A DNA stretch of 40,925 bases from Rathayibacter sp. SD072 (lineage in GTDB: Bacteria > Actinomycetota > Actinomycetes > Actinomycetales > Microbacteriaceae): the NCBI RefSeq assembly GCF_017355185.1, contig NZ_JADILJ010000035.1:1-40925 (forward strand). The letters are read 5' to 3'. Below are positions 1 to 40,925 of the stretch, one piece after another. Positions within the stretch are counted from its first letter, which is position 1. Every line of letters begins with the position of its first letter. Made by a program: the position numbers and the translations under genes. Below the pieces are notes generated by a model. The model saw nothing but the letters and a program-made list of their open reading frames with translations, ran no database searches and was not told the origin of the DNA.

Positions 1-602
1 AGCGCGCCGGTGCGCGAGAGGGTCCCGACGAGGGCGCCGTGGTGCAGCACCGGGGCGAAGTCGAGATCGGCCGCGACCATCAGGTCGAACGCCGCCCGGC
101 CGGTGGTCACGTCGTCCGCGTCGAGGGAGGGGGCGGCGTGGTGCACGAGATCGCCGAGCCTGGCGTCGGACAGGGCCGTCGCGAGGCGCGAAGCGGGGAC
201 GCAGCCCCTGACCGTCCCGTCCTCCTCCTGCACGACGAAGCCGTGCCCCTCGACCGCGGGCAGGATCGCGAGGGCCTGCTCGACCGTGGTGGCCGGATCG
301 GCGGTCAGGGCGCCCGAGAAGGCCACCGGCTGGTCCTTCACCCAGCGGATCGCGGCGTCGAGCGACTGGAGGGGCATGTCCTGCGGGAGGACGCCGAGAC
401 CCCCGCGACGGGCCAGGGCCGCCGCCAGCCGCGGCCCGGTCACGGAGTTCATGTTCGAGGAGACGAGGGGGATCGTCGCACCCGTGCCGTCGCCCGGTGC
501 GAGCGAGACGTCGAGCCGGCTCGTGACCGAGGAGCGGCCCGGCACGAGGAAGACGTCGGAGTAGGTGAGATCGCCTGTGGGGGTTCCGCCGGAGAAACGC
601 AT
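1..602 (-). CDS. guaB1: GuaB1-family IMP dehydrogenase-related protein (GMP reductase-like), 5' part only
   Basis: The reverse strand reads from an ATG at 602 down to the window edge without a stop, giving about 200 N-terminal residues. The protein begins MRFSGGTPTGDLTYSDVFLV and continues with an IMPDH-barrel start (PLVSSNMNSVTG, then RRGGLGVLPQDMP). From about residue 100 it has CBS-like sequence (DPATTVEQALAIL, GHGFVVQEEDGTVRG). This matches the actinobacterial GuaB1 family, which is related to IMP dehydrogenase and in mycobacteria acts as a GMP reductase (GMP to IMP, NADPH). The catalytic cysteine loop lies beyond the window, so activity cannot be judged. The gene is divergent from kgd. 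There is no good Shine-Dalgarno; a TACCGT hexamer sits 7 nt before the ATG, suggesting a leaderless mRNA. Forward-strand open frames over this stretch are shadows of it. Confidence 0.85.
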   Translation of the reverse strand, partial: MRFSGGTPTGDLTYSDVFLVPGRSSVTSRLDVSLAPGDGTGATIPLVSSNMNSVTGPRLAAALARRGGLGVLPQDMPLQSLDAAIRWVKDQPVAFSGALTADPATTVEQALAILPAVEGHGFVVQEEDGTVRGCVPASRLATALSDARLGDLVHHAAPSLDADDVTTGRAAFDLMVAADLDFAPVLHHGALVGTLSRTGA

Positions 603-609
603 GCCTCGA

Positions 610-615
610 ACGGTA
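610..615 (-). promoter_or_regulatory. Putative -10 element of guaB1 (leaderless)
   Basis: On the minus strand TACCGT fits TANNNT and is followed by 7 nt and then the ATG at 602. Transcription would begin at or next to the start codon. No clear -35 is visible. The spacing matches several other genes in this window. Confidence 0.4.
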
Positions 616-804
616 CTCCGACCCGCCCGCGGGGCTGCCGACCGAGATCCGGGATAGGCTTGACGACCGGGACGGGACCAGGCGACGAGGCCGGTCCTCA
701 CGGGCGAGGACGACGTTCTCGCAGGTGAGGTGCAGGCATCGAGGGATGCGCGGGCCCGTCCGGATGATCGAGGACGAATCAACGGAGAGAGTGGGCGATC
801 GGCT

Positions 805-3800
805 GTGTCGAGCCAATTGACCGGAGTGGGAACAGACCAGGGCGCGGAGGACTTCGGGGCCAACGAGTGGCTCGTGGAGGAGCTGTACGAGCAGTACAGC
901 GCCGACAAGGCCTCCGTGGACGAGTCCTGGTGGCCGATCCTGGAGCGCTACGGTCAGCAGCTGGCGGCGAAGTCGCCCGCCGCGGCAGCGCCTGCGGCCC
1001 CGGCCGCTCCGCCCCCCGCCGAGAAGCCCGCCGCGGCCGGCCCGTCGACGAGCGCAGGCGGTGCGGTGACCCATCCCGTCACCTCGCAGCAGCCGGGCGC
1101 CGCCCCCGTGTCGCGCACCACGTCCCAGGAGCCCAAGAAGGCCCCGATCCCCGCCGATGCACCCGTGGGCACGCCCGCCGCGGCCGAGGCGGAGGCGCAG
1201 GAGGAGGACGTCGTCACTCCCCTGCGCGGCATGGCGAAGAGCCTCGCGACCAACATGGACGCGAGCCTCACCATCCCCACCGCCACGAGCGTGCGCACGA
1301 TCCCGGCGAAGCTGATGATCGACAACCGCATCGTGATCAACAACCACCTGCGCCGCACGCGCGGCGGCAAGGTCTCGTTCACCCACCTGATCGGCTGGGC
1401 GCTCATCCGCGCGCTCAAGGACTTCCCGAGCCAGAACGTCTACTACGACGAGCCCGGCGGCAAGCCCTCGGTCGTCGCGCCGGCGCACGTCAACCTCGGC
1501 ATCGCGATCGACATGCCCAAGCCCGACGGCACCCGCGCGCTGCTCGTCCCGAGCATCAAGCGCGCCGACACCCTGAGCTTCACCGCCTACCTGTCGGCCT
1601 ACGAGGACCTCGTCAAGCGCGCCCGCGGCAACAAGCTCGTCGCCGGCGACTTCGCCGGGACCACCCTGTCGCTGACCAACCCGGGCGGCATCGGCACGGT
1701 CCACTCCGTGCCCCGCCTGATGAAGGGCCAGGGCTGCATCATCGGCGCCGGCGCGCTGGAGTACCCGGCCGAGTTCCAGGGCTCGTCCGAGAAGACGCTC
1801 ATCGAGCTGGGCATCGGCAAGACGATCACGCTCACCTCGACCTACGACCACCGCGTCATCCAGGGTGCGGGATCGGGCGAGTTCCTCAAGATCGTGCACG
1901 AGCTGCTGCTCGGCGGCCGCGGCTTCTACGAGGACATCTTCGCGGCGCTGCGCATCCCCTACGACCCGATCCACTGGTCGACCGACATCGCCGTCGACCT
2001 CGCCGAGCGCGTCTCGAAGACCTCGCGCGTGCAGGAGCTCATCAACTCGTTCCGCGTCCGCGGCCACCTCATGGCCGACGTCGACCCCCTCGAGTACGTG
2101 CAGCGATCGCACCCCGACCTCGCCATCGAGAGCCACGGGCTCACCTTCTGGGACCTCGACCGCGAGTTCGTGACCGACGGCTTCGGCGGCAAGCGCCAGC
2201 TCAAGCTGCGCGACATCCTCGGCATCCTGCGCGACTCCTACTGCCGCACCGTCGGCGTCGAGTACATGCACATCCAGGATCCGGAGCAGCGGGCCTGGAT
2301 GCAGCAGAAGCTCGAGCGCGGCTACGAGAAGCCAGGCCACGACGAGCAGCTGCGCATCCTCGGCCGCCTCAACGAGGCCGAGGCCTTCGAGACCTTCCTG
2401 CAGACGAAGTACGTCGGCCAGAAGCGCTTCTCGCTCGAGGGCGGCGAGTCGCTCATCGCCCTTTTGGACGCCGTCCTCCAGGGCGCCGCCGACGAGAAGC
2501 TGGACGAGGTCGCGATCGGCATGGCGCACCGCGGTCGCCTGAACGTGCTGACCAACATCGCCGGCAAGACCTACGGCCAGATCTTCCGCGAGTTCGAGGG
2601 GACCCAGGACCCCAAGACGGTCCAGGGCTCCGGAGACGTGAAGTACCACCTCGGCACCGAGGGCACGTTCCGCGGCGCCGGCGGCGAGGAGATCCCCGTC
2701 TACCTGGCGGCGAACCCCTCCCACCTCGAGGCCGTCAACGGCGTGCTCGAGGGCGTGGTCCGCGCCAAGCAGGACCGCAAGCCCATCGGCACCTTCACCA
2801 CCCTGCCGATCCTCGTCCACGGCGACGCGGCGATGGCGGGCCAGGGCGTGGTCGTCGAGACCCTGCAGATGTCGCAGCTGCGGGCCTACCGCACCGGCGG
2901 CACGATCCACATCAACATCAACAACCAGGTCGGCTTCACCACGCCTCCCCACGAGGCGCGCACCTCGATCTACTCCACCGACGGCGCGAAGACGATCCAG
3001 GCGCCGATCTTCCACGTGAACGGGGACGACCCCGAGGCCGTGGTCCACGTCGGCCAGCTCGCCTTCGAGTACCGCCAGCGGTTCCACCGCGACGTGGTCA
3101 TCGACCTCATCTGCTACCGCCGCCGCGGTCACAACGAGGGCGACGACCCCTCGATGACGCAGCCGCTGATGTACAGCCTGATCGAGGCCAAGCGCTCGGT
3201 GCGCAAGCTCTACACCGAGGCTCTCATCGGGCGCGGCGACATCAGCCAGGAGGAGTACGACCGCTCGCACCAGGACTTCCAGGACCGCCTGGAGCGCGCC
3301 TTCGCCGAGACCCACGCGGCGCAGACCGGGGCGATCCCGGTGATCTCGCCCGATGGCGACTCCGTGGCGGACCTCGAGCTGCCGGACGCGCAGCAGGGCG
3401 AGGACTACCCGGGCGAGCCCGAGAGCACGGGCGTGAAGGAGGAGGTCGTCCGCCTGATCGGCGACGCCTTCAACAACCCGCCCGAGGGCTTCACCGTGCA
3501 CCCCAAGCTCCAGCAGCTGCTGGCCAAGCGCCAGGAGATGAGCCGTTCCGGCTCCATCGACTGGGCGTTCGGCGAGCTGCTCGCGCTCGGCTCGCTCCTG
3601 ATCGAGGACACTCCGGTGCGCCTCGTCGGCCAGGACACCCGCCGCGGCACCTTCGTGCAGCGCCACGCGGTGCTGCACGACCGCGGCAACGGCCAGGAGT
3701 GGCTGCCGCTGATGAACCTGTCCGAGCAGCAGGCCCGCCTGTGGATCTACGACTCGCTGCTGTCGGAGTACGCGGCGATGGCGTTCGAGTACGGCTACTC

Positions 3801-4575
3801 GGTCGAGCGCCCCGACTCCCTCGTTCTGTGGGAGGCGCAGTTCGGCGACTTCGCCAACGGCGCCCAGATCGTGATCGACGAGTTCATCTCGTCGGCCGAG
3901 CAGAAGTGGGGCCAGCGCTCGTCGCTCGTCCTGCTGCTGCCGCACGGCTACGAGGGTCAGGGCCCCGACCACTCCTCCGCCCGCATCGAGCGCTACCTGC
4001 AGATGTGCGCCGAGAACAACATGACGGTCGCCCGCCCCTCGACCCCGGCGTCGTACTTCCACCTGCTGCGCCGTCAGGCCTACTCGCGCCCGCGCCGGCC
4101 CCTGATCGTCTTCACTCCGAAGGCGATGCTGCGACTGCGCGGAGCGTCGAGCGCCGTCGAGGACTTCACCTCGGGCCGCTTCGAGCCGGTGCTGGACGAC
4201 GCGCGGGTGCAGGACGCCTCCGCCGTCAAGCGCGTGCTGCTGCACGCCGGCAAGGTGCACTACGACCTCAAGGCGGAGCTCGAGAAGAAGCCGGACGACG
4301 GCATCGCCCTCGTGCGCCTCGAGCAGTACTACCCGGCTCCGATCGAGGGGCTGCGCGCGATCGCGGAGCGCTACCCCGACGCGGAGCTGGTGTGGGTGCA
4401 GGACGAGCCCGAGAACCAGGGCGCCTGGCCGTTCATCGCGCTCGAGGTCGCTCCGCAGCTCGGCCGCCCGATCCGGGTCGTGTCCCGTCCGTCGGCGGCG
4501 TCCCCCGCCGCCGGATCGGCCAAGCGCCACGCCTCGGAGCAGGCCGACCTGCTGTCGAGGGCCCTCACCCGCTGA
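805..4575 (+). CDS. kgd: Multifunctional 2-oxoglutarate dehydrogenase/decarboxylase E1 with fused succinyltransferase (E2) domain, Kgd
   Basis: Protein of 1256 aa, close to mycobacterial Kgd. It converts 2-oxoglutarate toward succinyl-CoA in the TCA cycle with TPP and Mg. Order of parts: an N-terminal E1o segment (about 10-45, EDFGANEWLVEELYEQY); an Ala/Pro-rich linker (about 55-130); an E2 acyltransferase core without a lipoyl domain (about 135-360, active-site DHRVIQG with His349); and the E1 TPP region (about 370-1256), with MAHRGRLNVLTN near 573 and GDAAMAGQG near 673. The GTG at 805 (MSSQLTGVGTDQ) is chosen because the conserved N-terminus begins there and GGAGAGAG lies upstream at 784-791. 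The frame stays open to a GTG at 730, but those 25 extra residues look unlike the family. The gene is monocistronic and convergent with rsrA across a large hairpin. The actinobacterial fused E2-E1 layout is normal here. GarA-type control is known in mycobacteria, but garA is not in the window. Confidence 0.95.
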   Translation: MSSQLTGVGTDQGAEDFGANEWLVEELYEQYSADKASVDESWWPILERYGQQLAAKSPAAAAPAAPAAPPPAEKPAAAGPSTSAGGAVTHPVTSQQPGAAPVSRTTSQEPKKAPIPADAPVGTPAAAEAEAQEEDVVTPLRGMAKSLATNMDASLTIPTATSVRTIPAKLMIDNRIVINNHLRRTRGGKVSFTHLIGWALIRALKDFPSQNVYYDEPGGKPSVVAPAHVNLGIAIDMPKPDGTRALLVPSIKRADTLSFTAYLSAYEDLVKRARGNKLVAGDFAGTTLSLTNPGGIGTVHSVPRLMKGQGCIIGAGALEYPAEFQGSSEKTLIELGIGKTITLTSTYDHRVIQGAGSGEFLKIVHELLLGGRGFYEDIFAALRIPYDPIHWSTDIAVDLAERVSKTSRVQELINSFRVRGHLMADVDPLEYVQRSHPDLAIESHGLTFWDLDREFVTDGFGGKRQLKLRDILGILRDSYCRTVGVEYMHIQDPEQRAWMQQKLERGYEKPGHDEQLRILGRLNEAEAFETFLQTKYVGQKRFSLEGGESLIALLDAVLQGAADEKLDEVAIGMAHRGRLNVLTNIAGKTYGQIFREFEGTQDPKTVQGSGDVKYHLGTEGTFRGAGGEEIPVYLAANPSHLEAVNGVLEGVVRAKQDRKPIGTFTTLPILVHGDAAMAGQGVVVETLQMSQLRAYRTGGTIHININNQVGFTTPPHEARTSIYSTDGAKTIQAPIFHVNGDDPEAVVHVGQLAFEYRQRFHRDVVIDLICYRRRGHNEGDDPSMTQPLMYSLIEAKRSVRKLYTEALIGRGDISQEEYDRSHQDFQDRLERAFAETHAAQTGAIPVISPDGDSVADLELPDAQQGEDYPGEPESTGVKEEVVRLIGDAFNNPPEGFTVHPKLQQLLAKRQEMSRSGSIDWAFGELLALGSLLIEDTPVRLVGQDTRRGTFVQRHAVLHDRGNGQEWLPLMNLSEQQARLWIYDSLLSEYAAMAFEYGYSVERPDSLVLWEAQFGDFANGAQIVIDEFISSAEQKWGQRSSLVLLLPHGYEGQGPDHSSARIERYLQMCAENNMTVARPSTPASYFHLLRRQAYSRPRRPLIVFTPKAMLRLRGASSAVEDFTSGRFEPVLDDARVQDASAVKRVLLHAGKVHYDLKAELEKKPDDGIALVRLEQYYPAPIEGLRAIAERYPDAELVWVQDEPENQGAWPFIALEVAPQLGRPIRVVSRPSAASPAAGSAKRHASEQADLLSRALTR

Positions 4576-4576
4576 G

Positions 4577-4653
4577 CTCCGGCTCGTGAAACGACGTTCG
4601 GCTCGTCAGAACCTCAAGTTCTGACGAGCCGAACGTGTTCCTGCGAGCCGGAG
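4577..4653. terminator. Two-tier palindrome between convergent kgd and rsrA (probable bidirectional terminator or REP-like element)
   Basis: The inner stem is a perfect 19-bp inverted repeat (4594-4612 with 4618-4636) around the 5-nt loop CTCAA. Outside it a second perfect 10-bp pair (4577-4586 with 4644-4653, CTCCGGCTCG/CGAGCCGGAG) is separated from the inner stem by 7-nt internal loops. It starts directly after the kgd stop codon. There is no U-tract on either strand, so classical intrinsic termination is not assured. The motif GGCTCGT occurs in both tiers, which hints at a mobile or repetitive palindromic unit. Confidence 0.7.
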
Positions 4654-4749
4654 TGTGCGCGCCGAGGGCCGAGCGCCGAGGGGCGGCGAGCCCAGCGGAG
4701 TCGCCTTCCCGTGCCGGACGCGCGAGCGCGCCGGCCTGGAGGGTGCCGG

Positions 4750-5013
4750 CTACGCGCTGACGGACGCCGTCGAGTGCGTCGCCTGCGCGTCGCGCAGCAT
4801 GCCGAGCACCTGGGCGCGGAGGTCCTCCGGCGCCGTCTCCTTGCACGCGCGCTGGACCGCGACGGTCAGCACGACGCCGACCTTCGCCTCGCCGGAGCAG
4901 TCCGGGCAGTTCGCCATGTGCTCGCGGATGTCGGCGGCGTCCTCCTTGCACAGCTCGTTGTGCAGGTACTCCTCGAGTTCTGCCTTCGCCTTGGTGCAAC
5001 CGCAGTCGGTCAT
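4750..5013 (-). CDS. rsrA: Zinc-binding anti-sigma factor of the RsrA/RshA family
   Basis: Protein of 87 aa that binds SigR in the reduced state and releases it when its thiols are oxidised. The ZAS motif is present: His32-x3-Cys36-x2-Cys39 ([10 protein letters not shown]). Extra cysteines at 4, 6, 22 and 57 include the N-terminal pair expected in the RsrA type. The start ATG (5013-5011) overlaps the sigR stop as ATGA, so translation is coupled to sigR. GGGAG lies about 8 nt upstream inside sigR. Partner and role follow from the gene pairing and the cysteine pattern; the metal site is inferred from the family. Confidence 0.93.
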
Positions 5014-5825
5014 TTCGTGCTCCCGGAAGTGAAAGCGGCGCGGAACCCGCGCTCGCGTGCGTAGTCGGTGAGTCGTTCGCGCAGCATGCGGCGGCCGCGG
5101 TGCAGCCGGCTCATGACGGTCCCGACGGGGGTCTTCATGATGTCCGCGATCTCCTGGTAGGAGAATCCCTCGACATCGGCGAAATACACGGCGAGCCGGA
5201 AGTCCTCCGGGATCGCCTGCAGGGCCTCCTTGACGGCGGTGTCGGGGAGGTGGTCGATCGCCTCGGCCTCCGCCGAGCGGCTCGAGGTGGCCGTCGTCGA
5301 CTCGGCACCGCCCAGCTGCCAGTCCTCGAGCTCGTCGATGGCGCTCTGGTACGGCTCGCGCTGCTTCTTGCGGTACGAGTTGATGAAGGTGTTGGTGAGG
5401 ATCCGGTAGAGCCACGCCTTGAGGTTCGTGCCCTGCTCGAACTGGCGGAACGCTCCGAAAGCCTTGGCGAACGTCTCCTGGACGAGGTCCTGGGCGTCCG
5501 AGGGGTTCTTCGTCATCCGCAGACCGGCCGCGTAGAGCTGGTCGATGAAGGGGAGAGCCTGCTGCTCGAAGAGCGCGCGGAGGTCGACGGGGGCGTCGGG
5601 CTCGACGGTCGCGGCGTCGTCGAGGGACTCCTCGACGGTCTCCTCGATCGTCTGCTCCGCCTCGTCGGGCGCCGGCGCCTCGGCGGCGGTGCGGGGGCGT
5701 GTGGTGTCGTCGCGTGTCATCACAAGCGATCCTAAGCCGCGGGGGCTCGCGAGCACCGGGGTTGCCACTGCGCTCGGGAGCCGCGGGGGACGCTCGAGGA
5801 CCGCTTCCGCTGATGCTGACGCCAT
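5010..5825 (-). CDS. sigR: ECF RNA polymerase sigma factor SigR/SigH (thiol-oxidative stress), with long and short start options
   Basis: Two starts are plausible. The ATG at 5825 has an excellent GGAGG 6 nt upstream and gives 271 aa. The ATG at 5720 (MTRDDTTRP) gives 236 aa and carries a -10-like TAGGAT 8 nt before it. The conserved sigma body follows both: region 2 ([17 protein letters not shown], then [20 protein letters not shown]) and region 4 with a helix-turn-helix ([20 protein letters not shown]). Between the two starts lies a low-complexity extension of 35 residues. In Streptomyces coelicolor, σR is likewise made as a stable short form and an unstable N-terminally extended form from an autoregulated promoter, and this layout matches. 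The downstream partner is rsrA (ATGA overlap). The gene is divergent from aroA. Targets would be thioredoxin and other thiol-homeostasis genes, by family knowledge. Confidence 0.93.
5729..5734 (-). promoter_or_regulatory. Putative sigR promoter p1 -10 (leaderless short form)
   Basis: TAGGAT on the minus strand fits TANNNT and ends 8 nt before the internal ATG at 5720. It would produce a leaderless mRNA encoding only the 236-aa form. No convincing -35 is seen. Confidence 0.4.
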
Positions 5826-5853
5826 GCTCCGCCTCCGTTCCTCCCCTGCCGAC

Positions 5854-5859
5854 TATCCT
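5854..5859 (+). promoter_or_regulatory. Putative -10 element of aroA (leaderless)
   Basis: TATCCT on the plus strand stands 8 nt before the aroA ATG at 5868. aroA has no Shine-Dalgarno in this gap, so a leaderless transcript is likely. The element overlaps the initiation region of the sigR p2 promoter on the opposite strand. Confidence 0.4.
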
Positions 5860-5862
5860 GAT

Positions 5863-5888
5863 AACCGATGGTCTTCTCGCGTTATTCC
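5863..5888 (-). promoter_or_regulatory. SigR-type autoregulatory promoter p2 of sigR
   Basis: On the minus strand GGAAT (5888-5884) is followed by exactly 18 nt and then GTT (5865-5863). This is the consensus recognised by SigR/SigH sigma factors (GGAAT-N18-GTT). Predicted transcription starts near 5855, about 30 nt before the ATG at 5825, whose GGAGG lies in the leader. The element overlaps the 5' end of aroA on the other strand. Confidence 0.75.
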
Positions 5889-7223
5889 GCTCCCGAGTTC
5901 GATCCGTACGGCGACGCCCGCGCGCTCCCCGGAGAGGACGACTGGTCGGCGCCCACGGCACCCGGTGCGCTCGACGCGGTCGTCGAGCTCCCCGGCTCCA
6001 AGTCGCTGACGAACCGCGAGCTCGTGCTGTCGGCGCTCGCCTCGGCTCCGTCGACGCTCCGCGCACCGCTGCACTCCCGCGACAGCGCACTGATGATCGA
6101 GGCGCTCCGGTCGCTCGGCACCGGGGTGAGCGAGTCGGGCGCGACCGGCGCGTTCGGCGCCGACCTCGTCGTCGATCCCGCCGACGAGCTGCTGGGCTCC
6201 ACGACGATCGACTGCGGACTCGCGGGCACGGTCATGCGCTTCGTCCCGCCGCTGGCGGGACTGGCGCTGGGTCCGACCACCTTCGACGGCGACGCGTACG
6301 CCTACAAGCGGCCGATGGGCGCGACGATCGCGTCCCTCCGCTCCCTGGGCGTCGATGTGGCCGACGACGGCCGCGGCTCCCTCCCCTTCACGGTGCACGG
6401 CTCCGGCTCGGTGCGCGGCGGCGATGTCACCGTCGACGCCTCCCGCTCGAGCCAGTTCGTCTCGGCGCTGCTGCTCGCGGGCGCCCGCTTCGACGAGGGC
6501 CTGCACCTGCGCCACGTCGGCGACCGCCTCCCCAGCCAGCCGCACATCGACATGACGATCGCGTCCCTCGCGGCGCGCGGTGTCGTCGTCGGCACGCCGG
6601 CTCCCGGCGAGTGGACGGTCGAGCCCCAGGAGATCTCGGGGGCCGACGTGCTGCTCGAGCCCGACCTCTCGAACGCCGCGCCCTTCCTGGCCGCGGCGCT
6701 CGTGACGGGCGGCCGGGTGCGCCTGCGCAACTGGCCCGCGACCACGACGCAGGTCGGCGCCCACCTCGAGCGCTTCCTCCCCCTCTTCGGCGCGACGGTC
6801 GAGCGCGACGGCGGCGACCTCGTCGTCACCGGCGGCGCCGAGATCCTCGGAGTCGACCTCGACCTGTCGGAGGGGGGCGAGCTCGCTCCGGCCCTGGCCG
6901 CACTGGCCGCACTCGCCTCGACTCCGAGCACGCTCACCGGCATCGGCCACATCCGGCACCACGAGACCGACCGCCTCGCCGCCCTCGCGGCCGAGATCAC
7001 CGGCCTCGGCGGCTCCGTCACCGAGCTCGAGGACGGCCTGCGGCTCGAGCCCGCCCCGCTCCACGGCGGTCGCTGGCGCACCTACTCCGACCACCGCATG
7101 GCCCACGCCGGAGCGATCATCGGACTGGTCGTGCCCGGAGTGGCGATCGAGGACATCGCGACGACGTCCAAGACCCTCCCGCAGTTCCCCGAGCTGTGGC
7201 GCGCACTGGCGGGATCGGTCTAG
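5868..7223 (+). CDS. aroA: 3-phosphoshikimate 1-carboxyvinyltransferase (EPSP synthase)
   Basis: Protein of 451 aa, normal length. It transfers enolpyruvyl from PEP to shikimate 3-phosphate in chorismate synthesis in the cytosol. Visible motifs: LPGSKSLTNR (41-50, Lys45 binds substrate); DCGLAGTVMRF in the PEP-binding loop; the S3P-contacting SSQFVSALLLAG; a catalytic Asp in EPDLSNAAPF; RHHETDRLAAL; and C-terminal DHRMAHAGAI. About 30 residues precede the fold. It is the first gene of aroA-rsgA-bcp, with rsgA starting 2 nt after its stop. It is divergent from sigR with interlocking promoters. Confidence 0.95.
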   Translation: MVFSRYSAPEFDPYGDARALPGEDDWSAPTAPGALDAVVELPGSKSLTNRELVLSALASAPSTLRAPLHSRDSALMIEALRSLGTGVSESGATGAFGADLVVDPADELLGSTTIDCGLAGTVMRFVPPLAGLALGPTTFDGDAYAYKRPMGATIASLRSLGVDVADDGRGSLPFTVHGSGSVRGGDVTVDASRSSQFVSALLLAGARFDEGLHLRHVGDRLPSQPHIDMTIASLAARGVVVGTPAPGEWTVEPQEISGADVLLEPDLSNAAPFLAAALVTGGRVRLRNWPATTTQVGAHLERFLPLFGATVERDGGDLVVTGGAEILGVDLDLSEGGELAPALAALAALASTPSTLTGIGHIRHHETDRLAALAAEITGLGGSVTELEDGLRLEPAPLHGGRWRTYSDHRMAHAGAIIGLVVPGVAIEDIATTSKTLPQFPELWRALAGSV

Positions 7224-7225
7224 CC

Positions 7226-8302
7226 GTGTCCTGGTGGACCGACAGCGGCCTGGACGCCGACGGAGTGCTCGACGACTTCGACGGCTACGACGAATCGGAT
7301 GCGAGGGTCCGGCCGAACCCCAAGGGCACGAAGCCGCGGACCAAGAACCGGCCCAGCTACGAGGACGCCGAGATCGCGATGGTCCTCGGAGTCGACCGCG
7401 GCCGCTACACGGTGATGATCGGCGACGGCACGCCGGAGGAGCACGAGTTCACCGCCGCCAGGGCCCGGGAGCTCCGCCGCCAGGCGATCGTCGCGGGCGA
7501 CCGGGTGGACGTCGTCGGCGACACCACGGGCGACGAGGGCACCCTCGCCCGGATCGTGCGGATCCGCGAGCGCTCGACGCTGCTGCGCCGCAGTGCCGAC
7601 GACACCGACGCGATCGAGCGCGTCATCGTCGCGAACGCCGACCAGATGCTCTGCGTCGTCGCCGCCGCCGACCCCGAGCCGCGCACCCGGCTCGTCGACC
7701 GCTACCTGGTCGCCGCGTTCGACGCCGGCATCACGCCGATGCTCTGCATCACCAAGACCGACCTGGCCGACCCGGCCCCGTTCCTGAAGAACTTCGAGGG
7801 CCTGGACCTGCGCGTGTTCCTCTCGAGCCAGGACGAGCCCCCGGTCGACGAGATCGCCGAGGCGCTGCTCGGCCACGAGACGGTCGTCGTGGGCCACTCC
7901 GGCGTCGGCAAGTCCACGCTCGTGAACAAGCTGGTCCCGGATGCGCACCGCGCCACCGGCCACGTGAACACGGTGACCGGACGGGGCCGCCACACCTCCT
8001 CCTCCACCGTCTCGCTCCGCGTGGAGCGCGGCGACCGGCACGGCTGGGTGATCGACACCCCCGGTGTCCGCTCGTTCGGACTCGGCCACGTGAACACCGA
8101 CAACATCCTCGGGGCCTTCACCACCCTCGCCGTCCTGGCCGAGGACTGCCCCCGCGGCTGCACGCACCTCCCGGACTCCCCCGACTGCGCGATCGTCGAG
8201 GCCGTCGAGAAGGGCCTGCTCGGCGCGAGCGGTCCCGAGCGCCTCGACTCGCTGCAGCGGCTCCTGACCACCTTCGCCCCCTCCGACGGAAGCAGACGAT
8301 GA
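7226..8302 (+). CDS. rsgA: Ribosome small subunit-dependent GTPase A (RsgA/YjeQ)
   Basis: Protein of 358 aa from the GTG at 7226. It assists late 30S maturation through GTP hydrolysis. The G motifs have the circular permutation typical of RsgA: G4 ITKTD (175-179), then G1 GHSGVGKST (223-231), then G3 DTPG (277-280). An OB-like domain precedes them (about 50-115). The C-terminal zinc knuckle is visible as Cys308, Cys312, His314 and Cys321. The first 45 residues are charged and variable. The start follows the aroA stop by 2 nt and the stop overlaps the bcp start (ATGA), so translation is probably coupled. The frame is open far upstream through aroA, but that part is only a shadow. Confidence 0.95.
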   Translation: MSWWTDSGLDADGVLDDFDGYDESDARVRPNPKGTKPRTKNRPSYEDAEIAMVLGVDRGRYTVMIGDGTPEEHEFTAARARELRRQAIVAGDRVDVVGDTTGDEGTLARIVRIRERSTLLRRSADDTDAIERVIVANADQMLCVVAAADPEPRTRLVDRYLVAAFDAGITPMLCITKTDLADPAPFLKNFEGLDLRVFLSSQDEPPVDEIAEALLGHETVVVGHSGVGKSTLVNKLVPDAHRATGHVNTVTGRGRHTSSSTVSLRVERGDRHGWVIDTPGVRSFGLGHVNTDNILGAFTTLAVLAEDCPRGCTHLPDSPDCAIVEAVEKGLLGASGPERLDSLQRLLTTFAPSDGSRR

Positions 8303-8799
8303 CCGGTACGACCCTCCCCCCGATCCCCGCCGACGAGAGGCTCGCCGTCGGCGACACCGCTCCCGACGTCACCCTCCCCGACCAGGACGGGAAGCCCGTC
8401 GCCCTGGCCGACCTCCGCGGGAAGCGCGTGATCCTCTTCTTCTACCCGCAGGCGGACACCCCCGGCTGCACCACCGAGGCGTGCGACTTCCGCGACAGCG
8501 TGTCGTCGCTCCGCTCGCACGGCTACGAGGTCCTCGGGATCTCGCGGGACACCCCGGAGGCGCTGCGCCGCTGGGCGGACGAGCAGCACCTGGACTACCC
8601 GCTGCTGAGCGATCCCGACATGGCCGTCCACCGCGCCTACGGCGTCTGGGGCGAGAAGAACTCCTACGGCAAGACGGTCGTCGGCGTGCTGCGCTCGACC
8701 TTCGTGGTGGGCCCCGAGGGCGAGCTCGAGTTCGCGCAGTACAACGTGCGCGCCACGGGCCACGTGCAGGCGCTGCGCAAGAAGCTCAAGCTCGTCTGA
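8299..8799 (+). CDS. bcp: Thioredoxin-dependent thiol peroxidase (BCP/PrxQ type peroxiredoxin)
   Basis: Protein of 166 aa that reduces peroxides with electrons from thioredoxin. The active site TPGCTTEACDFRD shows peroxidatic Cys57 and resolving Cys62, spaced as in the two-cysteine BCP class. Further family features are FFYPQADTPGC, VLGISRDTPEAL and the C-terminal strand STFVVGPEGEL. The ATG overlaps the rsgA stop. The neighbouring sigR-rsrA unit also concerns thiol/peroxide stress, although bcp is read with aroA and rsgA and I see no SigR-type promoter directly before it. Confidence 0.95.
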   Translation: MTGTTLPPIPADERLAVGDTAPDVTLPDQDGKPVALADLRGKRVILFFYPQADTPGCTTEACDFRDSVSSLRSHGYEVLGISRDTPEALRRWADEQHLDYPLLSDPDMAVHRAYGVWGEKNSYGKTVVGVLRSTFVVGPEGELEFAQYNVRATGHVQALRKKLKLV

Positions 8800-8817
8800 C
8801 CGTCGGGCGGTCGGCCG

Positions 8818-9795
8818 TCAGAAGCCCTCGTTGAAGCGCGGGGCGTAGTCGGCGCCGAGCGCCGTCAGCTCCTCGGCGGTCAGCTCGAGCTCGACCGAGG
8901 CCACCGCGTCCTCGAGGTGGTGCATCTTCGTCGCTCCGACGATGGGCGCCGTGACGGCCTCCTGCTGCCGGACCCAGGCCAGGGCTACCTGCGCGCGGGG
9001 CACTCCGCGCTCCTCGGCGATCCGGGCGACGGTGGCGGCCGTCGCCCGGTCCGCGTCCTCCTGCTGGTGGTACAGCGTCTTGCCGTACAGGTCCGTCTCG
9101 GTGCGTCCGGTCGTCTCGTCCCAGTCGCGGGTCAGACGACCGCGGGCGAGCGGCGACCACGGGATCACACCGACGCCCTGGTCGACGCAGAACGGGTGCA
9201 GCTCGCGCTCGTCCTCGCGCTGGATCAGGTTGTACTGGTCCTGCATCGAGACGAAGCGCGTCCAGCCGCCGAGATCGGCCGTGTACTGGGCCTTCGCGAA
9301 CTGCCACGCCCACATGCTCGAGGCGCCGATGTAGCGGGCCTTCCCCGAGCGCACGATGTCGTGCAGCGTCTCCATCGTCTCCTCGATGGGCGTCTCCGGG
9401 TCCCAGCGGTGGATCTGGTAGAGGTCGACGTAGTCGGTGCCGAGCCGGCGCAGGCTGTCGTCGATCGCGCTGAGGATGTGGCGACGCGAGAGTCCTCCGC
9501 CGTTGGGCCCCGGGCGCATCCGTCCGTGGACCTTCGTGGCGATGACGACCTCCTCGCGGACCGCGAAGTCGGCGAGCGCGCGCCCGACGATCTCCTCACT
9601 CGTGCCGTCGGAGTAGATGTCCGCCGTGTCGAAGGTCGTGATGCCGAGCTCGAGCGCACGGCGCAGGAAAGGCCGCGACTCCTCCTCGCCCATGCTCCAG
9701 GCGTGCGCCCCGCGGTCCGAGACGCCGTAGCTCATGCAGCCGAGGATGACGGAGGAGACCTGGAGACCGCTGGAGCCGAGTCGGGCGTGCTGCAT
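8818..9795 (-). CDS. Aldo/keto reductase
   Basis: Protein of 325 aa, a TIM-barrel NADPH-dependent oxidoreductase. The AKR tetrad is complete: Asp56 and Tyr61 (FDTADIYSDG), Lys88 (IATKVHG) and His129 (YQIHRWD). The C-terminal cofactor site IVGATKMHHLEDA is present. Similarity is to the group of YajO/YakC-like reductases acting on carbonyl compounds of unknown identity. It is convergent with bcp, with only 18 nt between the stop codons. The start at 9795 (MQHARLGSSGLQVS) fits the family's first strand; a weak GAAGG lies upstream. The substrate cannot be assigned. Confidence 0.9.
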   Translation of the reverse strand: MQHARLGSSGLQVSSVILGCMSYGVSDRGAHAWSMGEEESRPFLRRALELGITTFDTADIYSDGTSEEIVGRALADFAVREEVVIATKVHGRMRPGPNGGGLSRRHILSAIDDSLRRLGTDYVDLYQIHRWDPETPIEETMETLHDIVRSGKARYIGASSMWAWQFAKAQYTADLGGWTRFVSMQDQYNLIQREDERELHPFCVDQGVGVIPWSPLARGRLTRDWDETTGRTETDLYGKTLYHQQEDADRATAATVARIAEERGVPRAQVALAWVRQQEAVTAPIVGATKMHHLEDAVASVELELTAEELTALGADYAPRFNEGF

Positions 9796-9854
9796 GGAGG
9801 AGCCTTCGTGTCGGGGACGGGACTCCTCAGCCTGACACCGCCGGGCGCCCGGCG

Positions 9855-10289
9855 CTAGGCGGGGTCGCGGCGGGTCGCGGCCACGACGCTGGGCAGGAAG
9901 ATCATCGCGGTGGCGGCGAGGGAGGGAGCCAGCAGCGCCCAGCCGATGTCGGGTGCGGCGTACTGCCCCTGGAAGGCGCCGAGCGCGACGGCCATCTGCA
10001 CGAGCTGCATCGTCAGGGCGGAGCCGCGCATCCAGCTCCGTCGGCGGATCGCACCGAGGGTGGTCGTCGCGGCCCAGCCCAGGGCGATCAGACCGAGCAC
10101 CACGATGGCGATGCCGCCGCCCGGCGTGTCCGGACGGGTGGTGAGCAGCTCGAGCAGGAGCCACCCCGAGAGCAGCGCGACCGCGAGCGTCTCGAGGCCG
10201 AGGATCGCGATGAGCACCAGGAGCCCGAGAGGGCGCCCCGCGCTCTTCGAGCCGGTCGGAGTGCCGTTCCCATCAGTGATCACAGCCAC
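9855..10289 (-). CDS. Small four-helix membrane protein of unknown function
   Basis: About 144 aa from the GTG at 10289; a GTG at 10283, with GGGA 7 nt upstream, is equally possible. After about 20 polar residues there are four hydrophobic segments: LLVLIAILGLETLAVALL, GIAIVVLGLIALGWAATTTL, a segment from LTMQLVQMAVALGAF, and IGWALLAPSLAATAMIFL. It ends in the basic tail VVAATRRDPA. It resembles uncharacterised membrane proteins common in Microbacteriaceae; I do not recognise a function. The frame is open to 10469, but the added sequence is polar and unlike the rest. The gene is divergent from whiB1. Confidence 0.7.
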   Translation of the reverse strand: MAVITDGNGTPTGSKSAGRPLGLLVLIAILGLETLAVALLSGWLLLELLTTRPDTPGGGIAIVVLGLIALGWAATTTLGAIRRRSWMRGSALTMQLVQMAVALGAFQGQYAAPDIGWALLAPSLAATAMIFLPSVVAATRRDPA

Positions 10290-10627
10290 ATCCCATCCAG
10301 GACTCTTGATTCGGGTGAGCCACCATGAGAGGCTACTTGAGTTCGTTTCACCGCTCACAGGGTCGTGGGTTTCCGCAGATGTGAACAACCCGATCCTGTC
10401 GAGCCGCGAGGCCCGATCGCGACACGGGTGAGCTCGTCCGGATGAATCGAGCGCCACCCCGTCCACCACCCCGAACCGCCTTGCGCAGCCGCGTGAGGCC
10501 TCGTGGCGTGCGCCGGTGAGTGCGCTCGTGCCGTCCGCCTCCGAGGTCGATCATCGGCGTGACTCGATCATCTCACCCGAACACTGCGTGGTTCCTCCAC
10601 GCACGCCTTCACACAAGGAGCACCTGC
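10290..10627. other. Intergenic control region between the membrane gene and whiB1
   Basis: 338 nt between divergent genes. It holds a direct repeat TCGATCATC at 10547-10555 and 10564-10572 (17-nt period) and, further downstream, an inverted repeat at 10585-10603. No convincing open reading frame is present. It probably carries the whiB1 promoter and upstream sites. I could not identify a clear pair of -35 and -10 boxes, nor a complete CRP-type TGTGA-N6-TCACA site. Confidence 0.5.
10585..10603. repeat. Inverted repeat in the whiB1 leader
   Basis: TGCGTGG-TTCCT-CCACGCA: 7-bp arms around 5 nt. It ends 10 nt before the AAGGAG Shine-Dalgarno (10614-10619) of whiB1. It could be a protein-binding operator or an RNA hairpin affecting translation. 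Confidence 0.5.
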
Positions 10628-10876
10628 ATGGACTGGCGCGACAAGGCCGCTTGCCTCACCGCTGACCCCGAGCTTTTCTTCCCCGTCGGGAACACCGGAC
10701 CCGCGGTCGACCAGATCGAGAAGGCGAAGTCGGTGTGCGCCCGGTGCACCGTCACCGAGGTCTGCCTGCAGTACGCCCTCGAGACCGGACAGGACTCGGG
10801 CGTGTGGGGCGGCCTCAGCGAGGACGAGCGCCGCGCCCTCAAGCGCCGCGCCGCCCGCGCCCGCCGCGCCTCCTAG
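10628..10876 (+). CDS. whiB1: WhiB-family iron-sulfur transcription factor (WhiB1-like)
   Basis: Protein of 82 aa. Four cysteines, Cys9, Cys37, Cys40 and Cys46 (C...CxxCxxxxxC), ligate a [4Fe-4S] cluster. The GVWGG turn and a basic C-terminus (ERRALKRRAARARR) form the DNA-binding part. Length, the start MDWRDKAACL and the adjacent pdtaS gene (as for Rv3219-Rv3220c in M. tuberculosis) fit WhiB1, whose cluster reacts with nitric oxide and which partners the primary sigma factor. A strong AAGGAG lies 8 nt before the ATG. The gene is convergent with pdtaS. Confidence 0.93.
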   Translation: MDWRDKAACLTADPELFFPVGNTGPAVDQIEKAKSVCARCTVTEVCLQYALETGQDSGVWGGLSEDERRALKRRAARARRAS

Positions 10877-10961
10877 GCGCCCCGGCCGCTCGGCGGCCCG
10901 CAGCTCCCGACCCCCGCTCGCCCCTGGCGACGGGGGTCGCTCTGCTTCCCGGGCCGAGATG

Positions 10962-12461
10962 TCAGTCGCGGGAGCGGGCCAGCCAGCGCAGCGGCACCTC
11001 GATCGTGACCTCGGTGCCGCGACCGACCAGCGTGTGCCAGTCGATCGTGCCGCCGAGCTCGCCCTGGATGAGGGTGCGCACGATCTGCGTGCCGAGGCCC
11101 GAGCCCACCTTCCCCTCGGGCAGGCCCACCCCCGTGTCGCGGACCTTGACCGTGAGCACGTCGTCGTTGCGCGTCGCGACGATCTCGACGTCGCCCTCGC
11201 GTCCGGCAAGGCCGTGCTCGACCGCGTTCGTGACGAGCTCGGTCAGCGCCAGGGCGAGCGGAGTCGCGTACTCGCTCGGCAGGTTGCCGAAGCTCCCGCT
11301 GAGCTTGGGGTGCACGGTCGTGTTGTGCGTCGAGGCGACCTCCGCGATGAGCATCAGGACGCGGTCGAAGACCGCGTCGAAGTCGACGTCCTGGTTGAGG
11401 CCCTCCGACAGGGTGTCGTGCACGACGGCGATGGCGGCGACACGGCGCATGGCCTGCGTGAGCGCCTCGCGTGCGAGGTCGGAGTGGGTCCGGCGCGCCT
11501 GGATCCGCAGCAGCGACGCGACGGTCTGCAGGTTGTTCTTGACCCGGTGGTGGATCTCGCGGATCGTCGCGTCCTTGGTGATGAGCTCGCGCTCCTGGTG
11601 GCGCAGCTCGGTGACGTCGCGGCAGAGGACGACGGCACCGACCCGCTCACCGCGATCGCGGATGGGAATGGCGCGCAGCGACACCGTCACTCCGCGGGCC
11701 TCGATGTCGGTGCGCCACGGCGCGCGCCCGGTGACGACGAGGGGCAGGGACTCGTCGATGACGAGCTTCCCCTGGATGAGGCCGGTCGTCACCTCGGCGA
11801 GGGACTCCCCCTCGAGCTCGTCGGCGAAGCCGATGCGGTTGAACGCCGAGAGGGCGTTGGGGCTGGCGAACGTCGTGATGCCGTCGACGTCGAGGCGGAT
11901 GAGCCCGTCGGAGGCGCGCGGCGCGCCTCGTCGGGGGCCGGTCGGGGCGCCCAGATCGGGGAAGTCGCCCGACGCGATCATCGAGAACAGGTCGTTCGCG
12001 CAGTCGTTGAACGTCAGCTCCTGACGGCTGGGGGTGCGCGTCTCGCTGAGGTTCGTGTGGCGGGTGACGACGGCGATCGGCCGGTCGGTGGTCTCGGGGT
12101 TCGACGCGCCCAGACGGCGGATGACCGGAACGGCCCGCACGCGGGTCGGGGTCTCCTCGAACCAGTCGGGAGCGGAGGTGTCGACGATGCGCGCGGTCTC
12201 GAACGCCTCGACGACCTGCGCGCGCCACTCCGACTTGATCCGCTGGCCGACGAAGTCCCGGTAGAAGAGCGTCGCCGCGCTGGAGGGGCGCGCATGCGCG
12301 ACCGCGACGAAGCTGTCGTCCGCGGTGGGCACCCACAGCACGATGTCGGCGAAGGCCAGGTCGGCGAGCAGCTGGGCGTCGCCGACCAGGAGGTGGAGCC
12401 ATTCGACGTCCGCGTCCGTGGAGCGGCCGTGGGCGAGGACGAGATCACTGAGGGTCGACAC
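10962..12461 (-). CDS. pdtaS: Sensor histidine kinase PdtaS (GAF-PAS-HisKA_2-HATPase)
   Basis: Protein of 499 aa from the GTG at 12461, close to the 501 aa of mycobacterial PdtaS. It has no membrane segment, so it is a cytosolic sensor. An N-terminal GAF-like domain begins MSTLSDLVLAHGRSTDADVE and runs to about 150. A PAS domain follows (about 185-290, DGITTFASPNALSAF). The HisKA_2 dimerisation box EIHHRVKNNLQTVASLL has His304/305. The ATPase motifs are LTELVTNAVEHG, VRDTGVGLPEG and SGLGTQIV. The family signals to the ANTAR RNA-binding regulator PdtaR, which is not in this window. A TAGGCT hexamer lies 7 nt before the GTG, so the mRNA may be leaderless. Confidence 0.93.
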   Translation of the reverse strand: MSTLSDLVLAHGRSTDADVEWLHLLVGDAQLLADLAFADIVLWVPTADDSFVAVAHARPSSAATLFYRDFVGQRIKSEWRAQVVEAFETARIVDTSAPDWFEETPTRVRAVPVIRRLGASNPETTDRPIAVVTRHTNLSETRTPSRQELTFNDCANDLFSMIASGDFPDLGAPTGPRRGAPRASDGLIRLDVDGITTFASPNALSAFNRIGFADELEGESLAEVTTGLIQGKLVIDESLPLVVTGRAPWRTDIEARGVTVSLRAIPIRDRGERVGAVVLCRDVTELRHQERELITKDATIREIHHRVKNNLQTVASLLRIQARRTHSDLAREALTQAMRRVAAIAVVHDTLSEGLNQDVDFDAVFDRVLMLIAEVASTHNTTVHPKLSGSFGNLPSEYATPLALALTELVTNAVEHGLAGREGDVEIVATRNDDVLTVKVRDTGVGLPEGKVGSGLGTQIVRTLIQGELGGTIDWHTLVGRGTEVTIEVPLRWLARSRD

Positions 12462-12468
12462 GACGACC

Positions 12469-12474
12469 AGCCTA
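12469..12474 (-). promoter_or_regulatory. Putative -10 element of pdtaS (leaderless)
   Basis: Minus-strand TAGGCT is followed by 7 nt and the GTG start at 12461. No Shine-Dalgarno is present. Confidence 0.45.
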
Positions 12475-12559
12475 AGCGCTCGGCGTCGGGCGTCCGGGCG
12501 GGCCGGAGCGGCCGCCGCCACCCGCGCGCCGCCCGCGGATCCGAGCCGTGGCGACGACG

Positions 12560-12580
12560 CTCCGCGGAATCCGAGCGGAG
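12560..12580 (-). terminator. Short hairpin after the deoR-type gene
   Basis: CTCCGC/GCGGAG arms (12560-12565 and 12575-12580) with a 9-nt loop lie directly after the stop codon at 12581-12583. The stem is short and has no U-tract, so it is a weak terminator candidate. Confidence 0.3.
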
Positions 12581-13429
12581 TCAGACCCCTCGGCCGGCGG
12601 GAGCCGCGGGGAGGACGACGCGGACGCCCTTCTCCCTGAGCGCCTCCGCGAGCTCGGGCGGCGGAGCCGCGTCCGTGACGAGGTAGTCCGCCCGCTCCAG
12701 CGCGGCCACCTGCGCGAAGAGGGTGCGACCGAACTTGGTCTGATCGGCCAGGATCGCGACGCGCTCGCACCGCGCGATCATCTCGCTCATCATCACGCCC
12801 TCGGCCAGGTTGCTCGTCGAGTAGCCGCTCTCGGCCGAGACGGCGCCGACCGAGATGAGGCCGATGTCGCAGTGGAGGTCGACCGAGCTGCCGGAGTCGG
12901 AGTGCGCGAAGCCGACGGGGCCGACGGTGGACTGCCCTCCGAGTCGGACGGCCCCTCCGAACACGAACAGATCGCGGCAGACCTTCGACCCGATCTCGGC
13001 GGGGACGCGCAGGTTGTTGGTCGCGATCGTCAGCTCGCGGTGGTCGTGGAGGTGCCGGACGACCGCGAGCGACGTCGTGCCGGCGTTGATCATGACGACG
13101 GAACCGTTGTCCACCAGTCCGGCGGCCAGGGACCCGATCCGCTCCTTGGCCCCGCGCTGCAGACTCAGGCGCACATCGAGGCGCTTCTCCGTCGCCGGCA
13201 TCACCGACAGGCTCACGGCGCCGCCGTGGGTGCGGACGAGGTAGCCGTCGGCGTCGAGCTGGTCGAGATCGCGGCGCACCGTGTCGGCCGAGACCGAGAA
13301 CCGGCGGGCGAGCGCGGCCACGGTCACCTCTCCCGCCTCTGCCACGTACGCCGCCAGATCGGCCTTCCTCCCGGCGGGGAGCCGGAGGGGCTGGTCGGTG
13401 ACCAAGGACGAGTCGTCGGTGTCGGGCAT
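12581..13429 (-). CDS. DeoR/GlpR-family transcriptional repressor
   Basis: Protein of 282 aa. The N-terminal winged helix-turn-helix (about 20-75) has the DeoR signature: VTVAALARRFSVSADTVRRD, then LVRTHGGAV. The C-terminal sugar-phosphate sensing domain carries the isomerase-like loops INAGTTSLAVVRHL, TNNLRVPAEIG, ISVGAVSAESGYST and ILADQTKFGR. Such proteins usually leave DNA when a phosphorylated sugar binds. The divergent sugar operon starting at 13635 is the obvious target. No Shine-Dalgarno precedes the ATG; a TTAGAC sequence 7 nt upstream might be a -10. The effector is unknown. Confidence 0.92.
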   Translation of the reverse strand: MPDTDDSSLVTDQPLRLPAGRKADLAAYVAEAGEVTVAALARRFSVSADTVRRDLDQLDADGYLVRTHGGAVSLSVMPATEKRLDVRLSLQRGAKERIGSLAAGLVDNGSVVMINAGTTSLAVVRHLHDHRELTIATNNLRVPAEIGSKVCRDLFVFGGAVRLGGQSTVGPVGFAHSDSGSSVDLHCDIGLISVGAVSAESGYSTSNLAEGVMMSEMIARCERVAILADQTKFGRTLFAQVAALERADYLVTDAAPPPELAEALREKGVRVVLPAAPAGRGV

Positions 13430-13526
13430 GGGGGTTGTCTAACACCGGGCGCAGGAACACGCAACTTCGGGCGCCCGAGGCCGCGCTCTCCCGCCTTTGC
13501 TCGGCAACTGTGGCGCATTCGAGCAC

Positions 13527-13569
13527 TTTCCTGCATTTTCTTGCGTTACTCCGCGGCACTGGCTACCTT
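13527..13569 (+). promoter_or_regulatory. Candidate promoter and DeoR-type operator of the sugar operon
   Basis: Two tandem 10-bp units, TTTCCTGCAT and TTTCTTGCGT (13527-13536, 13537-13546), overlap a -35-like TTGCGT (13541-13546). That hexamer is 17 nt from a -10-like TACCTT (13564-13569). DeoR/GlpR repressors often use short direct repeats, so repression by blocking the -35 is a reasonable model. Confidence 0.45.
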
Positions 13570-13581
13570 CGCAGAATACAA

Positions 13582-13595
13582 GCGCATGAATGCGC
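13582..13595. repeat. Short palindrome downstream of the predicted operon start
   Basis: GCGCAT-GA-ATGCGC, a perfect 6-bp inverted repeat, lies just after the predicted transcription start and before the binding-protein gene. It may be a second operator half or a leader hairpin. A weaker CAACT-GCAG-AGTTG follows at 13609-13622. Confidence 0.4.
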
Positions 13596-13634
13596 ACACA
13601 ACAGCAGACAACTGCAGAGTTGCAGGGGAGTGAC

Positions 13635-14918
13635 ATGAGCAAAGGTGCTCGCATCAGAAGAGCCGTCGTCTTCACCGTCAGCGCGGCGTTCGCCGCGACG
13701 ATGATCACCGGCTGCAGCCAGGGCGGCGGTGCCTCCGAGTCGGGAGGCGACGTGACCCTCGAATTCGCGCAGTGGTGGGAGCCCGAGCTGTCGGACGGCG
13801 CCCTCCGTGGACTCATGGACGAGTTCGAGGCGGCGAACCCCGGCATCACGGTCGACCTGCTCAGCGGCCCCTACGCCTCGACGAAGGAGCAGCTCTTCGC
13901 CGGAGCCGCCGCCGGCACCATGTCGGACGTCGTGGGGCTGGACGGTGCGTGGATCAGCGACTTCGCCAAGCAGGGCGCTCTCGCGGATCTCAGCCCGCTC
14001 CTCTCCGACGCGGGCTTCGACGAGAGCGAGCTCTCCTCGACGGTCGTCGTCGACGGGAAGACCGCCATGGTCCCGGTCGTCAACTTCGTCTACCCGCTCT
14101 TCACCAACGACGCTCTCCTCGCCGAGGCGGGCGTCACCGATCCCCCGTCGACCCGGAGCGAGTTCGAGGCGGCGGCGAAGGCGATCACCGCCCTCGGCGG
14201 CACCACGAGCGGCTGGGTGCTGCCGCTCTCGAGCGATGCGCCCAACGGCATCCAGAACGACGTCATGTCGTGGGTCTGGGCCTCCGGCGGGAGCATGCTG
14301 GCCGACGGGAAGCCCGATCTGACCAACGCAGACGTCACCAGCGCGATCGAGTACATCGCCGGCCTCGACGAGGCGGGCGTGATCGCTCCGGGAGCCGCCA
14401 CGATGAAGGAGCAGGACAAGGTCGAGGAGTTCACGAACGGACGCGTCGGCATGATGATCGACTCCCTCTCGCACATCGCCACCATCCGGGAGTCCAACCC
14501 CGATCTGAACTTCAGCATCTCCGCCATCCCGGCGGAGGACGGCTTCAGCGGCGAGCGCGGAATCCCCTACGCCTCCTGGGGCATCGGGGTCTCGGCCAGC
14601 AGCGAGCACCCGGCCGAGGCCGCGAAACTCGTGTCGTTCCTGATGAGCGCCGACACCAACTCCGAGCTGTCGACGCTGGCGAACGCCTTCCCCGGCAACA
14701 CCGCCTCCACGCCCGACTTCTCGGACAGCGACCCGCTGTACCAGCAGGCGTTCGACATCTACTCGGCCGGCTACCCGGCGAACGAGTTCGTCGGACTGCC
14801 CGTCGCCGAGCAGCTGATGCGTGAGTTCGACGAGCAGCTGCAAGCGGCCCTCAACGGCGATCAGAGCGTCGACGAAGCGCTGGAGAAGTCCCAGGAAGCC
14901 TGGCTCGGCGAGTTCTGA
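13635..14918 (+). CDS. Sugar ABC transporter substrate-binding lipoprotein
   Basis: Protein of 427 aa, a family 1 extracellular solute-binding protein. The signal peptide (basic MSKGARIRR, hydrophobic core to about 23) ends in a lipobox ITG-Cys27, so it should be a membrane-anchored lipoprotein outside the cell. Binding-protein features are TLEFAQWWEPELSDGALRGL, PGITVDLLSGPY, YPLFTNDALLAEAG and the late segment GIPYASWGIGVSASSEHPAEA. GGGGAG sits 5 nt before the ATG. An in-frame ATG at 13590 would add 15 residues that spoil the signal peptide. It is the first gene of the operon and is followed by a strong hairpin before the permeases. The ligand is probably a carbohydrate; the identity is not visible. 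Confidence 0.92.
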   Translation: MSKGARIRRAVVFTVSAAFAATMITGCSQGGGASESGGDVTLEFAQWWEPELSDGALRGLMDEFEAANPGITVDLLSGPYASTKEQLFAGAAAGTMSDVVGLDGAWISDFAKQGALADLSPLLSDAGFDESELSSTVVVDGKTAMVPVVNFVYPLFTNDALLAEAGVTDPPSTRSEFEAAAKAITALGGTTSGWVLPLSSDAPNGIQNDVMSWVWASGGSMLADGKPDLTNADVTSAIEYIAGLDEAGVIAPGAATMKEQDKVEEFTNGRVGMMIDSLSHIATIRESNPDLNFSISAIPAEDGFSGERGIPYASWGIGVSASSEHPAEAAKLVSFLMSADTNSELSTLANAFPGNTASTPDFSDSDPLYQQAFDIYSAGYPANEFVGLPVAEQLMREFDEQLQAALNGDQSVDEALEKSQEAWLGEF

Positions 14919-14938
14919 GCCGTGCCGCATCCGACACC

Positions 14939-14974
14939 GGTCGTGCCGCGGGGGTCCCACCCCGCGGCACGACC
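14939..14974 (+). terminator. Strong intra-operon hairpin after the binding-protein gene
   Basis: A perfect 15-bp GC-rich stem (14939-14953 with 14960-14974) surrounds a 6-nt loop, 20 nt after the stop codon and before the first permease. In importer operons such stems reduce read-through or protect the upstream mRNA, so more binding protein than permease is made. No U-tract follows. Confidence 0.65.
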
Positions 14975-15010
14975 GCCCCTCACCCCGCCGCAGACAGAAG
15001 GAGGAGCGCC

Positions 15011-15952
15011 GTGGTCTCCCTGCTGAGCACTCCCCCGCGTCCCGCCGCGGGCACGCCCGCCCCCACTCCGGCCGGCCGCCGGTCCCTGCGCGGCCTCGCG
15101 CCCTACCTGTACCTCTCGCCCACGGCGATCGTGATGCTGGTCCTCATGCTCGTGCCGGTGCTGCTGGTGATCGGCTACTCGTTCTTCGACAACGTGATCA
15201 CGAATCCCAAGCCCGTCTTCGTCGGCATCGCGAACTACGTCGAGGTGCTCGGCGATCCGAAGTTCCGCACGGCCACCGGCAACACCATCGTCTTCGTCGG
15301 CGTGAGCGTCGCCGCCCACCTCGTCCTCGGACTCGGGTTCGCGATGCTGCTGAACTCGCCGCTCGTCCCGACCCTGGCGAAGTCGCTGTTCCGGGTCGTC
15401 TACGTGCTGCCGTGGCTCTTCACCGTCGCGATCATCGCGGTGCTCTGGCGGCTCCTGCTCAACCCCAACGGCGTCCTCAACTACGCGCTCATCTCACTCG
15501 GGCTGACCGACACGGGCGTCGAATGGCTCGCCTCCCCCGCGACCGCGCTGCTCTCGGTGACATTCATCAACATCTGGGCGGGCTACTCCTTCTACATGAT
15601 CACGCTCCTGGCGGGACTGCAGGGCATCCCGCACGACCTCTACGAGGCGGCGAAGGTCGACGGAGCGAGCTCCTGGCAGCGCTTCTGGAACGTCACCATC
15701 CCTCAGCTCAAGCCGATCATCATCAGCATGTCGGTCCTGGACATCATCTGGACCTCTCAGCAGTTCGCCCTGATCTGGATGACCACGGGCGGCGGACCGA
15801 TCGACGCGACCGAGATGCTCAGCACCTACACCTACAAGCTCGCGTTCAGCCGGTACGAGTTCTCGGTGGCCTCGGCCAGCGCCGTCCTGATCCTCCTCCT
15901 CACCATGGTGCTCGCCGTCTTCTACGTGCGGAACCAGAAAGCCAGGGACTGA
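15011..15952 (+). CDS. Sugar ABC transporter permease (MalF/UgpA type)
   Basis: Protein of 313 aa with six likely membrane segments, starting at about residue 31 (LYLSPTAIVMLVLMLVPVLLVIGYSFF). The cytoplasmic EAA loop that docks the ATPase is clear: EAAKVDGASSWQRFWNVTIP. The GTG start at 15011 has GGAGGAG about 7 nt upstream. The 30-residue proline-rich N-terminus is cytoplasmic. The stop is one base before the next gene's start. It pairs with the second permease to form the channel. Confidence 0.93.
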   Translation: MVSLLSTPPRPAAGTPAPTPAGRRSLRGLAPYLYLSPTAIVMLVLMLVPVLLVIGYSFFDNVITNPKPVFVGIANYVEVLGDPKFRTATGNTIVFVGVSVAAHLVLGLGFAMLLNSPLVPTLAKSLFRVVYVLPWLFTVAIIAVLWRLLLNPNGVLNYALISLGLTDTGVEWLASPATALLSVTFINIWAGYSFYMITLLAGLQGIPHDLYEAAKVDGASSWQRFWNVTIPQLKPIIISMSVLDIIWTSQQFALIWMTTGGGPIDATEMLSTYTYKLAFSRYEFSVASASAVLILLLTMVLAVFYVRNQKARD

Positions 15953-15953
15953 C

Positions 15954-16817
15954 GTGACCGCCACCGCACCGCGACCGCCCGTGCGCACGCCGAAGCTGAT
16001 CGCCGCCCAGGCCGGAGTCTGGATCCTCCTCCTGATCGGCGCCGCCTTCGCCGGGCTGCCCATCCTCTGGATGGCCGCGAGCTCGTTCAAATCGAACACC
16101 GAGATCTTCGAGTACCCGCCCCGGCTCATCACCGACACGTTCTCCTTCTCGGCCTACGCGGGGATCCTCGGCGATCCGACCAAGGTGCGCTTCTTCGTCA
16201 ACAGCTACGTCGTCGCGCTCGCGGTCGTCGTCGTGACGCTCGTCGTCGCGATCCTGGCCTCCTATGCGTTCAGCCGGTACGAGTTCCGCTTCAAGCGGCC
16301 GATCAACGTCGTCATCGTCAGCATCCAGGCGGTGCCGCCGATCACGCTTTTGATCCCGTTCTTCGGGCTCATGGTGACGCTGCGCCTCTACAACACCTAC
16401 CAGGGGCTGATCCTCACCTACCTGGTCTTCACCCTGCCCTACGCGATCATCATGCTGACCGGCTACTTCAACACCCTCCCGCGCGACCTCGACGAGGCGG
16501 CGCGCATGGACGGGGCGGGCCCCATGACCGTGCTCTGGCGGATCCTGGTGCCGATCGCGATCCCCGGGATCGTCTCGGTCGGCATCTACACCTTCATGAT
16601 CGCGTGGAACGAGTACCTCTTCGCGCTCACCCTCACCAGGACCGACGACATGCGCACGGTGCCCATCGGCATCCAGCTGCTCATGGGCCAGAACTCCTAC
16701 GAGTGGAACGAGATGATGGCGATGAGCATCCTCGGATGCGTTCCCGTCCTCCTCCTCTTCCTCTTCTTCCAGCGGTACTTCATCGGCGGCATGACCGCCG
16801 GGGCCGTCAAGAGCTGA
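15954..16817 (+). CDS. Sugar ABC transporter permease (MalG/UgpE type)
   Basis: Protein of 287 aa from the GTG at 15954, with six likely membrane segments, the first VWILLLIGAAFAGLPILWMA. The EAA motif is DEAARMDGAGPMTVLWRILVP. The family-typical external segment FKSNTEIFEYPP is present, and the protein ends FFQRYFIGGMTAGAVKS, the standard MalG-like tail. It is coupled to the first permease (1-nt gap). No ATPase gene follows; a shared ATPase of the MsiK/MalK type encoded elsewhere is the likely partner. Confidence 0.93.
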   Translation: MTATAPRPPVRTPKLIAAQAGVWILLLIGAAFAGLPILWMAASSFKSNTEIFEYPPRLITDTFSFSAYAGILGDPTKVRFFVNSYVVALAVVVVTLVVAILASYAFSRYEFRFKRPINVVIVSIQAVPPITLLIPFFGLMVTLRLYNTYQGLILTYLVFTLPYAIIMLTGYFNTLPRDLDEAARMDGAGPMTVLWRILVPIAIPGIVSVGIYTFMIAWNEYLFALTLTRTDDMRTVPIGIQLLMGQNSYEWNEMMAMSILGCVPVLLLFLFFQRYFIGGMTAGAVKS

Positions 16818-16875
16818 GTCGCGCGACCGCGCGTCCGGAACCCATCACCACCCTCACGAGAAGGACTGTCAGAGA

Positions 16876-17736
16876 ATGCTTGTATCCGGAAAAGATCTGC
16901 TGGACGTCGCGAACGCGAACGGATTCGCCGTCCCGGCGTTCAACGTCAGCGACTACGCCATGATGACCGGGCTCTTCGAGATCAGCGAGGAGAAGGAGTC
17001 GCCCCTGCTCATCGCGATCCACCCCGATGAGCTCAGCCACACCGGAGTGGACATCCTGCACTCGATCATCGCCCGCGCGCACCGCTCCAGCGTCCCCGTC
17101 ACGATCCACCTCGACCACGGTGCGACCTACGAGCAGGTGCTGCTCGCGATCAAGTCGGGCTTCACCTCCGTCATGATCGACGGCTCGATGCTGCCGTACG
17201 ACGAGAACGTGGCGATCACCAAGCGCGTCGTCGACGCCGCGCACGCGGTGGGAGTGTCGGTCGAGGGCGAGCTCGGCACGATCGGCAAGACCGACAACGA
17301 GGCGGAGGACGGCGCCGCGAACATCATCTACACCGAGCCGGACGAAGCGGTCGACTTCGTGGCGTCGACCGGGGTCGACAGCCTGGCCATCGCCATCGGC
17401 ACGAGCCACGGGCTGTACCCGGCCTCGATGAAGCCGGCGCTCAAGCTCGATCTCCTCGCCGAGATCAAGAAGCGCGTCGCCGTGCCGCTCGTCCTGCACG
17501 GCGGGTCGAACAATCCGGACGCCGAGATCGCCGAGTCGGTGAAGCGCGGGGTGAACAAGATCAACATCTCGAGTGACATCAAGGCCGCGTACCACAAGCG
17601 GATGCGCGAGGTCCTGGCCGACCCGTCGGTCCGCGAGCCCAACACCATCCAGCCGCCGTCCATCGCCGCCATGAAGGAGACCGCGGCCGAGAAGATCGAC
17701 CTGTTCGGCTCCGCCGGCAAGGCCTCGCTCTACTAG
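16876..17736 (+). CDS. Class II fructose/tagatose-bisphosphate aldolase family protein
   Basis: Protein of 286 aa, the length of GatY/KbaY and IolJ aldolases. It is a zinc-dependent TIM barrel that cleaves ketose bisphosphates to DHAP and an aldehyde. Catalytic Asp80 and zinc ligand His81 lie in HLDHGATYE. Further zinc ligands are His178 (GTSHGLYP) and His208 (VLHGGSN). The phosphate-binding stretch is INISSDIKAAYHKRM, and the C-terminus GSAGKASLY recalls IolJ (FGSAGKA). AAGGAC lies upstream at 16861-16866. It is in the importer operon, 16 nt before the kinase gene, so it probably splits the phosphorylated product. Tagatose, fructose or a deoxy-sugar substrate are all possible. Confidence 0.92.
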   Translation: MLVSGKDLLDVANANGFAVPAFNVSDYAMMTGLFEISEEKESPLLIAIHPDELSHTGVDILHSIIARAHRSSVPVTIHLDHGATYEQVLLAIKSGFTSVMIDGSMLPYDENVAITKRVVDAAHAVGVSVEGELGTIGKTDNEAEDGAANIIYTEPDEAVDFVASTGVDSLAIAIGTSHGLYPASMKPALKLDLLAEIKKRVAVPLVLHGGSNNPDAEIAESVKRGVNKINISSDIKAAYHKRMREVLADPSVREPNTIQPPSIAAMKETAAEKIDLFGSAGKASLY

Positions 17737-17751
17737 GCCGGAGGGGACAGC

Positions 17752-18957
17752 GTGAACGAGAGGATCGTGCTCGGCCTCGGCGGGACCGTCGACTACGAGA
17801 TCGACTGGGACGACGCCGTCGTCCAGGCGCTCGTGGACGACTACGGGATCCGTCGGGACGAGCTGACCAGGACCGCGGAGATCGCCTCCGAGCGGGACCT
17901 GGTCGTCACGATCCTCGCGTTCCTCGCCGACGGTGCGGGAGGGGAGAGATTCGCCTCCTCCTCCCGCATCGTCGAGGAGTTCGCACGTCGGTTCCCCTTC
18001 CGGACCACTCTCGGCGGCACGGGGATCCGCGCCGGCTACGCCCTCGCGGTGCACGGGCTCGTGGCGACCCAGCACCTGGTCAGCATCGACGACGAGGTGC
18101 GCCGACTCCTGCCGGCGGGCAACGACTCCGTCTCGAGCGCCGTCGAGGACAGCACGGATCCGCACCTCATCGTGCAGTTCCCGCGCGGAGCGACGGTGCG
18201 GCTGGGGACGGACGTCCTCGAGGCACCGCATCCGAACCGGGTGATCGTCTCGAACGACCCGCCGAACCGGGAGCTGCGGATCGCCGAGGGGCTCGGCGAG
18301 GTCCTGACGGATGCGCAGGTGCTCCTGCTCTCGGGATTCAACAGCATCCAGGACATGGACGTTCTCGACGAGCGCCTGCGCACGATCGACCGCCATCTCG
18401 AGGCGCTCCCGCGCGACGCCGTGGTGATCTACGAGGACGCCGGGTTCCACCTGCCCGCGCTCCAGCAACGGGCGCGAGCGGCCCTGCTGCGCCGCGTGGA
18501 CGTGGTGAGCATGAACGAGGACGAGCTGCAGGCACTGCTCGGGCGGCCCCTCGACCTCCTCGACCCGGAGGCGGTGGTCTCCGCACTCTCCGTCGCCTCC
18601 TCCGCACTCGGCTCCCGTGACCGGGAGGGTCCCGTGCTCGTCGTGCACACCCGGCACTGGTCGGCCGCCGTCGGGGCCGGCGCCGAGCGCTATCGAGGGG
18701 CCCTCGCGGGTGGCGTGCGGATGGCGAGCACGCGCTACCTCCTCGGCGACGCGATCACGGTGGAGGACTACGACCGGGTCTCGCGCCTCCCCGTCCAACC
18801 GGGCGGTGAGCGGGTCTGCGCGCTCGTGGAGACCCGACTCGACGCCTGCTGCCTCCCGGCCCTCGTCCTCGAGACGGACAGGCCCACCACGATCGGGCTC
18901 GGCGACTCCTTCGCCGGCGGATTCGTGTCGGCGCTCGTGCGGGGTGCCGCGGCCTGA
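17752..18957 (+). CDS. ADP-dependent glucokinase/phosphofructokinase family protein
   Basis: Protein of 401 aa in the ribokinase superfamily. It shows the ADP-specific GK/PFK pattern, not the ATP-PfkB pattern. Visible parts are an N-terminal GLGGTVDYEI, the sugar-side segment GGTGIRAGYALAVHG, SGFNSIQDMD, the metal-binding NEDE motif in VSMNEDELQALLG, and the C-terminal catalytic GLGDSFAGGF with Asp385. The family is best known from archaea and uses ADP as phosphoryl donor; bacterial members are scattered. It is preceded by GGAGGGGA and follows the aldolase by 15 nt. A kinase before an aldolase suggests phosphorylation of the imported sugar or sugar phosphate. ADP use and substrate are inferred. 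Confidence 0.8.
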   Translation: MNERIVLGLGGTVDYEIDWDDAVVQALVDDYGIRRDELTRTAEIASERDLVVTILAFLADGAGGERFASSSRIVEEFARRFPFRTTLGGTGIRAGYALAVHGLVATQHLVSIDDEVRRLLPAGNDSVSSAVEDSTDPHLIVQFPRGATVRLGTDVLEAPHPNRVIVSNDPPNRELRIAEGLGEVLTDAQVLLLSGFNSIQDMDVLDERLRTIDRHLEALPRDAVVIYEDAGFHLPALQQRARAALLRRVDVVSMNEDELQALLGRPLDLLDPEAVVSALSVASSALGSRDREGPVLVVHTRHWSAAVGAGAERYRGALAGGVRMASTRYLLGDAITVEDYDRVSRLPVQPGGERVCALVETRLDACCLPALVLETDRPTTIGLGDSFAGGFVSALVRGAAA

Positions 18958-19308
18958 CTCCGGGTGCTGCGCGCGGCGCTCCCGGCGGATGCGCGAGCGG
19001 GTCCATCGAGGCCGGGTGCTGACCGCCGGCCTCCCGGGCGACCGGAGCCGAGGAGCGCGGACGCCGACGGGAGCGACTCATCCGGGCGCTGGCGGTCTCG
19101 ATCCGGCCCACGGGGTGCTCCTGGTCACCGCACCTGCGCCGTTGCGCGCCTGGTTATCCACAGTGGCGCGTCGGCACAGGAGGTGAGCATCGCTCGACTG
19201 CTTCGATGGGGCGTCCCCTCGCGCCTGACCCTGAGCGCGATCCGCACCGCCCGAGCAGAAAGGTGACCCGACCCATGGATCGCTCGTTCCACCTCCGGAG
19301 CACTCCGC
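18958..19308. other. Intergenic region after the sugar operon
   Basis: 351 nt. It contains a hairpin near the operon end (19008-19033), a perfect DnaA-box-like TTATCCACA (19154-19162), and the leader of the next gene, with CGGAG 8 nt before its ATG. Open frames here show no recognisable protein. I see no tRNA or other RNA gene. Confidence 0.5.
19008..19033 (+). terminator. Hairpin after the ADP-dependent kinase gene
   Basis: Arms GAGGCCGG (19008-19015) and CCGGCCTC (19026-19033), perfect 8 bp with a 10-nt loop. No U-tract. A possible operon terminator. Confidence 0.4.
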
Positions 19309-19758
19309 ATGAGCCGCCCCTCGCACGCCTTCGACTACCGCTCCCTCCCCCTGGAGCCCCTCACCCCGTCCACCCCGACGGCGGTGTTCTTCGCCGCGCA
19401 GCCGGCGACGCGGGCCGAGCTCCCCGATCCGGAGCCGATCCTGTCGAGGCTGACCCTTCTGGTCGTCGAGATCCTCGCGGGCTCCCGTGACATCGACCAG
19501 ATCGCGCGCTGGCTGACGGACGACGTCTACCGGCACCTGCAGAAGCGCGTCGTCCTGGCCGCGCGCGCCCGCAGCCTCCAGGGCCGTCCGGCGCACCGCA
19601 TCCCGTTCACCGTCGGGAGGGTGGTGATGTCGGAGCCGCGCGACGGAGTGGTCGAAGCGGTGATCCTCGTGCACAACCGAGTGCGCACCCGCGCCGTCGC
19701 CATCCGCCTCGAGGGCATGGACGCCCGGTGGCGTGCGACCGCCGTCAACGTGCTCTGA
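19309..19758 (+). CDS. Rv3235-family protein (unknown function)
   Basis: Protein of 149 aa. The conserved core is LLVVEILAGSRDIDQIARWLTDDVYRHLQKR (positions about 50-80; helical), followed by VGRVVMSEPRDGVVEAV and the C-terminal VAIRLEGMDARWRATAV. This pattern is shared by small actinobacterial proteins next to secA, such as Rv3235. It has no signal peptide or membrane segment. The first 45 residues are proline-rich and probably disordered. The start ATG at 19309 has CGGAG 8 nt upstream. The gene is convergent with secA across a strong hairpin. The biochemical role is unknown. Confidence 0.85.
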   Translation: MSRPSHAFDYRSLPLEPLTPSTPTAVFFAAQPATRAELPDPEPILSRLTLLVVEILAGSRDIDQIARWLTDDVYRHLQKRVVLAARARSLQGRPAHRIPFTVGRVVMSEPRDGVVEAVILVHNRVRTRAVAIRLEGMDARWRATAVNVL

Positions 19759-19776
19759 GGACGACCGCCGAAGACA

Positions 19777-19819
19777 CCGCAGGCCCCGCCCGCCGCACGA
19801 GCGGGGACGGGGCCTGCGG
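19777..19819. terminator. Bidirectional hairpin between the Rv3235-like gene and secA
   Basis: The outer stem is 12 bp (19777-19788 with 19808-19819, CCGCAGGCCCCG and its complement). Inside it a second CCCGC/GCGGG stem closes (19789-19793 with 19801-19805). It lies between two stop codons in convergent genes, so it may end transcription from both sides. Confidence 0.65.
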
Positions 19820-19827
19820 CGCGGGCC

Positions 19828-22626
<2,799 letters not shown>

Positions 22627-22682
22627 GGGGTACTCCAAAACGTAGAAGACAGGCGCCCGGCGCCAGAGCGCGGACCGCGACC

Positions 22683-22688
22683 AGCCTA
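22683..22688 (-). promoter_or_regulatory. Putative -10 element of secA
   Basis: Minus-strand TAGGCT, about 55 nt before the GTG start. It is the same hexamer that precedes pdtaS and the zincin gene. It gives a leader of about 50 nt that includes the GGAG Shine-Dalgarno. No good -35. Confidence 0.35.
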
Positions 22689-22718
22689 GTCGCGGAGCGC
22701 TGGACGCGGACGGAGGAC

Positions 22719-22739
22719 GCGTCCGCCCTCGGCGGACGC
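22719..22739. repeat. Hairpin between hpf and secA
   Basis: GCGTCCGCC-CTC-GGCGGACGC: a perfect 9-bp stem with a 3-nt loop. With the larger stem at 22756-22792 it makes a double hairpin that should separate the hpf and secA transcripts. Confidence 0.5.
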
Positions 22740-22755
22740 ACGGACCGGCGGACGA

Positions 22756-22792
22756 GGACGGGCCCCGGTGCTGCGCGCACCGGGGCCCGTCC
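22756..22792 (-). terminator. Terminator-like hairpin after hpf
   Basis: A 16-bp perfect stem (22756-22771 with 22777-22792) with a 5-nt loop lies 14 nt after the hpf stop codon on the minus strand. GC-rich, no U-tract. Confidence 0.6.
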
Positions 22793-22806
22793 GAGGAAGG
22801 TGCGAC

Positions 22807-23493
22807 TCAGCCCGCGGCCTGCTGCGCGAGCTCGTCCGCCTCGTCGCCGAGGGAGATCACTCCGTAGTCCCAGCCCTTGCGGCGGTAGACGACGCTCGGC
22901 CGACCCGAGTCCGAGTCGATGAAGAGGTAGAAGTCGTGCCCGACGAGCTCCATGTAGTCGACGGCGTCGTCGACGCTCATCGAGACGGAGGCGAAGACCT
23001 TCTTGCGGATGACGACGGGGCAGTACGGCTCCTCCTCGACGTCGTCGACCGCCTCCGCGGGCGGGGTCTGCACCGGGATCACCCCGGTGCTCACGGCCTC
23101 GAGGACGGCGGCGTCGGCCGGCTGGATGCCGACTCCGCTGAAGTCGGCGGCAGCGGCGTCCCGCAGGGACGTGGGGCGATGCTGGCCCCGATGGACCTTC
23201 TTCCGATCCTTGGCTCGTCGCACGCGTTCCAGCAGCCGACCGAGGGCCACGTCGAACGCCGCGTACTTGTCCGCGCCGTCGGCCTCGGCCCGGACGACCG
23301 GGCCCTTGCCGATCAACGTCAGCTCGACGCGGTCGCCACCGCTCGCGCCCTTGGACTCGCTGTGACGGCTCGCCCTGATCTCGAGCGCGAGCGCTCGATC
23401 GGCGAGGTGCGCCACCTTCTCCGACTTCTCCGTCGCGTACGCGCGGAAGCGATCGGTGATGCCCAAGTTGCGTCCTGTGATGTCGATGTCCAT
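22807..23493 (-). CDS. hpf: Long-form ribosome hibernation-promoting factor
   Basis: Protein of 228 aa. The N-terminal domain (about 1-100, MDIDITGRNLGITDRFRAYA) binds the 30S decoding region. A variable linker (about 105-160) leads to the C-terminal dimerisation domain (about 165-228; KVFASVSMSVDDAVDYMELVGHDF, then VVYRRKGWDYGVI). Long HPF makes 100S ribosome dimers in resting cells. The ATG at 23493 has GGAGG 5 nt upstream. The frame is open 28 codons further, but that part lacks family similarity. It lies between comF and secA as in other actinobacteria. A -10-like hexamer with three upstream tandem repeats suggests its own regulated promoter. Confidence 0.95.
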   Translation of the reverse strand: MDIDITGRNLGITDRFRAYATEKSEKVAHLADRALALEIRASRHSESKGASGGDRVELTLIGKGPVVRAEADGADKYAAFDVALGRLLERVRRAKDRKKVHRGQHRPTSLRDAAAADFSGVGIQPADAAVLEAVSTGVIPVQTPPAEAVDDVEEEPYCPVVIRKKVFASVSMSVDDAVDYMELVGHDFYLFIDSDSGRPSVVYRRKGWDYGVISLGDEADELAQQAAG

Positions 23494-23559
23494 GACAACC
23501 TCCCAGTCGAGTACGGCGTGCCGCCTTTCTCCGGGCGGACCGTTCACGCCGTGCACCCG

Positions 23560-23601
23560 AGCGTAGACCCCGGTCACCGAAGTGTCACCGGAAGTTCACC
23601 G
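23560..23601 (-). promoter_or_regulatory. Candidate hpf promoter with three tandem GTCACC-type repeats
   Basis: Minus-strand TACGCT (23565-23560) could be a -10. Upstream of it, read on the plus strand, are GTCACCG at 23573, GTCACCG at 23584 and GTTCACCG at 23594, with a period of about 11 bp, one helical turn. The repeats cover the -35 zone and overlap the comF stop codon. Recurring half-sites on one helix face suggest an activator or response-regulator site. Confidence 0.45.
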
Positions 23602-24288
23602 GACCGCGCCTCGGAGTCGCCGGGAGTCGTCTGCGGATCGGACGCCCGAGCGCAGTGGCGTCGCCGCCAGTGCCGCAGCGGCGCGTACGGTTCCGCCCGC
23701 GGCCTCGACCGCGCGCCGGATCTCGAGCAGCGTCGCGCCGGAGGTGACCACGTCGTCGACGAGGACCACCTCCTCGCCGACGAGGGACCGCCCCGCCCGG
23801 AACGCGCCGTCGAGGTTGCCTCTGCGCTCGATCCGGTCGAGCCCGACCTGGTCCACGGACCGGCGGACGCGGCGGACCGGATGCGCAGCGCGTCCGCCGC
23901 AGGCGCGCACCAGCAGGTCGACCGGGTCGTAGCCGCGCTTCACGCGGCGGCCGTGCGATCCCGGCGGAGCGACGAGCGGCGCCGGCCGGCCGGCCAGCGC
24001 GAGGGCGAGCGCCGGACGCAGGCGGGCGGCGAGCGGGTGCGCCGCGTCGGTGCGCCCCTCCTCCTTCAGCGCGACGACCAGGCGGCGAGCGGTGCCCTCG
24101 TACGGCACTCCCGCGAAGACCGCGAGCGGCCGCCCCGCGGGACCGATCAGTCGCGGAGGCGGCATCGGCAGCCGGGCGAGGGCGAGGGCGCACTCGGGGC
24201 AGGGGGCTGTCGTCGCCGCCCGACCGCATGCAGGGCAGTCGACGGGGAGCACGACGGCCAGCGCGTCGAGGAGCCGGGAGCGGAGCAT
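23596..24288 (-). CDS. ComF-family phosphoribosyltransferase-like protein
   Basis: Protein of 230 aa. An N-terminal four-cysteine zinc site (Cys18, Cys21, Cys30, Cys33 in CPACGRAATTAPCPEC) precedes a type I PRTase fold. The PRPP-binding loop VVLVDDVVTSGAT is at 174-186. Such proteins relate to ComFC, a DNA-uptake factor in competent bacteria; in non-competent actinobacteria the role is open. Start ATG at 24288 (MLRSRLLDALAVVLPVDCPAC); no strong Shine-Dalgarno. It follows lpqB by 80 nt in the conserved mtrA-mtrB-lpqB-comF-hpf order. Confidence 0.9.
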   Translation of the reverse strand: MLRSRLLDALAVVLPVDCPACGRAATTAPCPECALALARLPMPPPRLIGPAGRPLAVFAGVPYEGTARRLVVALKEEGRTDAAHPLAARLRPALALALAGRPAPLVAPPGSHGRRVKRGYDPVDLLVRACGGRAAHPVRRVRRSVDQVGLDRIERRGNLDGAFRAGRSLVGEEVVLVDDVVTSGATLLEIRRAVEAAGGTVRAAAALAATPLRSGVRSADDSRRLRGAVR

Positions 24289-24368
24289 CCGCCGAGGATG
24301 CCGCCTCGGCGACGGACGCCACGCGCCACCGGGTCCGCTCCGTCGTGGAACGTCCTGGGGAGGAGCGC

Positions 24369-26075
24369 TCAGGACCCCATGCCGGTCTGCGTCGCCAGGA
24401 GGCGGACGTCGGTCGCGATCGTCTGCCAGGCGGATCCGCGCTGCTGCCGCAGCTCGCCGCCCTCGGCCAGGATGCGGATCTGCGTGGTCGCGTTGCCCGC
24501 GGCGATCTGGCGCGCACCGGTCGTGGTGCCCAGCGGCGTCGATCCGCCGCCGAGCTGGTGCAGCGTGACGGCGTCCTCGCCCGTGGACGCGCGCACCACC
24601 GACACGACGTCGAGCTCGTCCGTCCAGCCCGCGGTGACCGCGGTGCCGAGCGTCGAGGAGAGGACGACGGGCTCGCCGACCGCCACGGGATCCCCGTTCG
24701 CCGACCGCGTGATGCCCGCGACGAGAATGGAGGCCTGCTGCCCGTCCTGGACGAGGGCGAGCATCCGGCTGCCGTCGCGCGACACCGACAGCGAGGCGAG
24801 GGTCTCGACCTCGGACCAGGCCGTCGCCACCTGGAAGGAGCCGGCGCCGTCGGGGGCGTAGGCCACCAGCTGGTTCGGCGCGGCCGAGGGCACGGACCAC
24901 ACGTAGCCGAACGGGTCGATGGCGGGCGCCGTCAGCCCCGCGCGGGCGTCCAGCAGGACGTCCGGCTGCTCGGGGGCCACGAGCGAGACCCCGGCCGCGG
25001 AGAGCACCGCCGCGGCGGCCTCGGAGTCGGCACCCCGCTGCTCCCCCAGCGCGACGGCCGACGGCGACAGTGCGCGCACCCGATCCGAGACGGCGGTCTC
25101 GGTGAGGCCCGCCGATCCGAGGAAGCCGAACGCGTCGTCGGTGAGCACGAGGGGGCGCGTGTCGACCCGGGGGCTGATCGGCAGCCCGCTCACCTCGGCG
25201 GGCACCTCGATCGGGTTCTGCTCGACCGAGAGCGCCACTCCGGTGACGTTCGAGACGGAGCCGAGGCTGCGGCTGAGTTGCAGGCGCATGAGCCGCCACT
25301 GGCGCTCGTCGGCCTCGAGCGCCGCCGGGTTCAGGTCGACGACGGCCTGCTGCGCCTCGACCGGCACGGTCTCGGCGGCGAGGGAGGTGCCGGTCGGGAA
25401 GGCGGACACGACCGCGCCGGAATCGCTCAGCCAGGGCGTGGGGCCGCGGAGCAGCTCGGTGACGATCGTGGTGCTGGTCGAGCTGTCGGCCCGCGAGGCG
25501 AACCAGCGCAGGTCGGGCACGAGGTAGGTGTAGGAGGGGTCGAAGAAGTAGAGCGCGTGGGTCGAGAAGACCTGCTCGAACGTGGTGCGGTCGATCACGA
25601 CACCGCTCGGCGGCGAGCTGATCCGCCACTCCCCGTCCTCCTGCACGAAGCCGTAGTCGAGACTCAGCGCGGTCGTGGAGGCGACCTCGGTGTACACGCC
25701 GGTCGCGTCGATCTCGGCCACCGGAGTGATCGAGAGGGTGAGGGTCGAGGAGGACTGCTGCGTCGGCGAGCGCTGCCCCTCGTCGACGGTGACGTGCTCG
25801 CTCGGAGTCCAGTCGGCTCCGGCCGACAGGAACTCGCGCGCGATCTTGTAGTTGCTCTGCGGACTGGAGGCGGCGTCGATGAAGCCGGTGAGGATCTCGC
25901 GCTGGGACGCGCCCTCGGCCGGACCGGAGGGCAGGAAGTCGTACTGCAGGTCCTGCGGCGCGGAGTCGGCGCGCCCGACGCCCACGTCGCCGTCGCGCGG
26001 GATGCCGGCGCAGCCGACCAGCGCGAGCAGGACCGCCGCCGTTCCTGCGAGCGCGTGCAGGGCGCGCCGGCTCAC
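24369..26075 (-). CDS. lpqB: Lipoprotein LpqB, partner of MtrAB
   Basis: Protein of 568 aa. The signal peptide ends at a lipobox LVG-Cys22, so it is an extracytoplasmic lipoprotein. The N-terminal half contains GerMN-like repeats (about 60-330, segments EILTGFIDAASSPQSNY and LLRGPTPWLSD). The C-terminal half is a LpqB beta-propeller (about 340-568, DPFGYVWSVPSAAPNQLVAY and LASLSVSRDGSRMLALV). In mycobacteria LpqB binds the outer part of MtrB and tunes MtrA phosphorylation. The GTG start overlaps the mtrB stop as GTGA, so translation is coupled. Confidence 0.95.
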   Translation of the reverse strand: MSRRALHALAGTAAVLLALVGCAGIPRDGDVGVGRADSAPQDLQYDFLPSGPAEGASQREILTGFIDAASSPQSNYKIAREFLSAGADWTPSEHVTVDEGQRSPTQQSSSTLTLSITPVAEIDATGVYTEVASTTALSLDYGFVQEDGEWRISSPPSGVVIDRTTFEQVFSTHALYFFDPSYTYLVPDLRWFASRADSSTSTTIVTELLRGPTPWLSDSGAVVSAFPTGTSLAAETVPVEAQQAVVDLNPAALEADERQWRLMRLQLSRSLGSVSNVTGVALSVEQNPIEVPAEVSGLPISPRVDTRPLVLTDDAFGFLGSAGLTETAVSDRVRALSPSAVALGEQRGADSEAAAAVLSAAGVSLVAPEQPDVLLDARAGLTAPAIDPFGYVWSVPSAAPNQLVAYAPDGAGSFQVATAWSEVETLASLSVSRDGSRMLALVQDGQQASILVAGITRSANGDPVAVGEPVVLSSTLGTAVTAGWTDELDVVSVVRASTGEDAVTLHQLGGGSTPLGTTTGARQIAAGNATTQIRILAEGGELRQQRGSAWQTIATDVRLLATQTGMGS

Positions 26076-27718
26076 GAGACGGCCTCGGGCAGGGGCGGCA
26101 TGACGATCGGGCCGGTGAAGGCCTGCTCCCCCGCGTCGACGGGAGGCAGCGGGAGCGGCGAGGACTCGATGCGCTCGCCCCGGCGCCGGGGGATGGTCAA
26201 GCGGAAGCACGCACCGCGGTCCGGCATCGACCACACCTGCAGCCAGCCGTGGTGCAGGGCGGTGTCCTCCTGGGCGATCGACATGCCCAGCCCGGTGCCG
26301 CCGAGCGTGCGCTTGCGGGAGGGATCGGCGCGCCAGAAGCGGTCGAAGACGCGCACCACCTCCTCCGAGCTCATGCCGTGCCCGTAATCGCGGACGGCGA
26401 GCGCCACGGCCGTCGCGTTGCTGTCGACGGTGACCACGATCTCGCGGCCGTCGCCGTGCTCGATGGCGTTGCCGAGGAGGTTGCGGACGATGCGGCGGAT
26501 GCGGCGCGCGTCCATGTCGGCGTCGAAGTAGCCGCCGGGCGCGGAGAGGGTGAGCACCGACCCGTTCGCCTCCGCGATCCCGCGCATCCCGTCGATCTCG
26601 TCGCCGGCGAGGCGGACCAGGTTCACCGGCTCCAGCTCGAGCTCCGCCGATCCGGCGTCGTGCCGGGAGATCTCGAGCAGATCGGCGAGCAGGCTCTCGA
26701 AGCGGGCGATCTGCCCGTGCAGCAGCTCGACCGTGCGCTCGGCGACGGGCGGGAAGCCCTCGCGCTGGTCGTAGAGGACGTCGCCCGCGAGCTTCATCGT
26801 GGTCAGCGGGGTGCGCAGCTCGTGCGAGACGTCCGAGACGAAGCGCTGCTGCACGCGGCTGAGGGTCGCGAGCTCGCTGATCTGCTCCTGCAGGCTGTCG
26901 GCCATGCCGTTGAAGGAGCGGGCGAGCGTCGCGATCACGTCCTCGCCCTTCTCCGGGATCCGCACGTCGACGTCCCCCGCGGCCAGGCGCTGGCTGGTCT
27001 CGGCGGCGACGCGCACCGGGGCCACGACGATGCGCACGACGACCCAGCTGACGGCTCCGATGAGCAGGATCAGCAGGAGCCCGGCGACGTTCAGCACCTG
27101 CTGGACGAACTGGAGCGTGCGCTCGGCGTCGGCCAGCGAGTAGCCGATGTAGAGCTCGTACCGCCCGGCGGAGCTCGGCAGCTCGAGAGTCGAGCCGACG
27201 AGGATGCCGGGCTGCTCGTCGCCGTCGGCGTCGAGGGTCACCGACTGCCAGTACTGCCCCTCCGACCCCGCCTGCACGCGCTGGCGGAGCTCGTCGCTGA
27301 TGATGCCGTCCTGCAGCTCGCGGTTGTAGATGTCCTGCGGGGCGAGCGAGGACGCCTCCTGGTCGGGAGAGCGGACGATCGCGATGAGAGCGGAGGAGGA
27401 CGCGTCGCGGATGGCGGTGCGGACCGAGCTCATCACCTCCTCCATGTCCTGACGGGTGGAGACGGTGGCCGCGTCGAGGTAGCCCTGCGCCGCGCGGGTC
27501 GCCCGCGAGGTGTCGCCGGTGACCTGCGTGAGTCGCGACTGGAAGAGGTTGTCGCTGATGCTGTACGAGAGGTACGCGCCGGTCGATCCGATCGCGATCC
27601 CGCTGAGCAGCACGGTGATGGCGACGGCGCGGAACTGCAGCGAGCGCCGCCAGACGCGGAGCACCCGACCGGGCCAGCGCCGGACGCCGGCCGTGGGGAA
27701 GCGGCGCGCGGACGACAC
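26072..27718 (-). CDS. mtrB: Sensor histidine kinase MtrB
   Basis: Protein of 548 aa from the GTG at 27718. The first membrane helix is near 30-52 (RAVAITVLLSGIAIGSTGAYLSY). An extracellular domain follows, and a second helix (VLNVAGLLLILLIGAVSWVVV) leads into a HAMP domain (VAAETSQRLAAGDVDVRIP). The dimerisation box FVSDVSHELRTPLTTMKL has phosphoacceptor His299. ATPase motifs are VRNLLGNAIEHG, VRDYGHGM, VFDRFWRADPSR and GGTGLGMSIA. It controls cell-wall and division genes through MtrA. It starts 2 nt after the mtrA stop and overlaps lpqB. The frame stays open far upstream through mtrA, but this is coincidental. Confidence 0.96.
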   Translation of the reverse strand: MSSARRFPTAGVRRWPGRVLRVWRRSLQFRAVAITVLLSGIAIGSTGAYLSYSISDNLFQSRLTQVTGDTSRATRAAQGYLDAATVSTRQDMEEVMSSVRTAIRDASSSALIAIVRSPDQEASSLAPQDIYNRELQDGIISDELRQRVQAGSEGQYWQSVTLDADGDEQPGILVGSTLELPSSAGRYELYIGYSLADAERTLQFVQQVLNVAGLLLILLIGAVSWVVVRIVVAPVRVAAETSQRLAAGDVDVRIPEKGEDVIATLARSFNGMADSLQEQISELATLSRVQQRFVSDVSHELRTPLTTMKLAGDVLYDQREGFPPVAERTVELLHGQIARFESLLADLLEISRHDAGSAELELEPVNLVRLAGDEIDGMRGIAEANGSVLTLSAPGGYFDADMDARRIRRIVRNLLGNAIEHGDGREIVVTVDSNATAVALAVRDYGHGMSSEEVVRVFDRFWRADPSRKRTLGGTGLGMSIAQEDTALHHGWLQVWSMPDRGACFRLTIPRRRGERIESSPLPLPPVDAGEQAFTGPIVMPPLPEAVS

Positions 27719-27720
27719 GG

Positions 27721-28407
27721 TCAGCCGGGGACGACGGCGCCCGCGCGGTAGCCCACGCCGCGCACGGTCATCACGATGCGGGGGTCGTCCGGGTCCTTCT
27801 CGACCTTGGCGCGCAAGCGCTGGACGTGGACGTTCACCAACCGGGTGTCGGCCTTGTAGTGGTAGCCCCAGACCTGCTCGAGCAGCATCTCCCGCGTGAA
27901 CACCTGCTGCGGCTTCGAGGCGAGCGCGAGGAGCAGGTCGAACTCGAGCGGGGTGAGGCCGATGCGGGTGTCGCCGCGGCGCACCTCGTGCCCGGCGACG
28001 TCGAGGCTGAGGTCGCCGACCTGCAGCACGGCGTTGGCGGCGACCTGCGCGGGGCGCAGCCGGGTCTTGATCCGCGCGACGAGCTCCTTGGGATCGAAGG
28101 GCTTCACCATGTAGTCGTCGGCGCCCGACTCGAGCCCCTGCACGACGTCGGAGGTGTCGGACTTCGCCGTGAGCATGATGATGGGGACGCCCGACTCGGC
28201 GCGCACCTCGCGGCACACCTCGATGCCGTCCATCCCGGGAAGCATCAGGTCGAGCAGGAGGAGATCGGGGCGGGACCTGCGGAAGGCCTCGAGAGCACCC
28301 GAGCCGTCGGCGCAGAACGAGACGTCGTAGTCCTCGGCCCGCAGGACGATGCCGATCATCTCGGCGAGGGCCGCGTCGTCGTCGACCACCAGAATGCGCG
28401 CGCTCAT
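27721..28407 (-). CDS. mtrA: Response regulator MtrA
   Basis: Protein of 228 aa of the OmpR/PhoB class. Receiver domain: acidic pocket VVDDD (8-12 region), phosphoacceptor Asp53 (LLLDLMLPGMDG), Thr80 and Lys102 (VKPFDPKEL). The winged-helix DNA-binding domain (about 130-226) has LTPLEFDLLLALASKPQQVF and TRLVNVHVQRLRAKVE. Length and sequence match mycobacterial and corynebacterial MtrA closely. Start ATG at 28407 with GAGGAAG about 10 nt upstream. It is the first gene of mtrA-mtrB-lpqB and is divergent from a membrane-protein operon. Confidence 0.97.
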   Translation of the reverse strand: MSARILVVDDDAALAEMIGIVLRAEDYDVSFCADGSGALEAFRRSRPDLLLLDLMLPGMDGIEVCREVRAESGVPIIMLTAKSDTSDVVQGLESGADDYMVKPFDPKELVARIKTRLRPAQVAANAVLQVGDLSLDVAGHEVRRGDTRIGLTPLEFDLLLALASKPQQVFTREMLLEQVWGYHYKADTRLVNVHVQRLRAKVEKDPDDPRIVMTVRGVGYRAGAVVPG

Positions 28408-28466
28408 GAGCCTGTCTTCCTCGTTCCTCCCGCGCCGGCCCCCCTGGGCGCGCGCGGATGTGCTCC

Positions 28467-28472
28467 AGGCTA
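28467..28472 (-). promoter_or_regulatory. Putative -10 element of mtrAB-lpqB
   Basis: Minus-strand TAGCCT about 60 nt before the mtrA ATG. A leader of about 55 nt would contain the Shine-Dalgarno. No clear -35 is seen. Confidence 0.3.
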
Positions 28473-28543
28473 ACCGAGTCCGCTCGACGTTCGGCGGGAC
28501 GCGGGAGAGGAGCCTCGGACACGCCTGTGCCAGCATGGGAGCG

Positions 28544-29752
28544 ATGACCGACGCAGCTCACTGGCCGCCGCCCTCCGGGCCCTCGGACGAGGCGGGCGCG
28601 CAGGACCGCCCGCCCGTCGGAGCCGACGCGCCGCGCCCTCCCGCTCCCGTCGCCCCGAGCGCCTGGTCGCCCTCGAGCCCCTGGCACTCCAGCGCGCCCA
28701 CGGTCGCTGCGAGCGGGTGGACGCCGCCCCCGCGCCCCGGTCTGGTACCGCTGCGCCCCCTCGGCTTCGGCACGCTGCTCGGCGCTCCGTTCCAGGTGCT
28801 GCGCCGCAGCCCCCGGACGACCCTCGGACCGGCCCTGCTGATCCAGGGGGTCGGCTCGGTGCTCGCCCTCGTGATCTACGGAATCGTCGCCGTCCTCGCC
28901 CTCGGCCGCATCGACCAGGCGGAAGCGGCCGACCGCGACGCCGTGGGTGCGGGCTCGATCGCGATCGTGATCCTCGCCGCCCTCATCCCCCTGGGCGTCT
29001 CGCTCGCCACCGGCGCCCTGGTGCAGGGCCTCGTGGTGCTCGAGGTCTCGCGGGCGGTGCTCGGAGAGAGGCCGACGCTCAGGCAGCTCCTCGCCCGGCT
29101 CCGCGGTCGCTTCTGGGCGCTGGTAGGCTGGACGGTCCTCCAGGGCATCGGGCTCTCCCTGCTCGTCCTCGTCGCCGTGGCCGTCGCGGTCCCCCTCTTC
29201 GTCGTGGGCGCGCAGGACGCGGGTGCGGGCGCGATCGTCGGCGGCGTCCTCGTGCTGCTCGTCGCAGCGGCATCGGCGACGGCGCTGGGCGCCTGGATCG
29301 GGACGAAGCTCGCCCTCGTGCCGAGCCTCCTGGTCGTCGAGCGCCAGACGCTCCGCCGTGCCGTGGCGCGCTCGTGGGCGCTGGTCGCCGGCGGGTTCTG
29401 GCGCACCTTCGGCGCCCTGGCCCTGATGCTCGTCATCGTGCAGGTCGCGGGACAGGTCGTCGCCACTCCCCTGAGCCTGCTCGTGCCGATCGGCGGTGCT
29501 CTGATCGCGCCGACCGATCCGGAGGCGCAGATCGCCGCCTCGCTGGTCGTCACCCTGCTCTCGCTGGCCGTCGGACTCGTGATCGGCGCGGTCGGCACGG
29601 TCCTGCAGGCCGCCGTCACCGGACTCGCCTACCTCGACCGCCGGATGCGCCGCGAGGGCTTCGACCTCGTCCTCCTGCGGCACGTCGAGGACCGCGCGGC
29701 GGGCCTGGACTCCCCCGATCCGTTCCCGGCGCCGGAGCGGACGCCGCGGTGA
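28544..29752 (+). CDS. Polytopic membrane protein (glycerophosphodiesterase membrane-domain-like; Rv3689-like)
   Basis: About 402 aa. The first 70 residues are rich in proline and tryptophan repeats (WPPP, WSPSSPWHS, WTPPPRP). Then PLRPLGFGTLLGAPFQVLRRSP leads into six or so hydrophobic segments, including LVIYGIVAVLALG, IAIVILAALIPLGVSLATGALVQGLVVLEV, LSLLVLVAVAVAVPLFVVG and LLSLAVGLVIGAVGTVLQA. Proteins like this open the DUF4129-DUF4350-MoxR-DUF58 operon in actinobacteria. No catalytic residues of a phosphodiesterase are visible, so enzymatic activity is doubtful. The ATG at 28544 is chosen (GGGAG just upstream); an in-frame ATG at 28535 is possible. The stop overlaps the next start (GTGA). 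Confidence 0.8.
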   Translation: MTDAAHWPPPSGPSDEAGAQDRPPVGADAPRPPAPVAPSAWSPSSPWHSSAPTVAASGWTPPPRPGLVPLRPLGFGTLLGAPFQVLRRSPRTTLGPALLIQGVGSVLALVIYGIVAVLALGRIDQAEAADRDAVGAGSIAIVILAALIPLGVSLATGALVQGLVVLEVSRAVLGERPTLRQLLARLRGRFWALVGWTVLQGIGLSLLVLVAVAVAVPLFVVGAQDAGAGAIVGGVLVLLVAAASATALGAWIGTKLALVPSLLVVERQTLRRAVARSWALVAGGFWRTFGALALMLVIVQVAGQVVATPLSLLVPIGGALIAPTDPEAQIAASLVVTLLSLAVGLVIGAVGTVLQAAVTGLAYLDRRMRREGFDLVLLRHVEDRAAGLDSPDPFPAPERTPR

Positions 29753-30417
29753 TCCGCGCCCTGCCCCCCGCGACCGCACTGGACCCCGACGCCGAGGAGG
29801 CCCGGCGCCTCCTGCTCGAGGAGCTCGCCGACCCGCGCTACCGGGCGGCGGAGCCGAGCTGGTTCGACCGGGCGGTGCAGGCCGTCCGCGACTGGTTCTC
29901 GTCCCTCACCGTGCCGACGGACGGCCCGGCCGTCCCGATCGCCGCGGTGATCGGGGTCCTCGTCGTCGTCGCGCTCGTCGTCACCGCGCTGCTGATCGCG
30001 GGTCGGCCGAGCCTGCGCCGCCGCAGCGCGCTCCGCGGGTCGGTGCTGGCCGCGGACGACGGGCGCTCGTCGGCCGACCTCCGGGCGCTCGCCGAGGCCG
30101 CCGCGGCGCGCGGGGACTGGAGCGAGGCCGTGATCGAGCGGTTCCGCGCGCTGGTCCGCTCCCTCGACGAGCGGACGCTGGTCCGCGCCTCCCCGGGCAC
30201 GACCGCGCACGGCTTCGCCCGCCGCGCCCAGGCCGTGTTCCCCGGATCGGCCGCCGATCTCGGGCGCACCGCCGACGACTTCGACGCAGTGCGGTACCTC
30301 GACCGACCGGGCGGACCCGAGGAGTACTCCCGCGTCCGCGCACTCGACGACGCACTCGCGGTCGCGGACCCGACGCTCCCGCTCTCCGCGGATCCGCTCA
30401 CCGGGGCCTCCCGATGA
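29749..30417 (+). CDS. DUF4129 domain protein
   Basis: Protein of 222 aa from the GTG at 29749. The N-terminal soluble segment EARRLLLEELADPRYRAAEPSWFDRAVQAVRDWF is at about 16-50. One membrane helix follows at about 62-85 (IAAVIGVLVVVALVVTALLIAG). The DUF4129 part (about 110-220) has WSEAVIERFRALVRSLDERTLV, PGTTAHGFARRA and DDFDAVRYLDRPG. The family occurs with MoxR, DUF58 and transglutaminase-like genes; its function is not established. It overlaps both neighbours by 4 nt (GTGA and ATGA), so it is a translationally coupled operon member. Confidence 0.88.
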   Translation: MIRALPPATALDPDAEEARRLLLEELADPRYRAAEPSWFDRAVQAVRDWFSSLTVPTDGPAVPIAAVIGVLVVVALVVTALLIAGRPSLRRRSALRGSVLAADDGRSSADLRALAEAAAARGDWSEAVIERFRALVRSLDERTLVRASPGTTAHGFARRAQAVFPGSAADLGRTADDFDAVRYLDRPGGPEEYSRVRALDDALAVADPTLPLSADPLTGASR

Positions 30418-31628
30418 CGGCGGCGACCGATGCCGTCTCCACCCCGACCCTCGGGGCGCTGCTGCGCCGTGGGCGCGTGTGGGCGGCGCTCCTCGCGCTC
30501 GTCGCCGTGGGCACCGTGCTGCTGACCGTCGCCACGGGGGCGCCGGCGCTCGCGCCCGACCTCGACGTCGACAGCGCCGCCCCGGACGGGTCCCGCGCCG
30601 TCGCGCAGGTCCTGCGCGAGGAGGACGTCCCCGTCGAGCGCGCCGACGACCTCGACACGGCGCTCGGGGCCGCGGACTCCGGCGCGGTGCTCCTGGTCGA
30701 CGACGCCGACGCCGTGCTCGACGAGCAGCAGTACGCCGACCTCGAGGACGCCTTCGGCTCGATCGTGCTCGTCCGCCCGACCGCCACCGCGCTCGACGCC
30801 CTGCTCCCCGGGGTGGCGTCCGCGGGCGTCCCGCTCGCGGAGGGGTCGCTCGACGCCGACTGCGCCGTCCGGGCCGCCGCACGCGCGGGAGCGATCCCTG
30901 CGGGCGGTCGGGCCTACCGCATCGTCGAGGGCGGGGCGACGGGCTGCTTCCCCACCGGGGACGACGCCTTCGCACTCGTCACGGGCACGAGCCCCGCAGG
31001 CGCGGACGTCGCGGTCCTCGGCGACGCCGACGTGCTCCGCAACGGGACGATCGACGAGCAGGGGCGCGCCGCCCTCGCCCTGAATCTGCTCGGCGGCGAG
31101 GAGCGCCTCGTCTGGTACCGCGTCGGGTTCGACGACCTGCGCGGCGAGGGCGCCGTCGATCCGGCCGATCTCGCTCCCGGCTGGGTCACGCCCGCGATCC
31201 TCCTGCTGCTGGCCGTCGGAGTGGCCTCGGCCGTCTGGCGCGGCCGCCGCTTCGGTCCGCTCGCCGTCGAGCCGCTGCCCGTCGTCGTGCACGCGAGCGA
31301 GACCGCCCGCGGCCGCGCGCGCCTCTACGCGCGAGGGAGCACCCGCGTCCGGGCCCTCGACGCGCTGCGCATCGGCACGCTCCGCCGCCTCGCCTCGATG
31401 CTCGGTCTGTCCACCGCCGCCGGGGTCGACGAGATCGTGAGCGGCACGGCCGGACTGCTCGGCGGCGACCCGATCGCCCTGCGCCGGCTCCTCGTCGAGG
31501 ACGAGCCCGCCGACGACGCGTCGCTCGTGCGCGCATCCGACGACCTCCTCCGCCTCGAGAGCGCCGTCCGCGCCGCCCTCGCCCCGACTCCGCACCCCGT
31601 CCGACGACAGGAAGGCACGCTCCGATGA
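30414..31628 (+). CDS. DUF4350 domain membrane protein
   Basis: Protein of 404 aa. There is one N-terminal helix (VWAALLALVAVGTVLLTVA). An external DUF4350 domain (about 45-250) follows, with PDGSRAVAQVLREEDVPVERADDL and the end motif VAVLGDADVLRNGTIDEQGRAALALNLLGG, which resembles a glutamine-amidotransferase-like fold. A second helix (WVTPAILLLLAVGVASAVW) leads to a cytoplasmic tail with ARLYARGSTRVRALDALRIGTLRRLA. Rv3691 of M. tuberculosis is the likely counterpart. It is coupled to both neighbours by ATGA overlaps. Function unknown; topology suggests a scaffold for the MoxR/DUF58 pair. Confidence 0.88.
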   Translation: MTAATDAVSTPTLGALLRRGRVWAALLALVAVGTVLLTVATGAPALAPDLDVDSAAPDGSRAVAQVLREEDVPVERADDLDTALGAADSGAVLLVDDADAVLDEQQYADLEDAFGSIVLVRPTATALDALLPGVASAGVPLAEGSLDADCAVRAAARAGAIPAGGRAYRIVEGGATGCFPTGDDAFALVTGTSPAGADVAVLGDADVLRNGTIDEQGRAALALNLLGGEERLVWYRVGFDDLRGEGAVDPADLAPGWVTPAILLLLAVGVASAVWRGRRFGPLAVEPLPVVVHASETARGRARLYARGSTRVRALDALRIGTLRRLASMLGLSTAAGVDEIVSGTAGLLGGDPIALRRLLVEDEPADDASLVRASDDLLRLESAVRAALAPTPHPVRRQEGTLR

Positions 31629-32605
31629 CCGACTCCCCCCTCCCGCCGATCGCCGAGGACGGGCTGCGCGCAGAGCTCGACCGCGTCCGCACCGAGGTCG
31701 GCCGCGCCGTCGTCGGGCAGGACGGCGCGGTCTCCGGCCTCCTCATCGCCCTCCTCGCCGGCGGGCACGTCCTGCTCGAGGGCGTCCCCGGAGTCGCGAA
31801 AACTCTCCTCGTGCGCGCCCTGTCGCTCTCGCTCGGGCTCGACACCCGCCGCGTGCAGTTCACCCCGGACCTCATGCCCGGCGACATCACCGGCTCGCTC
31901 GTCTACGACGCGTCCACCTCCGGCTTCTCCTTCCGGGAGGGCCCGGTCTTCACGAACCTGCTGCTCGCGGACGAGATCAACCGCACCCCGCCGAAGACCC
32001 AGGCGGCGCTGCTCGAGGCGATGGAGGAGCGGCAGGTCAGCGTCGACGGGCGCACCCTCGCCCTCCCCGATCCGTTCCTCGTGGCCGCCACGCAGAACCC
32101 GGTGGAGTACGAGGGCACCTACGCGCTCCCGGAGGCGCAGCTGGACCGCTTCCTCCTCAAGCTCGTGCTCGAGATCCCGCCGCGCGACATCGAGGTCGAG
32201 GTGCTGTCGCGCCACGCGGCCGGCTTCGATCCGCGCGATCTCCAGGCGGCGGGGGTGCACCCGGTGCTCGACGCGGGGCGGCTCCGGGCCGCTCAGGACT
32301 CCGTCCGCCGGGTCGGAGCCGGAGCCGACGTCCTCGGCTACATCGTCGACATCGCCCGCGCCACGCGCGAGAGCCCGAGCGTGAAGCTCGGCGCGAGCCC
32401 CCGCGGCTCGACGGCCCTGCTGGCCGCCTCGCGGGCGTGGGCCTGGCTGAACGGCTACGGCTCGATCACTCCAGACCACGTGCAGGCCATGGTCCTGCCC
32501 GTCCTGCGGCACCGCCTCCAGCTCCAGCCGGAGGCGGAGCTCGAGGGCGTCCGGACGGAGGCCGTCCTCGGCGGCGTCCTGCAGCAGGTCCGCGTCCCGG
32601 TCTGA
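31625..32605 (+). CDS. MoxR-family AAA+ ATPase
   Basis: Protein of 326 aa, the usual MoxR length. Walker A is GVPGVAKT (58-65 region). Walker B and sensor motifs are LLLADEINRTPPKTQAALLEAMEE and FLVAATQNPVEYEGTYALPEAQLDRF (a MoxR signature). The C-terminal lid carries SPRGSTALLAASRAWAWLNG. MoxR proteins act as chaperone-like ATPases that load cofactors or assemble complexes with DUF58/VWA partners, and the DUF58 gene follows by 3 nt. The Rv3692 (moxR2) neighbourhood has the same order. The client is unknown. Confidence 0.95.
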   Translation: MTDSPLPPIAEDGLRAELDRVRTEVGRAVVGQDGAVSGLLIALLAGGHVLLEGVPGVAKTLLVRALSLSLGLDTRRVQFTPDLMPGDITGSLVYDASTSGFSFREGPVFTNLLLADEINRTPPKTQAALLEAMEERQVSVDGRTLALPDPFLVAATQNPVEYEGTYALPEAQLDRFLLKLVLEIPPRDIEVEVLSRHAAGFDPRDLQAAGVHPVLDAGRLRAAQDSVRRVGAGADVLGYIVDIARATRESPSVKLGASPRGSTALLAASRAWAWLNGYGSITPDHVQAMVLPVLRHRLQLQPEAELEGVRTEAVLGGVLQQVRVPV

Positions 32606-32608
32606 TCC

Positions 32609-33916
32609 GTGCACCTCTCCGGACGCTCCGTCCTCGTCCTCCTCGTCGGCCTCGTCCCCGTCGTCCTGCTCGGCGGGCGGGCGCAGGTCGCCTTCGCCGT
32701 GCTCGCGCTCTGGCTGCTCGTCTGGGCCGTCCTCGTCGGCGTCGACCTGGCGGTCGCCGGCTCGCCACGCGCCGTCCGCCTCGAGCGCGTCGTGCCGGAC
32801 CGCGTCCGTCTCGGCGAGCGCGCGGAGGCGGAACTGCTGATCACGAGCACCGGGCGCCGCCGCGTCCGCGGAGTCGTCCGCGACGCGTGGGAGCCGTCGG
32901 CGGGGGCGCTGCGCACCCGCACGGCACTGGACCTCCCCTCCGGAGAGCGCCGAGCCGTCAGGACGGTGCTGGAGCCGCGTCGGCGCGGCGAGCGGCACGC
33001 CCTCCACGTGACGATCCGGTCGGACGGACCCCTGGGGCTCGCCGGGCGGCAGGCGACGCGGTCGGCTCCCGCGACGGTGCGGGTGCTCCCGCCGTTCCGC
33101 TCCCGCCGGCACCTGCCCTCCCGGCTCGCCCGGCTGCGCGAGCTGGAGGGCCGCACGAGCGTCATGATCCGAGGGCAGGGCACCGAGTTCGACAGCCTCC
33201 GGGAGTACGTCCGCGGCGACGACGTGCGCTCGCTCGACTGGCGGGCGACGGCGCGGCGCCGTGAGCCCGTCGTCCGCACCTGGCGCCCGGAACGGGACCG
33301 GCGCGTGGTCGTCGTCCTCGACACCGGGCGCACCTCCGCCGCCCGCATCGCGGACGAGCCCCGGCTGGACACGGCGATCGAGGCGGCTCTGCTGCTCTCG
33401 GCCCTCGCGGCGAGCGCGGGCGACCGGATCGACGTGCTCGCCTTCGACCGCGCCCGACGCGCCCGCGTCCACAGCGCCTCCGGGAGCGAGGTCCTCGGCC
33501 GGGTCGTCGACGCCCTCGCTCCGGTGCAGCCGCAGCTCGTCGAGACCGACTGGTCGGCCGTGCCTGCGCAGGTGCGGGCCCTCGTCCCGCAGCGCTCCCT
33601 GGTCGTCCTCCTCACCGCCCTCGACTCGGTCGGCGCCTCGGAGGGGCTGCTGGCGGTGCTCCCCCAGCTGACCCGCACGCACACGGTCGTCGTGGCGTGC
33701 TCGCTGGATCCCGAGCTCGTCGAGATGGCGGCCGACCGGAGCGACCGCGCGGCCGTCTACACCGCGGCAGCCGCGGAGCGCTCGCTCGGCGACGCGGACC
33801 GGCTGGCGGCGGCCGTGCGCCGGCTCGGCGGCGACGTCGTCCTCGCGACGCCCGAGAAGCTGCCGCCGGCCCTCGCCGACCGCTACATCGCCCTGAAGGC
33901 GGCCGGCCGGCTCTGA
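32609..33916 (+). CDS. DUF58 domain protein (VWA-like partner of MoxR)
   Basis: Protein of 435 aa from the GTG at 32609. Two hydrophobic helices sit at the N-terminus (VLVLLVGLVPVVLLGG, VAFAVLALWLLVWAVLVGV). An extracytoplasmic or cytoplasmic beta-rich region follows, then the DUF58 signature GTEFDSLREYVRGDDVRSLDWRATARR (about 185-215). A VWA-like fold comes next, with VVVLDTGRTSAA and LLSALAASAGDRIDVLAFD. The metal-site residues are only partly conserved. It probably works with the MoxR ATPase. Its TGA abuts the spoIIM-like stop on the other strand, the two stops making the 6-bp palindrome TGATCA (33914-33919). Confidence 0.93.
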   Translation: MHLSGRSVLVLLVGLVPVVLLGGRAQVAFAVLALWLLVWAVLVGVDLAVAGSPRAVRLERVVPDRVRLGERAEAELLITSTGRRRVRGVVRDAWEPSAGALRTRTALDLPSGERRAVRTVLEPRRRGERHALHVTIRSDGPLGLAGRQATRSAPATVRVLPPFRSRRHLPSRLARLRELEGRTSVMIRGQGTEFDSLREYVRGDDVRSLDWRATARRREPVVRTWRPERDRRVVVVLDTGRTSAARIADEPRLDTAIEAALLLSALAASAGDRIDVLAFDRARRARVHSASGSEVLGRVVDALAPVQPQLVETDWSAVPAQVRALVPQRSLVVLLTALDSVGASEGLLAVLPQLTRTHTVVVACSLDPELVEMAADRSDRAAVYTAAAAERSLGDADRLAAAVRRLGGDVVLATPEKLPPALADRYIALKAAGRL

Positions 33917-34912
33917 TCAGGCGTCGGCGATGCTGCGGGAGCCGCGCGCGAAGCGGTCGAGGTCGCCGGTCTCCCCCGCCCGGGCGGCCCGGCCGCCGAG
34001 CACGATCATGTAGGCGAGGAACGCGAGCAGCGCCACCGACCCGATCCCGATCTTCACGAACCACGGCCACGGCGCCGGCGTGACGAAGCCCTCGATGATC
34101 CCGGCGACGAACAGCACGAACACGAGCCCGAGCGCCACGGTGAACAGACTCCGGGCGTCCTCCGCGAGCGCCTGGCCGCGGGTGCGCGCTCCCGGCGCGA
34201 TCCAGGCCCAGAAGATCCGCAGTCCCGCCGCGGCCGCCACGAACACGGCCGTCAGCTCGAGCTGGCCGTGCGGGGCGATGTAGAGGAAGAACGTGTCGCC
34301 CTCGCCGTAGTGGAACATCACGGCGATCGAGGTGCCGAGGTTCTGCGCGTTCTGCAGAAGGATGTACGGCACGTAGACGCCGACGATGCCGAAGGCGACG
34401 CACTGCGCCGCGATCCAGGCGTTGTTGGTCCAGACCTGGCCGGCGAAGGACGCGGCCGGGTTCTCGGAGTAGTAGTCGACGAAGTCCTCCTGGGCGAAAC
34501 GCCGCAGCTGCTCGTCGTCGCCGAGCGAGGCGAGCAGGCGGGCGTCCCCCAGGATCCACACCGCGAACAGCGTCGCCACGAGCGCGGTGGCCAGGGCGAC
34601 GGCGAGCGTGAGCCAGCGGAGGCGGTGCAGCGCGGCGGGCAGCGTCACGACCGCGAATCGCGCGATCGCCGCGAGCGGCTCCTCCCCGGTGCCGGTGAGC
34701 CGGCCGCGCGCCCGCGAGAGCGAGACGGCGAGCCGGGCGCCGACGGCGGTCGATCCCGCCGTCGAGGCGATCGCGGCCAGATCGGCGGACGCCGACTGGT
34801 AGCGCTCGACGAGCTCGTCCGCCTCGTCGCCGGTGAGCCGGCGCTTGCGCGAGAGCTCGTCCAGGCGGCGCCACTGCGCGTCGCGCGCGGCCGAGAGAGC
34901 GTCGATGTCCAT
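33917..34912 (-). CDS. Stage II sporulation protein M-like membrane protein (Rv3694c-like)
   Basis: Protein of 331 aa with an N-terminal helical cytosolic region (about 1-95, DALSAARDAQWRRLDELSRKRRLTGDEADELV). Five or so membrane segments follow, including LTLAVALATALVATLFAVWIL, WIAAQCVAFGIVGVYVPYILL, FTVALGLVFVLFVAGIIEGFV and GSVALLAFLAYMIVL. The SpoIIM-family signature IAPHGQLELTAVFVAAAAGLRI is clear. The organism need not sporulate: this subfamily pairs with RDD, MoxR and DUF58 genes in many actinobacteria. No Shine-Dalgarno; TATCAT lies 8 nt before the ATG, suggesting leaderless transcription. It is divergent from RDD and convergent with DUF58. Confidence 0.92.
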   Translation of the reverse strand: MDIDALSAARDAQWRRLDELSRKRRLTGDEADELVERYQSASADLAAIASTAGSTAVGARLAVSLSRARGRLTGTGEEPLAAIARFAVVTLPAALHRLRWLTLAVALATALVATLFAVWILGDARLLASLGDDEQLRRFAQEDFVDYYSENPAASFAGQVWTNNAWIAAQCVAFGIVGVYVPYILLQNAQNLGTSIAVMFHYGEGDTFFLYIAPHGQLELTAVFVAAAAGLRIFWAWIAPGARTRGQALAEDARSLFTVALGLVFVLFVAGIIEGFVTPAPWPWFVKIGIGSVALLAFLAYMIVLGGRAARAGETGDLDRFARGSRSIADA

Positions 34913-34929
34913 CTGTTTAGATGATAGCC
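34913..34929. promoter_or_regulatory. Overlapping divergent promoters of spoIIM-like and RDD genes
   Basis: Only 17 nt separate the two ATGs. On the minus strand TATCAT (34926-34921) is 8 nt before the spoIIM-like ATG. On the plus strand TTAGAT/GATGAT (34917-34925) stands 5-7 nt before the ATG at 34930. The -10 elements share the same bases, so both mRNAs must be leaderless or nearly so, unless one gene is read from further away. Confidence 0.5.
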
Positions 34930-35799
34930 ATGGGCATCGATCGGCTGGACGAGGGCGAGGACGACGGCCTGATCACGGGTGAGGCGATCGCCCTCGAGGT
35001 CCCCGTGACCTCCTTCGTCCTCCGGGCCTGCGGGGCGGTCATCGACCTCGTCGCCGAGATCCTCCTGGCCCTCGCGCTGTTCTACCTGGTCTCCGTCCTC
35101 GCCGGAGGGGACGGCCTCGACCCGTCCGCCGCGGCGGCCGTCGGCATCGCCGCTCTCGTCACCTCCCTCGTGCTCGTCCCGGTCGCCGTCGAGACGGCGA
35201 CGCGCGGACGCTCGCTCGGGAAGCTCGCGGTCGGAGCCCGGGTCGTCCGGGACGACGGTGGAGCGATCTCCTTCCGTCACGCGCTGGTGCGCGGGATGAC
35301 CGCGGTCCTCGAGATCGTGATGACGGCCGGCGGGCTCGCCGCCGTCGTCGGGCTGCTGTCCCGCCGCTCCCGACGGCTCGGCGACGTCCTCGCCGGGACT
35401 CACAGTCAGCTCGAGCGGGTCCCGTCGGTCGTGGAGCTCCGCGCCGAGGTGCCGGAGCCGCTGCTCGGCTGGGCGGCCACCGCCGATGTCGCGCGGCTCC
35501 CCGATGCTCTGGCCCGCCGGCTCGCGCAGTTCCTGCGGAACCGGACCGGGATGACCGAGCCCTCCCGCTCGCAGCTGGCCGCGTCGCTCGCGCACGAGGT
35601 GTCGGCCTCGGTGTCCCCGGTGCCCTCCGCGCCGGCGGAGGACTTCCTCCTGGCCGTCTCGGCGCTGCGCCGGGTGCGCGAGGAGCGCGCCCTGCGGCTC
35701 GCCGCCGACCGCCTCGACCGGCTCGCGCCGGTCCTGGCCGGCGCGCCGCGCGGTTTCCCCGACCGCTCGGGTCACTCCTCGGCGGACGGCTCCCGGTAG
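34930..35799 (+). CDS. RDD-family membrane protein
   Basis: Protein of 289 aa from the ATG at 34930; an ATG at 34921 adds 3 residues. The RDD domain (about 20-160) shows VPVTSFVLRACGAVIDLVAE with the family R and D residues, two to three helices (EILLALALFYLVSVLAG, AVGIAALVTSLVLVPVAV) and GRSLGKLAVGARVVRDDG. It ends SRRSRRLGDVLAGTHSQLER. The C-terminal 130 residues are soluble and helical. Rv3695 is the likely counterpart. The last 28 nt overlap the DUF3499 gene on the opposite strand. Function unknown; the neighbourhood suggests work with the MoxR system. Confidence 0.92.
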   Translation: MGIDRLDEGEDDGLITGEAIALEVPVTSFVLRACGAVIDLVAEILLALALFYLVSVLAGGDGLDPSAAAAVGIAALVTSLVLVPVAVETATRGRSLGKLAVGARVVRDDGGAISFRHALVRGMTAVLEIVMTAGGLAAVVGLLSRRSRRLGDVLAGTHSQLERVPSVVELRAEVPEPLLGWAATADVARLPDALARRLAQFLRNRTGMTEPSRSQLAASLAHEVSASVSPVPSAPAEDFLLAVSALRRVREERALRLAADRLDRLAPVLAGAPRGFPDRSGHSSADGSR

Positions 35800-35984
35800 C
35801 GGATCGTCGTCCAGCCCTGCGGGACCGAGAGTCGGGCGTCGTGCGCCTCGCAGAGGTCGTAGCCGTGCGGGTCGGGCGCGGCGCTCAGCGGGCCGACGGC
35901 GACGACCGAGTCGCGGTAGTCGTAGGTCAGAGTGACGGCGGCCGGAGCCCGGCAGCCCGTCCGCGAGCACTGCCGTCCGGTCAT
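35772..35984 (-). CDS. DUF3499 family small zinc-ribbon-like protein
   Basis: Protein of 70 aa. Cys6 and Cys11 (RQCSRTGC) with Cys45 and His48 (DLCEAHDARL) form a probable metal site. The core AAVTLTYDYRDSVVAVGPLSA and the end VPQGW are typical of DUF3499, an actinobacteria-specific family found beside the metallopeptidase and whiB2/manB genes. Start ATG at 35984: TACTGT lies 7 nt upstream and there is no Shine-Dalgarno. The frame is open to 36053, but the extra residues cross the divergent gene's start. Its 3' end overlaps RDD by 28 nt. Role unknown. Confidence 0.9.
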   Translation of the reverse strand: MTGRQCSRTGCRAPAAVTLTYDYRDSVVAVGPLSAAPDPHGYDLCEAHDARLSVPQGWTTIRYREPSAEE

Positions 35985-36013
35985 CGCGCCCACAGTAGCA
36001 ATAGGCTGGGGGC
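35985..36013. promoter_or_regulatory. Divergent leaderless promoters of DUF3499 and the zincin-like gene
   Basis: 29 nt lie between two ATGs. Minus-strand TACTGT (35997-35992) is 7 nt from the DUF3499 ATG. Plus-strand TAGGCT (36002-36007) is 6 nt from the ATG at 36014. The -10 hexamers point outward and are 4 nt apart, so the two polymerase sites must compete. Confidence 0.5.
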
Positions 36014-36472
36014 ATGCCCCGTGCTCGTCGCTACACCGCTCGTCAGGCGGCATCGGTGCGGGGCGGCTCGAGGGACAGGCACGGTCGCGGCATCCGCGGC
36101 CCCGTCACCGGGCCCCACCTGCCCCTGCTGCAGACCCGCACCGACTTCTTCGAGATGACGGTCGGATCCGCCATCGACTACCTCCGCGGCGCCTGGCCCG
36201 ACGAGCTGGCGGGCATCCGCGTCGACGTCGCGGCGACTCCGGACGTCGATCCTGCGCGGCTGCGGGCCACGGGCATCGCCCGCTGGCGGGTGGACCACGC
36301 CGAGCGCCGCATCACGCTCTACCGGGTGCCGATCCAGCGCCTCGCCAAGCTGCACCGTCGCGACGAGTTCCACGAGCGGATGCTCATCGAGAGCCACGTG
36401 TTCCGCGCGGTCGCCGAGCTCCTCGGCCGCGACCCGTGGGACATCTCCCCGGACCGCTTCCGCCACCTCTGA
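36014..36472 (+). CDS. Zincin-like metallopeptidase-family protein (DUF1025) without a normal HExxH
   Basis: Protein of 152 aa. A basic N-terminus (MPRARRYTARQAASVRGG, then RDRHGRGIRGP) is followed by the Zincin_1 core: FEMTVGSAIDYLRGAWPDELAGIRVDVAATPDVDP, RRITLYRVPIQRLAKLHRRDEF and a last helix RMLIESHVFRAVAELLGRDPWDI (about 117-140). Where active members have HExxH, this one reads IESHVFRAVAELLG, so the zinc motif is not intact. The actinobacterial group next to DUF3499 may be generally degenerate. It is probably not a peptidase; a binding role is possible. GGGGG just before the ATG could act as a Shine-Dalgarno. Confidence 0.85.
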   Translation: MPRARRYTARQAASVRGGSRDRHGRGIRGPVTGPHLPLLQTRTDFFEMTVGSAIDYLRGAWPDELAGIRVDVAATPDVDPARLRATGIARWRVDHAERRITLYRVPIQRLAKLHRRDEFHERMLIESHVFRAVAELLGRDPWDISPDRFRHL

Positions 36473-36490
36473 CGCCCGGGGCGCCGCCGC

Positions 36491-38026
36491 TCAGTGCGAG
36501 TAGACCGTGATCGGCGACGAGAGCGGACCGGGCGGGACGATCGGGTAGGCCGCGAGGCGCCCGTCGCTCGCGATCGACACCGACGCCTGCACCGGCTGAT
36601 CGCTCGTGACCACGAGCGGGTCGACCCCGGGGTCGACGGTCGCGGAGGCGAAGGGGCCGATCTCCACGGTGCGCGAGCCCGAGGCGGAGTCGAGCACCAC
36701 GGAGGCGGTCGTGTCGCTGCCGTTCGCGAGGTGCAGGCGGGCCCCGGGCTCGCCCGTGCCGGCCACGCCGAAGGGCGTCGAGGTGGACGTGCCGGAGGCG
36801 AACCAGGCGTAGTCGGTGCCGGCGGAGCCGGTCGACGTCGTGCGTCCCGCCGCGACGACGGGCTCGTCCGAGGTGAGCGTGATGCGGTAGGAGCCCTCGG
36901 CGAGTCCCGACAGCGGGACCTCGCCGACCCGGCCGGCCGGCACGACGACCTGCGTCGACGTCCCCGCGCCGCTCGGGTCCTCGTTCGCGACCTCGATCGA
37001 GACGGTGCTGTCGGCCTCGCCGGGCGCCAGGATCCTCAGCACGGGGCTGCCGGCGCCGCCCGTGCCGTCGTCGCTGGACGTCTCGGCGGGAGGGGTCGAG
37101 ATCCGGTAGCCGGAGACGACGGTCAGGGTCGACGGGGCCGCCGACGGAGCGGTCGCCTCGACGCCCACGGGGGTGAGGCCGGCGATGGCGGTGCTCTGGA
37201 GGCTCGCCGCGATCTCGCCGCCGCGCGCGGTCATCCGCACGACCGGCTGCACGACGTCGGGCGCGAGCCCCGCGAGGGGCAGTGCGCGGACGGTCCCGGG
37301 CGGCACGACGATGCCCGTGGATCCGGTGGCGGCGATCGGCCCGTTCTCGCCGTAGAGCGAGAGGTCGACGGTGGCCGCCACCTCGCTCGCATTGGCGAGG
37401 ACGAGGACGGAGGTCGAGCCGACGTCCGTCGAGCCGCCGACGATCCAGCTGTCGGCCGAGGGCTCGGCGCACCCCAGCGCGCTCAGACCGGAGACGGTCT
37501 CGGTCGCGATCGACTGCGTCGTCGCGCCTCCCGGCGTCGGGTCGGCGCCGGCGGGCACGACCAGGCGCGCGATCCCGCTGCCAGGCGCGGCCACGTCCGG
37601 CTCGTCGAGGACGGCGGAGTCGGTCGCGACGCCGTCCGGCCAGACGGCCGAGCGCGATCCCTCGAGGGCGCGGAGCTCCTCCGGATCGGTCGCGTCGAGG
37701 AGGTCTCCCCCGCAGACGAGAGCGCTGTCGGCGGCGACGGGGGTGACGGAGACGCCCTCCGCGGCCCGGGTCGCCGCGGGGAGCGGGAGCAGCTGGGGCA
37801 GGACGACAGCGGTGGCGGCGAGCACGACACCGACCGCGCCGACCGCGGTCCGCATCGCGTTGCGGCGGCGACGGGCGGCGGAGGCGCGCCGGTCGCGCGG
37901 AGGCTTCGGCGGGACGGTGGCGACGGAGTCCGTGCCGGCCGCCGCGCTCCGCTCCTTCGAGAGTGCACGCGCGGCTCTCCGCTCGGCGCGCGTCGGATCG
38001 ACCGGGGGCGGGGGGACCGCGGGCAT
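36491..38026 (-). CDS. DUF5719-family secreted/anchored protein
   Basis: Protein of 511 aa from the ATG at 38026, which has AGGAG 6 nt upstream. An in-frame ATG at 38056 adds 10 residues and overlaps the glycosyltransferase stop. A basic cytosolic tail (DPTRAERRAARALSKERSA, then RRASAARRRR) precedes one membrane helix (AVGAVGVVLAATAVVLPQLLPL, about 55-77). The rest is outside the cell: repeated beta-sandwich-like segments rich in Thr, Ser and Gly (VLVLANASEVAATVDLSLYG, VSIEVANEDPSGA, LHLANGSDTTASVVLD), with a cysteine pair near the start. Actinobacterial DUF5719 genes follow large GT2 genes, as here. Role likely in the cell envelope; not established. Confidence 0.85.
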   Translation of the reverse strand: MPAVPPPPVDPTRAERRAARALSKERSAAAGTDSVATVPPKPPRDRRASAARRRRNAMRTAVGAVGVVLAATAVVLPQLLPLPAATRAAEGVSVTPVAADSALVCGGDLLDATDPEELRALEGSRSAVWPDGVATDSAVLDEPDVAAPGSGIARLVVPAGADPTPGGATTQSIATETVSGLSALGCAEPSADSWIVGGSTDVGSTSVLVLANASEVAATVDLSLYGENGPIAATGSTGIVVPPGTVRALPLAGLAPDVVQPVVRMTARGGEIAASLQSTAIAGLTPVGVEATAPSAAPSTLTVVSGYRISTPPAETSSDDGTGGAGSPVLRILAPGEADSTVSIEVANEDPSGAGTSTQVVVPAGRVGEVPLSGLAEGSYRITLTSDEPVVAAGRTTSTGSAGTDYAWFASGTSTSTPFGVAGTGEPGARLHLANGSDTTASVVLDSASGSRTVEIGPFASATVDPGVDPLVVTSDQPVQASVSIASDGRLAAYPIVPPGPLSSPITVYSH

Positions 38027-38048
38027 CTTCTTCTCCTGGTCGCGGGGA

Positions 38049-40919
38049 TCAGACATCGTCGGTCCCGTCGTCGAACTGGCCGGTGGCCTCGCCCGGCTCG
38101 TCGTCCATGCCCGCGACGGCGGCACCCGACCGAGCGCGTTCGAGCGACATCCCCGTGGGGACGGCCAGCAGGACCGCGACGAGGAACACGAGCAGCAGAG
38201 CGGTCGTGTAGGCGATGCCGAAGGGGCCGACCACGTCCTCGGGAGCGGCCTCCACGCGCTGGTCGTCGGGGTCGACGGCGCTCCAGAGGAGGCCGTAGTT
38301 CGTGTCGCCGACGGCCGAGAACGCGGGGTTGCCGTCGAGCGAGACCGCGGCACGGGCCTGCACGGCCGACGCCGCGTCGCCCGCCTGCGCGTCGTCGGCG
38401 TCGGTGAGCACCACGAAGCGGACGCCGAGCTCGTCGAGCGCCCCCTCGACGTCGTAGCCGGAGCGCGACACGAGGTTCCCGGCGAGCTCGTCGATCTCGT
38501 CGGTCCTCTCGGCACCGGTCGCGGCGAGGGTCGACTGCTGGTCCAGCGTCGCTCCCGCGCCGCGCTCGAGACGGGCGAGGATCCCGCCGTCGTCCTGCGG
38601 CACCAGAACGATCGTGCCGACGCGCGGGTCGTTCTGCGCCTCGGCCGCGACGTACGCGGGGAGCGATCGATCGGAGGTGCTCGCGATGGACGAGCCGTCG
38701 GAGGCGGGGAACGCCAGCGCGAAGGGACCGACCGCGAGAGCGGCGGTGACCGTGACGACGAGGGCGGTCACCAGGCGCAGCGAGGGCAGAGCACCGAGCG
38801 ACAGCGAGAAGCCGATCACCAGGCCGAGCCAGTAGAGGCTGAGCCCGGTACCGCTCCACACGGCCACCGACTCGGAGCCGGCGGTCGCGACCTGGATCCC
38901 CTGGGCGAGGGAGGCGGTGAGCAGGCCGGCGGCCGCGACTCCCACCCCACCCAGGGCGGGGAGGTTGTTCGGCAGCAGGAGGGATCCGAGGGCGGCGACG
39001 ATCAGCGGGAGCACGAGCACGAGGGTCGCGAGCGGAGCGGCCGCCTCGGCGATGCCGAGCCGGTCCGAGAGGAAGCCGGTCCAGTCGCCCGGCAGCCCCG
39101 CCGGGACGCCCGCGAGGAGCGAGAAGAAGTCCGCCCGGACGGAGGGCAGAGGCACTCCCGGGTCGGCGAGGACGGCCAACCAGTTCCCGCGGGGCGCATG
39201 GGCGACGACCAGGGGGAACAGCAGGGCGAACGCGGGGATCGGCAGGCCGGCGAAGCGGCCGAGGCGGCGTCCGGAGGTCGCGAGGATGACGAGCCACACC
39301 ACCAGCAGCGGCAGCGACAGGATCGGAGCGCAGGCGACGACGGCGGCGGCGAGGAGCGACGCGGTGGCGGAGGCGGACCACGAGCGGTACGCGCCGAAGC
39401 CGGCGAAGAACAGCCACGGCAGCAGCACGTGCACCAGGATCGGGCCCGGCCGCCCGTCGGCCTGCGCCGCGTAGAACGCGGGGGCCAGGATCCACGCGAT
39501 GGCGCCGAACGCCCGGGCGAGGGGTCGCGGCGTGATCCGCGCGACCATCAGCCAGGCGCCCATCGCGGCGAGCGGGAGCGCCGTCAGGTAGAGCAGCACC
39601 ATCGCGTAGCTCGGCGACCAGAAGGTGATCGACCCCAGCACCGCGAGCACGGCGGCGAAGGGATCGGCCGCTCCGATGAAGCCGGAGCCGAGGTCGCGCC
39701 ATCCGTAGGCCGCGTTGCGCCACAGCTCGGCGACCGTGGGCGAGAGGGTCAGCAGGCCGCCCCCGCTCAGGGCGGGTGCCGCGATCAGGGGCGTGTAGAT
39801 GATGAGACCCGCGAGCGCTGCCGCGAGAACGACCCAGATCCCTCCGCTCTGGAAGAAGTGCAGGGGGTGCCGCTCGCGGCTCGCCTGGACCCGGACGGCG
39901 TCGTGCCGCACGGAGCGCAGCTGGCGGACGGTGTCCAGCGGGATCCGCAGCGGCGCGATCGCCTTCCAGCCCACGTTCTTCGAGGAGCGCAGGATCTTCC
40001 GCGCCCGCAGCACCTTCGTGGCGCCGAAGGCGACGACGACCGCGGCGAGCAGCTCGCCGCCGACGAGTCCCGGCTGCTTGCGGAGCAGGCGGACGACCGC
40101 GCGCCCGACGGCGAGCGGCACGAGCGAGAGCCAGTGCAGGACGAGCAGCGCCACGGGCGCGTACGCGAGGCGGCGGTGCAGCTGCGCGGTGCGGTGCTGC
40201 CTCGCGCGGCGGCGCTCCCCTCCGTCGATGCGACGGCCGTCGGGGCGCTGCAGGCCGATGCGGGCGGTCGTGACCCGCGCGTCCGGCACCCGGCTGACGC
40301 GGTGCCCGGCCAGGCGGGTGCGGATCGAGAAGTCGAGGGCGTCGTCGACCACGGGCAGACCGGGGTCGAACCCGCCGAGCTCCTCCCACAGGGAGTGGCG
40401 CACGAGCATGCCGCCCGCGGCGACCGCGAGGACGTCGGGAGTGGCGTCGTGCTGCCCCTGGTCGAGCTCGTCCTCGACGAGGTGGACCGTGGTGCCGTAG
40501 TTCGTGATCGATTCGCCGTAGCTGCGGATGTAGCCGGACCGGGTCCAGTCCATGACCTTCGGGCCGGCGACCGCGACGGAGGGGGCGACCTCGACGGCGC
40601 CGAGCAGCGCGGCGAGCGCCCCGGGCTCGGGAGCGGAGTCCTGCGCGAGCAGCCAGAGCCACTCGTCCTCGCCCCGCGGAGGCTGCATCACGCGCACCGC
40701 GCGCGCGACCGCCTGGCCGAAGGGCAGGTTCTCGGAGACCTGGACCAGCTGGGACGGGCCCCACCCGGCGAGCAGCTCGCCCGTCGCGTCCTTCGAGCCC
40801 CCGTCGACGAAGACGGTCGCGTCGGGCTGACGGGTCTGTGCTCGGAGCGCCGCGAGGGTGCGTTCCAGATACGCTGCGCCGTTGCGCGCGACGAGGACGG
40901 CGGTTACTCGGGGATACAT
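38049..40919 (-). CDS. Large GT2 glycosyltransferase fused to a polytopic membrane domain
   Basis: Protein of 956 aa. The N-terminal GT-A domain (about 1-220) has RVTAVLVARNGAAYLERTLAAL, VDGGSKDATGELLA, EWLWLLAQDSAPEPGALAALL and GGFDPGLPVVDDALDFSIRTRLAG. A basic region follows, and about a dozen hydrophobic segments run from about 235 to 700. An extracytoplasmic region (about 715-915) precedes the final helix (IAYTTALLLVFLVAVLLAVP). The layout fits actinobacterial GT2 proteins that build envelope polysaccharides, using a lipid- or nucleotide-linked sugar. Donor and acceptor are unknown. The ATG at 40919 is 6 nt from the window edge, and the frame remains open beyond it, so a start further upstream is not excluded. 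Confidence 0.88.
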   Translation of the reverse strand: MYPRVTAVLVARNGAAYLERTLAALRAQTRQPDATVFVDGGSKDATGELLAGWGPSQLVQVSENLPFGQAVARAVRVMQPPRGEDEWLWLLAQDSAPEPGALAALLGAVEVAPSVAVAGPKVMDWTRSGYIRSYGESITNYGTTVHLVEDELDQGQHDATPDVLAVAAGGMLVRHSLWEELGGFDPGLPVVDDALDFSIRTRLAGHRVSRVPDARVTTARIGLQRPDGRRIDGGERRRARQHRTAQLHRRLAYAPVALLVLHWLSLVPLAVGRAVVRLLRKQPGLVGGELLAAVVVAFGATKVLRARKILRSSKNVGWKAIAPLRIPLDTVRQLRSVRHDAVRVQASRERHPLHFFQSGGIWVVLAAALAGLIIYTPLIAAPALSGGGLLTLSPTVAELWRNAAYGWRDLGSGFIGAADPFAAVLAVLGSITFWSPSYAMVLLYLTALPLAAMGAWLMVARITPRPLARAFGAIAWILAPAFYAAQADGRPGPILVHVLLPWLFFAGFGAYRSWSASATASLLAAAVVACAPILSLPLLVVWLVILATSGRRLGRFAGLPIPAFALLFPLVVAHAPRGNWLAVLADPGVPLPSVRADFFSLLAGVPAGLPGDWTGFLSDRLGIAEAAAPLATLVLVLPLIVAALGSLLLPNNLPALGGVGVAAAGLLTASLAQGIQVATAGSESVAVWSGTGLSLYWLGLVIGFSLSLGALPSLRLVTALVVTVTAALAVGPFALAFPASDGSSIASTSDRSLPAYVAAEAQNDPRVGTIVLVPQDDGGILARLERGAGATLDQQSTLAATGAERTDEIDELAGNLVSRSGYDVEGALDELGVRFVVLTDADDAQAGDAASAVQARAAVSLDGNPAFSAVGDTNYGLLWSAVDPDDQRVEAAPEDVVGPFGIAYTTALLLVFLVAVLLAVPTGMSLERARSGAAVAGMDDEPGEATGQFDDGTDDV

Positions 40920-40925
40920 CGCGGA

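Follow-up and report, generated by a model that had tools for sequence, protein, structure and literature searches.

The window, that is, the whole stretch of DNA that was analysed, comprises positions 1 to 40,925 of the forward strand of contig NZ_JADILJ010000035.1 from Rathayibacter sp. SD072. It carries sigR, a gene for a SigR/SigH-type sigma factor, with an RsrA-like anti-sigma gene next downstream and aroA as the divergent neighbour (Table 1). The sigR product scored 310.1 bits against the SigH_actino profile TIGR02947 (cut-off 251.55), which makes it a member of that family, and the aroA product scored 343.8 bits against TIGR01356 (cut-off 287.25). The RsrA-like product gave 54.6 bits (E 8.9e-15) against TIGR03988, under the cut-off of 62.5 bits. 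RsrA is marked by an HX3CX2C zinc motif and by a gene that overlaps the sigR stop, and both hallmarks can be read at the locus, the motif as HMANCPDC.

Table 1. Features of the sigR control region and neighbouring genes, in window coordinates
Feature	Position	Strand	Basis
RsrA-like anti-sigma factor, start overlapping sigR stop, contains HMANCPDC (HX3CX2C)	4750..5013	-	TIGR03988 and motif
sigR short isoform, 236 aa	5010..5720	-	Reading frame from sequence
sigR long isoform, 271 aa, 35-residue N-terminal extension	5010..5825	-	ORF; TIGR02947 profile match
P1 transcription start, predicted, G, one-nucleotide leader	5721..5721	-	Inferred; pyrimidine-purine step, gap spacing
P1 -10 element TAGGAT, 8 nt before short-form ATG 5720	5729..5734	-	TANNNT at gap 8 conserved
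Shine-Dalgarno GGAGG, 6 nt before long-form ATG 5825	5832..5836	-	Sequence
P2 transcription start zone, predicted	5852..5857	-	Inferred from GTT position
TAG stop, in frame, upstream bound of long sigR reading frame	5853..5855	-	Sequence
aroA -10 element TATCCT, 8 nt before aroA ATG, on predicted P2 start	5854..5859	+	TANNNT conserved
P2 -10 element GTT, 18-nt spacer	5863..5865	-	Sequence
aroA start codon inside P2 spacer	5868..5870	+	In frame and open in 87/92 family loci
aroA, 3-phosphoshikimate 1-carboxyvinyltransferase, divergent neighbour of sigR	5868..7223	+	TIGR01356 match
P2 -35 element GGAAT (SigR type)	5884..5888	-	Sequence; kept in 92/92 family loci

The locus was compared with a family set of 92 usable sigR loci, the window's own included, made up of 80 family loci and 15 genus loci minus the duplicates L122 and L123 and minus L080, whose contig ends upstream. 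Since the family loci share ancestry, conservation in 92 of 92 does not amount to 92 independent events. Wider sampling took in 29 loci of the order outside this family, spread over 16 families, and 31 loci of the class outside the order. The order was thereby sampled in 17 families in all; two matching families, f40 (a distant match) and f46, fall outside this sample.

The long start and promoter P2

The preliminary description had proposed that sigR carries a SigR-type promoter, here P2, for a long isoform and a separate leaderless promoter, here P1, for a short one. Its sequence readings for the long form hold to the base: GGAAT, the 18-nt spacer and GTT on the minus strand, ATG 5825 with GGAGG 6 nt upstream, and the isoform lengths, with ATG 5720 in frame 35 codons downstream. 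The upstream alignment that it had called for was run, and it showed conservation of P1, P2 and the short start at every family locus and of the long start at 72 of them.

A single exact P2 match occurs in the window, where 0.10 would be expected, and at least one match was obtained in 10 of 100 shuffles; the match by itself is therefore weak, and it is the conservation of GGAAT-N17-19-GTT upstream of sigR in 92/92 family loci that makes it secure. The spacer is 18 nt long in 66 of these loci, 19 nt in 20 and 17 nt in 6. Loss of the pattern in close relatives had been named beforehand as an outcome that would speak against the proposal, and GGAAT-N18-GTT was found in all 15 genus genomes, the window's own included. 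Across the same genome, 48 P2-like sites (spacers 17–19) were counted against 3 for the reversed pattern. Among 10 genes downstream of such sites, hand-picked for placement from 30 fetched of the 48, are those for SufB, ErpA, MsrB and a relative of N-ethylmaleimide reductase, as identified by sequence. GTT lies 37 nt from the long-form ATG 5825 and transcription would start some 6–11 nt past GTT, so that a leader of ∼30 nt is predicted. Among 26 loci from other families, 11 have a long-form start codon 9 nt past GTT.

A long start preceded by a Shine-Dalgarno sequence was found in the sigR frame in the 72 loci, compared with 9 and 5 in the other two frames; in the remaining 20 of 92, no start obeying the Shine-Dalgarno rule was found. 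The loose N-terminal motif [ASTVIL].?[LV][ED][RAHTK] is present in frame in 52/92 loci (4 and 2 in the other frames). The extension holds no stop codon among 2019 codons in frame, versus 21/1941 and 63/1932 in the other frames, a comparison that is partly circular because the 72 starts had been selected as open. Sequence comparison shows, through the in-frame starts, the motif and the open frame, that the extension is put to coding use. Its main part has evolved rapidly, with differences distributed 68:53:92 over the three codon positions (439 codons, 21 pairs sharing members), a modest coding signal; GC content by codon position is 0.76/0.63/0.79 there and 0.71/0.45/0.87 downstream.

The interlock of P2 with aroA

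The preliminary description does not mention that P2 overlaps the start codon and the -10 element of the divergent aroA. In one and the same set of 87 of the 92 family loci, the P2 spacer contains an in-frame aroA ATG with an open reading frame, and TANNNT stands 7–9 nt upstream of that ATG; this aroA TANNNT is located 3–11 nt past the P2 GTT. Even the P2 -35 element is shared, the complement of GGAAT forming aroA codons 6–7 (Tyr-Ser), which are kept in 85 of the 89 loci that have CAT in the P2 spacer. With the aroA ATG in the P2 spacer and the aroA -10 element on the P2 start, the geometry is such that the promoters would be expected to be mutually exclusive. It is quite possible, if somewhat short of probable, that the overlap is plain compaction with no regulatory effect, since dense gene packing can juxtapose promoters without function; however, the interlock has been maintained in 87/92 loci across the family, and the geometry seems to give no space for two polymerases.

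P1 and the start of the short form

The preliminary description had also placed TAGGAT 8 nt before ATG 5720, which is correct, and the spacing recurs beyond the window. TANNNT lies exactly 8 nt before an in-frame ATG in all 92 family loci, all of which use ATG as the short start codon, and the same geometry is seen in all 29 loci of the order sample and in 12 of the 31 loci of the class sample, being missing from the other 19. By comparison, 69 off-frame ATGs were preceded by TANNNT once at gap 8, once at gap 6 and eleven times at gap 12, and in mononucleotide shuffles 0.47% of ATGs had it at gap 8. In the profile of the 92 family loci P1 has no conserved -35 element, and the same pooled profile has no AT-rich stretch between -60 and -20 of the short ATG. 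GTG 5723, 5 nt past the hexamer, was considered as a leaderless start; GTG precedes the ATG in only 52/92 loci, so it is not the conserved start.

In frame, the hexamer also encodes residues of the extension, frequently Leu-Asp-Trp, Val-Asp-Trp or Leu-Glu-Ser, and it could be argued that hexamer and ATG are kept for the extension peptide, with no promoter and with the long form alone in use. We regard this as extremely unlikely. The hexamer imposes an NTA codon on the extension in 92/92 loci, while none of the 514 NTN codons in four coding stretches of the window is NTA, and it follows that the constraint acts on the DNA and not on the peptide. Similarly, the wobble position directly before the short ATG is G in 90/92 loci, where selection on the peptide would tolerate common synonymous codons.

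A further claim was that ATG 5720 has no Shine-Dalgarno sequence. In 78 of 92 loci no SD-like 4-mer stands 4–10 nt before the short ATG, but for the window the claim is not absolute, because TAGGAT itself includes AGGA 9 nt before the ATG; the 14 loci with such a 4-mer are exactly the 14 with TAGGAT. Conceivably, then, P2 supplies the sole transcript of importance, and any short form comes from internal initiation on the long mRNA, with this AGGA, available in the window and in 13 further loci, as a weak Shine-Dalgarno sequence. The other 78 loci, whose hexamers are TAGACT, TAGAAT, TAAGCT, TAAGAT or TACACT, nevertheless retain the first T, the A, the final T and the spacing of 8 nt, and such conservation fits a -10 element and not a ribosome site, which makes internal initiation very unlikely. 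The proposed separate promoter for the short form is supported by the P1 pattern, whereas the leaderlessness ascribed to it is doubtful, as gap 8 is not an enriched spacing.

Genome-wide, TANNNT occurs 296 times at 6 nt before ATG and the reversed pattern, used as control, 82 times; at 7 nt the counts are 176 and 33, whilst at 8 nt they are 42 and 49, with no enrichment. In three genomes of other families the gap-8 counts against control were 52/35, 42/51 and 64/94, again no consistent excess. A pyrimidine at -2 and a purine at -1 of the short ATG are found in 92/92 family loci and in 25/29 loci of the order. A transcript that begins strictly at the A of ATG 5720 is rather unlikely: the enrichment of gaps 6 and 7 makes leaderless genes look common in this genome, Mycobacterium tuberculosis offers a precedent (PMC3898074), and in 4 of the 29 order loci a C precedes the ATG, compatible with a start at A; against this, gap 8 shows no such excess, and a purine following a pyrimidine at every family locus argues for initiation one base further upstream. 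Because gaps 6 and 7 are enriched and gap 8 is not, and because the pyrimidine-purine step is invariant in the family, a one-nucleotide leader is likelier than a leaderless transcript. The P1 leader is predicted to be 0–2 nt long, with one nucleotide most favoured.

Proposed control of sigR and comparison with known systems

The comparison supports one promoter for each isoform, the one ahead of the long form being of SigR type. As in the σR/σR′ system, this SigR-type promoter precedes an SD-led long start in the sigR frame, and a second promoter pattern lies by sequence between the long and short starts; a σR/σR′-like two-isoform system at this locus is accordingly well supported by sequence comparison. 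We consider it probable that the control region as a whole is of this type, with P1 serving the short and P2 the long isoform and with P2 interlocked with the aroA promoter. P1, having a -10 element and no conserved -35, would be read by the housekeeping RNA polymerase to give a basal transcript, whose 5′ end at ATG 5720 or one nucleotide before it would yield the 236-aa short σR. Upon oxidation of RsrA, free σR would fire P2, and the P2 transcript, with its ∼30-nt leader and Shine-Dalgarno sequence, would yield the 271-aa long form, which may be unstable, a property borrowed by analogy from Streptomyces, where the σR/σR′ system has a long form degraded by Clp and a P2 induced by diamide. Polymerase on P2 or on the aroA promoter would block the other one.

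A more ambitious joint reading, which we think unlikely to hold as a whole, combines an 8-nt gap that acts as a built-in brake, a shutdown of aroA from P2 and the displacement of an older long start. If it were true, P1 would lie one to two bases farther from its ATG than in the leaderless genes of the genome, and the resulting G-AUG mRNA would be poorly translated, holding σR under RsrA as the GTC start does in Streptomyces. In Microbacteriaceae, σR on P2 would shut aroA, such that thiol stress cuts the entry into aromatic synthesis, and the aroA -10 element would have displaced an older long start, elsewhere often 9 nt after P2.

The closest known system is Streptomyces coelicolor sigR, with promoters sigRp1 and sigRp2, σR and the unstable σR′ (PMC5472188, PMC4921905). 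In both layouts, an upstream promoter of the SigR-dependent kind serves an N-terminally extended form, the short form has its own promoter, the long start lies between the promoters, and rsrA overlaps downstream. According to these sources, the extension in S. coelicolor is given as 58 or 55 residues, compared with 35 here, and the short start there has an extensive Shine-Dalgarno sequence and an IF3-limited GTC, whereas here an ATG, mostly with no Shine-Dalgarno sequence, abuts the promoter. The Streptomyces-type start was not found in the family set, where ATG is universal and an SD-like 4-mer is confined to the 14 TAGGAT loci. S. coelicolor also has an AT-rich WblC site by the sigRp1 -35 element (PMC5472188, PMC4921905), while no AT-rich column appears upstream of P1, and the overlap with aroA is a feature of the present locus that differs from S. 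coelicolor sigR.

In M. tuberculosis, sigE has three promoters, one of them leaderless, and isoforms (PMC10027907, PMC3898074). As proposed here, promoter choice sets leaderless or other translation and the N-terminus of an ECF sigma factor. At sigE, leaderless mRNA comes from the promoter that SigE transcribes, and the SigH-dependent one gives the shorter forms, unlike the present locus, where the SigR-type promoter would lead to the longer form. M. tuberculosis sigH, a SigR homologue with 72% identity (PMC4921905), has two promoters, sigHp1 and sigHp2, with the consensus GGAAYR-N17-GTT (PMC4921905, PMC4803200), and Corynebacterium glutamicum sigH belongs to the same type of sigma/anti-sigma operon (PMC3489674). 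None of the four f6 loci, a family presumed to be mycobacteria, showed the 8-nt geometry of P1.

The open-licence literature searched yielded no transcript or protein data on the species of the family set. Judged by title among the open-licence matches listed, there were no start-site maps for Microbacteriaceae or Micrococcales, no title on SigR/RsrA named the family, and only PMC4921905 was on topic for sigR with aroA, a divergent promoter or leaderless expression. In Streptomyces, whose short form relies on an unusual GTC start, the two-isoform σR loop has already been elucidated; what is different here is a short form whose ATG lies exactly 8 nt after the -10 element, at all loci that were sampled in 17 families of a single order. 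This conserved layout opens a direct test of start-site placement against the sigma/anti-sigma ratio, and the P2/aroA interlock would be a simple case of a metabolic gene that a stress sigma factor might repress through occupancy of the gene's start. In four loci of family f21 from the class sample, which are without the 8-nt geometry, the short start resembles the Streptomyces GTC layout (GAGGAGGTG...GTC; GTT in L177).

Two promoters and two starts of sigR

The preliminary description had proposed that sigR carries a SigR-type autoregulatory promoter (P2) for a long isoform and a leaderless promoter (P1) for a short one, and all the sequence elements that it named were found at their positions in the window. 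The sigR product scored 310.1 bits against the TIGR02947 profile (cut-off 251.55) and the divergent gene was identified as aroA (343.8 bits, cut-off 287.25), while the product of the gene after sigR is RsrA-like, scoring 54.6 bits, under the 62.5 cut-off, with the HX3CX2C motif present. Downstream of rsrA, between convergent genes, lies an inverted repeat with perfect 13-bp arms and a loop of 5 nt, which may be their shared terminator.

Features of the sigR region in the window
Feature	Position	Strand	Family loci
P2, GGAAT-N18-GTT (N17-19 in the family)	5888-5863	minus	92/92
Long-form ATG (271 aa)	5825	minus	
P1 hexamer, TAGGAT (TANNNT in the family)	5734-5729	minus	92/92
Short-form ATG (236 aa)	5720	minus	92/92
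aroA	5868-7223	plus	
P2, aroA start codon and aroA -10, interlocked	5854-5888	opposite strands	87/92
Inverted repeat	4600-4630		

The P2 match is merely suggestive by itself, because the single match in the window (0.10 expected) was reached in 10 of 100 shuffled sequences. The gene is present in 15/15 genomes of the genus, and a protein search for relatives gave a best 80 of 578 that were mostly titled Microbacteriaceae. The family set (n = 92) includes the window's own locus and omits two duplicates (L122, L123) and L080, whose contig ends upstream. P2 was found in every locus, no further than 450 nt upstream from the core; its spacer is 18 nt long in 66 loci, 19 nt in 20 and 17 nt in 6. An in-frame ATG preceded by TANNNT at exactly 8 nt was present equally often. 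Among 173 in-frame ATGs, TANNNT occurred only once at any other gap from 2 to 15 nt; at 69 off-frame ATGs it occurred once at 8 nt, once at 6 nt and eleven times at 12 nt, and in shuffled sequences at 8 nt in 0.47%. The P1 hexamers were TAGACT (49), TAGAAT (16), TAGGAT (14), TAAGCT (8), TAAGAT (3) and TACACT (2), and a profile of the family loci contained neither a conserved -35 nor an AT-rich stretch at P1. The proposed comparison with relatives thus upholds the two-promoter reading as far as two promoters and two starts are concerned, which by these comparisons are conserved; strict leaderlessness of the short form, however, is doubtful. In two genomes of the same genus, G005 and G014 (L124/L126 and L125/L127), the sigR match is broken into two frames, which could be an assembly error or real damage.

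Spacing at P1 and translation of the extension

In this genome, TANNNT-N6-ATG occurs 296 times versus 82 for the reversed control and TANNNT-N7-ATG 176 versus 33, without an excess for N8 (42 versus 49). The general leaderless spacing is therefore 6-7 nt, and on these counts P1 of sigR is a conserved exception to it. Three genomes of other families gave N6 matches and controls of 100/44, 173/57 and 191/131, and N8 values of 52/35, 42/51 and 64/94, a small excess in one of three. The first base of the P1 transcript is predicted to be the G before the ATG, because a start would lie 7-8 nt past the hexamer with a pyrimidine-purine preference.

The hexamer also falls within the reading frame of the extension, the N-terminal stretch unique to the long form, and so forces an NTA codon there (92/92 loci); of 514 NTN codons pooled from four coding stretches of the window (aroA, rsrA, the sigR core and the gene at 730-4575), 0 are NTA. 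Immediately before the short-form ATG, at a wobble position, stands G in 90/92 loci and A in 2/92, with a pyrimidine preceding it in all 92. Judged by codon and base usage, the conservation of P1 acts at the DNA level.

In 72/92 loci the interval from P2 to P1 contains a start in the sigR frame that is led by a Shine-Dalgarno sequence; the corresponding counts for the other frames are 9 and 5. The 2019 in-frame codons between long start and hexamer are free of stops, versus 21/1941 and 63/1932 in the other frames, a count partly selected in that 72 of the starts were picked for being open. Many of the peptides have an N-terminal box in common, a loose motif of which is in frame in 52/92 loci and in the other frames in 4 and 2. 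Outside this box the extension is fast-changing, with differences of 68:53:92 by codon position (439 codons, 21 of 22 listed pairs, the one omitted having no Shine-Dalgarno-led start). By these patterns the extension is translated; the box as a candidate degron is a guess.

Interlock of P2 with aroA

An arrangement additional to the preliminary description is the overlap of P2 with aroA. CAT lies inside the P2 spacer in 89/92 family loci and is an open, in-frame aroA start in 87, the same 87 having TANNNT 7-9 nt before it; the exceptions are L043, L068, L089, L101 and L102. The aroA hexamer spans +3 to +11 past the P2 GTT, at the expected P2 transcription start, and in 85/89 loci aroA codons 6-7, which are complementary to the P2 -35, read Tyr-Ser. 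Simultaneous occupancy by two polymerases would hardly be possible. Among 60 loci of other families, an aroA match was found in 20 within the stretch examined, in no case closer to the sigR core than 714 nt upstream, and the interlock therefore seems specific to Microbacteriaceae.

Other families, known systems and candidate regulon

The wider sample, chosen from search matches, comprised 29 loci representing 16 further families of the order, plus 31 loci representing 20 families in the rest of the class. TANNNT-N8-ATG was present in 29/29 and 12/31, respectively, with a pyrimidine-purine step at -2/-1 in 25/29 order loci and 11/12 of the class loci with this geometry. The order loci had no TANNNT at other gaps (2-15) at 68 in-frame ATGs, nor at gaps 2-15 at 67 off-frame ATGs. 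A relaxed P2, GGAA[TC]-N17-19-GTT, was found in 26/29 and 28/31, and some of the class matches may be due to chance. An open in-frame ATG or GTG stands exactly 9 nt past the P2 GTT in 11/26 order loci with P2 (L150, L152, L155-L159, L162, L165-L167), and the long form therefore looks leaderless there, as this spacing suggests. Such starts are in frame in 6/28 class loci and 2/92 of the window's family, and off-frame in none of the order, one of the class and six of the family. The aroA interlock may have displaced an older P2-leaderless long start.

The general kind of arrangement is already known. In Streptomyces, the short form is reported to come from sigRp1, with a AGGAGGTG site and with initiation at GTC that IF3 limits, and the short-lived long form from the SigR-dependent sigRp2 (PMC5472188; PMC4921905). 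Published accounts also describe a leaderless SigE-transcribed promoter for Mycobacterium tuberculosis sigE besides others, one giving shorter isoforms (PMC10027907; PMC3898074), and leadered SigA-type promoters for Corynebacterium glutamicum sigH (PMC3489674). An ATG fixed 8 nt past the -10, together with an aroA overlap, was not found among the literature matches listed.

Genome-wide, GGAAT-N17-19-GTT had 48 matches versus 3 for the reversed pattern. Thirty of the 48 sites were fetched and 10 downstream genes, hand-picked for plausible placement, were inspected; they include SufB, ErpA and MsrB, each above cut-off, two luciferase-like monooxygenases and a TIGR03086 metal-binding protein, along with weaker relatives of N-ethylmaleimide reductase, a metal P-type ATPase, RclR/FtrA regulators and a sugar acetyltransferase. 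At the level of sequence, the site set and these picked genes fit a thiol-stress sigma factor. Sites of this pattern upstream of ErpA, SufB and MsrB genes, in L006, L010, L017 and others, are a hint of what this genome's SigR regulon contains.
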